From contig JANQTJ010000004.1 in the NCBI GenBank assembly GCA_030731745.1, positions 1 to 64,000 of the forward strand: 64,000 nt of DNA, read 5' to 3'. The stretch comes from Flaviramulus sp. GTDB lineage: Bacteria > Bacteroidota > Bacteroidia > Flavobacteriales > Flavobacteriaceae. The first letter of the stretch is position 1. Each line of letters starts with the position of its first letter. The notes under the pieces are model-generated. The model worked only from the letters and a program-made list of their open reading frames with translations, searched no databases and was not told the DNA's origin. Positions 1 through 64,000 of this stretch are shown here, piece by piece. A program made the position numbers and the translations under genes.

Positions 1-2
1 AA

Positions 3-959
3 GATTTATGGGAGAAAGCACCAAAAACAAAAGGTTGGGTACAACATTTTTATGTACAAGACGATGGTATTCTGTTTGGTATTCAACAAGGTGGTATTAA
101 TAAAATTTCGTTTGATGGAAAAACACTATTTAAAAAACCTTTAAAAACAGGAGAAAACATTATGGTTATGGCAGATTCGCCGCAAGGTTTAATCTACATC
201 ACCAGCGAAGATGCCAACATAGTGGATTTAAAAACTGGCGATCAAGTATGGGGCAAACCTTTAAAATATAAAAATACGGTGGCCGTAGCTTCTACTTTTG
301 ATAGCGCTAAAAACAGATACTTAATTGCAGCAGACGGTGATATTTACGCCATAGATGCTCAAACTGGAGATGCAACCGATTTTTCAAAAGTGAAATTTGA
401 TGAAAAAGAAGTAGCCAATACTATGGAAATGCGAAATGGTAATATCTTTTTAAGTTCATCTCAAAACTTGGCGCTTTTAGATAATGGAGGAAAACAAATA
501 TATCTTGAATACTATAAATCGCCTGGTCAAAGTGGTTTTGTTAAAGTGTTATCAGGTATTGTGGCAGTAGCATCTACAGGTATGTCAATGGCTATGGCAG
601 CTAAAGCAGGAGCAAATAAAACCAATTCTTACGGTGGTTTAAACGATTTAAGCAGTTATAATGAATATGGCAAAGAAGCGGCAAGAGCTTCAAGAATGTT
701 TGCAGAAATTGGTAGTGTTGCTTTTGATGTGATGTCTAAACGCTTTAAAGCAACCGCTGCAACCGAAAACGCTCAGTTTATACTAACAAAACTTGATGAT
801 GGCGTAGGAATAGTTAAAGTGAACAAAGATACCGGGAAAGTAGATAAAGAAATTGTACTTAAAGATAAAAAGCCAGAATACCAAGTAGATGAAATTGCTG
901 GGGTTTTGTATTACAAAGCCAACGATAAAACGATCTACGCTTACGACTTACAAAAATAA
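3..959 (+). CDS. PQQ-like beta-propeller repeat protein, 5'-truncated by window edge
   Basis: Open frame runs in from the window start (DLWEKAPKTKGWVQHFYVQDDG...); repeated blade-like motifs (VWGKPLK, AIDAQTGDAT, VNKDTGKV). Confidence 0.75.
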   Translation, partial: DLWEKAPKTKGWVQHFYVQDDGILFGIQQGGINKISFDGKTLFKKPLKTGENIMVMADSPQGLIYITSEDANIVDLKTGDQVWGKPLKYKNTVAVASTFDSAKNRYLIAADGDIYAIDAQTGDATDFSKVKFDEKEVANTMEMRNGNIFLSSSQNLALLDNGGKQIYLEYYKSPGQSGFVKVLSGIVAVASTGMSMAMAAKAGANKTNSYGGLNDLSSYNEYGKEAARASRMFAEIGSVAFDVMSKRFKATAATENAQFILTKLDDGVGIVKVNKDTGKVDKEIVLKDKKPEYQVDEIAGVLYYKANDKTIYAYDLQK

Positions 960-1102
960 ATCTTGTTGTTGAGATTTGTTTGATTGGGCGTGATAAATAA
1001 CATTATTGCGCTTAATCTTTTTTAATCACGGTTTATCGAAAAATTAGTTGAGGTTCAAGTCATTAAGTTAAATTTATTATGCTATTAATCAGTTCATATT
1101 TG

Positions 1103-1153
1103 AAACATCAAATGCAAAAATCTATAAACGATTCGCATTTGGTGTTTTTTTGT
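1103..1153. terminator. Rho-independent terminator-like hairpin
   Basis: AAACATCAAATGC ... GCATTTGGTGTTTTTTT, 13-bp stem with one G-T pair and T run. Confidence 0.55.
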
Positions 1154-1196
1154 GGTTTTTATTTAGTTATTAAATTCAAAAAATAAATGATGCATC

Positions 1197-1484
1197 ATGG
1201 GGTTTAATATTTTTTTTATGTGTGCCATCTTCACAGTTATATTTGCTGTAATTATTATTATTTTCAAGACTGTTTTTGAAACCATATTCTTAAAAAAAAT
1301 GGCAAACAAAAGCCTAATCACATTAAACAACAATGTAAAAAACGAAGCCATTAAGTTCGAAAAAAACAGGGATAAGCTTCAACTTGTTGATGATTTACAT
1401 AGTTCGCTTTTTGACAGACTTTTTAAAATAACAAAAGATGTTATTTTAGTGCAAAAGTTTATATTTGAAACAAACATCAAATAA
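1197..1484 (+). CDS. Small single-TM hypothetical protein
   Basis: 95-aa ORF with N-terminal hydrophobic helix, directly upstream of the histidine kinase; no recognised family. Confidence 0.35.
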   Translation: MGFNIFFMCAIFTVIFAVIIIIFKTVFETIFLKKMANKSLITLNNNVKNEAIKFEKNRDKLQLVDDLHSSLFDRLFKITKDVILVQKFIFETNIK

Positions 1485-1488
1485 CTTT

Positions 1489-3432
1489 ATGAAAAGAATA
1501 TTATTTTTAACAATTATACTCTTTAATTTTTATAGTTATTCTCAAAATGAAAATAACAAAAGGTTGGATAGCCTATTAAATATTTCTAAAACACAAAAAG
1601 AATTACCTCTTATTTCTACTTTAAATGAAATTTCTTGGGAATACAAAAACTCAAATATAGACAGCGCATTATTTTATGCCAAAAAAGCTTTAAAAAAAGC
1701 TAATAAAATAAATAATAAAAGTGCTATTTCATTCTCTTACAATAGTATAGCAAATTGTTTTGAAGGTTTTGGCTATTTAGATAGTGCAAGAATTTACCAC
1801 CATAAAAGTCTTGATTTAAAGCTTCAGATAAAAGATAAAGTAGGAGCTGCAGATTCATATAATAATCTAGGAATTGTTTATGATTTGAATGGTGATTTCG
1901 ATTTGGCTTTAAAAAACTATTTCAAAGCATTACACCTTTATGAATCTGAAAAAGTATCTTTTGATAAAGTTCCTATGGTATTAGGAAACATTGGTATAGT
2001 TTATAAAAAACAAAAAAAGTATGATAAAGTATTAGATTATTATAATCGTGCATTAAAAATCTATGAAGACAACAATTATGATTTTGGAATTGTAGTAACT
2101 AAAGGCAATATTGGTTCGGTATTTTTAAAAACTAAAGATTATAATAAAGCTATAAAATATTCAAATGAAGCTAAAGAACTATATAATAAGTTAGGTTATC
2201 ATCGCTACGTGCCATATATGATTAATAATATTGCAATAGCAAAAGATAGTTTGAAATATTATAAAGCTGCACAAGAAAATTATAAAACTGCGATTATCTT
2301 ATTTAAAGAAACCCAAAATTTATATGAAAATGTATACGCACAAATAGGTTTAGCAAATAGTTTTTACAATGAAAAGCGTTTTAAAGAAGCTCAATCTGAA
2401 GCAAAAGTAGCGTTAGAAATACTACATGAGAAGGGCTTTAAAGAATTTGAGGTGCAAGCATTCAAACTCTTATCTAATATTGAAAAAAACTTAGGTAATT
2501 ATAAAGAGGCTTATTTTTATTCTAATAAGTATGCAATAGGTAAAGATAGTTTGTTTGAAGAAAATAAAACAAAAGCTATTTTTGAATTAGAAACCAAATA
2601 CCAAACCGAGAAAAAAGAAAAAGAAATACTCTCACAACGTGCCGATATTGCTGAAAAAGAACTAAACATCAATCAAAAAAATACACAAATTATTGGGTTA
2701 AGTATTTTGGCAATAGTACTTTCTATCTTGGGGTATTTACTTTTCAATCAGCAAAAATTAAAAAACCAACAACTTAAAAAAGAAGGCGAACTTAAAGAAG
2801 CCCTCATTAAAATTGAAAGCCAAAACAAGCTACAAGAGCAACGCCTAAGCATCTCTAGAGATTTACATGATAATATAGGCGCACAACTCACCTTCATTAT
2901 TTCCTCTATTGATAATTTACAATATGGATTTAAAATCACCAACGAGAAACTCAACAATAAACTCTCCAATATAAGTGCCTTTACTAAAGATACCATTTAT
3001 GAATTGCGAGATACCATTTGGGCTATGAATAAAAGCGAAATTTCTTTAGAAGATTTACAAATACGCGTTACAAATTATATCGAAAAGGCTAATATGGCTT
3101 CAGCCAATACTATTTTTCAATTTAACGTAGATTCAGACTCCTCAAATGAGACTATTTTCTCTTCTGTTCAAGGTATGAATATTTATAGAATCATTCAAGA
3201 AGCTATTAATAATGCAATAAAATATGCGGAGGCTACTAGTATAAAAGTTAATTTTAAACATCTAAATAATCAATTTGAAATATCAATTTTAGATGATGGT
3301 AAAGGTTTTGATATTGCTAAAGTTGAATTTGGAAATGGATTAAATAATATAAGAAAAAGAGCAAAAGATATTGGAGCTACAATTGCTTTTAATAGTGATA
3401 CTGATGGTACACATATTAACTTAATGGTTTAA
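1489..3432 (+). CDS. TPR-containing sensor histidine kinase (HisKA_3/NarX-like)
   Basis: Signal peptide, TPR repeats, TM helix, H-box SISRDLHDNIGAQL, HATPase region IIQEAINNAIKYAEA / DDGKGFD. Confidence 0.92.
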   Translation: MKRILFLTIILFNFYSYSQNENNKRLDSLLNISKTQKELPLISTLNEISWEYKNSNIDSALFYAKKALKKANKINNKSAISFSYNSIANCFEGFGYLDSARIYHHKSLDLKLQIKDKVGAADSYNNLGIVYDLNGDFDLALKNYFKALHLYESEKVSFDKVPMVLGNIGIVYKKQKKYDKVLDYYNRALKIYEDNNYDFGIVVTKGNIGSVFLKTKDYNKAIKYSNEAKELYNKLGYHRYVPYMINNIAIAKDSLKYYKAAQENYKTAIILFKETQNLYENVYAQIGLANSFYNEKRFKEAQSEAKVALEILHEKGFKEFEVQAFKLLSNIEKNLGNYKEAYFYSNKYAIGKDSLFEENKTKAIFELETKYQTEKKEKEILSQRADIAEKELNINQKNTQIIGLSILAIVLSILGYLLFNQQKLKNQQLKKEGELKEALIKIESQNKLQEQRLSISRDLHDNIGAQLTFIISSIDNLQYGFKITNEKLNNKLSNISAFTKDTIYELRDTIWAMNKSEISLEDLQIRVTNYIEKANMASANTIFQFNVDSDSSNETIFSSVQGMNIYRIIQEAINNAIKYAEATSIKVNFKHLNNQFEISILDDGKGFDIAKVEFGNGLNNIRKRAKDIGATIAFNSDTDGTHINLMV

Positions 3433-3441
3433 TCTTTGTTT

Positions 3442-4092
3442 ATGAATATAAAAATAGCAATAGCAGATGATAATTCATTTTTAATAAGTGCGGTAAAAGA
3501 AAAGCTCTCTTTTTTTAATGAATTAGAATTGAAATTCACAGCTTTTAACGGATCTGAATTATTAACTAAATTAGATGAAAACCATAATATTGATATTATT
3601 TTGATGGATATTGAAATGCCAGTTTTAAATGGAATTGAGGCAACAGAAGTTGTTAAAAAAAGGCATCCCCAAATTAAAATCATTATGCTAACTGTTTTTG
3701 ATAATGATGAAAATATTTTTAAAGCTATAAAAGCTGGAGCAGATGGTTATTTACTAAAAGAAGTTAATGCTAAAGATCTTTATGACGGGATAAAAGAAAC
3801 TTTAAATGGAGGTGCTGCAATGAATCCTTCAATTGCTATGAAGACCTTAAAATTACTTAGAAACCCTTTGAATATTGATAAATCTCAAGATATTAATGAT
3901 ATTAAGTTAACGAATAGAGAGGTGGATGTTTTAGAACAACTTAGTAAAGGTTTAAGCTATAATTTGATTGCTGATAATTTTTTTCTTTCAATTGGTACAG
4001 TAAGAAAACATATTGAAAATATTTATAAAAAATTACAGGTTCATAATAAAATTGAGGCGGTTCAAAAAGCAAAAAAGAATAACTTAATTTGA
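3442..4092 (+). CDS. LuxR/NarL-family response regulator
   Basis: Receiver domain (ADDN, DIILMDIEMP, K) plus C-terminal LuxR HTH (LTNREVDVLEQLSKGLSYNLIADNFFLSIGTVRKHIENIYKKL). Confidence 0.94.
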   Translation: MNIKIAIADDNSFLISAVKEKLSFFNELELKFTAFNGSELLTKLDENHNIDIILMDIEMPVLNGIEATEVVKKRHPQIKIIMLTVFDNDENIFKAIKAGADGYLLKEVNAKDLYDGIKETLNGGAAMNPSIAMKTLKLLRNPLNIDKSQDINDIKLTNREVDVLEQLSKGLSYNLIADNFFLSIGTVRKHIENIYKKLQVHNKIEAVQKAKKNNLI

Positions 4093-4202
4093 AGCTAGTA
4101 TTTCTTAAGGATTTTTGGATTATAAAATAATAATTAATAGGATAATTACATTAATTGTATAATATGTATCTTGAAGCCTTCAAGTAAATTGTTTTTTAAA
4201 CT

Positions 4203-4955
4203 ATGGAACACGCTTACGTTACTTTAAAACAAGAAAATAGAGTTGGCTATATTGAGTTTTTTCATCCTGATAAAAATTCTATGCCTTCAGATCTGTTAAT
4301 TGAATTAGAACAAATCATCATTCAAGCAGGTTTAAATAATAATATTCATGTTATTGTTTTAAAAAGCGGTGGAGATAGAACTTTTTGTGCTGGTGCAAGT
4401 TTAAATGAATTAATAAACATTGAAAATGAGGAAACCGGAGAACAATTTTTCGGTGGGTTTGCCAATGTTATTAATGCTATGCGAAAATCTCCTAAACTTA
4501 TTATCGGTCGTGTTCAGGGTAAAGCTGTAGGTGGAGGTGTAGGTTTAGCTGCTGCAACTGATTATTGTATGGCGACCAAACATGCATCGATAAAATTAAG
4601 CGAATTAACTATAGGTATTGGGCCTTTTGTTATAGAGCCTGCTGTTTCAAGAAAAATAGGGAAAACAGCGATGTCACAATTAACAATTAATGCACAAGAA
4701 TTTTACTCGGCAGAATATGCTAAAGAAAAAGGTTTGTATTCTGAAGTTTTTGATAGTTTGGAAGCTTTAGATAAAGCCGTTAAAATACTAGCTGAAACAT
4801 TAAGTGGCTATAATACTGAGACTTTAAAGCAAATGAAATCCGTGTTTTGGGAAAACACATCTCATTGGGATATCTTGCTTAAAGATCGTGCAAAAATTAG
4901 TGGTAAATTAGTGTTAAGTGAGTTTACAAAACAAACATTAAAAAGGTTTAAATAA
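4203..4955 (+). CDS. Enoyl-CoA hydratase/isomerase family protein
   Basis: Crotonase motifs: VIVLKSGGDRTFCAGASLNEL, GRVQGKAVGGGVGLAAATDY. Confidence 0.9.
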   Translation: MEHAYVTLKQENRVGYIEFFHPDKNSMPSDLLIELEQIIIQAGLNNNIHVIVLKSGGDRTFCAGASLNELINIENEETGEQFFGGFANVINAMRKSPKLIIGRVQGKAVGGGVGLAAATDYCMATKHASIKLSELTIGIGPFVIEPAVSRKIGKTAMSQLTINAQEFYSAEYAKEKGLYSEVFDSLEALDKAVKILAETLSGYNTETLKQMKSVFWENTSHWDILLKDRAKISGKLVLSEFTKQTLKRFK

Positions 4956-4961
4956 TTTAAT

Positions 4962-6719
4962 CTAAACTTTAACTTTTGCGTTAATAATATCCAATCCGTC
5001 ATCAATTAATTTCCCAACTTCTGGTCTGTTTTGTTTTAAAGTTTCAAGATGCTTTAAAATACTTTCACATAAGTTTTTTTCATGCTCTTTAAAGGCTAAT
5101 TCGTAAAGTTCAATACTTAATAACCAATCGTTTGGATGTCTTTCAATAAGTTGTTCCAAAACTTTAGTTCTAGAAATGGTTTTGTTTTTTCCTGCTCTGT
5201 AATCTCTTATTTGTTTGTATAAGCCTTCTAGTTCTAATCGATTTTTTGATTTTTTAACGTGAATAGTTTGTGATACTATTTTGTGAGTTATTAAATCGAA
5301 ACTATTTAAATCTGCAGGACCAGAAAATGCCGAAACAATATCTTTACCAACAGCCATATCATAAATTCCCCATTCTGGTTGAAATAATACAGTGTCGCCG
5401 TGAGTTACTATGCAATTTTTGAAACTGATAAGAATTATTTTACCTTGAAGATTTCGTTTCCCTGTGATAATTTCACCTGAAACTTTAATACCACCTTCAA
5501 AATCTAAAGTGATTGTTTTTTCCTCATAAATATTGTAGGCACTTAAATCCCGTGGACTCATGTCTTCAATAGCCAAATTAATGCCTTTTAGTTTTCCTAG
5601 AGGAGAGCCAAAACCATCTTTATGATTTTTTACACCATGGCCTACTAATTCTTTTTCTCTGTATGATAACGCTGTTTCCCCAGTAGTTTGGATATAAATA
5701 GGGTTTCCATTGTTTTCAATTACATGACTAAAAACACCTGATATTTGAAGTCCAGTGCTTAATTCAATAGTTCCTAAAGCTTTTGAATTAATAAGTTTAT
5801 TAATACCATTAAGCCCACCTTTCCGTAAAGCCATAGTGTTAGCAAATTCTTCTAAAACTAAACTTAGATACGCAAAATCTGGTGTTACATAAAGTTGAGG
5901 CTGAGGTTTTGTAATATCAAAATCTTTGAATGTGGCTGATATGTTATAAGGTAGTTTTTCAACGGCATCAGTGATGCACCATGCGCTTTCCCCTATAGAG
6001 GATAGTAAACCAGCACCATAAATCTTTGGATTTTCAAGAGTTCCAATAAGTCCATATTCAACGGTCCACCAATGTAAGTTTCTAATCAGAGCCATTTCAC
6101 TAGGCTCTCCCATATTTTTTTGAAGTTCTTCAACTTTTTTTTCGGCAGAAGCAATATTATTTTCATCAGAATTTGGAGCTTCTTTAATAATAGATAAATG
6201 CCTTACAGCTTCATACAATTCGTAATCTTTAGCTGATGAAATGGCTTTACAACCTATGTCACCAAAGCGTCTTAAATACTCAGCATATTCAGGGTTTGCA
6301 ATAATAGGTGCATGTCCTGCGCCTTCATGAATTATATCTGGAGCAGGGGTGTATTCAATATGTTCTAATTGTCTAATATCACTTGCTATAACTAAAACGT
6401 TATATGCTTGAAATTCCATAAACGAATTGGGAGGAATAAAACCATCAACCGCTACTGCTGCCCAACCAATATCTTTTAATATGCGGTTCATGCCGTACAT
6501 ATTTGGAATACTATCAATTGAAATTCCAGTTTGTTGTAAGCCTTCAATGTAGGATTTATGAGCTACAGTTTTTAAAAAATTTACATTTTTACGCATAACA
6601 TATCGCCAAACAGCTTGATCTATAGCAGAATAATCCTCGTATTTTTGAGGTTTAATAAACTGTTTTAAATGCTTTGGTAAGCGGTTTAAAATTTCGTTAG
6701 ATTCAATTTTTCCAGACAT
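4962..6719 (-). CDS. Aromatic amino acid hydroxylase (phenylalanine 4-monooxygenase-like) with long C-terminal extension
   Basis: Metal site PDIIHEGAGHAPIIANPEYAEYLRRFG; WWTVEYGLIG; 585 aa. Confidence 0.9.
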   Translation of the reverse strand: MSGKIESNEILNRLPKHLKQFIKPQKYEDYSAIDQAVWRYVMRKNVNFLKTVAHKSYIEGLQQTGISIDSIPNMYGMNRILKDIGWAAVAVDGFIPPNSFMEFQAYNVLVIASDIRQLEHIEYTPAPDIIHEGAGHAPIIANPEYAEYLRRFGDIGCKAISSAKDYELYEAVRHLSIIKEAPNSDENNIASAEKKVEELQKNMGEPSEMALIRNLHWWTVEYGLIGTLENPKIYGAGLLSSIGESAWCITDAVEKLPYNISATFKDFDITKPQPQLYVTPDFAYLSLVLEEFANTMALRKGGLNGINKLINSKALGTIELSTGLQISGVFSHVIENNGNPIYIQTTGETALSYREKELVGHGVKNHKDGFGSPLGKLKGINLAIEDMSPRDLSAYNIYEEKTITLDFEGGIKVSGEIITGKRNLQGKIILISFKNCIVTHGDTVLFQPEWGIYDMAVGKDIVSAFSGPADLNSFDLITHKIVSQTIHVKKSKNRLELEGLYKQIRDYRAGKNKTISRTKVLEQLIERHPNDWLLSIELYELAFKEHEKNLCESILKHLETLKQNRPEVGKLIDDGLDIINAKVKV

Positions 6720-6836
6720 TTGTTCATATACTTAAAGCAAAGTAAAAATAAGAATTATTCATAAAATAAGCATTTTGTTAACTCATAATTAAATAACCTT
6801 TCTTATACCTTTGGATATTTAAAAATAAATATAAAT

Positions 6837-7166
6837 ATGTATAATTAGAGAGCTAAGATTATTGATGTTTATGATGGCGATACCGTAACAGCCATGGTAG
6901 ATTTAGGTTTTTTACATTTTCAAGAAATGAAATTGCGATTGTATGGTTTAGATACACCAGCGTTGCGAGGTGAAGATAAGCAAGAAGGTTTGAAAGTTAG
7001 AGATATACTTCGAGAGATGGTTTTGAATAAAGATGTTACCATAAGATCTTATAAAGATAAACAAGGTAAGTATGGGCGTTATTTGGCAAACATTGTTTTG
7101 GGAGATGGTTTAGAAGTAAACCAATGGTTAGTAGATAATGGCTACGCTAAGGCATATTTTCCATAA
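6837..7166 (+). pseudogene. Staphylococcal-nuclease-like (SNase) gene interrupted by in-frame TAG
   Basis: ATG TAT AAT TAG AGA GCT AAG ATT ATT GAT GTT TAT GAT GGC GAT ACC ... reads MYN*RAKIIDVYDGDTVTAMVDLGF...RLYGLDTPALRG; frame continues to stop at 7166. Confidence 0.65.
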
Positions 7167-7168
7167 AA

Positions 7169-7196
7169 AAAGCAACTTGAAAAAGTTGCTTTTTTT
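7169..7196. terminator. Bidirectional terminator between convergent genes
   Basis: AAAGCAACTT GAA AAAGTTGCTTTTTTT. Confidence 0.8.
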
Positions 7197-7200
7197 TATA

Positions 7201-7779
7201 TTATTTTTGAGATTCGGGAGGGTATTTTTCCATAATCTTAGTAACAAATTCTTTAATTCGTTGTTCTTTCTTATCCATATTTCTGCTTAAAAATCCGGTT
7301 CCCATGCCTTGCCAAACTAATTCTTTTTTATTAGCATCAATTAAATCTATATATAAAACGCCTTCAACACTCACTGATGTGCTTGGTTGATTGTTCCAAC
7401 CCCAACCCCAACCAGGTCCAAATCCGGGTCCAAAGCCTCCCCAGCCCCAGCCACCCCAACCCCAAGCGCCCATGCCCCAAGCATTGTTGTAAACATCAAC
7501 ACGTTGTTGAGATTTTGTAAAAAGACTAACTAGTAAATCTGGATTTTCTGATTTGGTAAAGCCTTTGGCTAAAAGTTCTGCTTCAATAGCACGTAGGATT
7601 CTACGTTTATCCAAATCGTTAATTTCGGCTTTGTCTATGCCTGTTTTAAAAAAAGCAAAAGTTTTATATTCATTAAAAGCAACGTTTTGATCGTAGTCTG
7701 TAGCCACCCTTACAGAGCTACAAGAAGTCACAATAATTAGTAAAGCTAAAATGGATAATGTTTTTAAGAGTCTTTTCAT
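7201..7779 (-). CDS. DUF4136-type lipoprotein with Gly/Trp-rich insert
   Basis: Lipobox IIVTSCSS; DYDQNVAFNEYKTFAFF; ends KYPPES; GWGGWGWGG tract. Confidence 0.85.
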   Translation of the reverse strand: MKRLLKTLSILALLIIVTSCSSVRVATDYDQNVAFNEYKTFAFFKTGIDKAEINDLDKRRILRAIEAELLAKGFTKSENPDLLVSLFTKSQQRVDVYNNAWGMGAWGWGGWGWGGFGPGFGPGWGWGWNNQPSTSVSVEGVLYIDLIDANKKELVWQGMGTGFLSRNMDKKEQRIKEFVTKIMEKYPPESQK

Positions 7780-7903
7780 AGCTATATTTTTTAAGTTTAT
7801 CGTTAATTAAAGTAAGGTTTAAGAATACTTTTTTAACTTTTTATTTTTAATTAACATCAATAATCATACCAATAATAAAAGTTAAAATGCTTGTTAAGAC
7901 CCT

Positions 7904-8068
7904 CTAGTTCTTTTGCTTATTCGTTTTTTTATTAAAACCATAAGGGCAATGTCGGCATCCACTTTCACAACAATATCCTCTTTTTAAATGATATTGTTCA
8001 GTAAAACATCGATAACCTTCTGGTGTTAAGTAGTAATCACCTGCTTCTATAGGTACTATTTTTTTCAT
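7904..8068 (-). CDS. Small Cys-rich DUF5522-type protein (54 aa)
   Basis: Own translation of minus strand: MKKIVPIEAGDYYLTPEGYRCFTEQYHLKRGYCCESGCRHCPYGFNKKTNKQKN*; below the ORF-track length cut-off. Confidence 0.75.
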   Translation of the reverse strand: MKKIVPIEAGDYYLTPEGYRCFTEQYHLKRGYCCESGCRHCPYGFNKKTNKQKN

Positions 8069-8117
8069 CTTTTACAAAGATAACGTAAATTGGATTGATT
8101 TTTGAAAGCTATAAAAC

Positions 8118-8456
8118 ATGATTTTTATTTCAAAATATTTGGTTCCTAATGGGTATGCTGGCTTAACTATTTTCCCATTTGTTTTTTTGAAATCTAAACA
8201 TTTGAAAATGAATAAAGTTTTGCTAAATCATGAAAAGATTCATTTAAAACAACAATTACAATTATTAGTTTTACCCTTTTATATAATCTACGTTTTGGAG
8301 TTTTTATTTAGGTTCTTTCAATATAGAAATTGGCATCGGGCTTACATAAATATTTCTTTTGAACAAGAGGCTTATACTAATAAAAATGATTTTGAGTATT
8401 TAAACAATCGACCATTTTGGGCATTTTTGAAGTATCTTTACAAACATGAAATTTAA
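8118..8456 (+). CDS. Small membrane protein with HExxH motif (M48/M56-like mini-gluzincin)
   Basis: LLNHEKIHLKQQLQLLVLPFYIIYVLEFLF ... FEQEAY. Confidence 0.6.
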   Translation: MIFISKYLVPNGYAGLTIFPFVFLKSKHLKMNKVLLNHEKIHLKQQLQLLVLPFYIIYVLEFLFRFFQYRNWHRAYINISFEQEAYTNKNDFEYLNNRPFWAFLKYLYKHEI

Positions 8457-9357
8457 ACTCGAAGATAGTATCAATCAAACTATTCATTTACCAAATGTAA
8501 GCATGGTTGAGCTATTTCTAAAACGGGAAGATAAAATACATCCGTTTGTATCAGGTAATAAATATCGAAAGCTAAAATACAATCTTTTTGAAGCTGAAAA
8601 ACAGGGTTTAAAAACCTTGTTGACCTTTGGTGGTGCTTTTTCAAACCATATAGTAGCAGTGGCTTCAGCGGGTAAGATTTTTGGTTTTAATACGATAGGC
8701 GTTATAAGAGGAGAGGAGATGTTTGATAACATCGATAGTAATCCAACTTTGTCTTTTGCAAAACAATGTGGTATGCAATTTAAGTTTGTTTCCAGAAATC
8801 TTTATTATGAAAAAATCGACTTAAATTTTATTACTAAATTGGAAGAAGAGTTTGGAAGTTTTTATTTGATTCCGGAAGGAGGAACCAATGCACTAGCGAT
8901 TAAAGGATGCGAAGAAATTTTGACAGAAGCAGATAAAAGTTTTGATTTTGTATGTACTTGTGTAGGAACTGGAGGTACTATTTCTGGACTTATAAATAGT
9001 TCAAATCAAAATCAAAAAATTTTAGGTTTTCCAGCTTTAAAAGGTGATTTTTTACAAGAAGATATTGCTAAATTTGCAACTAAAACGAATTGGGAATTAA
9101 TTACTGATTATCATTTTGGAGGGTATGCTAAAATAAACACCACTTTAGTCAGTTTTATCAATAAGTTTAAAAAGAATTATAACATGCCTTTAGATCCTGT
9201 TTATACAGGTAAAATGATGTTTGGAGTTTTTGATTTAATAGCTAAAAATTATTTTCCGAAAGGCTCAAAAATATTAATCATTCATACCGGAGGTTTACAA
9301 GGAATAGCAGGAATGAATGCAGTTTTAAAGAAGAAAAATTTACCACTAATTGCTTAG
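8446..9357 (+). CDS. PLP-dependent D-cysteine desulfhydrase / ACC deaminase family protein
   Basis: KREDKIHPFVSGNKYRKLKYNL; GGAFSNHIVAVASAG; CVGTGGTISGL. Confidence 0.88.
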   Translation: MKFKLEDSINQTIHLPNVSMVELFLKREDKIHPFVSGNKYRKLKYNLFEAEKQGLKTLLTFGGAFSNHIVAVASAGKIFGFNTIGVIRGEEMFDNIDSNPTLSFAKQCGMQFKFVSRNLYYEKIDLNFITKLEEEFGSFYLIPEGGTNALAIKGCEEILTEADKSFDFVCTCVGTGGTISGLINSSNQNQKILGFPALKGDFLQEDIAKFATKTNWELITDYHFGGYAKINTTLVSFINKFKKNYNMPLDPVYTGKMMFGVFDLIAKNYFPKGSKILIIHTGGLQGIAGMNAVLKKKNLPLIA

Positions 9358-9361
9358 TTTA

Positions 9362-10162
9362 ATGACAAGAAGAATAGTTATAATATTGTGCTTAGGTGCT
9401 TTATTTTTTAGTTGTAAAGCTAAAAAAAGCGTTGTAGCTAAAAAGCCAAAAACTGAAGTTAGAGAAGCTAAAGAAAGTATTATAGAAACAGAAAAAACAA
9501 TAACAGAAACTGTAAAAACTTATGCTAGTGCTACTGAGAAGTACATAGATATTTATAAAGAAATAGCCCAAAATGAGATGCGACTTTATAATATTCCTGC
9601 GAGTATTACCATTGCTCAAGGAATTCTTGAATCTGGATCGGGAAATGGCAGATTATCAGTCGAAGCTAATAACCATTTTGGTATAAAATGTCACGAATGG
9701 ACGGGTGCCAAAATTTATCATGATGATGATGAAAAACAAGAATGTTTCAGGAAGTATAACGATCCAAAGTATTCATTTAGGGATCATTCATTGTTTCTGA
9801 CAGAACGTAAGCGATATTCTAATTTATTTGATTTAAAAATGGAAGACTATAAAGGTTGGGCAAGAGGGTTAAGAACTGCTGGTTATGCTACAGATAGAAA
9901 ATACCCTGAAAAATTAATTAGTTTAATTGAGCGTTATAATTTAGATGCATTAGATAAAGAAGTTTTGGGGGAAGCTTATATTAAAAACGAGTCTCCAAAT
10001 GATGAATTTATTTCCTATACAGTTTCAAAAGGGGATACTTTATATTCTATTTCAAAACGGTATAATATTACAGTAAAAGAACTTCAAACTATTAATAGTT
10101 TAAAAGATACTACACTAAGTATTGGTCAAATTCTATTAATAAAACCAATAACAGAAAATTAA
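9362..10162 (+). CDS. Glucosaminidase-domain lipoprotein with C-terminal LysM
   Basis: [33 protein letters not shown]; Lys[28 protein letters not shown]. Confidence 0.92.
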
Positions 10163-11448
10163 TGATTTACAAAAGAAGTAGCGCCTTGTTTGCGCAAGCT
10201 GAAAAAGTTATTCCTGGTGGGGTAAACTCACCTGTAAGAGCTTTTAAGGGTGTAGGAGGAACCCCGATTTTTGTTAAAGAAGCAAAAGGGGCTTATTTAT
10301 TTGATGAAGATAACAATCGTTTAATTGATTATATAAATTCTTGGGGGCCGATGATTTTAGGTCATGCTTTTGAGCCTGTTGTTAACGCGGTTGTGGAAAA
10401 AGCTAAAAAAGGAACTTCGTTTGGTATGCCTACTGAAATTGAAACTCAAATAGCTGAGTTAGCTGTTTCTATGGTGCCAAATATTGATAAAATTCGGTTT
10501 GTAAATTCGGGTACTGAGGCTTGTATGAGTGCGGTTCGTTTAGCGCGTGGTTTTACAGGAAAAGATAAAATCATCAAGTTTGCTGGTTGTTATCATGGAC
10601 ATTCAGACTCTTTTTTAATACAAGCAGGAAGTGGCGCAAGTACTTTTGGGACACCTAATAGTCCTGGAGTTACAAAAGGAACGGCTAAAGATACTTTGTT
10701 GGCACGTTATAATGATGTTGGAAATGTCAATGAATTGATTCAAGCTAATAAAAATCAAATTGCCTGCATTATTATAGAGCCTGTTGCAGGTAACATGGGG
10801 TGTATTCCTCCAAACCAAGGTTTTTTACAAAGTTTGAGAGATTTGTGTGATGCTAATCGTATTTTATTAGTTTTTGATGAGGTAATGACGGGTTTTCGTT
10901 TAGCTAAAGGTGGTGCTCAAGAATTGTTTGATATAAATGCAGATATTATTTGTTTTGGAAAAGTGATAGGTGGTGGATTACCAGTTGGTGCTTTTGCAGC
11001 AAGGCATGAAATTATGAATTTTTTAGCGCCTTTAGGACCTGTTTATCAAGCAGGTACATTAAGCGGGAATCCATTGGCTATGGCGGCAGGTTTAGCTATG
11101 TTGACAGAACTTAATAATGATAAAGAAATTTTTAATCGTTTGGCTAAAAAAACTGAATACCTGCATTTAGGTATTGCAAAAGTTTTAAATGAAAACAATA
11201 TTACACACACAATAAACCGTATTGGATCTATGATTTCTGTGCATTTTGATGAAGCTAACGTAGTAGATTTTGATACAGCAGCTAAAGGTAATAATGATAC
11301 TTTTAAAAAATTCTTCCATGGGATGTTAAATCATGGTATTTACATTGCACCTAGTGCTTTTGAAACTTGGTTTATAACAGATGCTTTAACTTATCAGGAT
11401 TTAGATTTCACCATTGCTGCTGTAAATACTTTGTCTAAAACATTATAA
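10162..11448 (+). CDS. hemL: Glutamate-1-semialdehyde 2,1-aminomutase
   Basis: [54 protein letters not shown]. Confidence 0.97.
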
Positions 11449-11484
11449 AAAAAGCACATTTCTAAATTTAGAAATGTGCTTTTT
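11449..11484. terminator. Perfect 36-nt palindromic terminator
   Basis: AAAAAGCACATTTCTAAA|TTTAGAAATGTGCTTTTT between convergent genes. Confidence 0.85.
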
Positions 11485-11512
11485 GTCAACTAACTAAAAC
11501 TAATAAACTAAT

Positions 11513-11989
11513 TTATTTTTGTTCTTTCTTTTGCATGCGTTTTTTCATGCCTTCTTTCTTCCCTTTTTCATTCATAGCCATTCTAGATTCTGCTTTTTCC
11601 CACTTAGCATATTGCTCTTCATTTAAAATTTCTTTCATTTTTGCTTTCATAGCAATTTTGTCATCCAATCTATCATTTGCCATCTTTAAACGTTCCTCAT
11701 CAGTAGGTTTTTTTAGTTCGCCACTTTCTTTTTGCGCTTTCCGGCTTTCCATCATCGCTTTTCTTTTTGTAGCATTCTCTAAATTTATTTTTTGAATTTC
11801 TTTTTGTTGAGATTCATTTAAATCTAAATGCAAGGTCATTTTTTTTGTTTGGAGGGTTGCCATTTCTACCGCAGGAATATCCATCATTTTTTCGGCTCTT
11901 TCAGCTTTGTTTGGTTTTTCTTTTTTGTTTTCTTGTGCTGTTGCTTGTAATGCTATAAACGCTAAAGCAATAAATACTAATTTTTTCAT
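11513..11989 (-). CDS. Secreted DUF4890/Spy-like hypothetical protein
   Basis: Signal peptide; lysine/methionine-rich helical LxxxQ..i..i pattern (LDLNESQQKEIQKINLENATKRKAMM). Confidence 0.6.
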   Translation of the reverse strand: MKKLVFIALAFIALQATAQENKKEKPNKAERAEKMMDIPAVEMATLQTKKMTLHLDLNESQQKEIQKINLENATKRKAMMESRKAQKESGELKKPTDEERLKMANDRLDDKIAMKAKMKEILNEEQYAKWEKAESRMAMNEKGKKEGMKKRMQKKEQK

Positions 11990-12104
11990 CTTAATAAAGT
12001 TTAAATTATTTACTACTAGGACTTTCCTTAAGTGGAATAGTTTAATATGAAATTTAAATTTAACGGGATTTTAACAGAAAAGCGCAGTAATCTAGAGATA
12101 AAAC

Positions 12105-13322
12105 TTAATTTAAAAAAGGTATTTTTAAAAGGGCGCCTGTTTGAAAATCAGGAGCATTGTTAACTAAAAAATCTTCCTTTAGATATAAGGATAATTGAAA
12201 ATTTGGCTTTCCGTAACTGTAAGTAAAACTCCAATTTGATTGTGCTTTATATAAGGTAGTTACACCATGTTGCCAACCGCCATTTATTTCTTGCCATTTA
12301 CCTTTCAGTGAAAAATAACTGGCTTCTTCTTTTTTATTGTATCGAGATTGTATTTGATAATTTATTCCAAAGGCATTAAAATTACCTCTTTTTGTGTATT
12401 TCGTTATTTCCAGATTACTTTCAATAGTTGCTAGATATTTATTGTTTCCTAGATCTATTACTTCATTAAAATTGATTAAATTTTTGCGTAAAATATTTGC
12501 TCCAATTCCGATATTGAATTCATAATTATTTTTTAAAAGGATTCTTTCTATGGCATTTACGGAAACACCAACATCTATTGAGGGATTAAATTTTGAAGTA
12601 TTAATACCTATGTGATTCCCAAAGTTTAAAAATATATTTTTGGTTTTATTTATAGAAAGTGTTGGGTAGTAAAAGTGGTTTATTTCTATGCCTCCAATAA
12701 AAAAGTCGTTATTATTTAGTTTTAAAGTATTCCCGTTTTTATCAAAATATTCAAAATTTACTTGGTTTAGTCCATAGTATCTTCTTCCGTATGGATCTTC
12801 ACCTCCAGCTATGTTGCTATGAAACCATTCAATACTTTCGTCACTTGTAATAAATGAAAAAGGATGTTTCCCCTTTGTTATTAGATAAGATCTTAAGTTA
12901 ATATTTATTTCGTGTTTTTTCGCAACAGGGATATTTAAACTTAATCTAAACTCTTTTATTACAGCATCTATTACTATATTCATGTAATCTGCTGGTGTTG
13001 TTTCTTGATCAATAAAATTAAAACCTCTATCGTGCCAAATGGTTTCACTAAATTGACTTCTTATTTCAAGATCTTTTGGAAAATAACCTTCTACAAAAGG
13101 ATGAAAATTATTACCACTTGCTGAATTTATACTTATGGTTGTTTTTTTAGGTGCTGTGTATTTAAAATTAGTATTAATACGAGAACTAAAAATGCCAAAG
13201 TGATGGGTGCTTAATAAGCTAGGGTTGTCTATGCCGTTTTTAAAAGAGAGGTTATCTTTTACTTGTGCCAATAGTGTTTGGGAGTAAAAACAAACAATCG
13301 TTATAAAGATTCTTATTAGCAT
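12105..13322 (-). CDS. Hypothetical outer-membrane beta-barrel-like protein
   Basis: Signal peptide; alternating amphipathic strands; C-terminal aromatic-rich strands. Confidence 0.5.
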   Translation of the reverse strand: MLIRIFITIVCFYSQTLLAQVKDNLSFKNGIDNPSLLSTHHFGIFSSRINTNFKYTAPKKTTISINSASGNNFHPFVEGYFPKDLEIRSQFSETIWHDRGFNFIDQETTPADYMNIVIDAVIKEFRLSLNIPVAKKHEININLRSYLITKGKHPFSFITSDESIEWFHSNIAGGEDPYGRRYYGLNQVNFEYFDKNGNTLKLNNNDFFIGGIEINHFYYPTLSINKTKNIFLNFGNHIGINTSKFNPSIDVGVSVNAIERILLKNNYEFNIGIGANILRKNLINFNEVIDLGNNKYLATIESNLEITKYTKRGNFNAFGINYQIQSRYNKKEEASYFSLKGKWQEINGGWQHGVTTLYKAQSNWSFTYSYGKPNFQLSLYLKEDFLVNNAPDFQTGALLKIPFLN

Positions 13323-13352
13323 GTGTCAAAAATAAATAAAGTTCAAATATTT

Positions 13353-14873
13353 TTATATGTTGTTTATTTCTTTTTCAGATTGTGCAATAAGGTTTAAGGT
13401 GGTGGTGAATAAGTTGGTGTTATTCATTTTACTTTTTAGCCAACTATAAAAACTCATAACAAAAATATCTTCTCGATACGTTCCAACCCACTCAAATGAT
13501 TTTTCAACCTTCTCTATAAAAGCTTTTGAGGTTGTAGTTTTAGGGTTTTTATAATAGGCTTCAACAAAACTTAAAAATGTGATTACACGTTCTTGATTGA
13601 TATTTTTTAAATAGGGGAAATAAAGCCTTTTAAAGCTTTGTAGTCTCGACTCAACTAAATCGATATTGTAGAGTTCGATATGTAATAAGATTTCTATTAA
13701 ATTCTTTTTTATAACCCATTCTTGTCCAGCTTTTTCAATATACCATTTATCTGTATGATAAAATTTACTAAAAATATGATGCGCTTTTTTAAATTCATTT
13801 CTTTGAAAATAAAACACAATTAAACTTAAATGGATATCTAGTAATGATTCCATATCATCATGTTTTTTGTGGGTAAAAGGAGTTAAAGCACTAATAGCTA
13901 ATTCTTGTTTATTACTGTAATTTAAGTTTAAAGCCCATAGTAAATGATATTTTAATTTAAAGGTCTTATAATGCTTTTGGTTTTTTAATTGCATGTGCTC
14001 ATGCATAATTTCTAAGTAGGATAATGATTCATCAAATTTTTTATTTCTGAAAAGTGTATTCGCTATAGCGTATAGAATCTGAATATGATAAAAGGATTGC
14101 TTCTCTTTGTTTTTATGTTTTAAGATGGATTTGTAGGTATTAATTAAAAAAGGTTCAATTTTTAAATAATCTTTTGTTACAAAAGCTGAAATACTTGAAA
14201 TGGTTACTAATTGATAAAGCGATTTAAAAGACATCCCATCGTTAATAGTGATTTGATGTGCTTTAAAAGTGGTTTCTAAAATGGTTTGAAAATCCAACAC
14301 CTCGCCTTTAAAAGACATATTATTAATGGTTTTCCTAATTTTTGTATAAATAATGTTAAGTTCATCTTCTAAAAGAATACTTTTTTGATTGTTTTTAAAT
14401 TTTATAATTAAAGGTTCAAGTTCTATGAAAGGATTTGCATATGCATATTGAATTTTAGTATGATAAATTTCATTTAGTAATGGAAATAGAGAATGTTCTA
14501 TAGCTAGATTCTCAGCTTTTTCTAAAATTTTATAGGCAACTTTAAACTGTTTTTGTTGTAAAAATGATTTTGAAGCTAAAATATATTTTATAATCTGCAT
14601 CTCTACAGAGCCTTCTTCTTGCAATCTTTGGTTTGCTGTAAAATCAATAACAGATTCGTGCAAGCGTTTTCTTAATGCGTAATAAGCATTATGTTTTTCT
14701 GTGCCGTAAAGCTTTTTGCAAATTGTTTTAGAATCTAGTTCATCGATTAATAACATATTAAAAAGTTTGATGTTTTTAATATCGGTACGTTTATTTTTTT
14801 TCTCTAAATAAACTGTAAACTTTTGTTGTTCTTCAACAGAAAACGTTAAAATAATATCATTTAAATCAGTCAT
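13353..14873 (-). CDS. Hypothetical cytosolic helical-repeat protein
   Basis: 506 aa intact ORF, helical repeats without signal peptide. Confidence 0.6.
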   Translation of the reverse strand: MTDLNDIILTFSVEEQQKFTVYLEKKNKRTDIKNIKLFNMLLIDELDSKTICKKLYGTEKHNAYYALRKRLHESVIDFTANQRLQEEGSVEMQIIKYILASKSFLQQKQFKVAYKILEKAENLAIEHSLFPLLNEIYHTKIQYAYANPFIELEPLIIKFKNNQKSILLEDELNIIYTKIRKTINNMSFKGEVLDFQTILETTFKAHQITINDGMSFKSLYQLVTISSISAFVTKDYLKIEPFLINTYKSILKHKNKEKQSFYHIQILYAIANTLFRNKKFDESLSYLEIMHEHMQLKNQKHYKTFKLKYHLLWALNLNYSNKQELAISALTPFTHKKHDDMESLLDIHLSLIVFYFQRNEFKKAHHIFSKFYHTDKWYIEKAGQEWVIKKNLIEILLHIELYNIDLVESRLQSFKRLYFPYLKNINQERVITFLSFVEAYYKNPKTTTSKAFIEKVEKSFEWVGTYREDIFVMSFYSWLKSKMNNTNLFTTTLNLIAQSEKEINNI

Positions 14874-15025
14874 TTAATCGTTATTAATTATATTACTAAT
14901 ATCAATAAAAATAATACTTTAGTACATATAAATATAATTTATATCGTCAGTTTTTATAGAATATGGTATTTTGTGTGTTTAAGAAGTTTTGCAGTTTTGT
15001 CGAGTGATCATTAAAATAAAAAATT

Positions 15026-15283
15026 TTGAAATCAAATTTGAAAATTAAGAAAATTAGAAATGCTAGATGGCATATTACATTAAAGGTTGGACTTATTCTA
15101 TTAATTATGGGTTCTGGTCCTTTATTTCTATTACTTTGTTTAGATGCCTTAGGTTTAGTTGAGGCTGGTAATGCCATAATACCCGGAATTTTGGCGTTTT
15201 TTAGTTTTTATCCTTCTCTTATTTTAATTTTCATCGGAGTTGTTTTTACATTTTTTATTAATAAAAATGCTAATAATAATTAA
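15026..15283 (+). CDS. Small membrane protein, hypothetical
   Basis: Two predicted TM helices; probable TTG start. Confidence 0.45.
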   Translation: MKSNLKIKKIRNARWHITLKVGLILLIMGSGPLFLLLCLDALGLVEAGNAIIPGILAFFSFYPSLILIFIGVVFTFFINKNANNN

Positions 15284-15361
15284 AGCAATCAATTAAAAAC
15301 AAACTATAAGAAACAGAAGCAAGTTTGTTACAGTAATTATTAATCATTAAAACAGAAAATT

Positions 15362-15844
15362 ATGAATTATCAAACAACGGTTTCAGTTGATGAAAAATCA
15401 AAAGAAACGAAATCAAAAAAAGAAATTAAAGTTTTCGATCAAAAACCAACGTTAGCATTTATAGGTGCATCATGGTCTTCTTTATTAGTTGGTATGACGT
15501 CTTATTTAATAGGTTTGTGGAATGCAGATATGATGCTAAACGAGAAAGGGTATTATTTTACAATACTTCTTTTCGGGTTGTTTTCTGTAATTTCAGTTCA
15601 AAAAGCGGTGAGAGACAAAATGGAAGATATTCCAGTTACTGATATTTATTATAGTATTAGTTGGTTTGCAACCATAGCTTCTATTGTTTTATTAGTTATT
15701 GGTTTGTGGAATGCTGATTTGTTACTGAGTGAAAAAGGGTTTTATGCTATGTCGTTTTTGTTAAGTTTATTTTCTGGTATTGCTGTACAGAAAAATACCA
15801 GAGACATTCAATATATCGATAGAAATTTAAAAGAAGATGTTTAG
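15362..15844 (+). CDS. YiaA/YiaB two-helix domain membrane protein
   Basis: Internal duplication: [37 protein letters not shown] / [37 protein letters not shown]. Confidence 0.85.
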
Positions 15845-15898
15845 TTTAATATTCAAAACAAGAAATAAAGGGTTGTTTTGATGGTTGTTAGTTAATCC

Positions 15899-15933
15899 AA
15901 AGCCTCGTAGCTTTTAGTTACGGGGTTTTAAAA
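15899..15933 (+). terminator. Terminator-like hairpin
   Basis: AAAGCCTCGTAGCTTTTAGTTACGGGGTTTT. Confidence 0.45.
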
Positions 15934-15969
15934 TTATTGTATATTAGTATTCCATCAATCTGTTAAGAA

Positions 15970-16842
15970 ATGTCATATGTGTTTCATATTACAATAATTG
16001 TATGTATAGCTTATATCGTTATAAGTGTGGCGCTTTATTATCTGCAAGATTATATGCTCTTTAAACCTGAAAAATTATCTAAAGATTTTCAGTTTTATTA
16101 TGAAAATCAAGAAATTAAAGAATATAATTTAGAGACAAGAGATGGCGCCACTATTAATGGGTTAAGATTTTTTCCTAAAGGTGAAAGTAAAGGTGTTGTT
16201 TTATATTTAAAAGGAAATTCTAAAAGCATCAAAGGTTGGGGTAAGTTTGCAGTAGATTTTACAAGGCATGGGTATAATGTTTTGATGGTAGATTATAGGG
16301 GTTTTGGTAAAAGTACAGGAAGGCGATCGCAAAAAGCGATTAAGCGTGATTTACAGGAAGTTTATAATAAAATAAAAGAGCTCACTAAAGAAGATAGAAT
16401 TATACTTTACGGAAGAAGTTTAGGGTCTGGTTTTGCGGCAAAATTGGCATCTATGAATAGCCCTAAAATGCTAGTTTTAGATGCGCCATACTACAGTTTA
16501 ACCAAAGTTACAGCTCGTTATGCGCCATTTATGCCTCTATCGTTATTGATAAAATATCCTTTACCAACTTATAAATGGTTAAAGTATGTAAAATGTCCTA
16601 TTCATATTATTCATGGAACAAATGATACATTAATTCCTTACAAAACAAGTGTAAAGCTGTCTAAAATAAACCCAAAATTAACTAAGTTACATACGGTTAT
16701 TGGTGGTGGGCATAAAAATTTGAATAATTTTGAATCGTATCATAAAATGATACATGAAATACTCAATACAACCCAACAAGATATCGATTTATCAACCACA
16801 AGTATTCATGTTAAACATAGCTCTAAACCAACAAAAGCTTAA
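15970..16842 (+). CDS. Membrane-anchored alpha/beta hydrolase (copy 1)
   Basis: N-terminal TM; VDYRGFGKSTG; GRSLGSG nucleophile elbow. Confidence 0.88.
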   Translation: MSYVFHITIIVCIAYIVISVALYYLQDYMLFKPEKLSKDFQFYYENQEIKEYNLETRDGATINGLRFFPKGESKGVVLYLKGNSKSIKGWGKFAVDFTRHGYNVLMVDYRGFGKSTGRRSQKAIKRDLQEVYNKIKELTKEDRIILYGRSLGSGFAAKLASMNSPKMLVLDAPYYSLTKVTARYAPFMPLSLLIKYPLPTYKWLKYVKCPIHIIHGTNDTLIPYKTSVKLSKINPKLTKLHTVIGGGHKNLNNFESYHKMIHEILNTTQQDIDLSTTSIHVKHSSKPTKA

Positions 16843-17626
16843 AAAACTATTTTTAGTTTTATTGAGTTTATATATCATGATAACTACAACTTTATATTTT
16901 ATTCAAGAAAAATTATTGTTTCTACCTACGGTTTTAGAGCAAGATTATGTGTTTAATTTTAGGTATTATTTTGAAGAAATAACTTTAAATACAGATGATG
17001 GTTCCAAACTTAATGCCGTTCATTTTAAGGTTGAAAATTCTAGAGGTGTCATACTTTATTTTCATGGAAACGCTGGTGATTTATCTCGTTGGGGTAAAAT
17101 AGCTGAGTATTTTGTTGAAAAACAGTACGATGTTTTGATTATGGATTACAGAACTTATGGTAAAAGTATTGGTAAATTAAGTGAACAGTCTTTTTACAGT
17201 GATGCCGATTTGTTTTATAATCACTTATTGAAAACTTACAATGAAAATGATATTGTACTTTATGGGCGTTCTCTTGGAACTGGAATAGCTTCTTATTTAG
17301 CATCAAAAAAAAATCCAAAGCAACTTATTTTAGAAACGCCTTATTACAGTATTTTAGATGTAGCAAAAGATAGATTTCCTATTTTGCCAATAAACCAACT
17401 TTTAAAATATAAATTTCCAACTTTTGAGTTTATTAAAAACGTTAATTGTGACATAACCATGTTTCATGGTACTGAAGATAACGTAGTGCCATATACTTCA
17501 GCTGAAAAATTATTTCAAATATCGCCAAAACAATACACAAAATTTATAACTATTGGTGGAGGTAGCCACAATAATTTAATTGAGTTTCAAGATTATTTAA
17601 ACACAATAGATGTTATTTTAAAATAA
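16808..17626 (+). CDS. Membrane-anchored alpha/beta hydrolase (copy 2)
   Basis: N-terminal TM; YFHGNAGDLSRWG; MDYRTYGKS; GRSLGTG; overlaps the preceding paralogue. Confidence 0.88.
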   Translation: MLNIALNQQKLKKLFLVLLSLYIMITTTLYFIQEKLLFLPTVLEQDYVFNFRYYFEEITLNTDDGSKLNAVHFKVENSRGVILYFHGNAGDLSRWGKIAEYFVEKQYDVLIMDYRTYGKSIGKLSEQSFYSDADLFYNHLLKTYNENDIVLYGRSLGTGIASYLASKKNPKQLILETPYYSILDVAKDRFPILPINQLLKYKFPTFEFIKNVNCDITMFHGTEDNVVPYTSAEKLFQISPKQYTKFITIGGGSHNNLIEFQDYLNTIDVILK

Positions 17627-17627
17627 A

Positions 17628-17659
17628 AAAGGCCTCAAACATAGTAGTTTGAAGCCTTT
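17628..17659. terminator. Bidirectional terminator between convergent genes
   Basis: AAAGGCCTCAAAC ATAGTA GTTTGAAGCCTTT. Confidence 0.75.
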
Positions 17660-17676
17660 CAGAATATTCTATTTTT

Positions 17677-20214
17677 CTACTTAGGATCTAAAATATTGTT
17701 AACGCGTTCCAATGCATCTGCTATATGAATTCTACTCATAGAATCAGCGCCACCAGCATTTCTCAAAGAACTGCGAAGTGATTTTAACTCTGCTCTTACA
17801 ATAGCTCTAATATCAGACTGACTTACATTTATTGGGGTTCCTCCAAAGAAGCGTCTTACTGCAGCTGGAATATTTTGTTCATTTTCCATAATAAATTCCA
17901 TACGCTCAATGTAAGCACGTTGCAGGTTTCGTCTGTAAATATCTATTTTCTTACCAGTGCTTAACTCACTAAATAAACCATTACGTAAATCTTTCATCAT
18001 GTCGAATAAAGCATAAGAATCTTTAATATTAATGGTTTCATTTTCTAACATACGCGCCATACGTCCAAAATCCATAATATTATTTAAGGTTCTTGTTTGA
18101 GTACTTCTTAAACGTTCAACACTACCAGCACTTTCTATTTTGTTAAAAATATTGTTGTCTAACATCCAATTTGGAGTTGTAAACAATTCATCTTGTATAA
18201 ATTTCATTGCTTTTTTCTGATGTGCTTTAGGTACATGTGTGTAAACAGCACCATCTTGATCGTAGGTTTTGTAGTATTCATAAACACCACCAATGTTTGC
18301 AGAAACATGTCCCATGTAACGGTTGTACTGACCTAAAACTTCGTTATACATAGTTTCTAAGTCATCATAATTTTTACCGTCTTCGGCAGTCCATTCAATT
18401 AAGTTAGGCACAATACGTTTAAGATTTTTTATGCCGTATTGACTCGCTAAAACAGCATCATCTCCTAAATCTTCTGTTTGAGAACTTGGGTCAATAACTC
18501 CAAATTGCTGTCTACCAAAACGATACATTGGATCTTCAGCGTGTTTTAAAATCCAACTATCTAAAGTTTTCTTTTCATCTTCAGCTGTTTTAGCTTCTAG
18601 TATTGGTCTGTAGCCCCATTCAATGGAATATTTATCATAAATACCAATATTTGGCATAAGAGCAACACCTTCATCACCTGGTTGTGCTACGTAATTAAAA
18701 CGAGCATAATCCATAATTGATGGAGCCGTTCCAAATTTTTTAGTAAACTCAGGATCACGTAATTTTTCTACTGGATAAGCAACGCTGCTTCCCATGTTAT
18801 GAGGTAAACCAAGTGTGTGTCCAACTTCGTGAGATGACACAAAACGAATTAAACGTCCCATAACTTCGTCTTTAAAAGCAACACCTCTTGCATCTGGGTT
18901 AATGGCTGCTGTTTGTACAAAAAACCAATTACGTAATAAGGTCATTACGTTATGGTACCAGTTAATATCGCTTTCTAAAATTTCACCAGATCTTGGGTCA
19001 CTTACGTGAGGGCCATTGGCATTAGGGATAGGAGATGCTAAATATCTTACTACCGAATAACGAGCATCTTCAGGAGACCATTCTGGGTCTTCTTCTATAG
19101 ATGGAGGGTCTTTAGCAATAATTGCTTCCTTAAAACCGGCAGCTTCGAAGGCAACCTGCCAATCTTCAATACCTTGTTTAATATATTTTCTCCATTGTTC
19201 CGGAGTAGCTCTGTCTATGTAGTAAACAATTTGTTTTTTAGGTACAACAAGTTCTCCTCTTTTAAACTTTTCAATATCTTCATCCTTTACCTCTAATCTC
19301 CAACGATCTAAATAAGTAACGCTTTTACTTTCTTGTGCATTTAAACCATAATCTGTTTGCCCACTTGTAAACCAACCTACACGTTGATCGAACATACGGC
19401 GTTGCATAGGTACTTTAGGAAGTAAAATCATAGAGTTATTAATCTCTAAAGTGATAGCCCCTGTATTAGAATTTGATGGTGGTTCACTAGCTGCATAAGT
19501 TTTTACAGTTCGAGACTCAATATTTGTTGGATACGATTTTAGACTTTCTATATAGGAAAGTGCGTCATCTAAACGTGATATTTTGTATTCTTGTCTTCTT
19601 CTTTGTGGGTAACCAAGAGGCTTTACATCTTTAGAAAATAAATCAGTTACATCGATAACTGTTTTTGTTGAATCTTTGCTAATTGCTTTAATAGGGAAAG
19701 TAGCTATTACTGGCTCAAAATTTGAGTTAACAACAGCTTCATGTACCGGAAGAGAATCTGCTGCTACCACTTGATGAGATACCATACGTAAAAGTACTTT
19801 TTTGTCTTTCTTCTGCCAGCGTAATACTTGTTCACTCAGTTTTCCGCCACCAAAACCTAATCCTGATGCAGTTTTAGCTATACGTGTAACCATAATCATT
19901 TCTCTTTCGAAAAGAGAATCTGGAATTTCGTAGAAATAGGATTCATCAATTTGATGCACATCAAAAAGACCTTTATCAGTTTTAGCGTCTTTAGTGATTA
20001 CTTGACTGTAAGGTTTGATGTCATCTTTCCCAGGTTTTTTTACTGGTGGTGTTGCCGCTACAGGAGCATTTTTTTTAGATTTACTTGCTTTTTTAGTAGT
20101 AGAACACGAAAATGCTACAAAAGCACAAACTACAAAGAGTAGTTTAAAGGTTAGTTTTTTCAAATCAGTTAGCTTTAAAGTTTTTGTGAAAATAAGGAAT
20201 ACCCCAATAATCAT
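17677..20214 (-). CDS. Zinc-dependent metalloprotease lipoprotein (DUF5117/DUF5118 architecture)
   Basis: VSSHEVGHTLGLPHNMGSS; lipobox AFSCS; APSIMDYARFNYVAQPGD. Confidence 0.9.
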   Translation of the reverse strand: MIIGVFLIFTKTLKLTDLKKLTFKLLFVVCAFVAFSCSTTKKASKSKKNAPVAATPPVKKPGKDDIKPYSQVITKDAKTDKGLFDVHQIDESYFYEIPDSLFEREMIMVTRIAKTASGLGFGGGKLSEQVLRWQKKDKKVLLRMVSHQVVAADSLPVHEAVVNSNFEPVIATFPIKAISKDSTKTVIDVTDLFSKDVKPLGYPQRRRQEYKISRLDDALSYIESLKSYPTNIESRTVKTYAASEPPSNSNTGAITLEINNSMILLPKVPMQRRMFDQRVGWFTSGQTDYGLNAQESKSVTYLDRWRLEVKDEDIEKFKRGELVVPKKQIVYYIDRATPEQWRKYIKQGIEDWQVAFEAAGFKEAIIAKDPPSIEEDPEWSPEDARYSVVRYLASPIPNANGPHVSDPRSGEILESDINWYHNVMTLLRNWFFVQTAAINPDARGVAFKDEVMGRLIRFVSSHEVGHTLGLPHNMGSSVAYPVEKLRDPEFTKKFGTAPSIMDYARFNYVAQPGDEGVALMPNIGIYDKYSIEWGYRPILEAKTAEDEKKTLDSWILKHAEDPMYRFGRQQFGVIDPSSQTEDLGDDAVLASQYGIKNLKRIVPNLIEWTAEDGKNYDDLETMYNEVLGQYNRYMGHVSANIGGVYEYYKTYDQDGAVYTHVPKAHQKKAMKFIQDELFTTPNWMLDNNIFNKIESAGSVERLRSTQTRTLNNIMDFGRMARMLENETINIKDSYALFDMMKDLRNGLFSELSTGKKIDIYRRNLQRAYIERMEFIMENEQNIPAAVRRFFGGTPINVSQSDIRAIVRAELKSLRSSLRNAGGADSMSRIHIADALERVNNILDPK

Positions 20215-20269
20215 TAAATTATAAGCTTATTTTAATATTTCTTTAACTAAAAATATCTTGTAATGAATG

Positions 20270-21964
20270 CTAAAGTATTTCTATAAATAGCCCATTGTCT
20301 GTTTTTTCAACTTTAGCAATGTTGTTTTTAGTAAGTTCTTTAATGGTTTTATCCCATTTTTTATTAGACAAACCAGACTGAATTTTTAAGTCATTCAATT
20401 CTAATTTTTGAGTTTTTTTAAGAATTTCAAAAACAGCTTTGGCATCCTCGCTAATCTCTACATGTTTCTTTTCGGGGCGCATTTGTGGAAAGAATAAAAC
20501 TTCTTGAATAGATTGGTTATTTGTTAAAAACATAATTAATCTATCCATGCCAATTCCCATACCTGAGGTAGGAGGCATTCCATATTCAAGAGCACGTAAA
20601 AAGTCATAATCAATAACACCTGTAGCTTCGTCGTCACCTTTTTTAGCAAGTTCAATTTGGTGCTCAAAACGTTCTCTTTGGTCAATAGGGTCGTTTAATT
20701 CACTGTAGGCATTAGCAATCTCTTTACCACAAACCATAAGCTCAAAACGTTCTGTTAATTCAGGATTTTCACGGTGTTCTTTGCATAAAGGGCTCATTTC
20801 TTTAGGGTAATCAGTAATAAACGTAGGCTGTATGTAATTGCCTTCACATTTTTCGCCAAAAATTTCATCTATAAGTTTGCCTTTACCCATGGTGTTATCT
20901 ACTTCAATTCCCATGTTTTTGGCAGCTTGCCGTATTTCGTCTTCACTTTTACCAGTAATATCAAAACCAGTAAAATGTTTTATGGAGTCTGTCATAGTTA
21001 CTCTGGCATAAGGAGCTTTAAAATCTATGTCTTGTTTTCCAAAAGTAGCTTTGGTAGTTCCATTTACTGCTATAGCACAATGTTCTAAAAGTTGCTCGCA
21101 GAAATCCATCATCCAGTTGTAATCTTTGTATGCTACATAAATTTCCATAGCAGTAAACTCAGGATTATGAGTTCGATCCATCCCTTCATTTCTAAAGTTT
21201 TTAGAAAACTCATAAACGCCATCAAAACCTCCTACAATTAATCTTTTTAGGTATAATTCGTTAGCAATACGCATGTATAGCGGGATATCTAAAGCATTGT
21301 GATGAGTCATGAAAGGACGCGCTGCTGCACCACCTGGGATGGGTTGTAAAACAGGTGTTTCAACCTCAAAATAACCAGCATTATTAAAAAATGAACGCAT
21401 CGCATTAAACAATTTGGTACGTTTCACAAACACATCTTTTACGTTTGGATTTACTACCAAATCAGCATATCGTTGTCGGTAACGCATTTCAGGATCATCA
21501 AATTTATCATGAATATTTCCTTCGGCATCTAACTTTGGCAAAGGAAGTGGCTTTAAAGCTTTACTTAACAAAGTAAAGTTTTTTACCATTACTGTTTTTT
21601 CACCAACTTTGGTGTTAAACAAATCCCCTTCAATTCCAATAAAATCTCCTATGTCTAAAAGTTTTTTATAAACTTCATTGTATTTACTTTTATCATCTCC
21701 GGCACAAATTTCATCTCGGTTAAAATAAACTTGTATACGTCCTTCAGAATCTTGTAGCTCAGCAAAACTGGCATTCCCTTGTATCCTTCTAGACATTAAT
21801 CGGCCAGCAATAATAACTTTTTCACCCTCTTTAAAATCTTTTTTAATCGATTTAGAAGTATTGTTTACTGGGTATAAATCCGCGGGATATGGGTTAATTC
21901 CTAAAGCTCTTAATTTTGCTAATTTTTCTCTTCTTACAAGTTCTTGCTCTGATAATTGCGACAT
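20270..21964 (-). CDS. lysS: Lysine--tRNA ligase
   Basis: ELVRREKLAKLRALGINPYPA; MRYRQRYADL; class II motifs FRNEGMDRTHNPEFTAMEIY, GMGIGMDRLIM. Confidence 0.97.
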   Translation of the reverse strand: MSQLSEQELVRREKLAKLRALGINPYPADLYPVNNTSKSIKKDFKEGEKVIIAGRLMSRRIQGNASFAELQDSEGRIQVYFNRDEICAGDDKSKYNEVYKKLLDIGDFIGIEGDLFNTKVGEKTVMVKNFTLLSKALKPLPLPKLDAEGNIHDKFDDPEMRYRQRYADLVVNPNVKDVFVKRTKLFNAMRSFFNNAGYFEVETPVLQPIPGGAAARPFMTHHNALDIPLYMRIANELYLKRLIVGGFDGVYEFSKNFRNEGMDRTHNPEFTAMEIYVAYKDYNWMMDFCEQLLEHCAIAVNGTTKATFGKQDIDFKAPYARVTMTDSIKHFTGFDITGKSEDEIRQAAKNMGIEVDNTMGKGKLIDEIFGEKCEGNYIQPTFITDYPKEMSPLCKEHRENPELTERFELMVCGKEIANAYSELNDPIDQRERFEHQIELAKKGDDEATGVIDYDFLRALEYGMPPTSGMGIGMDRLIMFLTNNQSIQEVLFFPQMRPEKKHVEISEDAKAVFEILKKTQKLELNDLKIQSGLSNKKWDKTIKELTKNNIAKVEKTDNGLFIEIL

Positions 21965-22048
21965 AGTCTAAATACTGTATAAAATTTTAAAGGCACAAAG
22001 ATAATCATTTGATTTACGATTTACGATTATTGATTTATGAAATTTTTT

Positions 22049-22129
22049 GGGCGTTACCACAAGGGTCGGGCTTTACGCTATATCTTTTTTTCGTCCCTAA
22101 AAAAAGGATGCCACTTCAATCCCTAACGC
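22049..22129. repeat. Candidate dispersed structured intergenic element
   Basis: GGGCGTTACC...GGATGCCACTTCAATCCCTAACGC; terminal GCGTTA/TAACGC inverted repeat and internal T7/A7 hairpin; single copy in this window. Confidence 0.4.
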
Positions 22130-22195
22130 AAAATTGTAACATATAACTTACTTTTACGTCCTATATGTAATTCATCAATCAAATCAAATCAAACC

Positions 22196-22354
22196 ATGAG
22201 TATCTGGAGAGTTTTATTGTCTATCATTTGTCCGCCTTTAGCTGTTATAGATAAGGGTTGCGGCTCCATAATTATTGTTTTTTTATTATGGCTTTGTGGC
22301 TGGGTTCCGGGCGTTATTGCAGCGTTAGTTATTCTAAATAATCCTAAAAATTAA
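22196..22354 (+). CDS. YqaE/Pmp3 family membrane protein (52 aa)
   Basis: Own translation: MSIWRVLLSIICPPLAVIDKGCGSIIIVFLLWLCGWVPGVIAALVILNNPKN*. Confidence 0.88.
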   Translation: MSIWRVLLSIICPPLAVIDKGCGSIIIVFLLWLCGWVPGVIAALVILNNPKN

Positions 22355-22383
22355 AACATAAAAATATCGTAATTTTGCAGCCT

Positions 22384-23082
22384 ATGAATAAACAAGTAGC
22401 ACTGCAAGATTTGGGTTTTAAAGACTATAAACAAACTTGGGATTACCAAGAGCAATTGTTTAAAGGTATTGTAGACACTAAAATAAAAAATAGGCGAGAA
22501 GAGGCTGGTTTAAAAACCAAAAATTACTTTTTGTTTGTAGAGCATCCGCATGTATATACTTTAGGTAAAAGTGGCGATTTGTCAAACTTACTTTTAAACG
22601 AACAGCAACTCACTGAAAAAGGCGCGACTTTTTATAAAATTAATCGCGGTGGTGATATTACTTATCATGGTCCTGGGCAAATAGTTGGATATCCTATTCT
22701 AGATTTAGAAAACTTTTTCACCGATATTCATAAATACCTTCGCTTTTTGGAAGAAATGATTATTCTTACACTTGCTGAATATGGTTTAAAGGCTGAAAGA
22801 AGTCCCGGGGAAACAGGCGTTTGGCTTGATGTTGGTTCACCATTTGCACGAAAAATTTGTGCAATGGGTGTGCGCGCTAGCCGTTGGGTAACTATGCATG
22901 GTTTTGCGCTTAATGTTAATGCTGATCTAGGGTATTTTGATAATATCATTCCTTGCGGAATCAGAGGAAAAGCTGTTACCTCTTTAAACGTTGAGCTTGG
23001 GGTTAGAGCTGTTGATGAATCTGAAGTTAAACATAAATTATTAAATCATTTCAAAAGTCTATTTGAAGCTGAATTTTTTTAA
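22384..23082 (+). CDS. lipB: Octanoyltransferase
   Basis: VEHPHVYTLGKSGD; INRGGDITYHGPGQIVGYPILDL; KICAMGVRASRWVTMHGFALNVN. Confidence 0.95.
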   Translation: MNKQVALQDLGFKDYKQTWDYQEQLFKGIVDTKIKNRREEAGLKTKNYFLFVEHPHVYTLGKSGDLSNLLLNEQQLTEKGATFYKINRGGDITYHGPGQIVGYPILDLENFFTDIHKYLRFLEEMIILTLAEYGLKAERSPGETGVWLDVGSPFARKICAMGVRASRWVTMHGFALNVNADLGYFDNIIPCGIRGKAVTSLNVELGVRAVDESEVKHKLLNHFKSLFEAEFF

Positions 23083-23453
23083 AAACAAGAAAATTGTTTT
23101 GGTTTCCAAATAATAGTGTCATTTTCTAATAAAGAGTTCTCAAAATTTTCGTCCCCAACATATCCTAGTAGGGTTCCTTCGCAATTAAAAACAGGAATTA
23201 AAGTACTACATTGAGGGCAACAATTTGGAAAAATAAAAATAGTTTCATCTTCTAAAGTGTTTTGAGAAACATAAAAATATAGTTTCAAATCAGAATTTGA
23301 TCGTTCAAGTTCTTCTATAGCTTCTCTTAGCCAACTAATATTTTTAGTTGGATTTGAAACATTACAAGTATTATTTAATTCGTTATCATTATTACTGTTG
23401 CAAGAGGCATTACATAATAATATTATAAACAATAAAGAGAGCAGCTTTTTCAT
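23079..23453 (-). CDS. Hypothetical lipoprotein with Cys-rich motif
   Basis: Lipobox LCNASC; FIFPNCCPQCSTLIPVFNCEG. Confidence 0.6.
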   Translation of the reverse strand: MKKLLSLLFIILLCNASCNSNNDNELNNTCNVSNPTKNISWLREAIEELERSNSDLKLYFYVSQNTLEDETIFIFPNCCPQCSTLIPVFNCEGTLLGYVGDENFENSLLENDTIIWKPKQFSCF

Positions 23454-23567
23454 TCCATTTTTAATTTAAAGATGATTGATTTTTAAAAAGGTTGCTTAAA
23501 CTTTATTGAATAAAGTATATAATCATTAAAAAGTTAAAAATGCAAATTATCAATATTTTTTTTGTCT

Positions 23568-26345
23568 TTATTTTATTTCTAAAGTTGTTTTTTTGTTTTC
23601 AATTTCTATGGTGTATTTTCCTTTTGGTAAATACGTTTTTTTGTTTTGAGCTTCACTTATTTTAAGTTCCGGTTTTTCACCTTGTAAAGCCTCTTTCCCA
23701 GAATTAGTTATTGATAAATCGTAGGTTGTATAATTATAACCAGCATCAGCACCCACAGAAATAGTATTTAAAATTGAATTTGCTTCAGATAAAATATGAA
23801 TGTCTAATTTTGTTTTTGAGTTTGAATAAAATTTAATGATTGTTTCAGGCTCAAAAGCAGGGTAAAATTGACCCCAAGAGCTTCCCCATCTGCTGGATAA
23901 TCTTATAGATTCCATATCAAAAATAACAATATCTTTATTTCCAATGGTATGATGTTTTTGTAATACTGAGATATCAGCTTTATATATACTTCTTCCATGA
24001 GTTCCAACAACCAAATCTTTAGCTTCTGGTTGAATCACTAAATCATGTACGGCAACTGTTGTTAACCCTTTTGCAAAAGCTTCCCAATGGCTTCCATTGT
24101 TGAAAGAGGCATAAACGCCATTATCAGTTCCTAAGTAAACTAGATTTTCATTTTCAGAATCTTCTTTAATAACGTTTACAGATGCGTTATTTGGCAGGTT
24201 AGAACTGATAGATTTCCACGTTTTTCCATAATCATTGCTCATATAAACATAGGCTTTAAAATCGTCATTTCTATAACCGTTTAAAGTTGCATAAACACGA
24301 CTTTTGTTATGTTGTGAAGCTATCACTCTAGAAACCCAAAGATTTTGAGGTAAATTATTAGAAATTCTAGTCCATGTAGCACCAGAATTATTAGTCATAT
24401 TAATATAACCGTCATCACTACCTGTGTAAATTAAACCAAATTGAAATGGACTTTCAGAAATAGTAGTTAATGTACCATAAGGTACATTTCCTTTTTTTCC
24501 TCCTGAAGTTAAATCGCCTGATATCACATCAAAAGTTTCACCTTGATCCATAGAACGCAAAAGTTTATTGGCGCCCATATATAAAATATCTTGGTTATGA
24601 GAAGACAGTAAAATTGGTGTTTGCCAATTAAAACGATAAGGCGAATCTCCCAATTCATGTTTAGGACTAATTCTTAAACGGTCTCCAGTTTCTAGGTTTT
24701 GACGTGTGTAATTTCCAAATTGAGAGCCTGAGTAAACTATATGATGATTTCTGCTATCTACTTGAATTTGCATACCATCTCCTCCGCCAATGCCTTTATA
24801 TGGGTATTCACCTCGAGATTCCCAATTTTTTGATGCCGAATAATCGCTAGGGCCAAACCAAACGCCATTATCTTGTAAACCACCATAAACGTTATATGGT
24901 TTTTGATTATCTACAGTTATATAATAAAACTGTCCAACAGCAGGAGAATTGTTTTTAGTCCAATTTTTACCATCATCATAGGTGATATTTACACCTCCGT
25001 CATTACCATTTATTACATGGCCTTCTAGTTTAGGGTTTATCCAAATTGCTTGATGATCACTATGTACATTTTCTTTCCCAATAGAACTGAACGTCACACC
25101 ACCATCATCTGACTTTAATATAGGCACACCTAATAAATAAATTTTACTTTCATTGGATGTATTAACTGCAATAACTCCAAAGTAGTAACCATAAGAACTG
25201 TATAAACCATCAATATAGCCTTTATGGGTTTTACTCCAAGAAACACCACCATCAGTAGATTTATAAACTTCTGCACCAATGACTTCAGATTTAAACATGT
25301 CAGAATTAGCATCCTCAAGATACAACGCTAAGTCACTTGGATTCACAGTTCCTTCTCTTACAGATTTTTTAACATTTGCTGCTGTGTATTTTTTATCAAA
25401 TCGGTTGTCTTTTAAATAGCTTTCAAGTTGTTTATCATTTAAGCCTAAAAATGTAATATTGTTCATGGTTTTAAAGTCCTTTTTTTTGAGTCCTTCTTCA
25501 TCTTTTTTAGGCTCTGTTGGTCTTCTAGATTGATTATCTAATAAGGCATAAATCACATCATTATTAAAAGCTGATAAACCAATTCTGCCTACGCCACTTC
25601 CAGTAGGAAATCCAGAATTTTCTGTAGTTAATTTTATCCATGTATTTCCAGCATCAATACTTTTATAAATAGCTGAATTTTCTCCATCGCCATCAAAATC
25701 CCAAGCTTTTCTTATACGTTCCCAACTCGCTGCATACATAATATTTGGGTTAGTTGGCGATACACTAATATCTATAATTCCAGTATTATCATTAATAAAT
25801 AATACGTTTTTCCAGGTTTTACCACCATCATTGGTTTTGTAAATACCTCTTTCTTTATTTGGAGTGTATAAGTGTCCAATAGCACCTACTATAACTTCAT
25901 CGGGATTATTTTTATTGATGATGAGCCTTCCAATATGTTGCGAATCTTGTAAACCTACATTAATCCAAGTTTTACCTTTATCATTACTTTTCAAAACTCC
26001 TATTCCGGCATAAGATGATCGTGAAGAATTACTTTCGCCTGTCCCAATCCAGATGGTGCCATTATTCCAATCAATAGCAATATCACCCATATTTTGAGTT
26101 GGTGCTTCTTCAGTTAAAGAGGTAAAAGAGGTGCCATTATTATTGGTATACCATAAACCACCTGAAGCATAAGCAACGTAAAATTCGTTTGGGTTATCAG
26201 GGTTTACATCAAAATCCACCACGCGACCACTCATAATAGTTGGCCCTATATTAGTAAAAGGAACATTTTTAACGAGTGATTCTTGAGCTGGTGTTGTAAC
26301 CGAAATAAAAAGAAGAAGATAAAGTAATTGCTTATAGTGGGTCAT
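23568..26345 (-). CDS. VPS10/sortilin-like BNR-repeat secreted protein
   Basis: Multiple Asp-box motifs (SNDKGKTW, TNDGGKTW, SIDAGNTW, STDGGVSW, SNDYGKTW). Confidence 0.9.
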   Translation of the reverse strand: MTHYKQLLYLLLFISVTTPAQESLVKNVPFTNIGPTIMSGRVVDFDVNPDNPNEFYVAYASGGLWYTNNNGTSFTSLTEEAPTQNMGDIAIDWNNGTIWIGTGESNSSRSSYAGIGVLKSNDKGKTWINVGLQDSQHIGRLIINKNNPDEVIVGAIGHLYTPNKERGIYKTNDGGKTWKNVLFINDNTGIIDISVSPTNPNIMYAASWERIRKAWDFDGDGENSAIYKSIDAGNTWIKLTTENSGFPTGSGVGRIGLSAFNNDVIYALLDNQSRRPTEPKKDEEGLKKKDFKTMNNITFLGLNDKQLESYLKDNRFDKKYTAANVKKSVREGTVNPSDLALYLEDANSDMFKSEVIGAEVYKSTDGGVSWSKTHKGYIDGLYSSYGYYFGVIAVNTSNESKIYLLGVPILKSDDGGVTFSSIGKENVHSDHQAIWINPKLEGHVINGNDGGVNITYDDGKNWTKNNSPAVGQFYYITVDNQKPYNVYGGLQDNGVWFGPSDYSASKNWESRGEYPYKGIGGGDGMQIQVDSRNHHIVYSGSQFGNYTRQNLETGDRLRISPKHELGDSPYRFNWQTPILLSSHNQDILYMGANKLLRSMDQGETFDVISGDLTSGGKKGNVPYGTLTTISESPFQFGLIYTGSDDGYINMTNNSGATWTRISNNLPQNLWVSRVIASQHNKSRVYATLNGYRNDDFKAYVYMSNDYGKTWKSISSNLPNNASVNVIKEDSENENLVYLGTDNGVYASFNNGSHWEAFAKGLTTVAVHDLVIQPEAKDLVVGTHGRSIYKADISVLQKHHTIGNKDIVIFDMESIRLSSRWGSSWGQFYPAFEPETIIKFYSNSKTKLDIHILSEANSILNTISVGADAGYNYTTYDLSITNSGKEALQGEKPELKISEAQNKKTYLPKGKYTIEIENKKTTLEIK

Positions 26346-26483
26346 TTTATGGATGGTTTTAAAAGTTCATTAAAATACTTAAACTAATTTAAAGCATCAA
26401 TATTTTTTTTAAAAAATTGTTTTAATTTGGTTGATTATTAGAAAATATCCCTTTTAGGATTCTTTTTCATTTATTTTAAAAAC

Positions 26484-27080
26484 ATGAATTTTAAGATTGC
26501 AAATTTTTTTTATCTATTCATTTCTCTTGTTTTTATTTTTTCTTGCACAAAAACAGTTACCTATGATATAGGAGAAATTAAAACACCTAAAGGAGATATA
26601 TTAATTTGGCTTTATGATGAAACTCCAAAACATAAAAAAAGTTTTATACAATTAGCCAATAATAGATATTGGGATTCTCTAACTTTTAATAGAGTTATAC
26701 CTAATTTTGTTGCTCAGGGTGGGTGTCCTGATACTGTTGAGGGATTTACAGATAAAGACTATTTGTTATCTCCAGAATTTGATGTATCATTAACACATGA
26801 TTACGGAGCTGTTGGTGCTGGAAGAGATGATAACCCTGATATGAATTCTGCTCGTTGCCAATTTTATGTGGTACAAAACAAAGATGGCTTACACCGATTA
26901 GATAACCAGTATACTGTTTTTGGTAAGGTTATTAAAGGTATGGATGTTATAGATGCCATTGTTAATGTGGAACGCGACTCTACAAACACACCTTTAATTC
27001 CTATAATTTTGAATGTGAATATCATATCTTTAAGTGAAAATCAATTAAAAAAACTATATCCAAATTTTAATAAGCACTAA
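26484..27080 (+). CDS. Cyclophilin-type peptidylprolyl isomerase lipoprotein
   Basis: Lipobox IFSCTK; FNRVIPNFVAQGG; CQFYVVQNKDGLHRLDNQYTVFGKVIKGMDV. Confidence 0.9.
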   Translation: MNFKIANFFYLFISLVFIFSCTKTVTYDIGEIKTPKGDILIWLYDETPKHKKSFIQLANNRYWDSLTFNRVIPNFVAQGGCPDTVEGFTDKDYLLSPEFDVSLTHDYGAVGAGRDDNPDMNSARCQFYVVQNKDGLHRLDNQYTVFGKVIKGMDVIDAIVNVERDSTNTPLIPIILNVNIISLSENQLKKLYPNFNKH

Positions 27081-28532
27081 TTATTCTTCCCATTTCCAAT
27101 CGCCTCCAATAATGAGTTTTTCTTTAAGATTGTTTTTAATCATAAATTCTTTAGTGGTTTGGCTATCCATTTTTGCAGCAGGTAGCACATCTGCATTAGC
27201 CAATCCATAAAGTATCATAGTGCCAAAGCGAGAAGTATTAGTTAAATGATCTTTATTAACTAGGTTAAAATCATCACAATCAGAATGATAACAGCCATAA
27301 ATGGATCGGTCTAAGTTACTATGTACTGATAAAATTGGAATGCCCTCGAGCATGAATGGTTGGTGATCACTGTGTAATCCAGAATTATTTGAAAAACTGT
27401 TTTTAAATATAGAATCATTTTGTTTTATGGTTTCTCCAAGTTCTTTGAAGAAGTTTTCATTTTCTAATTTTCCTCCAGCATTCATTCCAACAGGATTTCC
27501 GGCCATATCAAGGTTCATCATGTATTTAATATTATCAATTTTTCCAGCCTCAACAGCTTTACTAACCATATGTTTAGAACCAAGTAAACCTTGTTCTTCT
27601 CCCATAAAAAGTACAAATTTAATAGTGCGTTTTGGTTGTAAATTATTAGCTTTAAAAGCTCTTGCAATATCTAAAACTGCAAACGAACCAATCCCATTAT
27701 CAATAGCGCCTGTTGCTAAATCCCAAGAATCTAAATGACCTCCAATAATAATTTCTTCTTCGGGTATTTCAGAACCTTTAAGCGTAGCAACTACATTTCT
27801 TGCATTGATGATATCGCTTTTATTAGTCATATTTATAGTGGCTACAGCGCCATCTGTTTTTATTTTCTCTTTTAAAGCCATGCCATCTTCTTTACCAATA
27901 CAAACAGCTGGAATTTTAATTAATTCTCCATTTACAGATGCTGTTCCTGTGAGTAATACGCCATTATCAACTTGATTGATAATGATGATTCCAATGGCAC
28001 CATATTTTATTGCTAAAGCGGTTTTTTCACTTCGGTGTAAATTATTTAAACCCTCAGAGCTACCCTCCAAAATACTTATATAAACGAGTGCAATATGGTC
28101 TTTTACAGCATCAGGATTTGTAAGATAATCAGCCTCTAATCCATTTCCCATATCAATGATTTCACCTGTAACATGAGTCTCAACAGGTGAATGACCTAAC
28201 GTAACTACTTTAGTTTCGTTGCCATTAATACTTAAATTTACTTCTCCACGAGACCACGATTCTACTTCAAAAGGTTGATATTTAACATCATCAAAACCAT
28301 ATGCTTTTAATTTTTCATAGATATAAGTCTCAGCTTTAGCTCCATTTTCTGAACCTGTTAAACGATGGCCAATAGTTTCAGATGCCTCTTTTAGGGTACT
28401 ATACGCTTTCGTATTTTCTTTAATTTCTTTGTCTATTTTAGCAAAAAGTTCAGCATTTGATAGTGCTTTTTTTTGCTTTGAACATGATACAATTAATGTT
28501 ATTAAAGCGATAAAGGTGATGGCTTTTTTCAT
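27081..28532 (-). CDS. M28 family metallopeptidase with PA-domain insert
   Basis: IIIGGHLDSWDLATGAIDNGIG; MGEEQGLLGS; HSDHQPFMLEGIP. Confidence 0.92.
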   Translation of the reverse strand: MKKAITFIALITLIVSCSKQKKALSNAELFAKIDKEIKENTKAYSTLKEASETIGHRLTGSENGAKAETYIYEKLKAYGFDDVKYQPFEVESWSRGEVNLSINGNETKVVTLGHSPVETHVTGEIIDMGNGLEADYLTNPDAVKDHIALVYISILEGSSEGLNNLHRSEKTALAIKYGAIGIIIINQVDNGVLLTGTASVNGELIKIPAVCIGKEDGMALKEKIKTDGAVATINMTNKSDIINARNVVATLKGSEIPEEEIIIGGHLDSWDLATGAIDNGIGSFAVLDIARAFKANNLQPKRTIKFVLFMGEEQGLLGSKHMVSKAVEAGKIDNIKYMMNLDMAGNPVGMNAGGKLENENFFKELGETIKQNDSIFKNSFSNNSGLHSDHQPFMLEGIPILSVHSNLDRSIYGCYHSDCDDFNLVNKDHLTNTSRFGTMILYGLANADVLPAAKMDSQTTKEFMIKNNLKEKLIIGGDWKWEE

Positions 28533-28641
28533 AAGTTTCCAGAATTAATGTAAGGTTATATTTTGACGATATCTAATCTAACGAAGTTATCGATTTTTTT
28601 TAGAAAATATCTAATTGAATAAAGTTTTGCAAATGAGTACT

Positions 28642-29115
28642 TTAGAAATTTACTTGATCTCCAACTGAAATATGCCATCTATCAACCAAACCGGCATTAA
28701 TTTCTAAAACATATTTTGCTGGCGCATTGGATGTTAGTGAAGACTCATCAAATGGTTTCGCGTTTTTCTGGAAACTAACAATAGTTTTGTCTTTGTTGAT
28801 GAAAATTAAATCTAAGGGGATTTGTGTATTTTTCATATAAAAAGAGCGAGGTTCAACATCGTCAAAAACAAATAACATACCTTGGTTTGTTTTCATGCTG
28901 CTACGATACATTAAACCTGTTTGAGTTTCGTAATCGGTATTTGCAATTTCTATATCTAAATTTATTTGTGTGGAATCTTTTTTGAAAATAGTTAGTTCAG
29001 CTTCCTTTATAAAAGATACTTCGGTTTGTTTTATAACATTTTTATCTTCTTTACAAGATGAAAATACTATAGATAAAGTTGCAATTAAAGTTAGGAAGAG
29101 CCTTTTAGAAAACAT
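28642..29115 (-). CDS. DUF192 domain lipoprotein
   Basis: ETQTGLMYRSSMKTNQGMLFVFDDVEPRSFYMKNTQIPLDLIFI. Confidence 0.88.
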   Translation of the reverse strand: MFSKRLFLTLIATLSIVFSSCKEDKNVIKQTEVSFIKEAELTIFKKDSTQINLDIEIANTDYETQTGLMYRSSMKTNQGMLFVFDDVEPRSFYMKNTQIPLDLIFINKDKTIVSFQKNAKPFDESSLTSNAPAKYVLEINAGLVDRWHISVGDQVNF

Positions 29116-29116
29116 C

Positions 29117-30040
29117 TTATTTCACTTTGGTTTTAACTTTATAAACAAACATAAAATAAAGACCAATTAGTATAAAAGGAAGGCTTAACCACTGGCCAGT
29201 ATTTAATCCTAACCAATTGATATATTCTTCACCTTGTGGTTCCTTTACAAACTCAACAAAAAAGCGAATAGTCCATAATAAAATTAAAAATAATCCAAAT
29301 AAAAAGCCTGATTGGTCTTTTTTGGGAGTTTTTAAATAGAAATACCATAAAGCTAAAAACACAAAAATATAGCAAAACGATTCGTATAATTGTGCGGGAT
29401 GTCTGTAGGGTACTACATCTAATAATTTTGTATTATTAGCAATGGCATCGTAAGCTTTTTCAACGTTTTTGATTCCCGTAATTCTTAGGGCTTCATATTT
29501 GTTATAATAATCTTGGATAAAGCGAACTCCTAAAGGAAAATCGCCCGATTCTTTTCCGATAATTTCTGAATTAATAAAATTTCCTATTCTAATAAAAACA
29601 GCACCTGAGGCTACTGAAATAACCACTCTATCTAAAATCCACAAAAGAGATTTATATTTATAATTTCTTCGATATAAATACATGCCTAATATAATTCCAA
29701 TGGCAGCACCATGGCTAGCTAAACCTTGAAAACCAGTAAATTCAACACCATTTTTAAAACTGAAAGGAAGAAAAATACTAAAAAAATCTTCTTTTATTAA
29801 CTCAGATTGATAAAATAAAACGTGCCCTAAACGAGCACCAAGCATGGTAGCTAAAACGGTATAAATAAAAAGAGGGTCTAGATATTCTAGTGATACCTTT
29901 TCTTTTGTAAAAATGCGCTTCATGATGTACCAACCTAAAATAAAAGCAATAACCCACATAAGGCTGTAAAAATGAAGTTTGAAATTTCCAACAATATCAA
30001 TGCCTGTAATAGGATTCCAATCGAGTTTTAATAGTTGCAT
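29117..30040 (-). CDS. lgt: Prolipoprotein diacylglyceryl transferase
   Basis: ATMLGARLGHVLFYQ; GFQGLASHGAAIGI; RIGNFINSEIIGKESG; HPAQLYES. Confidence 0.95.
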   Translation of the reverse strand: MQLLKLDWNPITGIDIVGNFKLHFYSLMWVIAFILGWYIMKRIFTKEKVSLEYLDPLFIYTVLATMLGARLGHVLFYQSELIKEDFFSIFLPFSFKNGVEFTGFQGLASHGAAIGIILGMYLYRRNYKYKSLLWILDRVVISVASGAVFIRIGNFINSEIIGKESGDFPLGVRFIQDYYNKYEALRITGIKNVEKAYDAIANNTKLLDVVPYRHPAQLYESFCYIFVFLALWYFYLKTPKKDQSGFLFGLFLILLWTIRFFVEFVKEPQGEEYINWLGLNTGQWLSLPFILIGLYFMFVYKVKTKVK

Positions 30041-30095
30041 GTGTTTAGTTTTTCAACGTAAATATAATCGTTAAGAGGCTGATTTATGTTAAAAT

Positions 30096-31223
30096 TTAAT
30101 TAATAAGTTTAACAATTTCAACTTCAAAAATTAAGTTTGATTTTCCAGGGATACCTCTATTTCCAAATTCGCCGTAGGCTAAATGGTAGGGTATAAATAT
30201 CGTTGCTTTATCTCCAACACTTAATTGTTTTATGCCTTCTTTTAAACCTGCAATTATTGATGCGTTTGGCGTAATTTCAACCTCAATTGGTTCGTATTTA
30301 TTTGCTTCTTTTCTTTTCTCGTTAACAGCATTAAGTTCTTCGGCTATTTCTAATTTACTTGTTTCTAAAAGCTTACCGTTTTCAAAATATACCGCATAAT
30401 GAGTTATCGTTCTGTCTCCTTCTTTTAATTTTTCTCCAGTACCTTTTTCTGAAATAAAATATTTTAAACCAGATTCAAGTATTGTAGCCTTGGATTCTTG
30501 TGAAACGAATTTATCTTTGGATGCTTTTATGATAGCTTCTGCGTTTGCTATTTTTTCTTTTTCTAAACGTTCTTCTTCAGCAAAATGATTTATAAAAATT
30601 TTAGGTGCATCAAATTGCTTGGCTGCTTTACCTTTTCTAATAATATTTAATTCCTCAATTACAACGTTCTTAATTGGTTTATTTTTGTTATCAACTTTTA
30701 CATTTGAAATAGAATCTTGAATGTTTAAGCCTATAACTAATTGACCAAAAATACTGTGTACTTTATCTAAATGAGGTTTTGGGACTTCAGTGATAAAAAA
30801 TTGAGTACCATTAGAATTTGGGCCAGAATTTGCCATGGATAAAACACCTGGTTTATCGTGTTTTAAGTCTGGGTGGAATTCATCTTTAAATCTATATCCA
30901 GCACTTCCTACTCCTGTGCCATTTGGGTCGCCACCTTGAATCATAAATTCATTCATAACACGATGAAAGATAAGTCCGTTGTAAAATTTTTTTTCTTTGA
31001 ATTTATCATTAACCATGGTATTAGTGCCTTCAGCTAAAGAAACGAAGTTAGCTACCGTTATTGGTACTTTTTCACTTTCTAGTTTTGCTACCATAACACC
31101 TTTATTTGTTATAAACTCAGCATAAATACCATCTTCTAACTCAGGATATTGTGCTTTGCATGATGTTAAATTAAGTACTAAAACTAGTATTAAAAGCATG
31201 AGAGTTTTATTGAATACTTTCAT
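30096..31223 (-). CDS. Cyclophilin-FKBP fusion peptidylprolyl isomerase
   Basis: N-terminal cyclophilin (FYNGLIFHRVMNEFMIQGGDP...GTQFFIT) plus C-terminal FKBP (IAGLKEGIKQLSVGDKATIFIPYHLAYGE). Confidence 0.92.
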   Translation of the reverse strand: MKVFNKTLMLLILVLVLNLTSCKAQYPELEDGIYAEFITNKGVMVAKLESEKVPITVANFVSLAEGTNTMVNDKFKEKKFYNGLIFHRVMNEFMIQGGDPNGTGVGSAGYRFKDEFHPDLKHDKPGVLSMANSGPNSNGTQFFITEVPKPHLDKVHSIFGQLVIGLNIQDSISNVKVDNKNKPIKNVVIEELNIIRKGKAAKQFDAPKIFINHFAEEERLEKEKIANAEAIIKASKDKFVSQESKATILESGLKYFISEKGTGEKLKEGDRTITHYAVYFENGKLLETSKLEIAEELNAVNEKRKEANKYEPIEVEITPNASIIAGLKEGIKQLSVGDKATIFIPYHLAYGEFGNRGIPGKSNLIFEVEIVKLIN

Positions 31224-31224
31224 T

Positions 31225-31767
31225 TTAATTAGTTTGATTTAGGGTGATTGAATTTACAGTAACTTCACAAATTATAGGTGTATTACCTGGTATTCTATTC
31301 TCGTCTCCATAATAGCCATAAGCTTTTAGCGAAGGAAATAAAAAAGTTACAGTTTCACCAGATTTCATGAGTTTTAAACCTTCTCGAAGCCCTGTGAATA
31401 ATTCTTGCTTATCCATGGCATAAGTTTGTGTTTTTATATCGTCTTTGGAATAAATCACGATACCATTTAAGGCTTTAACGTTATAATCATAAATTATGAT
31501 GTCTCCAAAAACGGGTGTTTTTAAAGAATCTATCTCAATTTTGTTGTTGTAATAATACCAAAAACCACTCTCTGAAGCTATGTAGTCTTCTTTTTGAATT
31601 TCCATTAGCTTTTCTATGGAAGCTTGCTCTTTTGCATTTAGGTTTTTGTTTCGTTCAACAGAGGCATCAATAAAAGAGCCTGTTTTTACAGAAACCGGAC
31701 GTCTAGCTTCAGGTGTTTTGCATCCAAAAGCTAGCAGTATACATATTAATATTAATAATTTAATCAT
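31225..31767 (-). CDS. gldI: Gliding motility-associated FKBP-type PPIase lipoprotein
   Basis: FKBP motifs LFTGLREGLKLMKSGETVTFLFPSLKAYGYYG; lipobox AFGCK; adjacent to nrnA-like gene. Confidence 0.82.
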   Translation of the reverse strand: MIKLLILICILLAFGCKTPEARRPVSVKTGSFIDASVERNKNLNAKEQASIEKLMEIQKEDYIASESGFWYYYNNKIEIDSLKTPVFGDIIIYDYNVKALNGIVIYSKDDIKTQTYAMDKQELFTGLREGLKLMKSGETVTFLFPSLKAYGYYGDENRIPGNTPIICEVTVNSITLNQTN

Positions 31768-32779
31768 TGTTTAGGGCTTTGTTATAACTAGGCAATATAC
31801 TAATAAATTTTTCAACTGTTTTGTCTAACGATAAGTGACTTTTTCCTCCAGCGGCATTTGTATGGCCACCACCTTCAAAATGAGCTCTCGACATTTCGTT
31901 TACAGAAAAGTCTCCTTTCGAGCGTAACGATATTTTTATAATACCTTCTTGCTTATCTTCTATAAAAATAGCTGCAAGTTTGATGCCTTCTAATGATAAG
32001 CAATAATTAACAACACCTTCAGTGTCGCCTTTCTTATAATTAAATTTATTTAATTCATTTTGAGTTAGGGTGATGTAAGCAGTTTTAGATTCTGAAATTA
32101 CTTTTAGATTACTTAAAGCACAACCTAAAAGTTGTAGACTTTCATAACTATTTGAATCATAAACTTGATTATGGATATCTGAATTATTAGCTCCTTTTTC
32201 AATAAGACTAGCTATAATTTGATGGGTTTTACTTGTTGTACAAGGAAATCTAAAGGAACCCGTATCTGTCATAATTCCAACATATAGACTTGTAGCTATA
32301 TTGTTCTCGATTAAATTAGAATCTCCAAGTATATCAATGTAATGATAAATCATTTCGCAAGTAGAACTCATAGTAACATCACTGTAGGTGTAAGTTGCAT
32401 AATTATCTGGGGCTTGATGATGATCTATCATTATTTTCAAAGCTTTACTATCAGATAAAACAGTTTCCATATCTCCCGTTCTATGAAATGCATTAAAATC
32501 TAACGTGAAAATGATTTCAGCTTCATTAATCAACGAATCACATGTGGTTTTTTGAGAATCGTATTTTAAAATAGTTTCATTTCCTGGAATCCATTTTAAA
32601 AATGAAGGAGAATCATTAGGTGTTAAAACATGTACTTGATGTCTTCCTTTCATTAAATAATGGAACAACCCTAAACTAGATCCTATAGCATCTCCGTCAG
32701 GATTTTTATGAGTTACAATAACTATCTTTTTTGGAGTTGAAAACAACTTTTTTATGCTTGAAATATCTTGTTTATTCAT
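31760..32779 (-). CDS. DHH/DHHA1 phosphoesterase (NrnA-like oligoribonuclease)
   Basis: VTHKNPDGDAIGSSLGL; LDFNA; IDHHQAPDNYA; HFEGGGHTNAAGG. Confidence 0.92.
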   Translation of the reverse strand: MNKQDISSIKKLFSTPKKIVIVTHKNPDGDAIGSSLGLFHYLMKGRHQVHVLTPNDSPSFLKWIPGNETILKYDSQKTTCDSLINEAEIIFTLDFNAFHRTGDMETVLSDSKALKIMIDHHQAPDNYATYTYSDVTMSSTCEMIYHYIDILGDSNLIENNIATSLYVGIMTDTGSFRFPCTTSKTHQIIASLIEKGANNSDIHNQVYDSNSYESLQLLGCALSNLKVISESKTAYITLTQNELNKFNYKKGDTEGVVNYCLSLEGIKLAAIFIEDKQEGIIKISLRSKGDFSVNEMSRAHFEGGGHTNAAGGKSHLSLDKTVEKFISILPSYNKALNND

Positions 32780-32862
32780 AAGGTACGAATATACAATTTA
32801 ATAAAATATACTTAAAATAGAATAATGTATTTTTATGGCTTTATAAAACTTTAAATTTTAAT

Positions 32863-33897
32863 TTGATGAAAATATTAAGCTATGTGATTATTTTAAGTTT
32901 TTGTTTTTTTTCTTGCAAACCAACTCAAAATAATTTGCCATTCAACGAAACTGAGCTTTTTGATGTTACCATTGCTTTTGGTTCTTGCAATAAGCAAAAT
33001 GTTCAAAATATTTTATGGAAAGAGGTTTTAAAAAACCATCCAGAAATGTGGATTTGGGGAGGAGATAATATTTATTCAGACTCGGATAATAAACATAAAC
33101 TTTGGAAAGATTACCAAGTGCAATTAGCTCAAGCGGATTATCAAAAACTACAAAATAGCACTAAAATTATGGCTACTTGGGATGATCATGATTATGGGTT
33201 AAATGATGGCGGCGCAGAGTTTCATTTTAAAGATGAAAGTCAGCAATTGTTTTTAGATTTTTTAGGAATTCCAAAAACCGATAAAAGAAGAACACAAAAA
33301 GGGATTTATACTTCGCAGGATATTATATCAGAAAAAGGAATTATTAAAGTAATAGTTTTAGATACTCGCTTTTTTAGATCAGCATTAACAAACGCTACTG
33401 ATAAAAGTAAACGATATCAACCAAATAAGTATGGTGAAGGTACTGTTTTAGGTGTAGCGCAATGGCAATGGCTTGAAGAGGAGCTGATAAACTCTCAAGC
33501 TAATTTTAATATAATTGTTAGTAGTGTTCAGATTTTATCGGGAGAACATGGGTTTGAAACTTGGGCAAATTTTCCTCATGAAGTGGATAAGTTAGTGAAA
33601 TTGATAGAACTTTCTAAAGCTAAAGGGGTGTTATTAGTTTCAGGTGACAGGCATATTTCTGAGTTTTCAAAAATAAAAAGTGCAGATTTAAGTTACCCAT
33701 TAATTGATTTCACCTCAAGTGGTTTAACCCACACATATACTGGTTTTACAGAAGAAGCTAATAAATTTAGACAAGGTTTTGTGGTTTCAGATTTAAGCTT
33801 TGGCTTATTAAAGTTTAATTTTGATAAATCTGAAATTCAAATGGAAATGCGTGGTAAAAACAATCAAATTCAGCAAAAACTTTTACAAAAGTATTAG
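32863..33897 (+). CDS. PhoD-like alkaline phosphatase family lipoprotein
   Basis: FGSCNKQN; WGGDNIYSD; TWDDHDYGLNDGG; SGDRHISEFS. Confidence 0.88.
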   Translation: MMKILSYVIILSFCFFSCKPTQNNLPFNETELFDVTIAFGSCNKQNVQNILWKEVLKNHPEMWIWGGDNIYSDSDNKHKLWKDYQVQLAQADYQKLQNSTKIMATWDDHDYGLNDGGAEFHFKDESQQLFLDFLGIPKTDKRRTQKGIYTSQDIISEKGIIKVIVLDTRFFRSALTNATDKSKRYQPNKYGEGTVLGVAQWQWLEEELINSQANFNIIVSSVQILSGEHGFETWANFPHEVDKLVKLIELSKAKGVLLVSGDRHISEFSKIKSADLSYPLIDFTSSGLTHTYTGFTEEANKFRQGFVVSDLSFGLLKFNFDKSEIQMEMRGKNNQIQQKLLQKY

Positions 33898-33919
33898 TTA
33901 TAAAATAAATATAAAACTG

Positions 33920-33927
33920 TAATTTTG
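33920..33927 (+). promoter_or_regulatory. Bacteroidetes -7 box (TAnnTTTG) upstream of ndk
   Basis: TAATTTTG located 22 bp upstream of the ATG. Confidence 0.45.
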
Positions 33928-33948
33928 CACAAAATTTAAAAATACAAA

Positions 33949-34368
33949 ATGGCAACAAATAGAACATTTACAATGCTTAAGCCAGATGCTGTTGAGAAAA
34001 GACACATTGGTGCAATATTAGAAAAAATTTCAGCTTCAGGATTTAGAATTGTAGCGATGAAATTAACTCAAATGACAACTGCAGATGCAGAAGCTTTTTA
34101 TGCCATACATAAAGAGCGTCCGTTTTTTCCAGATTTAGTTGGATATATGACGCGTGGCCCAATTGTAGCTGCTATTTTAGAAAAAGAAAACGCTGTTGAG
34201 GATTTTAGAACTTTAATTGGTGCAACAAATCCTGCTGATGCAGCAGAAGGAACCATACGTAAATTATATGCAGCTTCTATTGGTGAAAATGCCGTACATG
34301 GCAGTGATAGTGATGATAATGCAGCTATTGAAGGTGCTTTTCATTTCTCAGGAAGAGAGATGTTTTAA
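33949..34368 (+). CDS. ndk: Nucleoside-diphosphate kinase
   Basis: [36 protein letters not shown]. Confidence 0.97.
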
Positions 34369-34391
34369 TATATTACTCAATATAATATAAT

Positions 34392-34423
34392 AAAAAACCC
34401 AGCAATGAATTGCTGGGTTTTTT
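34392..34423. terminator. Bidirectional terminator
   Basis: AAAAAACCCAGCA ATGAAT TGCTGGGTTTTTT. Confidence 0.9.
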
Positions 34424-34451
34424 CTGTGCCAATAAAGTTAATTAGTATATA

Positions 34452-34643
34452 TTAAACTACTTTTACATTTACTGCGTTTAAACCTTTTCTACCTTCCTGT
34501 AAATCAAATTCAACTAAATCGCCTTCGCGAATTTCGTCAATTAATCCAGAAATGTGAACAAAATGTTCTTTTTTCGAACCTTCTTCAACTATAAATCCGA
34601 ATCCTTTAGAATCATTGAAGAATTTTACTGTTCCTTTACTCAT
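34452..34643 (-). CDS. Cold-shock domain protein (copy 1)
   Basis: MSKGTVKFFNDSKGFGFIVEEGSKKEHFVHISGL. Confidence 0.95.
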   Translation of the reverse strand: MSKGTVKFFNDSKGFGFIVEEGSKKEHFVHISGLIDEIREGDLVEFDLQEGRKGLNAVNVKVV

Positions 34644-34749
34644 GTGCTAAAATATTAAATTAATTATTTACTTGTGTACAAACTTAGTGCCAAATAATTA
34701 TTAATACATTTAACATTAAATTTTTACACCCAAAAGATAGTAAATAAAA

Positions 34750-34783
34750 AAAAGTCTATCAAAAATATTTTTGATAGACTTTT
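34750..34783. terminator. Perfect 34-nt palindrome, terminator-like
   Basis: AAAAGTCTATCAAAAAT|ATTTTTGATAGACTTTT between the two csp genes. Confidence 0.75.
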
Positions 34784-34810
34784 AACATTGTAATTGTTAA
34801 AGTATATATC

Positions 34811-35002
34811 TTAGATTACTTTTACGTTTACGGCGTTTAATCCTTTTCTACCTTCTTGTAGATCGAATTCAACTGCATCACCTTCACGAATTTCATCGAT
34901 AAGTCCTGAAATGTGTACGAAATGTTCTTTGTTGTTGTCATCTTCAGTGATGAATCCAAAACCTTTAGAATCATTGAAGAATTTTACGGTACCTTTACTC
35001 AT
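34811..35002 (-). CDS. Cold-shock domain protein (copy 2)
   Basis: MSKGTVKFFNDSKGFGFITEDDNNKEHFVHISGL; longer ORF start at 35032 is less likely. Confidence 0.95.
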   Translation of the reverse strand: MSKGTVKFFNDSKGFGFITEDDNNKEHFVHISGLIDEIREGDAVEFDLQEGRKGLNAVNVKVI

Positions 35003-35099
35003 TGTATTTGTATTATAATAATTAAGCGCCAAAGGTAATATAAAAATGTATAGTTTGTTATTTTTTGTAGATTTATTTTAAATATATTTTACAATTTAA

Positions 35100-35396
35100 C
35101 TATCTTAAAATCAATTTTTTAATTATTTCTTTACCTAATTCTTCATTAAGCATATTAATTATTTTTTGTTTTCCGTAGCTTAATTCTTCCCTCAAAACAC
35201 TGGAGCTTAATTGAATATAAAGGGTTTCTCGTTCCAGATTTACAGAAGTTGTATAATTATTTACACCATTACCCATAAGTTTAGCCCAAGCATCAGCAAC
35301 ATTCACTTTGTTTAGGCCTTTTTCTAACTTATTAGTTTCTACAAATTCTTTTAACGCATCAGATATGCTGATATTTTCGTTGTTTCGCTTTGCCAT
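35100..35396 (-). CDS. DUF721 domain protein
   Basis: ISDALKEFVETNKLEKGLNKVNVADAWAKLMG; adjacent to recF. Confidence 0.85.
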   Translation of the reverse strand: MAKRNNENISISDALKEFVETNKLEKGLNKVNVADAWAKLMGNGVNNYTTSVNLERETLYIQLSSSVLREELSYGKQKIINMLNEELGKEIIKKLILR

Positions 35397-35403
35397 TATT
35401 TAT

Positions 35404-36483
35404 TTAAAGTTTAAAAACTTCATACGATTGATGTACCTGTTTTACGGCTTTTTCAGTACGTTCAGCATGGGTGTCACTAATAAACAATTGCCCAAAATTT
35501 TCATCATCTACTAATTTAATAATTTGTGATACACGATTTTCATCTAACTTATCAAAAATATCATCTAAAAGTAAAATGGGATTTACACCACTCTGAGCTT
35601 TTATAAAGTCAAATTGTGCTAATTTTAAAGCAATTAAAAACGATTTTTGCTGCCCTTGGCTTCCAAATTTTTTTATGGGATGACTCTCAATATTAAAATT
35701 TAAATCATCTTTATGAATTCCAACACTTGTGTATTGTAGGGCTTTATCTTTATTTATAACAGTTTTTAAAAGATTTTGTAAATCATCTTCAAACAAATCA
35801 CTTTGATATGCTAGATCAACTTCTTCATTACCATTACTGATTGCTTCATAACGCGATTTAAAAATGGGGATAAATTCTTTTAAAAAGTCATCACGTTTTT
35901 TAAAAATAGCTGTTCCAAAATCTGTTAATTGGGTATTGTAAACTTCTAAGGTATCTTTATTAAATGTGTGGTTTAAAGCAAAATATTTGAGAAGTGCATT
36001 TCGTTGTGCTAAAATTTTATTATAATTAATTAAATGCGTTAAATAGTTTTTATCGCTTTGCGAAATCACACTATCTATAAACTTTCTTCGGGTATCACTC
36101 CCTTCAATAATCAAATCTCTATCAGCAGGCGAAATAATTACTAATGGTAAAAATCCTATATGTTCACTAAACTTTTCATAAGCTTTACCGTTACGCTTAA
36201 TTACTTTTTTTTGTCCGCGTTTTAGACTTACTGCAACTTTTTCTGTTTTATCTTCCTTATTATAATCTCCATTTATTACAAAAAACTCCTCATCATGTTT
36301 AATATTCTGTGTGGCTACCGGATTAAAATAACTTTTTCCAAAGGATAAATGATAAATAGCATCAAGCACATTTGTTTTTCCAATACCATTATTTCCAACA
36401 ATACAATTTATCTTATCATTGAAAATGAACGATTTACTATCGAAATTTTTATAATTGAGTAAAGAAAGAGATTTTAAAATCAT
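35404..36483 (-). CDS. recF: DNA replication and repair protein RecF
   Basis: [59 protein letters not shown]. Confidence 0.95.
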
Positions 36484-36587
36484 ACAAAAGGTAACTTAAA
36501 GCACGTTTAGAGACTAAACTCTTAAAAAGAAGTGCAAATTATTGAAAAATATCAAATAAATACCCTTTTAGTTATGAAGAAAAATTA

Positions 36588-36595
36588 TATTTTTG
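36588..36595 (+). promoter_or_regulatory. Bacteroidetes -7 box (TAnnTTTG)
   Basis: TATTTTTG 26 bp upstream of the TPR gene ATG. Confidence 0.4.
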
Positions 36596-36620
36596 CGCCA
36601 CAATAATTTAGAACAAATAA

Positions 36621-37391
36621 ATGGCAACTTATAATAAAAGAGGTTACAAACCGAAAACCAAAGAAGAAATACAACATAACATTGAAGAAGGTTCTACAAC
36701 GGCAGAAGTTTTCAATACATTAGACGAAACAGCTTCAAAAACAGAGGCTTTTGTTGAAAAAAATCAAAAATACATTTTTGTAATCATAGGTATTGTAGCT
36801 GTGTTTGTTTTAGGATCTTTAGCTTATAAAGAGTTTATTGCTAAGCCCAAGCAAGTTTCTGCTATGAATGATATGTATCAAGCGCAAAAATATTTTAATG
36901 ATGCAGTTAACGGATCAGCCAAAGACTCGTTATATAATTTGGCTTTAACAGGTGGTGAAGGTAAATTCGGGATGTTAGATATCATAGAAGAATATAGCGG
37001 AACGCCATCAGCTAATTTAGCTAATTATTATGCGGGTACAGCTTATTTAAGATTGAAAGATTACAAAAATGCAGTTGAATATTTAGGTAATTTTAAAAGT
37101 GATGATGAAATTTTAGCTCCTTTAGCTAAAGGGAATATTGGTGATGCATTTGTACAATTAAATCAACAAGAAGATGCTTTAGGTTATTACGAGGAAGCTG
37201 CTGAGATGCGCGATAACGAATATACAACACCTATGTACTTGTTTAAAGCTGGTGTTATTGCTTTAGATTTAGGTGAAGCTAAAAAGGCGTTAACTTATTT
37301 TGAAAGAATAAAAAACGATTATGCCAATTCTACTGAAGCAACAAATGTGGATGTTTTTATAGGAAAGGCTCAAGTATTGGTAAGTAAATAG
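36621..37391 (+). CDS. TPR membrane-anchored protein (YfgM-like)
   Basis: N-terminal TM (IFVIIGIVAVFVLGSLAYKEF) followed by TPR repeats. Confidence 0.75.
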   Translation: MATYNKRGYKPKTKEEIQHNIEEGSTTAEVFNTLDETASKTEAFVEKNQKYIFVIIGIVAVFVLGSLAYKEFIAKPKQVSAMNDMYQAQKYFNDAVNGSAKDSLYNLALTGGEGKFGMLDIIEEYSGTPSANLANYYAGTAYLRLKDYKNAVEYLGNFKSDDEILAPLAKGNIGDAFVQLNQQEDALGYYEEAAEMRDNEYTTPMYLFKAGVIALDLGEAKKALTYFERIKNDYANSTEATNVDVFIGKAQVLVSK

Positions 37392-37392
37392 T

Positions 37393-37878
37393 ATGGCTAC
37401 GGCAAATAGAAATTTATCTGATTACGATAAAACAACAATCCCAAACGCGAATAAATTTCGGTTTGGGATTGTTGTTTCAGAGTGGAATGATACTATAACA
37501 GAAGGTTTGTATCAAGGTGCGTTTGATACATTAATAGCACATGGTGTTTTACCTACTAATATTATACGTTGGAATGTTCCGGGTAGTTTTGAACTTATTT
37601 ACGGTAGCAAAAAAATGCAAGAGCAAATGGTAAATGCGGTTATTGCTATAGGGAGTGTTATTCAAGGAGAAACCAAACATTTTGATTTTGTTTGTGAAGC
37701 TGTTTCCCAAGGCATTAAAGATTTAAATATTTTACACGAAACACCAGTTGTTTTCTGTTTACTTACAGATAATAATTTACAACAAGCTATTGACCGCTCT
37801 GGAGGTAAGCATGGCAACAAGGGTACTGAATCTGCTATTGCTGCAATTAAAATGGCAGAGTTACGGAAGAATAGTTAG
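37393..37878 (+). CDS. ribH: 6,7-dimethyl-8-ribityllumazine synthase
   Basis: RFGIVVSEWND; VPGSFELIYGSKK; GSVIQGETKHFDFVCEAVSQGI; GGKHGNKGTESA. Confidence 0.96.
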   Translation: MATANRNLSDYDKTTIPNANKFRFGIVVSEWNDTITEGLYQGAFDTLIAHGVLPTNIIRWNVPGSFELIYGSKKMQEQMVNAVIAIGSVIQGETKHFDFVCEAVSQGIKDLNILHETPVVFCLLTDNNLQQAIDRSGGKHGNKGTESAIAAIKMAELRKNS

Positions 37879-38010
37879 ACATTAATTGTAGTGCTATTTT
37901 TTTTGTTGTTGTCAGTAGGAATTACTTTGTAAATGTTAACAATTTTTGGCATTTCAATCCTCTCTTTCTGTCTATTTTTGAGTATTTTTGGAGTATAGCA
38001 CTACTAAATT

Positions 38011-38244
38011 TTGTTTAAAACTCGAAAACATAAAACATTTAATTATCAACCTCGATTTTCGAAAGAAAATCAAGATGTTTCTGTCTTAGAAGATAATAAT
38101 AATTCAAAGGAGTTTATTTCAAAATGGAAAGAAATTAGAGGTAATAGACCAAAATCTAAAGGATTTTTACCCATAAGAACCTTAATGTTAGTTTTGGTAT
38201 TATTATTGATTTGTATGTATTTATTAGAAAAAAAATACATGTAA
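38011..38244 (+). CDS. Small single-TM protein, FNYxPR family (copy 1, probable TTG start)
   Basis: MFKTRKHKTFNYQPRFSKENQ ... C-terminal TM; resembles next ORF. Confidence 0.6.
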   Translation: MFKTRKHKTFNYQPRFSKENQDVSVLEDNNNSKEFISKWKEIRGNRPKSKGFLPIRTLMLVLVLLLICMYLLEKKYM

Positions 38245-38260
38245 CCAAAACTTAGGAATC

Positions 38261-38542
38261 ATGGGACTTTTAAAATTACGTAACAACAAAAAATTTAATT
38301 ATACGCCTCGTTATTTTGATGATAAAGGAGAGGGTAATCCTTTCGAAATTAAGCATAAGTTTGATGATTTTAGAAAAACGGTTGGAAGTAATAAAGGTTT
38401 AAAGGCTAAATTTAATGAAGCTTTTGAAGATTATAAAAATCCAGACAAAGATGCAAATAGAAGAATTTTAATTATTGTTGCCCTGCTTATTTTAGCGTTT
38501 TTATTTATCATCGATTTTGATTTAACAATATTTTTTTCATAA
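38261..38542 (+). CDS. Small single-TM protein, FNYxPR family (copy 2)
   Basis: MGLLKLRNNKKFNYTPRYFDDKGEGNPFEIKHKFDDFR ... C-terminal TM. Confidence 0.75.
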   Translation: MGLLKLRNNKKFNYTPRYFDDKGEGNPFEIKHKFDDFRKTVGSNKGLKAKFNEAFEDYKNPDKDANRRILIIVALLILAFLFIIDFDLTIFFS

Positions 38543-38548
38543 TACTAT

Positions 38549-40399
38549 ATGGCAGACATCATTCAGCTTTTACCAGATCATGTAGCGAATCAAATTGCCG
38601 CTGGAGAAGTTGTACAACGTCCTGCCTCTGTTGTAAAAGAACTACTTGAAAATGCTATTGATGCAGATGCAAGCTCCATAAAACTCCTCATAAAAGATGC
38701 TGGTAAAACACTCGTTCAAGTTATTGATAACGGAAAAGGCATGAGCACAACCGACGCGCGATTAAGTTTTGAGCGTCATGCAACATCGAAAATAAGAACA
38801 GCTGAAGATTTATTTCAATTACATACTAAAGGTTTTCGTGGAGAGGCTTTAGCAAGTATTGCAGCTATTGCACATGTAGAATTAAAAACAAAACAAGAGG
38901 TTGATGATGTTGGTAATACAATTGAAATAGAAGGAAGCAAAGTAGTTTTGCAAGAAGTTATTGTAACACCAAACGGCACATCAGTTTCAGTAAAAAACTT
39001 ATTTTTTAATATTCCTGCACGACGTAATTTTTTAAAATCTGATGTTGTAGAATTTCGTCATGTTGTTGATGAGTTTCATCGTGTTGCTTTAGCACATCCA
39101 AATATTAGTTTCGCTTTATACAATAATGGGAGCGAAACATTTAATTTACCTATCAGTAATTTCAGGCAACGTATTGTGAATATTTTTGGTATTAAAACCA
39201 ATGAAAAATTAGTGCCAGTTGAAGAAGATACCGAAGTGCTAAAAATTTCTGGTTTTGTTGGGAAACCTGAATTCGCAAAAAAAACAAGAGGCGAACAGTA
39301 CTTTTTTGTTAACAATCGTTTTATTAAAAGTGCTTATTTAAACCATGCTATATCTTCTGCATTTGATGGTTTACTTAAAAACGGGACACATCCAAGTTAC
39401 TTTTTAAAACTTGATGTAGATCCTCAAACCATTGATATTAATATTCATCCAACAAAAACGGAGATAAAGTTTGATGATGAACATACTCTGTACGCCTTAC
39501 TTCGTTCTGCAGTTAAACATAGTTTAGGACAGTTTAATATTGCTCCTGTTTTAGATTTTGATAGAGATCCTAATTTAGATACACCTTATAGTTACAAGAA
39601 TAATAATGCGGATGTGCCTAAAATTGAAGTTGATAGAAACTTTAATCCATTTCAAACAGATAGTAAGTTTTTGGGGAAACAAACTACGGTTTTCAAACCA
39701 ACAATAAATAATTGGGACAGTTTATACATAGGATTAGAATCTAAAGGCAACGATTCGACTAACAATTTTAGTGAGGCTCATTTTGAAAGTGAAGAACAAA
39801 ATACCTCTATTTTTGAAAATGAAAATGATATTGAAAAATTACATACAACCTACCAAATTCATAACAAATATATAGTTAGTACTATAAAATCTGGCATGTT
39901 GGTAATAGATCAAAACAGAGCGCATCAGCGTATTTTGTATGAAGATTTTCTTAAAAATATAACTATTAAAGAAGCCATAAGTCAGCAATTATTATTTCCG
40001 TTAGAGCTTCATTTTTCAAAAAAAGATTTCGAAATTATCAAACAGCTTAAAGTTGATTTAGAACATACTGGTTTTGTGTTTTCAAACGTTAAATATGAAT
40101 CTATTGAGATTATTGGAGTGCCCGTTGGAGTTCCAGAAAGTGAGGTTTCTATTATCTTAGAACAACTTATAAGTGACGTTGAAAACGAAGTTCCAGATAG
40201 TCATTTTAGCGCTACCGACTTGTTAGCAAAATCAATGGCGAAAAGTTTGGCTATTAAAACAGGTCAATCTTTAAAAAAGGATGAGCAAGAGCATTTGTTG
40301 AATAAATTATTTGCTTGCAAAGAACCAAATGTGTCACCAACTAACCGTATAACATTTGTTACCATGACTGTTGACGAATTAGATAAAAAATTTATATAG
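38549..40399 (+). CDS. mutL: DNA mismatch repair endonuclease MutL
   Basis: IIQLLPDHVANQIAAGEVVQRPASVVKELLENAIDA; GFRGEALASI. Confidence 0.97.
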   Translation: MADIIQLLPDHVANQIAAGEVVQRPASVVKELLENAIDADASSIKLLIKDAGKTLVQVIDNGKGMSTTDARLSFERHATSKIRTAEDLFQLHTKGFRGEALASIAAIAHVELKTKQEVDDVGNTIEIEGSKVVLQEVIVTPNGTSVSVKNLFFNIPARRNFLKSDVVEFRHVVDEFHRVALAHPNISFALYNNGSETFNLPISNFRQRIVNIFGIKTNEKLVPVEEDTEVLKISGFVGKPEFAKKTRGEQYFFVNNRFIKSAYLNHAISSAFDGLLKNGTHPSYFLKLDVDPQTIDINIHPTKTEIKFDDEHTLYALLRSAVKHSLGQFNIAPVLDFDRDPNLDTPYSYKNNNADVPKIEVDRNFNPFQTDSKFLGKQTTVFKPTINNWDSLYIGLESKGNDSTNNFSEAHFESEEQNTSIFENENDIEKLHTTYQIHNKYIVSTIKSGMLVIDQNRAHQRILYEDFLKNITIKEAISQQLLFPLELHFSKKDFEIIKQLKVDLEHTGFVFSNVKYESIEIIGVPVGVPESEVSIILEQLISDVENEVPDSHFSATDLLAKSMAKSLAIKTGQSLKKDEQEHLLNKLFACKEPNVSPTNRITFVTMTVDELDKKFI

Positions 40400-40402
40400 A
40401 AT

Positions 40403-41224
40403 ATGATGCGAATTTCAGAAACCGTCAAACATTTAATAATCATTAATGTGATTATGTTTATTGGCACGTTAACTGTTGGTCAAGGCGTTTTGTTTTATGA
40501 TTGGTTCGCGATGCATTTTCCGCAAAACCTAGCCTTCCAGCCCTGGCAAATAGTTACACATATGTTTATGCATGGTGGAGCTATGCATCTTTTATTTAAC
40601 ATGTTTGCGCTTTGGATGTTTGGTACACCTGTAGAGCAAGTTTTAGGCTCTAAACGGTTTTTATTTATTTATTTTTCTGCGGGTTTAGGGGCAGTCGCCT
40701 TACAAGTAGGATATTATTATTTTGATTTTTATAGTGCTTATAAAGGTATTTCAAGTTTGAATATGGAAGGAGAGTTGTTAAAAAAAATAATCTCAATTGA
40801 TGCTAGTGATGGTCAGTTTATTAAAGGAGATATATTAAGCAAGCAAATGATTCCATTTCTCAACGAATATTACTTTAATGCTAATTCGATTGATAGTACT
40901 GCCTTTAAGTCTTTGTTTGAAATGAATGTTATTGCCAGAAATACCATGGTTGGTGCGTCTGGATGTATTATGGGTATTTTAGTTGCTTTTGGAATGATGA
41001 ACCCAAATGCCGAACTTATGATGATATTCTTGCCAATTCCTATTAAGGCAAAATATTTTATACCAGGTATTATTATTCTAGATTTAATTTCAGGAATTAC
41101 AGGCCAGTCATTTTTTAGCCCAAGTAATACAGCCTACATGGCGCACGTAGGAGGCGCGTTAACAGGATTTATTATCATGTGGTATTGGAAAAAAACACAA
41201 TTTAACAAAAACCGGTGGGATTAA
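40403..41224 (+). CDS. Rhomboid family intramembrane serine protease (copy 1)
   Basis: GASGCIMG; MHLLFNMFALWMFG; AHVGGALTG. Confidence 0.92.
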   Translation: MMRISETVKHLIIINVIMFIGTLTVGQGVLFYDWFAMHFPQNLAFQPWQIVTHMFMHGGAMHLLFNMFALWMFGTPVEQVLGSKRFLFIYFSAGLGAVALQVGYYYFDFYSAYKGISSLNMEGELLKKIISIDASDGQFIKGDILSKQMIPFLNEYYFNANSIDSTAFKSLFEMNVIARNTMVGASGCIMGILVAFGMMNPNAELMMIFLPIPIKAKYFIPGIIILDLISGITGQSFFSPSNTAYMAHVGGALTGFIIMWYWKKTQFNKNRWD

Positions 41225-42072
41225 TGACAACACTTTCTCAAGATATAAAACTAAAGCTTTCTAATCTTAATATATTAGAAAAAATAATAGCTGTTAATGT
41301 AGTTGTATTTTTTATTGGACTCATTTTAAAATCCAGTTTAGGCTGGTTAGAATTACCTAGCGGGTTTTCTAATTTTCTATCGAAACCTTGGGCAATAATT
41401 ACTTACGCTTTTTTGCATTACGATTTCTTCCATATCCTTTTTAATATGCTATGGTTGTATTTTTTAGGTCGCATGTTTCTAAATTTATTTGGACCAAAAA
41501 TGGCATTGAATATTTATTTTCTTGGAGCTATTTCAGGTGGATTATTTTTTATGTTATGCTATAATTTGTTGCCTAATGTGTTTGGAGAGCGTTCTAGTTT
41601 ATTAGGAGCTTCTGCAGCAATAAGAGCGTTATTGATTTTTTTATGTGCTTATATGCCAAATCAAGATATACGTTTCTTTATGTTTAATTTGAAGTTATGG
41701 TATGTTGGTGCTGCCATTATAGTTTTAGATATTATAGGTTTATTTGGGATAAATGCAGGCGGGAATTTAGCGCATTTAGGAGGTGCTTTATTGGGCTATT
41801 TTTACGCTAAACAATTAATAAAAGGACAGGATATTGGTAAGGGTTTTGAAAAGATTATGGATGCATTTACTAATTTTTTTAAAGCTTCAAAAAAAACACC
41901 TTTAAAAACCGTTCATAAAAATAAAAGTAAAGTTGGTGGTTATAATAAAGCAGATTTTAACGAGTATAATAATCAAAAGAAAATAGATGTCATTCTGGAT
42001 AAAATTAGTAAAAGCGGTTATGATAGTTTAAATAGTGAAGAAAAAGAATTTTTATTTAAAGCAGGAAAATAA
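41224..42072 (+). CDS. Rhomboid family protein (copy 2) with C-terminal tail domain
   Basis: FFHILFNMLWLYFLG; GASAAIRAL; LAHLGGALLGYFYA; tail KKIDVILDKISKSGYDSLNSEEKEFLFKAG. Confidence 0.9.
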   Translation: MTTLSQDIKLKLSNLNILEKIIAVNVVVFFIGLILKSSLGWLELPSGFSNFLSKPWAIITYAFLHYDFFHILFNMLWLYFLGRMFLNLFGPKMALNIYFLGAISGGLFFMLCYNLLPNVFGERSSLLGASAAIRALLIFLCAYMPNQDIRFFMFNLKLWYVGAAIIVLDIIGLFGINAGGNLAHLGGALLGYFYAKQLIKGQDIGKGFEKIMDAFTNFFKASKKTPLKTVHKNKSKVGGYNKADFNEYNNQKKIDVILDKISKSGYDSLNSEEKEFLFKAGK

Positions 42073-42104
42073 TTATTAGAAAAATAAAATATGTAATTAG
42101 ATAA

Positions 42105-43133
42105 ATGAAAAATTTAAGCTTAATAAGTAAAATTATCTATTTCATTAATATGGTAGTAGCAATATTGTTACTATTATCTTACATTTTACCACTATTGCCT
42201 CCTAAAACCTTTTCTATTTTGTCTGTTTTAAATTTAGGAGTTTCTTTCTTGATTTTAATTAACGGATTATGCTTTTTATATTGGTTAGTGAAGTTAAAAA
42301 AGCACATGATTCTATCATTAATAGTCTTATCCATTGGCTATTTTTCTTTTGGTTCTCTGTATAAATTTTCTTCTTCAAAAAAGATTCAAAATATAGAAAA
42401 TATAAAGGTTATGAATTATAATGTGAGGCTTTTCAATTTATACGATTGGCTTCCAGAAGCTAATCTAGAAACCAAAATCATTGATTTTATTAAAAAAGAA
42501 TCCCCAGATGTTTTAAGTGTTCAAGAATACCATCCCCATCAAAACATAAACTTATCTTTTTTCAAATACAAATACGAACATCTATCCGGAAAAAAAGTAA
42601 AATATGGGCAAGCTATTTTTTCGCAATATCCTATTATAAATTCTGGTTCGGTAGAATTTCCAAACACACCTAATAATGCCATTTTTGTTGATATTATTAA
42701 GGGAGTTGATACCTTAAGAATTTACAATATACATTTAGAATCCCTTCGTATAAATACTAAAGTTGAGAGTTTAAAAACTGAAGATTCTGAGCGTCTTTTT
42801 AAGCGAATTGGTACCACATTTAAAATGCAACAATTTCAAACAGAGTTATTTCTTCAGCATAAAGCAGCATGTAAATATAAAATGGTGATTTGTGGTGATT
42901 TTAATAATACGGCGTTCTCTTATGTTTACAGAAAAATAAAAGGCGACCTAAACGATGCTTTTAAAGAAGCCGGGAATGGGTTTGGTCGTACGTATGATTT
43001 TAAATTCTTTCCAGTTAGAATAGATTTTATTTTTGCTGATGAAGCTTTTTTAGTAAATGGTTTTAAAGCTTACAACGAGCATTACTCAGATCATTTTCCT
43101 ATTATGGCAACATTGAGTTTATCCGAAGATTGA
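42105..43133 (+). CDS. Endonuclease/exonuclease/phosphatase family protein with N-terminal TMs
   Basis: VMNYNVRLFN; DVLSVQEYH; ICGDFNNTAFS; SDHFPIMA. Confidence 0.9.
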   Translation: MKNLSLISKIIYFINMVVAILLLLSYILPLLPPKTFSILSVLNLGVSFLILINGLCFLYWLVKLKKHMILSLIVLSIGYFSFGSLYKFSSSKKIQNIENIKVMNYNVRLFNLYDWLPEANLETKIIDFIKKESPDVLSVQEYHPHQNINLSFFKYKYEHLSGKKVKYGQAIFSQYPIINSGSVEFPNTPNNAIFVDIIKGVDTLRIYNIHLESLRINTKVESLKTEDSERLFKRIGTTFKMQQFQTELFLQHKAACKYKMVICGDFNNTAFSYVYRKIKGDLNDAFKEAGNGFGRTYDFKFFPVRIDFIFADEAFLVNGFKAYNEHYSDHFPIMATLSLSED

Positions 43134-43135
43134 TT

Positions 43136-43444
43136 TTACATAAAATAGCAATCTACTATATCAGCGATTATATGAATTCCTAAACCTAAAGCAACTAATC
43201 TGGTTTTTTTCGGAATTAAAAGAAATAAATAAAACGTAATAGCGAAAGATGAGTGAAGTGGATGAAAATCTATACTGCATCTATTAGGATCAAAAATAGG
43301 ATTGGCTAAAATATGATCTAAATCTATCAATATCCCTGCAAGCATGATTATTAAAGCCTTCTTCCAAATAGGTTTATACCAGACTAAAGCAACAATTAAA
43401 GGGATTATAAAATGACAACCGTAATGAGTAATATTTTGAAGCAT
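43136..43444 (-). CDS. DUF6122-type membrane protein
   Basis: MLAGILIDLDHILANPIFDPNRCSIDFHPLHS. Confidence 0.75.
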   Translation of the reverse strand: MLQNITHYGCHFIIPLIVALVWYKPIWKKALIIMLAGILIDLDHILANPIFDPNRCSIDFHPLHSSFAITFYLFLLIPKKTRLVALGLGIHIIADIVDCYFM

Positions 43445-44067
43445 TATTTAAGATTTTCAATTTGAGATTCCAAATAATTAACGGCATTTGGGCCTTCGTT
43501 AAAAAGCAAATCTAGAATACTTAGGTTAGGTAAGAAACCATGTTTGACTCCAAAAACTTGTGTATAATTATCAAAATTTTGTAGTTTTTCCTTTTTAGCG
43601 TTTACAAGATATCTGTAGTCATTTTTATCTTCTACTACTTTTATAAATGACTCTGTTTTAGAAGTGTTTAGTTCTAACTGTAAACAATCACAAACAACTT
43701 CGAAACATTTTAAATTGTAATCTAAAATGTATGTTGTTTTTTGAGAAAACAAAGGTTTAAATTCATCTTCATAATATTCAAAAAAAGGAGATGTTTTATA
43801 TGCAGAAAGTAATGATTTCCAATGATTGTCTTGCCATTTTTCTTCATTAAAAATTTTTACATCCCTATATTTTTGACGATTTTTTTGAGAGTGAATTACA
43901 GGTATATTTAATACTAATTTTCCATTAGCGCCATATATGGAAGCACGATTTCTGTATGTCTGTTTTAAAAAATTATCATCCATTTCAAAAACTATTTCCT
44001 TAGCATTCATAATGGCAACAAAGTGCGCTATGTTAGGAAAATATGTTGGATGTATTAATATGTCCAT
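43444..44067 (-). CDS. WbqC family protein
   Basis: HPTYFPNIAHFVAI; YRNRASIYGANGKLVLNIPV; WQDNHWKSLLSAYKTSPFFEYY. Confidence 0.88.
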   Translation of the reverse strand: MDILIHPTYFPNIAHFVAIMNAKEIVFEMDDNFLKQTYRNRASIYGANGKLVLNIPVIHSQKNRQKYRDVKIFNEEKWQDNHWKSLLSAYKTSPFFEYYEDEFKPLFSQKTTYILDYNLKCFEVVCDCLQLELNTSKTESFIKVVEDKNDYRYLVNAKKEKLQNFDNYTQVFGVKHGFLPNLSILDLLFNEGPNAVNYLESQIENLK

Positions 44068-44076
44068 GCCATTTTT

Positions 44077-44098
44077 GATTCCTGCGGAAGCAAGAATC
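44077..44098. repeat. REP-like imperfect palindrome
   Basis: GATTCCTGCGGAAGCAAGAATC. Confidence 0.35.
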
Positions 44099-44157
44099 TA
44101 TTGTTTTTTAATAAAAATTCAATTTAAAGATTCTTACTTGTGAACTAATGAGAATAT

Positions 44158-45732
44158 TTAACTAGTTGCTTTTTTACGTTTTTTCCATTGATTAAAACCA
44201 ATCCACCCTGCAAGTAATACTAAAAAAGGTATTAAATAAGAGGTGGCTTTTCCATTACCACTAACGGTAGTGAAGAAACGTTCCCATCGTGGATTTTTTC
44301 CATCCCAACTCATCCAAATAAATACAGGTTTTCCTACTACATGCGTAAAAGGCACAAATCCCCATGCTCTAGCATCAATAGAATTATGACGGTTATCACC
44401 CATCATCCAATAGTAGTTTTGCTTAAAAGTATAAGTGTTTGAAAGTTCCCCATTAATAAAAATTTGATTGCCCTTTACTTGAAGTGTATTGCCTTCATAT
44501 TCAGTAATAACACGTTTATAGAGTGGTAATACCTCTAAGTTTAAATCAATAGTTTTACCTTCTTCTGGAATGTATAACGGACCAAAAAAATCGACATTCC
44601 AGTTGTAATTTGGATCATGTGGAAAGATATTGGAATCTCTAACACCCTTTTCTTTAATATTTGGTGTAATGCTTGCAACATTTGGGTTGTCTTTAAATTT
44701 CACTAGTGCTTCATCAGAAATAGCGGAGAAATAATACGTATTTTGGTTGTTTATAATGCCAAAACCATCTGTAATATCGTAACGTTCTTTTAAAAATTTA
44801 GGATTAAATTGATTGGTTTTAGGTTGAACCAAATAGCTGAATTGTAAATGTGCTCTATCTGGTAATTCATTTTTCTTACCATTAATATAAACAAAACCAT
44901 CACGTACTTCTAAAGAATCACCAGCAATGGCAACACAGCGTTTTACTAAATTGGTTTTTTTATCTATGGGTTTATAGTAGTTTCTATCTGGATTAAAATC
45001 ATTCATATCCAGAAGGGTATCTGCAGGTTGGTTAAAAACAACAATGTCGTTTCTTTCTATTTTCTCAAAACCTGGAATGCGCAAATAAGGCAGTTGTAAC
45101 TTATTTTTCCATGAGTTACTATCTTTTACATCATCAAATAAATAGGATTTGTTTTTTAAAACAGGAATGGTATCATGTACCATGGGTGCAGCAACCGAAG
45201 TCATAGGCACTCTGGCCCCATAATGAAATTTACTTACAAATAAAAAATCGCCTACTAATAGTGATTTTTCTAATGATGATGATGGAATCGTAAAAGGTTG
45301 AATAAAATAAGTATGAACAATGGTTGCTGCAACTATAGCAAAAAGAATAGAGCTTGTCCATTCACCAGAACTAGATTTTGGGTTTAAATTTCTATTTTCA
45401 ACATAATTTATATCGGCAATATAATTTAAGTAGAAATTGTAAAATCCAAGAGTTACTATGGCTAAAAAAGTATCTAAATACGAGTTTTTACCAAAGCTTC
45501 GAGCGGTTTCTACCCAAACAACTATAAACATAATCACGTTTACTACAGGTAAAAATAATAAGATAATCCACCACTGAGGGCGATTTATTATCTTCATTAA
45601 TACCACGCCGTTGTATACTGGAACAAAGGCTTCCCAAGCTTGCTTTCCGGCTTTAGTGTATAGTTTCCAAGTGCCTAAGCCATGAATTACTTGAATAATT
45701 AGGATGAAAATAAACCATTCTGTCAACGTCAT
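44158..45732 (-). CDS. lepB: Signal peptidase I, large Bacteroidetes form
   Basis: TIPSSSLEKSLLVGDFLFVSKFHYGAR; LVKRCVAIAGDSLEV; MMGDNRHNSIDARAWGFV. Confidence 0.95.
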   Translation of the reverse strand: MTLTEWFIFILIIQVIHGLGTWKLYTKAGKQAWEAFVPVYNGVVLMKIINRPQWWIILLFLPVVNVIMFIVVWVETARSFGKNSYLDTFLAIVTLGFYNFYLNYIADINYVENRNLNPKSSSGEWTSSILFAIVAATIVHTYFIQPFTIPSSSLEKSLLVGDFLFVSKFHYGARVPMTSVAAPMVHDTIPVLKNKSYLFDDVKDSNSWKNKLQLPYLRIPGFEKIERNDIVVFNQPADTLLDMNDFNPDRNYYKPIDKKTNLVKRCVAIAGDSLEVRDGFVYINGKKNELPDRAHLQFSYLVQPKTNQFNPKFLKERYDITDGFGIINNQNTYYFSAISDEALVKFKDNPNVASITPNIKEKGVRDSNIFPHDPNYNWNVDFFGPLYIPEEGKTIDLNLEVLPLYKRVITEYEGNTLQVKGNQIFINGELSNTYTFKQNYYWMMGDNRHNSIDARAWGFVPFTHVVGKPVFIWMSWDGKNPRWERFFTTVSGNGKATSYLIPFLVLLAGWIGFNQWKKRKKATS

Positions 45733-45796
45733 AATCTTAAATTTAATTTTTTATTGGTACCAATATCAGTTTATATTGTTACATTTTTAGTATTTA

Positions 45797-46501
45797 TTAA
45801 CCAATATTTAACACATCATTCATATTGAAAACTCCAGTTTTCCCAATTATCCATTCAGCAGCAATTACAGCGCCTAATGCAAAACCTTGTCTGTTATGAG
45901 CTACATGTTCAATAGTTATGGTATCTACCTCACTTTCGTAGTTTATTGTGTGTGTTCCTGGAACATCTTCGATGCGTTTTGCAATAATCGGAATGGTAAA
46001 ATTTTCTGATTCATCTAATTTCCAATTATTGAAGTTCCCGTTATTCGCTATAATGTCGTTAGCTAATGAAATAGCAGTGCCACTTGGTGCATCAAGTTTT
46101 TGAGTATGATGAATTTCTTCCATTGAAACATGGTATTGTTTTAATGTACTCATCATTCTTGCAAGTGTTTTGTTCAACTCGAAAAAAATATTAACTCCTA
46201 AACTATAATTAGAAGCGTAAATAAATGCGCCTTTTTTCTCTTTACATAAAGCTACTGCATTATCATAGTTTTCTAGCCATCCTGTTGTTCCTGAAATTAC
46301 GGGAATGCCATTTTTAATGCAATTACTTATGTTATTAAAAGCTACGTTTGGAATGCTAAAATCAATGGCAACATCAGCTTTTTTTATATCATAATTTGTG
46401 TCATCTTTATCAATTTTTAAAACGATGGTATGTCCACGATTTATAGCAATTTTTTCGATGGTTTTACCCATTTTTCCATATCCTAGTAAAGCTATATTCA
46501 T
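45797..46501 (-). CDS. dapB: 4-hydroxy-tetrahydrodipicolinate reductase
   Basis: GYGKMGKTIEKIA; GTTGW; EIHHTQKLDAPSGTA. Confidence 0.95.
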   Translation of the reverse strand: MNIALLGYGKMGKTIEKIAINRGHTIVLKIDKDDTNYDIKKADVAIDFSIPNVAFNNISNCIKNGIPVISGTTGWLENYDNAVALCKEKKGAFIYASNYSLGVNIFFELNKTLARMMSTLKQYHVSMEEIHHTQKLDAPSGTAISLANDIIANNGNFNNWKLDESENFTIPIIAKRIEDVPGTHTINYESEVDTITIEHVAHNRQGFALGAVIAAEWIIGKTGVFNMNDVLNIG

Positions 46502-46542
46502 TTATTTGAAATTTGTTATTTATATAAATACCCATTTATGGG

Positions 46543-47163
46543 TTAAAATTTAAAATTTAAAGTTAATCCTACACTTCCAGTAGCATCCAATTCATTTATT
46601 TTGTAATGAGGTGCTAATGATAAATTTTCATCTACATTATATTGCAATAAATGCGCATCTACATTGGCGTCAATAATGTTTAAAGCATAAAGCCCAATGG
46701 TAACTAAAAGTGATATTTCTTTGTTTTTTCTATAAAATTTTTGTGCACGTTCTAAACCATCAATAGTAACTCTTGGAGTTGTTAATTGGTTTCCTTGAGA
46801 ATCAAAATAAAATTCATCATTAGTAAAACCAGCTAATCGGCTTTTATAAGCATCTCTGTATCTATTGTATTCTTTATTATTCGAAATATAAAAATAAACA
46901 CCGGTTCCTATGGCCCCAAAAACGATAGGTACTTTCCAATATTTTTTATTATAAACTTGACCTAAACCAGGTAAAATGGCAGAATAGAATGCTGCTTTTG
47001 ATGGGGAAAGTGGATCTATTGGTTTTCTTATTTCAATAATAGAATCAATAATTACTTCTTCTGGGAGTAGTTTTTTTTTTGAATTTTCGTCTTGCGCCAT
47101 CAAATTAAAACAACAGAAAAAAGAGAGTATACTTGCTATTTTGAATTTATTTAGCACCGTCAA
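46543..47163 (-). CDS. DUF5683 domain protein
   Basis: PSKAAFYSAILPGLGQVYNKKYWKVPIVFGAIGTGVYFY; downstream of parB. Confidence 0.85.
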   Translation of the reverse strand: MTVLNKFKIASILSFFCCFNLMAQDENSKKKLLPEEVIIDSIIEIRKPIDPLSPSKAAFYSAILPGLGQVYNKKYWKVPIVFGAIGTGVYFYISNNKEYNRYRDAYKSRLAGFTNDEFYFDSQGNQLTTPRVTIDGLERAQKFYRKNKEISLLVTIGLYALNIIDANVDAHLLQYNVDENLSLAPHYKINELDATGSVGLTLNFKF

Positions 47164-48061
47164 CTAATTTTTTAATACGATTAAAGTCTTCTTCAGAATG
47201 AAAAGGAATGCTTATTTTTCCTTTTCCATTTTTAGAAACTTTAACGTCAATTTTATGCCCAAAGTATTCAGAAAATGCTTGAATACCTTTTTTTATGTAT
47301 TTTGGAACTACTCCGTCATCTTCATTTTTTGAAGTTGAATCAACTTTATCACTTGGAAGGTTAAAGTTTCTAACTAAAGTTTCAGTTTCCCTAACAGATA
47401 GTTTTTTTGATAATATCTTCTCGTAAATGTCTAATTGAATTGTTTGATCTTCGATAGTGATTAAAGCACGACCATGACCCATTGAGATAAAACCATCTCG
47501 CATACCCGTTTGTATAATGGGGTCTAATTTTAGTAAGCGTAAATAGTTAGCAATAGTAGATCGTTTTTTGCCAACACGCTCACTCATTTGCTCTTGAGTT
47601 AGATTGATTTCGTCAATTAAACGTTGGTATGATAGTGCAATTTCAATAGGGTCTAAATCTTGGCGTTGAATATTTTCAACCAAGGCCATTTCAAGAGATT
47701 CTTGGTCGTTAGCAATTCTAACATAAGCTGGTATAGTTTCTAAATTTAATAATTTGGAAGCTCTAAAACGGCGCTCACCTGAAACTAATTGAAATTTATT
47801 AAGCCCTAATTTTCTAACAGTAATAGGCTGGATAATACCAAGTTCTTTTATAGATGAGGCTAATTCTCTAAGGGATTCTTCACTGAAATTTGTCCGAGGC
47901 TGAAAAGGGTTTACTTCAATAAAATCAATATCTAACTCAACAATATTGCCAATAACTTTATCTGCGTTTTTATCTTTTACTGAGTTAATATCGTTACTTG
48001 GATCGTTTAATAATGCAGATAAACCTCTACCTAAAGCCTGTTTTTTAGTTGCCTTAGCCAT
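47147..48061 (-). CDS. parB: Chromosome partitioning protein ParB
   Basis: ALGRGLSALL; NPFQPRTNFSEESLRELASSIKELGIIQPITVR; GERRFRAS; HTH. Confidence 0.96.
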   Translation of the reverse strand: MAKATKKQALGRGLSALLNDPSNDINSVKDKNADKVIGNIVELDIDFIEVNPFQPRTNFSEESLRELASSIKELGIIQPITVRKLGLNKFQLVSGERRFRASKLLNLETIPAYVRIANDQESLEMALVENIQRQDLDPIEIALSYQRLIDEINLTQEQMSERVGKKRSTIANYLRLLKLDPIIQTGMRDGFISMGHGRALITIEDQTIQLDIYEKILSKKLSVRETETLVRNFNLPSDKVDSTSKNEDDGVVPKYIKKGIQAFSEYFGHKIDVKVSKNGKGKISIPFHSEEDFNRIKKLVDGAK

Positions 48062-48064
48062 AAT

Positions 48065-48829
48065 TTATGAGTTTTTATTGATAATTTCTTTAGCCAAACT
48101 TAAGTAATTGCTAGCACCTTTGCTACCAGCGTCGTAATTAATTATACTTTCACCATAACTTGGTGCTTCACTTAATCGTACATTACGTTGGATTATGGTT
48201 TGAAAAACCATATCGTTGAAGTGTTTTTGAACCTCCTCAACCACTTGATTTGATAAACGTAATCTAGAATCATACATAGTTAGTAATAAACCTTCAATAT
48301 CTAATTCTGGATTATGAATTTTTTGTACACTTTTAATGGTATTTAAAAGTTTTCCCAATCCCTCTAATGCAAAATACTCACATTGAATAGGAATAATTAC
48401 AGCATCTGCTGCTGTTAAAGCATTTAATGTTAATAAACCAAGTGATGGTGCGCAGTCTATTAAAATAAAATCGTAATCGTTTTTAATATCTTGTAGTGCT
48501 TTTTTAAGCATATATTCTCGCGCTTCTTTATCAACAAGTTCAATTTCAATAGCAACAAGATCTATATGAGCAGGAATAATATCTAAGTTTGGAGCTTCGG
48601 TTTTTATAATAGCTTCTTTGGCTGAGTTTGAATGTTCTAAAAGCTGGTAGGTACCTATCTCTACAGATTCTACATCAATACCAATTCCAGAAGTTGCATT
48701 TGCCTGAGGATCAGCATCTATAAGCAACACTTTTTTTTCTAGAACGCCTAATGAAGCAGCTAAATTAATGGAAGTAGTTGTTTTTCCAACTCCACCTTTT
48801 TGGTTAGCAATTGCAATGATTTTACCCAT
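48065..48829 (-). CDS. parA: Chromosome partitioning ATPase ParA
   Basis: MGKIIAIANQKGGVGKTTTSINLAASLG; LLIDADPQANATSG. Confidence 0.97.
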   Translation of the reverse strand: MGKIIAIANQKGGVGKTTTSINLAASLGVLEKKVLLIDADPQANATSGIGIDVESVEIGTYQLLEHSNSAKEAIIKTEAPNLDIIPAHIDLVAIEIELVDKEAREYMLKKALQDIKNDYDFILIDCAPSLGLLTLNALTAADAVIIPIQCEYFALEGLGKLLNTIKSVQKIHNPELDIEGLLLTMYDSRLRLSNQVVEEVQKHFNDMVFQTIIQRNVRLSEAPSYGESIINYDAGSKGASNYLSLAKEIINKNS

Positions 48830-49091
48830 TAATGATTTGGTTTTATAAGCGGTAAAAATACGATTATTTATGAGGAATAAAAACGTTACTTGTTAACAAA
48901 TCGGTAAAGTGAAAATAGTTGATAAAGAATTAATATTTCAAAACTTTTTGAAACTTCACAATTCTAAACACACGGGTTTTTTGAATATAGAATTAAAAAT
49001 GAAGAGGAGAAAGTAGATGGAATATTTCTTTTTAATTATTTCTGAATTTAAATTTAGATTATTATGGTATTAAAAATTAATAAAAAACAAT

Positions 49092-51212
49092 CTAACCAAT
49101 TAAAATCTCTAATATTTTAATAGCAGCATCACTAATTTTTGTTCCAGGTCCAAATACTGCAATAGCCCCAGCATCAAATAAAAATTGATAATCTTGTTTT
49201 GGAATAACACCACCAACAATCACCATAATATCATCTCTTCCATATTCTTTTAGAGCTTTAATTACTTGTGGCACTAAAGTTTTATGTCCTGCAGCTAGTG
49301 AAGAAACACCTAAAATATGTACGTCATTTTCAACCGCCTGTTTAGCTGCTTCTTTTGGTGTTTGAAAAAGCGGACCAATATCTACATCAAAACCCACATC
49401 AGCATAACCTGTAGCTACAACTTTTGCACCACGATCATGCCCATCTTGTCCCATTTTTGCTATCATAATGCGAGGACGTCTCCCATCTTGTTCTGCAAAC
49501 TTATCTGCTAATTCTTGTGCCTTTTTAAAGGATTCGTCGTCTTTTATTTCTTTACTATACACACCTGAAAATGATTTTATCTGAGCCTTGTAACGGCCAA
49601 AAGCAATTTCTAAAGCATCGCTAATTTCACCAAGTGTAGCACGTTCTTTGGCAGCTTCAACAGCTAAAGCTAATAAATTTTCTTGTCCTGTTTTAGCTGC
49701 TTCGGTTAATTTTGATAAAGTTTTTTCAACTTTTTCAGAGTTTCTAGTTGCTTTTATATGCTTTAATCGCTCTATTTGGGAATTTCTTACAGTTTGATTA
49801 TCTACTTCTAGCGTTGAAATTGGGTCTTCTTCCTTTAATCTATATTTATTAACGCCCACAATTATATCTTGCCCAGAATCTATCCTAGCTTGTTTTTTTG
49901 CTGCCGCTTCTTCAATTCTAATTTTAGGGATGCCAGCTTCTATGGCTTTAGTCATGCCTCCTAAACTTTCAACTTCTTCAATAAGTTCCCAGGCTTTTTG
50001 TGCAATATCATGTGTTAGTTTTTCAACATAAAAACTACCAGCCCATGGGTCAACCGTTTTAGTTATTTTAGTTTCTTGTTGTAAAAATATTTGTGTATTT
50101 CGTGCAATTCGAGCCGAAAAATCAGTAGGTAATGCAATCGCTTCATCTAAGGCATTGGTATGTAAACTTTGTGTGCCACCAAAAGCGGCTGCAGCTGCTT
50201 CGATAGTAGTTCGTGCCACATTATTAAAGGGGTCTTGTTCTGTTAAACTCCAGCCAGATGTTTGGCAGTGGGTTCTTAAAGCTAATGATTTTTCATTTTT
50301 AGGGTTAAATTGCTTAACTATTTTAGCCCAAAGCATTCTGGCAGCTCGCATTTTTGCTATTTCCATAAAATGATTCATACCAATGGCCCAAAAAAACGAT
50401 AGGCGAGGTGCAAAGGTATCAATGTCTAAACCAGCTTCTATTCCTTTTCTAAGATATTCCAAGCCATCAGCTAGCGTATAAGCTAATTCTATATCGCAGG
50501 TTGCACCAGCTTCTTGCATGTGATACCCAGAAATACTAATACTATTGAATTTAGGCATGTTTTTACTGGTGAATTGAAAAATATCTGAAATGATTTTCAT
50601 CGAAGGTGTAGGTGGGTAAATGTAAGTATTACGCACCATAAACTCCTTTAAAATATCATTTTGTATGGTGCCTGATAGGTGTTCTGGCTTTACGCCTTGC
50701 TCCTCAGCTGCTACTATATAAAATGCCATAATTGGAAGTACAGCACCATTCATAGTCATAGAAACTGACATGTCGTTTAGTGGGATTTGATCGAAAAGGA
50801 TTTTCATATCTTCAACCGAATCTATGGCTACACCGGCTTTTCCAACATCGCCAACAACTCGCTCGTGGTCTGAATCGTAACCACGATGTGTTGCTAAATC
50901 AAAAGCAATAGAAAGCCCTTTTTGTCCAGCGGCTAAATTTCTCCTGTAAAAAGCGTTACTATCTTCTGCGGTAGAGAATCCTGCGTATTGCCTAATAGTC
51001 CATGGACGGATTACATACATAGTACTGTAAGGTCCTCTTAAATTTGGTGCTAAACCAGCAACAAAATCAAGATGTTCTAAGTTTTGAATATCTTTACTTG
51101 AGTATAAAGACTGAAGTTCAATACCTTCAGCAGTTGTAAACTTGTTTTTGTCTAAAGATTTTTCGTCTTCAGTTTTCTTATTTATAGTTATTTGTTGAAG
51201 GTTTTTTCTCAA
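49092..51212 (-). CDS. scpA: Methylmalonyl-CoA mutase, large (B12-binding) subunit
   Basis: [85 protein letters not shown]. Confidence 0.96.
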
Positions 51213-51214
51213 AA

Positions 51215-51886
51215 TTAATTTATTGGTGCTCCAGAAGGTGTTTTAGGAGGTATTACATTAAAATCTATAGGTTGAGGTTTCTCAAAATTAACATTGCTAA
51301 AATCGATATCAAATAATTTGGCATAAAACAAATCTAAAGCTACATAAGTTGCTAAATATTTATCGCTTAATGTATTGGTGTATTTTGCCATTAATGGCGA
51401 ACCAAAAAGTTTTGGGTCCATAAAGTTGGTGCTTATAAGCGAATTAAAAGTGGTTTTTAAAGCTACATCTTTAATGTTGTTTGCCATACATGTAATAATT
51501 GCACTTTTATAATTTAAATGGCTTTTTTGATTATTAGCATCCCATAAATCGTTTTCATCTTTTAAAGCTTCAAATACTTTGTAAGTATGCTCAGAAATAA
51601 TGTCTTCATATTTTATTCTACCATAAATTGAATTTCTAATAAATTGAGAATAGGATTGTGCTAGTGTGCTATTTGCATTATTTCTTTTGTAAAAATTTAA
51701 AAGATCATCTTCAAATGTGTACAAGGCTTCTTGATATAATTTAGAGTTTAAATTATCACAAGTTAAGATTGCAGGTTTATCTTTATACTTGAAATCTGAA
51801 AAAGTGTTTTCTTTTTTACAACTAAATAAAATAAATGCTAATAAAAAAGAAAAAAGAGTCGTTTTTAAGTTCATTTTAGTTTTCAT
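51215..51886 (-). CDS. Hypothetical lipoprotein between the two mutase subunits
   Basis: Lipobox [11 protein letters not shown] overlaps the upstream mutase small subunit by 11 nt. Confidence 0.75.
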
Positions 51887-53252
51887 TTTTTAATCGTTTT
51901 TGTTCTAAATTTTCTGCTAATCGCTTTTCTATGATAGGTTCAATTAAAGTTTTTCTTTGATTTGTTTTAACAAAAGGATAAATTTCCAACTCATTTTTCA
52001 TGCGGTCATTTAAGTTAGGATGTTTGTTTGTTCCCAATAAAATTTCTTCTCCGTTATCAAATTGAAGTTGTTCTTTATTAGTACTTTCTTTTATTTTTCT
52101 TTGAATGGTGCCTTCTTTTAATTGTTTTAAAAAACCACCTTTGTTTTCAATGTTTTTAAATACATCCAATGCTTTTTCTACTAGTTGATTTGTTAATGTT
52201 TCAATATAATATGAACCATCTGAAGGATTATCAACCTTATCAAAATAACTTTCGTGTTTTAAAATCAAAAGTTGATTTCTTGCAATACGTTCACCAAATT
52301 CGTTGTCTTTGTGGTATATCGCATCATAAGGTAAATTACAGATTATATTGGCGCCGCCAAGAATAGCACTCATACATTCTGTTGTGGTTCGCAACATATT
52401 GGTGTTATAATCGTAAAGGGTTTTGTTACGCTTGGTTGGAGTTGCTGTAATATGGCAATTATTATTGATTTGGTATTCGGCAGCAAGTGTTTTCCAAAGC
52501 ATTCTTAAAGCTCTTAGTTTTGCAATTTCGAAGAAATAATTAGTGCCCACTGAGATTTTGAAATTCATTTCAAACGATTTGAACACTTCCTTTAAAAGAG
52601 AGCTATTGTTCAAATAATTTAAATATTCGTTGGCATGTGCTAAAGCGTAAGCTAGTTGTTGAACCATATTGGCTCCAGCGTTTTGGTATAATGATACCTC
52701 AACCGTGAGCGATTTTGTATAGTTAACTATGTTTTCAAATTTTTGAAAATCTTCATTTAAAGATTGATACCAATTACCATCTTTTGCTAAATTATTAATG
52801 ATGTCTGTTTGGATTTTGAAACCTGCTTTAGTTGAAATATCAGCAAGTTGTTTTGCGAAATTTTCTGAAATAAAATGTAATTCAAAATGAATTGGAATTT
52901 TATCTAAATCAATATTTTGCAGTAAATTTTTAATTGAAACATCTTCATTTGGAATAATAAATTGAATACTTTCAGCACCTCTTTCAATAGCATTAACTGC
53001 TTTTAAATTTGATTTTTCAACATGGGCAACAAAAATAGACTGACAGATTTTCCAGTTTGTGGCTTTGGTATTCGAAATAGTTGACAATTCTGTAAAATCA
53101 TCCGAATGATAAAATGGTTTTACTGAGATATCTTCATTCGTTTTCCAAACTAAAGTATCATTATAATCAGCGCCTTTTAAATCAAACTGAATTTTTTGCT
53201 TCCATTGTTTTGCTGATACAGGATTAAATTTACTAAACAACTTTTTGTCCAT
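51876..53252 (-). CDS. mutA: Methylmalonyl-CoA mutase small subunit
   Basis: FSKFNPVSAKQWKQKIQFDLKGADYNDTLVWKT; EIAKLRALRMLW; SDGSYYIETLTNQLVEKAL. Confidence 0.9.
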   Translation of the reverse strand: MDKKLFSKFNPVSAKQWKQKIQFDLKGADYNDTLVWKTNEDISVKPFYHSDDFTELSTISNTKATNWKICQSIFVAHVEKSNLKAVNAIERGAESIQFIIPNEDVSIKNLLQNIDLDKIPIHFELHFISENFAKQLADISTKAGFKIQTDIINNLAKDGNWYQSLNEDFQKFENIVNYTKSLTVEVSLYQNAGANMVQQLAYALAHANEYLNYLNNSSLLKEVFKSFEMNFKISVGTNYFFEIAKLRALRMLWKTLAAEYQINNNCHITATPTKRNKTLYDYNTNMLRTTTECMSAILGGANIICNLPYDAIYHKDNEFGERIARNQLLILKHESYFDKVDNPSDGSYYIETLTNQLVEKALDVFKNIENKGGFLKQLKEGTIQRKIKESTNKEQLQFDNGEEILLGTNKHPNLNDRMKNELEIYPFVKTNQRKTLIEPIIEKRLAENLEQKRLKNEN

Positions 53253-53254
53253 GA

Positions 53255-53569
53255 TTATTTAGTTTTTAAACTGTCTTCATATTCTATAATAAAAATTTCT
53301 TCATTATCGCGCTTCATATAATATTCTTCTCTGGCAAATTTTTCTAAACCTTCTTCCGTACTTAACTCTTTTATAGCTTTGTTGTCTTTTTCAATTTCTT
53401 TTCTGTAGTATTCTTTTTCGTTTTCTAAAGCTTTTATATCCATGTTTAATTCATGGTGAATTAACCATGAGTTGGCATCAAAAAACAACATCCAAACAGC
53501 AAAAATCACCAAAATTAGTACGAACCAATTTTTAAACGGTTTCAAATATTTGTTTTTCAATTTTGGCAT
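53255..53569 (-). CDS. Septum formation initiator (FtsB/DivIC-like)
   Basis: TM followed by coiled coil; EGLEKFAREEYYMKRDNEEIFIIE. Confidence 0.88.
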   Translation of the reverse strand: MPKLKNKYLKPFKNWFVLILVIFAVWMLFFDANSWLIHHELNMDIKALENEKEYYRKEIEKDNKAIKELSTEEGLEKFAREEYYMKRDNEEIFIIEYEDSLKTK

Positions 53570-54174
53570 TACAGTTTATCGTTTATAATGGTTTTTACAA
53601 TATCAATAGCCACTGTATTGTAATGGTTGTTTGGGATTATAATATCTGCATACTCTTTCATGGGCTCGATAAACTGATTATGCATCGGTTTTAAGGTTGT
53701 TTTATACCTTGAGAGCACCTCATCTAAATCTCTACCACGTTCAGATATATCTCGTTTTAATCGTCTTATTAAACGCTCGTCACTATCAGCATGAACAAAT
53801 ATTTTTATATCAAACATGGCTCTTAATTCTGGATTTGTTAGAATTAAAATACCTTCAACTATCATAACTTTTCTAGGATGTGTTAAAACGGTATCGCCAG
53901 TTCTATTATGTTTAACGAAAGAATAAACAGGTTGGTGTATAGGATTGCCTTTTTTTAATTCTTTTAAATGAGTTTCAAGTAATTCAAAATCTATAGATCT
54001 TGGATGATCAAAATTAATTTGAACACGTTCATCATAGCTTAAATGCGTGGTGTCTTTGTAGTATGAATCTTGAGAAATAATACCAACCTCACCTTCAGGT
54101 AATTCATTTAATATCTGATTTACTACTGTTGTTTTGCCGCAACCTGTGCCTCCAGCAATTCCTATAATTAACAT
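53569..54174 (-). CDS. udk: Uridine kinase
   Basis: IGIAGGTGCGKTTVVNQIL; ISQDSYYKD; FDHPRSIDFELL; RLKRDISERGRDLDEVL. Confidence 0.96.
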   Translation of the reverse strand: MLIIGIAGGTGCGKTTVVNQILNELPEGEVGIISQDSYYKDTTHLSYDERVQINFDHPRSIDFELLETHLKELKKGNPIHQPVYSFVKHNRTGDTVLTHPRKVMIVEGILILTNPELRAMFDIKIFVHADSDERLIRRLKRDISERGRDLDEVLSRYKTTLKPMHNQFIEPMKEYADIIIPNNHYNTVAIDIVKTIINDKL

Positions 54175-54240
54175 CTTTTTTGGTTTAATTAGCTATTTAC
54201 AAAGTTATTTTAATGCATGGCTAAATAAGATTCAATAATC

Positions 54241-54642
54241 TTATTTTTTAATTTGTGAGACTTCTTCTTTAGTAATAATTTTGTCATTTTTATTACCCCA
54301 ACTATTTGTTATATAATTCATGACATCGGCTATTTCATCGTCAGCAAGACCTAATGCAGCCATGTAACTGTTGTATTTTTTTCCGTTAACTAAAATCTCC
54401 CCTTTTTGCCCATATTTTATGCCTTTAATACTAGCTTCACGATTTTCAAAAAGGTAATCAGACTTAGCTAAAGGAGGGAATACATTTTCAATACCTTCGC
54501 CATTTGGTAAGTGGCAAGTAACGCAAAAATCTTCATACACTAAACTACCTCTTTCTATACTTTCTTTTAAAGTATTATTTTGGGTAAATACTCTTTTAGA
54601 AGCAGAGACTAAAATTACTAAACTGATTATAAAAGATTTCAT
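54241..54642 (-). CDS. Secreted c-type cytochrome
   Basis: DFCVTCHLPNGEGIENVFPPLAKSDYL; signal peptide. Confidence 0.9.
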   Translation of the reverse strand: MKSFIISLVILVSASKRVFTQNNTLKESIERGSLVYEDFCVTCHLPNGEGIENVFPPLAKSDYLFENREASIKGIKYGQKGEILVNGKKYNSYMAALGLADDEIADVMNYITNSWGNKNDKIITKEEVSQIKK

Positions 54643-55767
54643 TTACTTATTTGGAATTATTTTAAATATACCTTTTCCTTCAATAGCAACATATATATAA
54701 CCTTCTGGTCCCTCAATAACGTTTCTAACCCTTCCAGTACCCTCTAATAATTTTTCGCGTTTAACAACTTTATTATTTTCTAAAACTAATCTTTCCAGAT
54801 ATTCAAATTTTAAGGAGCCAACTAATACATTTCCTTTCCAATCTGGATAAATATCAGAAGAAACAAAAGCCATACCACTAGGAGCAATTGATGGTACCCA
54901 ATAAAAAAGAGGTTGTTCCATACCTTCTTTTGAAGTAATATCTGTGAATGCTGTTCCGCTATAATTAATTCCATAAGATATAACAGGCCAACCATAGTTT
55001 TTTCCTTTTGCAATGATGTTTATTTCATCGCCACCTTGTGGGCCATGTTCATTCGTCCAAATGTCCCCAGTAAAAGGGTTTTTTACCATACCTTGTGGGT
55101 TTCTATGTCCATAACTAAAAATAGCAGTTTTAGCATTTTCAGTTCCAACAAATGGGTTATCCGAAGGGACTGTCCCATCATCTTTAAGTCTGTAAATTTT
55201 ACCACAATCTCTAGTGATATCTTGTGGATTCACATCACGTTCACCTCTTTCACCAATTGAAAAGTATAGGTAACCTGCATTATCAAATGCAATACGAGAA
55301 CCAAAATGTTGGCCTCTTTTAGTATTTGGACCAGCTTTGTATAGTAATTGTTTTTCAACAAGGATATTACCATCTAATTTCGCTCTCATCAAGGCTGTGT
55401 TTCCACCTTCTTCATCACCTTTATCAGATGCATATGTAAAATAAATCCATCCATTATTTTCATAGTCAGGATGCGTTTTTATATCTAACAATCCACCTTG
55501 ACCACGAACATAAATTTCTGGAACACCTTCTACAAGTGTTTTTACACCATTTTTAAAATGAATAATCTCACCACTCTTTTCAGTGATTAACATACTACCA
55601 TCATTTAAAAATGTCATTCCCCAGGGAATAATTAAATCTGGAACAATAAGTTCAAAAGTGTAATTTATATTGGTTGGTGCTTCAGCCTTAATTTCAGATT
55701 CTGCTTGTTGAGCGCAAGCGCTAAAAGCCAATAACATTATGATGATTAACGCGTGAATTTGTTTCAT
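54643..55767 (-). CDS. PQQ-dependent sugar dehydrogenase (YliI/Asd-like) lipoprotein
   Basis: GQGGLLDIKTHPDY; GQHFGSRIAFD; GHRNPQGMVKNPFTGDIWTNEHGPQGGDEINIIAKGKNYGWPVISYGINYSG. Confidence 0.93.
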   Translation of the reverse strand: MKQIHALIIIMLLAFSACAQQAESEIKAEAPTNINYTFELIVPDLIIPWGMTFLNDGSMLITEKSGEIIHFKNGVKTLVEGVPEIYVRGQGGLLDIKTHPDYENNGWIYFTYASDKGDEEGGNTALMRAKLDGNILVEKQLLYKAGPNTKRGQHFGSRIAFDNAGYLYFSIGERGERDVNPQDITRDCGKIYRLKDDGTVPSDNPFVGTENAKTAIFSYGHRNPQGMVKNPFTGDIWTNEHGPQGGDEINIIAKGKNYGWPVISYGINYSGTAFTDITSKEGMEQPLFYWVPSIAPSGMAFVSSDIYPDWKGNVLVGSLKFEYLERLVLENNKVVKREKLLEGTGRVRNVIEGPEGYIYVAIEGKGIFKIIPNK

Positions 55768-55789
55768 AATTATAAATGTTTTTTATTAG

Positions 55790-58090
55790 CTAAAATAGGT
55801 AATTTAAGTTAAAACCTGTGAAATAGTTTGATGGATTTCCTGGGTAATAGTATCGTGGAGCGCTACTACCAAAACTAGTTGCATTAATTAAAATTTGAGA
55901 TGCATATTTTTCATTGAAAATATTATTTATGCCTAAGAATATGTTCATTTTTAGGTATTTACTAAGATTAGTTTTGTAACCAACTTTTAGATTTGTTAAT
56001 TGGTAATCTTCAGTAAATAGGCTATTACTATCTGTTATTGGAAAAGACCCAACATATTGGTAATTTATGTTCCCGTAAAGGCTAAAACTAGTTTCAAAAT
56101 CTATTCCAGCATTAAAAATATCAGATGGTACACCAGTTAAATCATTTCCAGAAAAATTATTGGTATTATCAATAAATTCCTTAAAAATAAATTTGTTAAG
56201 TGTATAATTAATAAATGAACTAATGGTTATTTTTTTATTTTGAAGCCAATAGTAATTGAGTGCTAATTCTAAACCATCATGTTGTGTTTTACCTGCATTA
56301 ATACCAATAAACGCATCTTCGGCAGTTCTTCTTGAAACTAATAAGTTTTTTATATTTAAACGGTAAAAGGCAAAATTGTATTGTAATTTATTGCTAAAAA
56401 ACTCACCCCTGGAACCCGCTTCAAAATTCCATCCTGTTTCTGGTTTTAAGTTGGCATTTATTTGACCATCAGGTAAAAGTGTTTCGTTTAATGAGATAGG
56501 GGAGAACCCGTGGCTAACACTGCCATAAATGCTGATGTTTTTATTAAATAAATGAGATATTCCAATTTTTGGAGATAATATGTTTTTAAATTTGAAACTT
56601 CCAGATTGATTTGGGTTTTCTGAAGTTACATGAAATTTATCATTTAATTTATATCCTGTTTCATTTAAATTTAAACCAGTTGTAAGTGTAGTTTTTTCTG
56701 AAAATTCAAAATTGGTTTCAAAAAATAAGTTGTAATAATTTCGATTTTCTATAAAATTTGATAATCTTTGTCCCGAAACACTTCCTGTACCATTTGGAAA
56801 ATCCTCATATAGATTTTCAAAAGTGCTATATTTATAAGTATCCTTAAAAAGTTCACCACCCAAGGTCCAATTCAAATTCCTTCCAAACAAATTAGTATTT
56901 CCGATGAGACGTGTTCTTAAGCCCAAGGCTAGGGTGTTTTCTTTTAAAATATCAAAGGGTCTGGGTTCGTAAGCATCCCTGAATGAAGTAAAAATACTTG
57001 TATTTTGTTTTAAATTATTATTAAAATTATGTTGCCAAGATAACCCAAAAACACCTCTTTTAGAATCTTCAAAACCTTGAGCTTGTTTCCAAGTAAAAGC
57101 AGCAGATTTTGGACTATTTAAGTATGTATTTTCATTGATTGAGCTAGGTATAAACGCTTTTAAATCAACATAACTCACTATAAAAGACAATTCATCTTTT
57201 TTACTTAAAAAATGATTAGAAGTTAAAGTAAATGTTTGTCTTTTATAGTTGTTATTTTCTCTAAATCCATCACTTTCAGTATTGCTATATACAGCTCTAA
57301 AACTATTTTCACTATTCCCGTGGTTTACGTTTAAAATGCCTTTGATTAAACCAAAAGAACCCATTGAAATTTCACCATTAAAATTAGAATCATTCAAATA
57401 AGCATTTTGTGGTATTAAGTTAATAGTGCCACCTAAACCTGCGCCATAAATACTAGAGGCTGCCCCTTTAATTATTTCTAAACGGGATATGGAAGCTAAC
57501 TCAAAATCTTCAATAGTAGTTTCTCCACTACCATTGGTAAGTGGAATGTCTTTAAAATAGGCTCTTATTTTTGAGGTTCCAAAAAGATTTCTAGAGCCTA
57601 TACCTCTTATGGTTATTCGGTTGGTGTTTAAAGCGCCACTTTGCATAAAAACCCCAGGCGTTCTATTTAATATGGGAGCAAAATCTGTGTTGTTAGATCG
57701 TTGAATATCTTCAGAAGATACAATGCTTATTGTTGCAGTGGTTTTTTTTAGTTTTGTTGGAATGTGATTCGCATTAATAACTACCTCGTTTAATTCGGAT
57801 GGTTTGATATTAAGTTGAATAATATAGTATTGATTTTCGATTAATTCGATGGTTTTTTCAATATAACCTTCTTTTTTAAACAGGTAAGAACCTGATTTAT
57901 TGATTTCAAAAGTACCATCAAAGTTAGAGATGCTATTTTTTTTGTCTTCAATATTAATTATTTGAGTAAATGCTAAACCTACTCCATTATCACTATCAAC
58001 AATTTTGCCCTTAAAGATGTCTTGTCCTAAAGTGACATGGTTAAAACCACATATTAAAAAAAATAAAAGGCTCCTCTTAAGAAATTCCAT
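55790..58090 (-). CDS. TonB-dependent receptor with CarboxypepD_reg-like N-terminal domain
   Basis: IVDSDNGVGLAFTQIINIEDKKNSISNFDGTFEI; plug domain NEVVINA...GVFMQSGALNTNRITIRGIGSR; C-terminal beta-barrel ending NYLF. Confidence 0.94.
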   Translation of the reverse strand: MEFLKRSLLFFLICGFNHVTLGQDIFKGKIVDSDNGVGLAFTQIINIEDKKNSISNFDGTFEINKSGSYLFKKEGYIEKTIELIENQYYIIQLNIKPSELNEVVINANHIPTKLKKTTATISIVSSEDIQRSNNTDFAPILNRTPGVFMQSGALNTNRITIRGIGSRNLFGTSKIRAYFKDIPLTNGSGETTIEDFELASISRLEIIKGAASSIYGAGLGGTINLIPQNAYLNDSNFNGEISMGSFGLIKGILNVNHGNSENSFRAVYSNTESDGFRENNNYKRQTFTLTSNHFLSKKDELSFIVSYVDLKAFIPSSINENTYLNSPKSAAFTWKQAQGFEDSKRGVFGLSWQHNFNNNLKQNTSIFTSFRDAYEPRPFDILKENTLALGLRTRLIGNTNLFGRNLNWTLGGELFKDTYKYSTFENLYEDFPNGTGSVSGQRLSNFIENRNYYNLFFETNFEFSEKTTLTTGLNLNETGYKLNDKFHVTSENPNQSGSFKFKNILSPKIGISHLFNKNISIYGSVSHGFSPISLNETLLPDGQINANLKPETGWNFEAGSRGEFFSNKLQYNFAFYRLNIKNLLVSRRTAEDAFIGINAGKTQHDGLELALNYYWLQNKKITISSFINYTLNKFIFKEFIDNTNNFSGNDLTGVPSDIFNAGIDFETSFSLYGNINYQYVGSFPITDSNSLFTEDYQLTNLKVGYKTNLSKYLKMNIFLGINNIFNEKYASQILINATSFGSSAPRYYYPGNPSNYFTGFNLNYLF

Positions 58091-58162
58091 TTAAAATAAA
58101 TAAAAAATTTAAAGTTGCTAAATTATGATTTTTAATCAATAGATATTTTTTTAGAAATATAA

Positions 58163-58191
58163 TTGTGAAATGAATAAAAAAAGTATATTTG
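58163..58191 (+). promoter_or_regulatory. Bacteroidetes-type promoter for tRNA-Pro
   Basis: TTG (58163) - 18 nt - TATATTTG (58184-58191). Confidence 0.65.
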
Positions 58192-58216
58192 CAAGCCGTT
58201 AGAGATAACCAAAAAT

Positions 58217-58291
58217 CGGGGTGTAGCGTAGCCCGGTTATCGCGCCGCGTTTGGGACGCGGAGGTCGCAGGTTCGAATCCTGCCACCCCGA
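58217..58291 (+). tRNA. tRNA-Pro (anticodon TGG)
   Basis: CGGGGTG acceptor pairs CACCCCG+A; anticodon stem CCGCG-TTTGGGA-CGCGG; T arm GCAGGTTCGAATCCTGC. Confidence 0.96.
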
Positions 58292-58507
58292 CAAACCTAG
58301 TTTCAGGTTTATACAAAACACTGTTAATCGTATGATTTTCAGTGTTTTTCATTTTATTTGAATTCATTTGAATTCAAATAAAACCAAATAAAAGGTGTGC
58401 AATTCGGTGAACAGCTGTTCTAAAGAAATGTCGTAATTTTAAAGAGCTTTTAAGAACAATTTGACTTTTGTCTTTGCAAAACATTTGTTTAACTAAAGTC
58501 AATAAAA

Positions 58508-59791
58508 ATGCAGACAAACAGCACATTTTCTATTATTTTCTTCACCAGAAAATCTCGCACTAACCCCAGTAAATTATCAATTTACGCACGTATTACAGTT
58601 AATGGAAAACGTTCAGAAATTAGTTTAAAAAGAAACGTTCTGGTGAACGATTGGGACAATAATAAGGCTAAATGTAGGGGGAATACAACAAAAGTAAGAT
58701 TTTTAAACGCTTATTTGGATGAAGTTTATAATCAATTGCTCGATTGCCACAAGCAATTATTTGAAGAGCACAAAATGGTATCTGCCAATGCAATTAAAAG
58801 ACGATATTTAGGTGAGGATGATAATCACAAAACCTTAAAAGAACTCATAACCTATCATAATACTAATATGATCAATGTATTGAAATTTGGTACTATGAAA
58901 AATTACTACACTACAGAAAGATATCTACATAAGTTTTTAAACGAAATTTTAAAAGTAGATGACATCTATCTAAAACAGCTAAATTATCACTTTATCTGTG
59001 ATTTTGAACAATACCTTCGAAAGTACAAAAACACAAAAAAGGAACTCTCTTTAAATAACAATGGCGTTATGAAACATCTAGAGCGGTTTAAGAAAATGAT
59101 TAACCTAGCCTTTAGGTTAGAATGGATTCCAAAAAATCCTTTTATTCAGTTCCAATTGAAGTTTAATAAATTTGATAGACAATATTTAACAGAAAGAGAA
59201 TTGAGCCTTCTTGAAAATACATTTTTTAAACAAGAACGTTTGGAGCGGGTCAAAGATATTTTTATCTTTTCTTGTTATACAGGATTGTCCTATATCGATG
59301 TCAAGGAACTGACTATCCGTCAGATAGTAAAAAGAATAGATAATAAATATTGGATTCATACTAAAAGGGAAAAGACCAATGAGGTAGTTAATATACCGAT
59401 ACTACCAAAAGCATTGGCGATTATAGAGAAGTATAAGTACATTTCTGAATTATCAAATGAAACAAAATTATTACCTCTTTGTTCGAATCAAAAAACCAAT
59501 AGCTATTTAAAGGAAATAATGGTAGCCTGTGGGATTCATAAAAACGTTACGTTTCAAGTAGCCAGACATACATTTGCAACTACAGTGATGCTCACCAATG
59601 GCGTGCCTTTAGAAACAGTATCAAAATTACTGGGGCACACCAAATTGTCAACCACACAAATCTATGCTAGGGTACTGGATACAAAGATTAATGAGGACAT
59701 CGATACCCTATTAGAGCGGTTTGAAAGAAAAAAACGGAATCAGATAGACCAGTCAAACGTTTTTAAAGCTGTGGATTCAGAGGCTGGGTAA
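58508..59791 (+). CDS. Tyrosine recombinase/integrase (Bacteroidetes mobile-element type)
   Basis: Arm-binding N-terminus (FFTRKSRTNPSKLSIYARITVNGKRSEISL), TGLSYIDVKEL, ARHTFATTVMLTNGVPLETVSKLLGHTKLSTTQIYARV. Confidence 0.93.
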   Translation: MQTNSTFSIIFFTRKSRTNPSKLSIYARITVNGKRSEISLKRNVLVNDWDNNKAKCRGNTTKVRFLNAYLDEVYNQLLDCHKQLFEEHKMVSANAIKRRYLGEDDNHKTLKELITYHNTNMINVLKFGTMKNYYTTERYLHKFLNEILKVDDIYLKQLNYHFICDFEQYLRKYKNTKKELSLNNNGVMKHLERFKKMINLAFRLEWIPKNPFIQFQLKFNKFDRQYLTERELSLLENTFFKQERLERVKDIFIFSCYTGLSYIDVKELTIRQIVKRIDNKYWIHTKREKTNEVVNIPILPKALAIIEKYKYISELSNETKLLPLCSNQKTNSYLKEIMVACGIHKNVTFQVARHTFATTVMLTNGVPLETVSKLLGHTKLSTTQIYARVLDTKINEDIDTLLERFERKKRNQIDQSNVFKAVDSEAG

Positions 59792-59951
59792 TAATGACTT
59801 TTTTTAAATTAGTTGAGGTTTAAAGTGAGGAGAATCCAAAGCTTTAAAAATGCAGCAAGCTCACCAGAAGTGAGCGCGGTAGTATTCATAATATGTTTAA
59901 TCAGAATTGATTATTTAATTTTTACTTTAAATAAAAAAAGAACATAGCCAT

Positions 59952-60167
59952 TTAATTGTAATCTGGAGATATAACATAAGCTTTGGTTCTACCTTTACCT
60001 GTTTGGCATAAAACCCTATAGCTAACAAGTTTGCCTAATTCACTGTTGAGAGTTGGAATACTAATAGATTCTGGTAATAGGGTTCTAATTTTAGAGCTAC
60101 TAACCTTATTATGTATAATAACAATGTCTACAATATTTAGTTGTCTGTTAGTCAGATCCATATGCAA
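59952..60167 (-). CDS. Isolated winged-helix DNA-binding domain (possible Fic/HipA-type N-terminal fragment)
   Basis: LTNRQLNIVDIVIIHNKVSSSKIRTLL...TLNSELGKLVSYRVLCQTGKGRTKAYVISPDY. Confidence 0.5.
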   Translation of the reverse strand: MHMDLTNRQLNIVDIVIIHNKVSSSKIRTLLPESISIPTLNSELGKLVSYRVLCQTGKGRTKAYVISPDYN

Positions 60168-60356
60168 ACTTAAAGAAATCTTATAAATAATAAAATAAAG
60201 CTATTACCCAAAGGGCTTTAAGCTTTATTGGTTATAGATAACATTATGGTAATTTAGAAGAAAGACTCTCAAAGGTCTCTTTACCTATATTTATATGATA
60301 GTAATTACTACCAAAAGTATTGTTTACTAAAGAGGTGTGTTTCAAAAGCGTTTTAA

Positions 60357-60602
60357 AGCTTTGTTTTAAATCCTGATATGCATAAGCACCCTAAACATTC
60401 TGTAATTGTAATTGACAATGCAACTTTCCATAAAAGAAATGATGCTATACAAGTTATTGAACAAGCCCAACTTAACTTAGAATTCCTGCCACCATATAGT
60501 CCTGACCTAAATCTAATAGAAAAGAAATGGGCACAAGCCAAAAGTATCAGACGTAAATTTGGTTATAATCCTGATAAACTTTTTTTATATTCAAAATTAT
60601 GA
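60357..60602 (+). pseudogene. IS630-family transposase C-terminal remnant
   Basis: HSVIVIDNATFHKRNDAIQVIEQAQLNLEFLPPYSPDLNLIEKKWAQAKSIRRKFGYN; N-terminal DDE half absent, in-frame stop at 60354. Confidence 0.8.
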
Positions 60603-60728
60603 CGTTCTATTTTGATTTAGCTATAGTATGTCCATTGGTTTGGAATTCAAGATGTGTGTCTGTGGACACATTCTTGTTTGCTCCCCATAGTCGCAAAGAA
60701 AAAGAGAGAGTTTATGGGTGAAAGAAAA

Positions 60729-60832
60729 ACGTTTTTAAAGTTATGGATTTGAGGCTGCATTGAGCAAGTAGAACTCATAAGTTTTAAATGAACCAAACGA
60801 GTCAAAAGCGAGTGCGGTAGTTTTCTTATTTT
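60729..60832 (+). pseudogene. Relic of an integrase 3' terminus plus its downstream flank
   Basis: ACGTTTTTAAAG(C/T)T(G/A)TGGATT..GAGGCTG and CGCGGTAG/TGCGGTAG blocks shared with 59757-59890. Confidence 0.55.
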
Positions 60833-60964
60833 TTGAAATACTAGTTTTCGTATTATTGAAGAGCTAACAAAACTGTAAAAAAAATGTCTTTTAGTAGAAA
60901 TTTGTAGCTTCTCAAAACACAACCAATCATATAGAGATTTTATGGTAACCAACCAGTTATTTTT

Positions 60965-63900
60965 CTAAAACTTTTTTCTAATGGATTCTGATACTTTATA
61001 TCGTTCACGATATCTGGCTTTACTTTTGATTTGAAAAACCACAAACCACAAACCACAAATTAAAGTTATACCAAAAACTACAATAATAATCCACCAAAAA
61101 GAATTATTGAAAGATGTTAACTTAATTGGCGATGTATCTCCAATTAAAACTAAGCCTGCCCAATATTGAGGATGTATTGTTCTGCCTTGTGCCGTTGCGA
61201 TATAATCGAGTTTTGCTTTTTGCAAAGCTTCGTCTTTTGGCAATCCTCTTTTAATGTAGGTATAGAAATTCTCAATAATTTTAGCACTAGATTGCTCATC
61301 TATTTTCCAAAGGCTGGTTAAAATACTTTCGCTACCAGCATAATTAAATGCGTGCGCCAGCGATATCATACCTTCTCCAGCTTGATAGGTTGGTTTGCCT
61401 GTTTCGCAAGCTGTAAGAATGGCTAAATTTGAACTTAAATTTTGATTGTAAATTTCGTAAGTGTATAAAGAATTGTCTTCATCTGAAGTGTTTTTAGCAA
61501 AAATTAATCGTGATAATTCTGGCGATACATTATTAGATTCTGCGTGCGTACCAATATGTATTATTTTATGTTCTTTTGCTTCATTCGTAAAAAGTTGTTT
61601 GGATGCTTTTTCATTTAAAAAGGAAGTGCCGCTAAATAATTTAGAATATTCTTTAGCCAAATCAACACTAAAAGGTTGAGGCAATAAGGTTAAATACATT
61701 TTGTCTATTACCAAAGAATCTGTAATAGCAATCTTGTAATCGTTTTTCATTTTATCATTAAACTCTGGAGCAAAGGCAATAAAATCTTGATTATAGTTTA
61801 TTGTTTTTCTGTTTTTATCTAACAAAAATAAACTATAGTTGTATGAAATAATATGTTTAGATAAAAGACAATTGTTTGCCAGATCCTTAAATGAATTTAC
61901 TTTTTTTGTTATGAGTGTTTCGAAACTTAAATTAAATAATTCGGCATCTGGAATAATAACAACTTTATTCCCTTTTATATTTTTTTCAATAGGGAGCCAG
62001 AGTTGTTTATAAAGTGAAAAAAGAAGCGAGCTTAATGAATTTATATCGGAAGGGCTTTCTCCTAATTTATTAATGTTTTCATTTAAATTTTCAGCATTTA
62101 TTTTGATAAGATTTTTTTCATTGTTGTTTATAACAAAAGCATATAGATCTTTTTCAATAAATAGATACCGCACTACAGTTGTGCCTTTTGGGGTATTTTT
62201 TTGGAGATTATCTAAAGGTTCTTCTATAGTTGCATAACGCATTTTGTAATATTTCGGATAATTAAGCTTTAAACTATCTAAAAAAATGCGCCATTTTATA
62301 TTAGCATCAAAATAGCTTTTAATATTTTCAGATGTATTTAATGATTTTGAAATGTTGTTTTTTAATGCAGTTTCTCTTTCACTAATTTTTCTGGGGATAT
62401 TATTAAATGCAATGTTGTCATTTAGGTTTAACCTCGACCTAATACGGTTATAAATACTAGACTCATGAATGGAAATTAAATCGTTTAAATACTTTTTGTC
62501 TTTTGTTTTTTCGTATAAATTTAATCGAAGTTGTTTGGCGAAGTTGAATAAATCGAAGTTATCTGTCATTAACTTAGCGATGTCGTCTGATGTGTTAATG
62601 ATGGTTTTTCGTTGTTCTAATATTGTAATTGCGGTTTCAATTTGTTTTAATAAATCTAAAAGCAGCTTGCCATTTTTATTTTCTGTTAAATGATATTTGG
62701 AAGACGCATTTATATATAGAGCCCTTGGTTTATCGAATTGAATAAGGATTGAGTCTTGCGTAGTTTTATAATCGCTATTAATTTTGAAATTAATGGCTTT
62801 TTGACTCAATTCCTTAGCTTTTAAATAGTCATTAAGTTGATAATAAATTTCAGCTATTGTTGTAATATTGGTTAATTCTTGTCTCGTATTTTTAAAATCA
62901 CCTTGCTGAACTGCTTTATAAGTTTCTTCGGCAAGTTCTACAGCTTTTGGTTTTTTTCCATTTTTCGCGTAAAATAGCCCCATATTGTTTAGCGCCAATA
63001 AAAAATCGTCATTATATTTTCCTGCTAATGATTTTCTAAAAACGGCTTCAGCTTTGGTATAATATTCGGACGCTTTTTCGGGTTGATTATTTTGTTCATA
63101 TATTTTTCCGCGCGTTAATAGTGCGGTGGCATGCCAATATAATTGATTTAGGCTGCTTGATTGTATTGTTTGTATAGCATGGTCTAGTAACTCTGCCGCA
63201 CCTATTAAATCCTGAGTATTTAACTTAGATTGTGCTAAAATTATTTTTGAGATAATCACATCGGGGTTGTTTTCCTCCAACATTTTTTTCTTCTGATTAT
63301 ACGAATATGAAATAATTTTTTCAGTTTCATTAAATTGGCCAATGGTATTATAAAAAACACCCAAATTATCAATAGCTACTAATTGATTTTTTTTGGCAGC
63401 ATTTTTTTGTTGTTCATTTTCTTCGAGGTTTATGTATTGATTAAATCCTTTTATGGCAAGTTCCGAAAATGAAATGGCTTCTGTATTTTTCCCCAACATA
63501 TTAGAGAGTACCGCTAAATTCATATTCACCAAAGAAGGTCTGTAATATTTATTTATGGGTTCGTTCTTTGTGTTTTTAAGTGCTTTTAATGATTGGTTAA
63601 AAAAGAAGTAGGAACTATCTAATTTACCTTCTCGCCACATGGCTCCACCTAGTGCATTATTTATTTGCTGGTTAAAAACATAATCTTTTTTAGTCTGTCG
63701 CTCGGTTAATTCAAGACTCTTAAAGTAATGTTTTTTTGATAACGGATAATCGCCCATTGCTGCAGCATAATAACCCATGTTATAATTAAAATCTGCTATA
63801 ACAGCTGTTGAATTTTCTTTTAACTGATTAGCATAAACTATTGCTTCTTTTAAAGTATTATATGCATCATTTGGTTTTCCAGACTCTTCATAAATCCAAG

Positions 63901-64000
63901 CCAACTCTTTTAATGCTTTTGTTGTAATGTTGGGATTTTGATTTTTTTTCAGATCATCAACAAACTTTAAAGATTTCGATAAAGCGAAATCCCTGTTTTT
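60965..64000 (-). CDS. TPR-CHAT protease-like protein with C-terminal TM, 5' end beyond window
   Basis: TPR repeats; CHAT dyad KIIHIGTHAES ... LAILTACETGKPTYQAGEGMISLAHAFNYAGSESILTSLW; TM SFWWIIIVVFGITLICGLWFVVF; frame open to window end. Confidence 0.9.
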   Translation of the reverse strand, partial: KNRDFALSKSLKFVDDLKKNQNPNITTKALKELAWIYEESGKPNDAYNTLKEAIVYANQLKENSTAVIADFNYNMGYYAAAMGDYPLSKKHYFKSLELTERQTKKDYVFNQQINNALGGAMWREGKLDSSYFFFNQSLKALKNTKNEPINKYYRPSLVNMNLAVLSNMLGKNTEAISFSELAIKGFNQYINLEENEQQKNAAKKNQLVAIDNLGVFYNTIGQFNETEKIISYSYNQKKKMLEENNPDVIISKIILAQSKLNTQDLIGAAELLDHAIQTIQSSSLNQLYWHATALLTRGKIYEQNNQPEKASEYYTKAEAVFRKSLAGKYNDDFLLALNNMGLFYAKNGKKPKAVELAEETYKAVQQGDFKNTRQELTNITTIAEIYYQLNDYLKAKELSQKAINFKINSDYKTTQDSILIQFDKPRALYINASSKYHLTENKNGKLLLDLLKQIETAITILEQRKTIINTSDDIAKLMTDNFDLFNFAKQLRLNLYEKTKDKKYLNDLISIHESSIYNRIRSRLNLNDNIAFNNIPRKISERETALKNNISKSLNTSENIKSYFDANIKWRIFLDSLKLNYPKYYKMRYATIEEPLDNLQKNTPKGTTVVRYLFIEKDLYAFVINNNEKNLIKINAENLNENINKLGESPSDINSLSSLLFSLYKQLWLPIEKNIKGNKVVIIPDAELFNLSFETLITKKVNSFKDLANNCLLSKHIISYNYSLFLLDKNRKTINYNQDFIAFAPEFNDKMKNDYKIAITDSLVIDKMYLTLLPQPFSVDLAKEYSKLFSGTSFLNEKASKQLFTNEAKEHKIIHIGTHAESNNVSPELSRLIFAKNTSDEDNSLYTYEIYNQNLSSNLAILTACETGKPTYQAGEGMISLAHAFNYAGSESILTSLWKIDEQSSAKIIENFYTYIKRGLPKDEALQKAKLDYIATAQGRTIHPQYWAGLVLIGDTSPIKLTSFNNSFWWIIIVVFGITLICGLWFVVFQIKSKARYRERYKVSESIRKKF

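Follow-up and report, generated by a model that had tools for sequence, protein, structure and literature searches.

TonB-dependent import of PQQ by the Escherichia coli receptor PqqU (YncD; PDB 9c4o and 6v81) has been published (PMC12124388), and PMC11658791 cites Hantke and Friz 2022 for it as well. PqqU occurs in bacteria without PQQ synthesis; among 206 Bacteroidota carrying it, none had PQQ synthesis (PMC12124388). Its signature is Tyr, Phe or Trp at position 99, Arg304 and Arg365 in E. coli precursor numbering, which we checked against the E. coli pqqU gene; Tyr99 stacks on PQQ in the E. coli receptor, and Glu at position 274 has been proposed to let a metal travel with PQQ (PMC12124388). 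In the same 2025 survey no PQQ enzyme could be assigned to about a third of the PqqU carriers. The survey filtered receptors on R304 and R365 and sought enzymes with one published dehydrogenase profile together with PF01011, PF13360 and PF13570; aldose dehydrogenases and PF07995 go unmentioned in its main text (PMC12124388). Described PQQ enzymes with a cytochrome partner include methanol dehydrogenase, which is served by cytochrome cL (PMC9728263), and the fungal pyranose dehydrogenase, in which a cytochrome b is fused to the PQQ enzyme (PMC4332668).

How does the locus studied here compare with these systems? The window, a 64,000-nucleotide stretch of Flaviramulus sp. contig JANQTJ010000004.1, belongs to a 2.36 Mb assembly of 46 contigs whose completeness is estimated at 75%. 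On its minus strand, three ATG-started open reading frames lie 22 and 0 bp apart and encode a 766-residue TonB-dependent receptor of the PqqU superfamily (55790..58090), a 374-residue Asd/YliI-type PQQ-dependent aldose sugar dehydrogenase of the GSDH family (PF07995; 54643..55767) and a 133-residue periplasmic mono-haem cytochrome c, the presumed electron acceptor (54241..54642). The first-pass annotation had placed a three-gene unit at 54241-58090, and these outer coordinates match the reading frames exactly; its names for the genes (TonB receptor, YliI/Asd-type dehydrogenase, CVTCH cytochrome) are upheld by Pfam and NCBIfam. A 96-residue reading frame immediately upstream of the receptor (58077-58367) overlaps a tRNA-Pro gene (58217-58292, plus strand) and is probably spurious. 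We propose, with somewhat better than even confidence, that the trio forms a module that scavenges PQQ for sugar oxidation in the periplasm, as a variant of the PQQ scavenging already known. First, the receptor would draw on TonB energy to bring traces of PQQ, which may travel with its metal, from the medium through the outer membrane and into the periplasm. Second, judging from the enzyme's residues, PQQ would load into the putatively lipid-anchored dehydrogenase of the envelope, which would then oxidise aldose sugars to lactones. Third, gene order and a natural fusion found elsewhere suggest that the cytochrome c would receive the electrons and feed them into the respiratory chain.

The enzyme scores 432 bits against PF07995 (cut-off 25), and its nearest relatives by protein identity are from Flaviramulus and other marine Flavobacteriaceae (80% or less). 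The described enzyme closest in kind, the soluble E. coli YliI/Asd (PDB 2g8s), is 41% identical to it and has identical PQQ and calcium ligands; the window enzyme differs in being a predicted lipoprotein whose operon also encodes a cytochrome c. Alignment with soluble glucose dehydrogenase places His154, Arg222, Asn223, Gly242-Pro243, Lys320, Arg346 and Arg348 at His144, Arg228, Asn229, Gly247-Pro248, Lys377, Arg406 and Arg408, which bind PQQ and calcium in that enzyme, and each ligand is kept in 74-80 of 80 dehydrogenase orthologs. The lipobox-like FSAC had been remarked on before; its Cys18 (codon 55714..55716) is kept in 79 of the 80 orthologs, so the dehydrogenase is probably a lipoprotein. 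Were it exposed at the cell surface, there would be less need for PQQ import. The genome holds further, weaker PF07995 matches, and no PF01011 quinoprotein was found in this 75% complete assembly; likewise, a search near the receptors for an eight-bladed enzyme like E. coli Gcd found none. The cytochrome matches PF00034 with 47 bits and carries its CVTCH motif at residues 40-44. In comparison to the known PQQ dehydrogenase-cytochrome units, the window combines a six-bladed GSDH enzyme with a c-type cytochrome and has an import receptor in the operon.

The receptor comprises a signal peptide, an N-terminal CarboxypepD-reg-like domain, a plug (residues 114-221; 67 bits) and a TonB barrel (154 bits). 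In both sequence and predicted fold, no characterised protein is closer to it than E. coli PqqU; the siderophore and B12 receptors follow at a wide distance. The top PDB sequence matches are PqqU entries (9c4o, E 2e-41; 6v81, E 8e-41), followed at E 1e-10 by a receptor of the FoxA/CntO type. Among E. coli receptors, PqqU reaches 157 bits, and BtuB, FepA, CirA, FhuA and Fiu about 60 or less; conversely, the PqqU model gives the window receptor about 160 bits and every other receptor of the genome at most 26. An AlphaFold2 model built from 60 orthologs (mean pLDDT 79, pTM 0.80) finds the PqqU-PQQ complex 9c4o first (E 5e-54; TM by target length 0.86). Fiu follows at E 2e-41, and the matches after PqqU have TM values of 0.70-0.82. 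A quick maximum-likelihood tree unites PqqU with the window clade, several unassigned clades and 23 full-signature receptors from Bacteroidota in one superfamily, set apart from BtuB, FepA, CirA, FhuA and Fiu with SH-aLRT 100. On scores, fold and tree we reject a B12 or siderophore receptor: the closer likeness to such receptors that the first-pass annotation had named as a counter-indication is reversed in the PDB sequence search, the fold search and the E. coli panel.

We do not class the receptor as PqqU proper because Arg365 is lost and because it lies outside the signature clade; its sister clade in the tree, which lacks both signature arginines, lies outside the signature clade as well. 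It is 24% identical to E. coli PqqU, from which it further differs in having Tyr for R365, Glu for K274 and an N-terminal Bacteroidota domain, and in being encoded together with its presumed enzyme in one operon; in E. coli, pqqU lies beside neither gcd nor yliI. Its score with the NCBIfam PqqU model NF041535, 161 bits, is below the curated cut-off of 1200, which full-signature receptors of Bacteroidota miss too (416 bits at most). Two members of the sister clade, L183 (9314-10207) and L185, adjoin a protein that by eye resembles a BtuF-like binding protein. Two more Bacteroidota clades of the superfamily are without the full set of aromatic 99, R304 and R365 (L201, L202, L209, L211, L212, L220-L224, L227 and others).

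What, then, does the receptor carry? At the signature positions it has Phe170 for position 99 (codon 57581..57583), Arg371 for position 304 (56978..56980) and Tyr421 for position 365 (56828..56830). The aromatic residue is Phe or Tyr in 60 of 60 aligned receptors; position 304 in the same 60 is Arg in 35 and Lys in 11. Across the window clade in our sample of the order, position 304 is Lys in 18, Leu in 10, Arg in 7 and Ile in 1, and position 274 is Glu in 25 and Lys in 11. A gap appeared near 365 with one of the two alignment methods used, but the region aligns ungapped with the signature receptor L191 between the anchors G-x-D/E and F-D/E-N-L, and the loss of Arg365 is thus real at the sequence level. 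Two further residues, Glu341 at the K274 position and Arg377, which lies in the motif EPRPF six residues past position 304, are invariant in 60 close orthologs. Arg377, which is close by, might replace the lost Arg365. Since the signature is kept at 99 and 304 and not at 365, we infer that PQQ is the likely ligand. More specifically, the clade could represent a second line of PQQ importers that has diverged and remodelled its pocket: Arg365 is missing, and the Asd-adjacent branch has Glu at the K274 position and the invariant Arg377. Such a receptor would take up PQQ, which may be bound to a metal, and would be dedicated through its operon to GSDH-type quinoproteins; we put this forward tentatively, at somewhat less than even chances.

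The lost Arg365 is the strongest argument against the cofactor as ligand, and further points against the module are that Arg or Lys occupies position 304 in only part of the wider clade and that five genomes of the family have the enzyme without the receptor. The same residues make room for a different small ligand, such as a quinone, a metal chelate or a siderophore-like compound, carried by a receptor that shares only its ancestry with PqqU, in which case the enzyme would obtain PQQ by diffusion through porins. Besides the Tyr at 365 and the variation at 304, this reading draws on the sister clade: because it is without both arginines and some of its members stand beside a protein that resembles BtuF, the ligand may have changed. 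We nevertheless regard it as unlikely. No inner-membrane importer was found to recur next to receptors of the window clade, the aromatic residue at 99 is invariant, Arg377 might make good the lost arginine, and all 36 receptor-bearing genomes of the family also carry one or the other of two GSDH-type enzymes.

Two samples bear on co-conservation. In 80 related loci retrieved with the enzyme alone as query, receptor, enzyme and cytochrome occur together in 61, enzyme and cytochrome in 16 and the enzyme by itself in 3, and trio order and strand are constant; such regularity in 61 of 80 loci is not chance. Among the 19 loci without the trio some end at a contig edge, and at least four of the receptor-less ones (L046, L051, L070, L085) are too short upstream to hold a whole receptor gene. 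An independent sample comprised 248 genomes of the order, in which receptor orthologs were counted at 450 bits or more, with a clean gap down to 207, and enzyme orthologs at 456 bits or more. Within the window's family (54 genomes) the receptor is present in 36. The enzyme ortholog accompanies it in 24 of these, its gene lying within the receptor's operon, next to the receptor in convergent orientation, or somewhere else in the genome; the convergent case is seen in part of the genomes of genus g2, where the receptor gene faces the cytochrome-enzyme pair. The other 12 carry a second GSDH-like lipoprotein gene beside the receptor. By comparison, the 18 receptor-negative genomes have the enzyme ortholog in five cases and the second GSDH-like gene in none, so that one or the other enzyme accompanies the receptor in 36 of 36 genomes versus 5 of 18 without it (Fisher 8e-9, on raw genome counts that ignore kinship). 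In the sample of the order, 16 receptor genes have no GSDH gene within about 7 kb, which weighs against the module. The first-pass annotation had held that an absence of co-conservation between receptor and dehydrogenase would speak against its reading; the opposite is seen, both in the trio and in the constant presence of an enzyme partner.

The second GSDH-like enzyme is a weak match to PF07995 (44-54 bits), and its closest NCBIfam model is Piru_Ver_Nterm. Its gene lies directly upstream of the receptor (L158, L159, L160, L161, L163, L165, L167, L174, L176 and others), and receptor-negative genomes of the family sample have no ortholog of it. It keeps the His, the Arg-Asn pair and one Arg of the ligand set and has lost the Gly-Pro calcium site, the Lys and the last Arg; since only part of the ligands is kept, its use of PQQ is uncertain, a further point against the module. 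In one genome the enzyme ortholog lies in two overlapping pieces in different frames (G130:C1:1336384-1337459, minus strand), either a broken gene or an assembly error, and the receptor there adjoins the second GSDH-like enzyme.

Similar ties are found with canonical PqqU. Among Bacteroidota genomes that encode a signature PqqU, 18 of 23 also have a strong match to the Asd-type GSDH (at least 370 bits), versus 8 of 38 drawn from genomes without a PqqU match (Fisher 2e-5); counted by family, the figures are 10 of 12 and 4 of 17. Furthermore, in locus L208 of a genome from another Bacteroidota family (G310), a single 503-residue frame joins a cytochrome c domain to a GSDH domain (5241-6749), the latter 55% identical to the window enzyme, and a full-signature PqqU gene (6731-8890) follows directly on the same strand. 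This locus links all three functions of the window trio to canonical PqqU. Further downstream on the same strand lie a 6-phosphogluconate dehydrogenase-like gene and zwf.

Could the receptor instead import the substrate of the dehydrogenase, a sugar or an oligosaccharide? TonB receptors are commonly used for glycans in Bacteroidota, and the adjacency of the receptor and dehydrogenase genes would suit such a role. We consider it improbable, more so than a different small ligand. The operon is without a SusD-like partner or a glycosidase, and the nearest family is PqqU (161 bits) rather than SusC (79 bits with the SusC/RagA model); on family scores and the absence of SusD we reject a SusC-type glycan importer. 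Monosaccharides, moreover, already cross the outer membrane through porins. The strongest argument for a cofactor over a sugar is that one receptor clade follows two different GSDH-type enzymes, a pattern that a common cofactor fits better. That the linkage is a relic of neighbourhood, with receptor and enzyme functionally unrelated, could appeal to the many family members in which both genes are present yet unlinked and to co-occurrence counts that ignore shared descent, and is very improbable given the two arrangements with the orthologous enzyme, the adjacency to a second enzyme type and the co-presence even where the genes are unlinked.

A PQQ-scavenging module is also consistent with the searches for PQQ synthesis. 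PqqC went undetected in the 75% complete genome itself and in 43 further, nearly complete genomes that carry the receptor, the enzyme or both, and the same model scored 428 bits on Sinorhizobium meliloti pSymB as a positive control. Absence from the incomplete genome would by itself be a weak argument, and it is the relatives that bear the weight. For PqqE, the genome gave only a weak radical-SAM match (56 bits versus a cut-off of 381). The full pqq pathway that the first-pass annotation had named as a counter-indication was not found, PqqC being undetected in all 44 genomes with receptor, enzyme or both. Taken together, the proposal of PQQ scavenging made in the first-pass annotation is strengthened and unproven: PqqU is the nearest relative, PqqC was not found and the genes are co-conserved, but the signature fails at position 365.

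PQQ scavenging itself is known; the receptor branch and its fixed pairing with the GSDH enzyme family appear to be undescribed. A search covering part of the literature found nothing on receptor-GSDH pairing in Flavobacteria beyond PMC12124388. That survey probably missed such receptors and enzymes because it filtered on R304 and R365 and because PF07995 was not in its enzyme set. The trio, the second GSDH-like neighbour, the fusion and the enrichment alongside signature PqqU together tie GSDH genetically to the PqqU-type receptors of Bacteroidota. If the proposed module is correct, PQQ use in Bacteroidota would be larger than counted and would rest on import, and the natural ligand of the receptor and the physiological role of Asd-type enzymes could be tested together in one operon.

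Finally, we note two features of the surrounding DNA. The tRNA-Pro(TGG) gene upstream of the receptor is followed about 215 bp downstream by a frame that by eye resembles a tyrosine recombinase (58508-59791, plus strand), an arrangement that reads like the edge of an integrated element; a second copy of the tRNA-Pro 3' end, which would mark the end of an island, was not found elsewhere in the 64-kb window. Beyond it, a 979-residue frame on the minus strand (60965-63904) shows, by eye, tetratricopeptide-like repeats followed by a CHAT-like peptidase domain.
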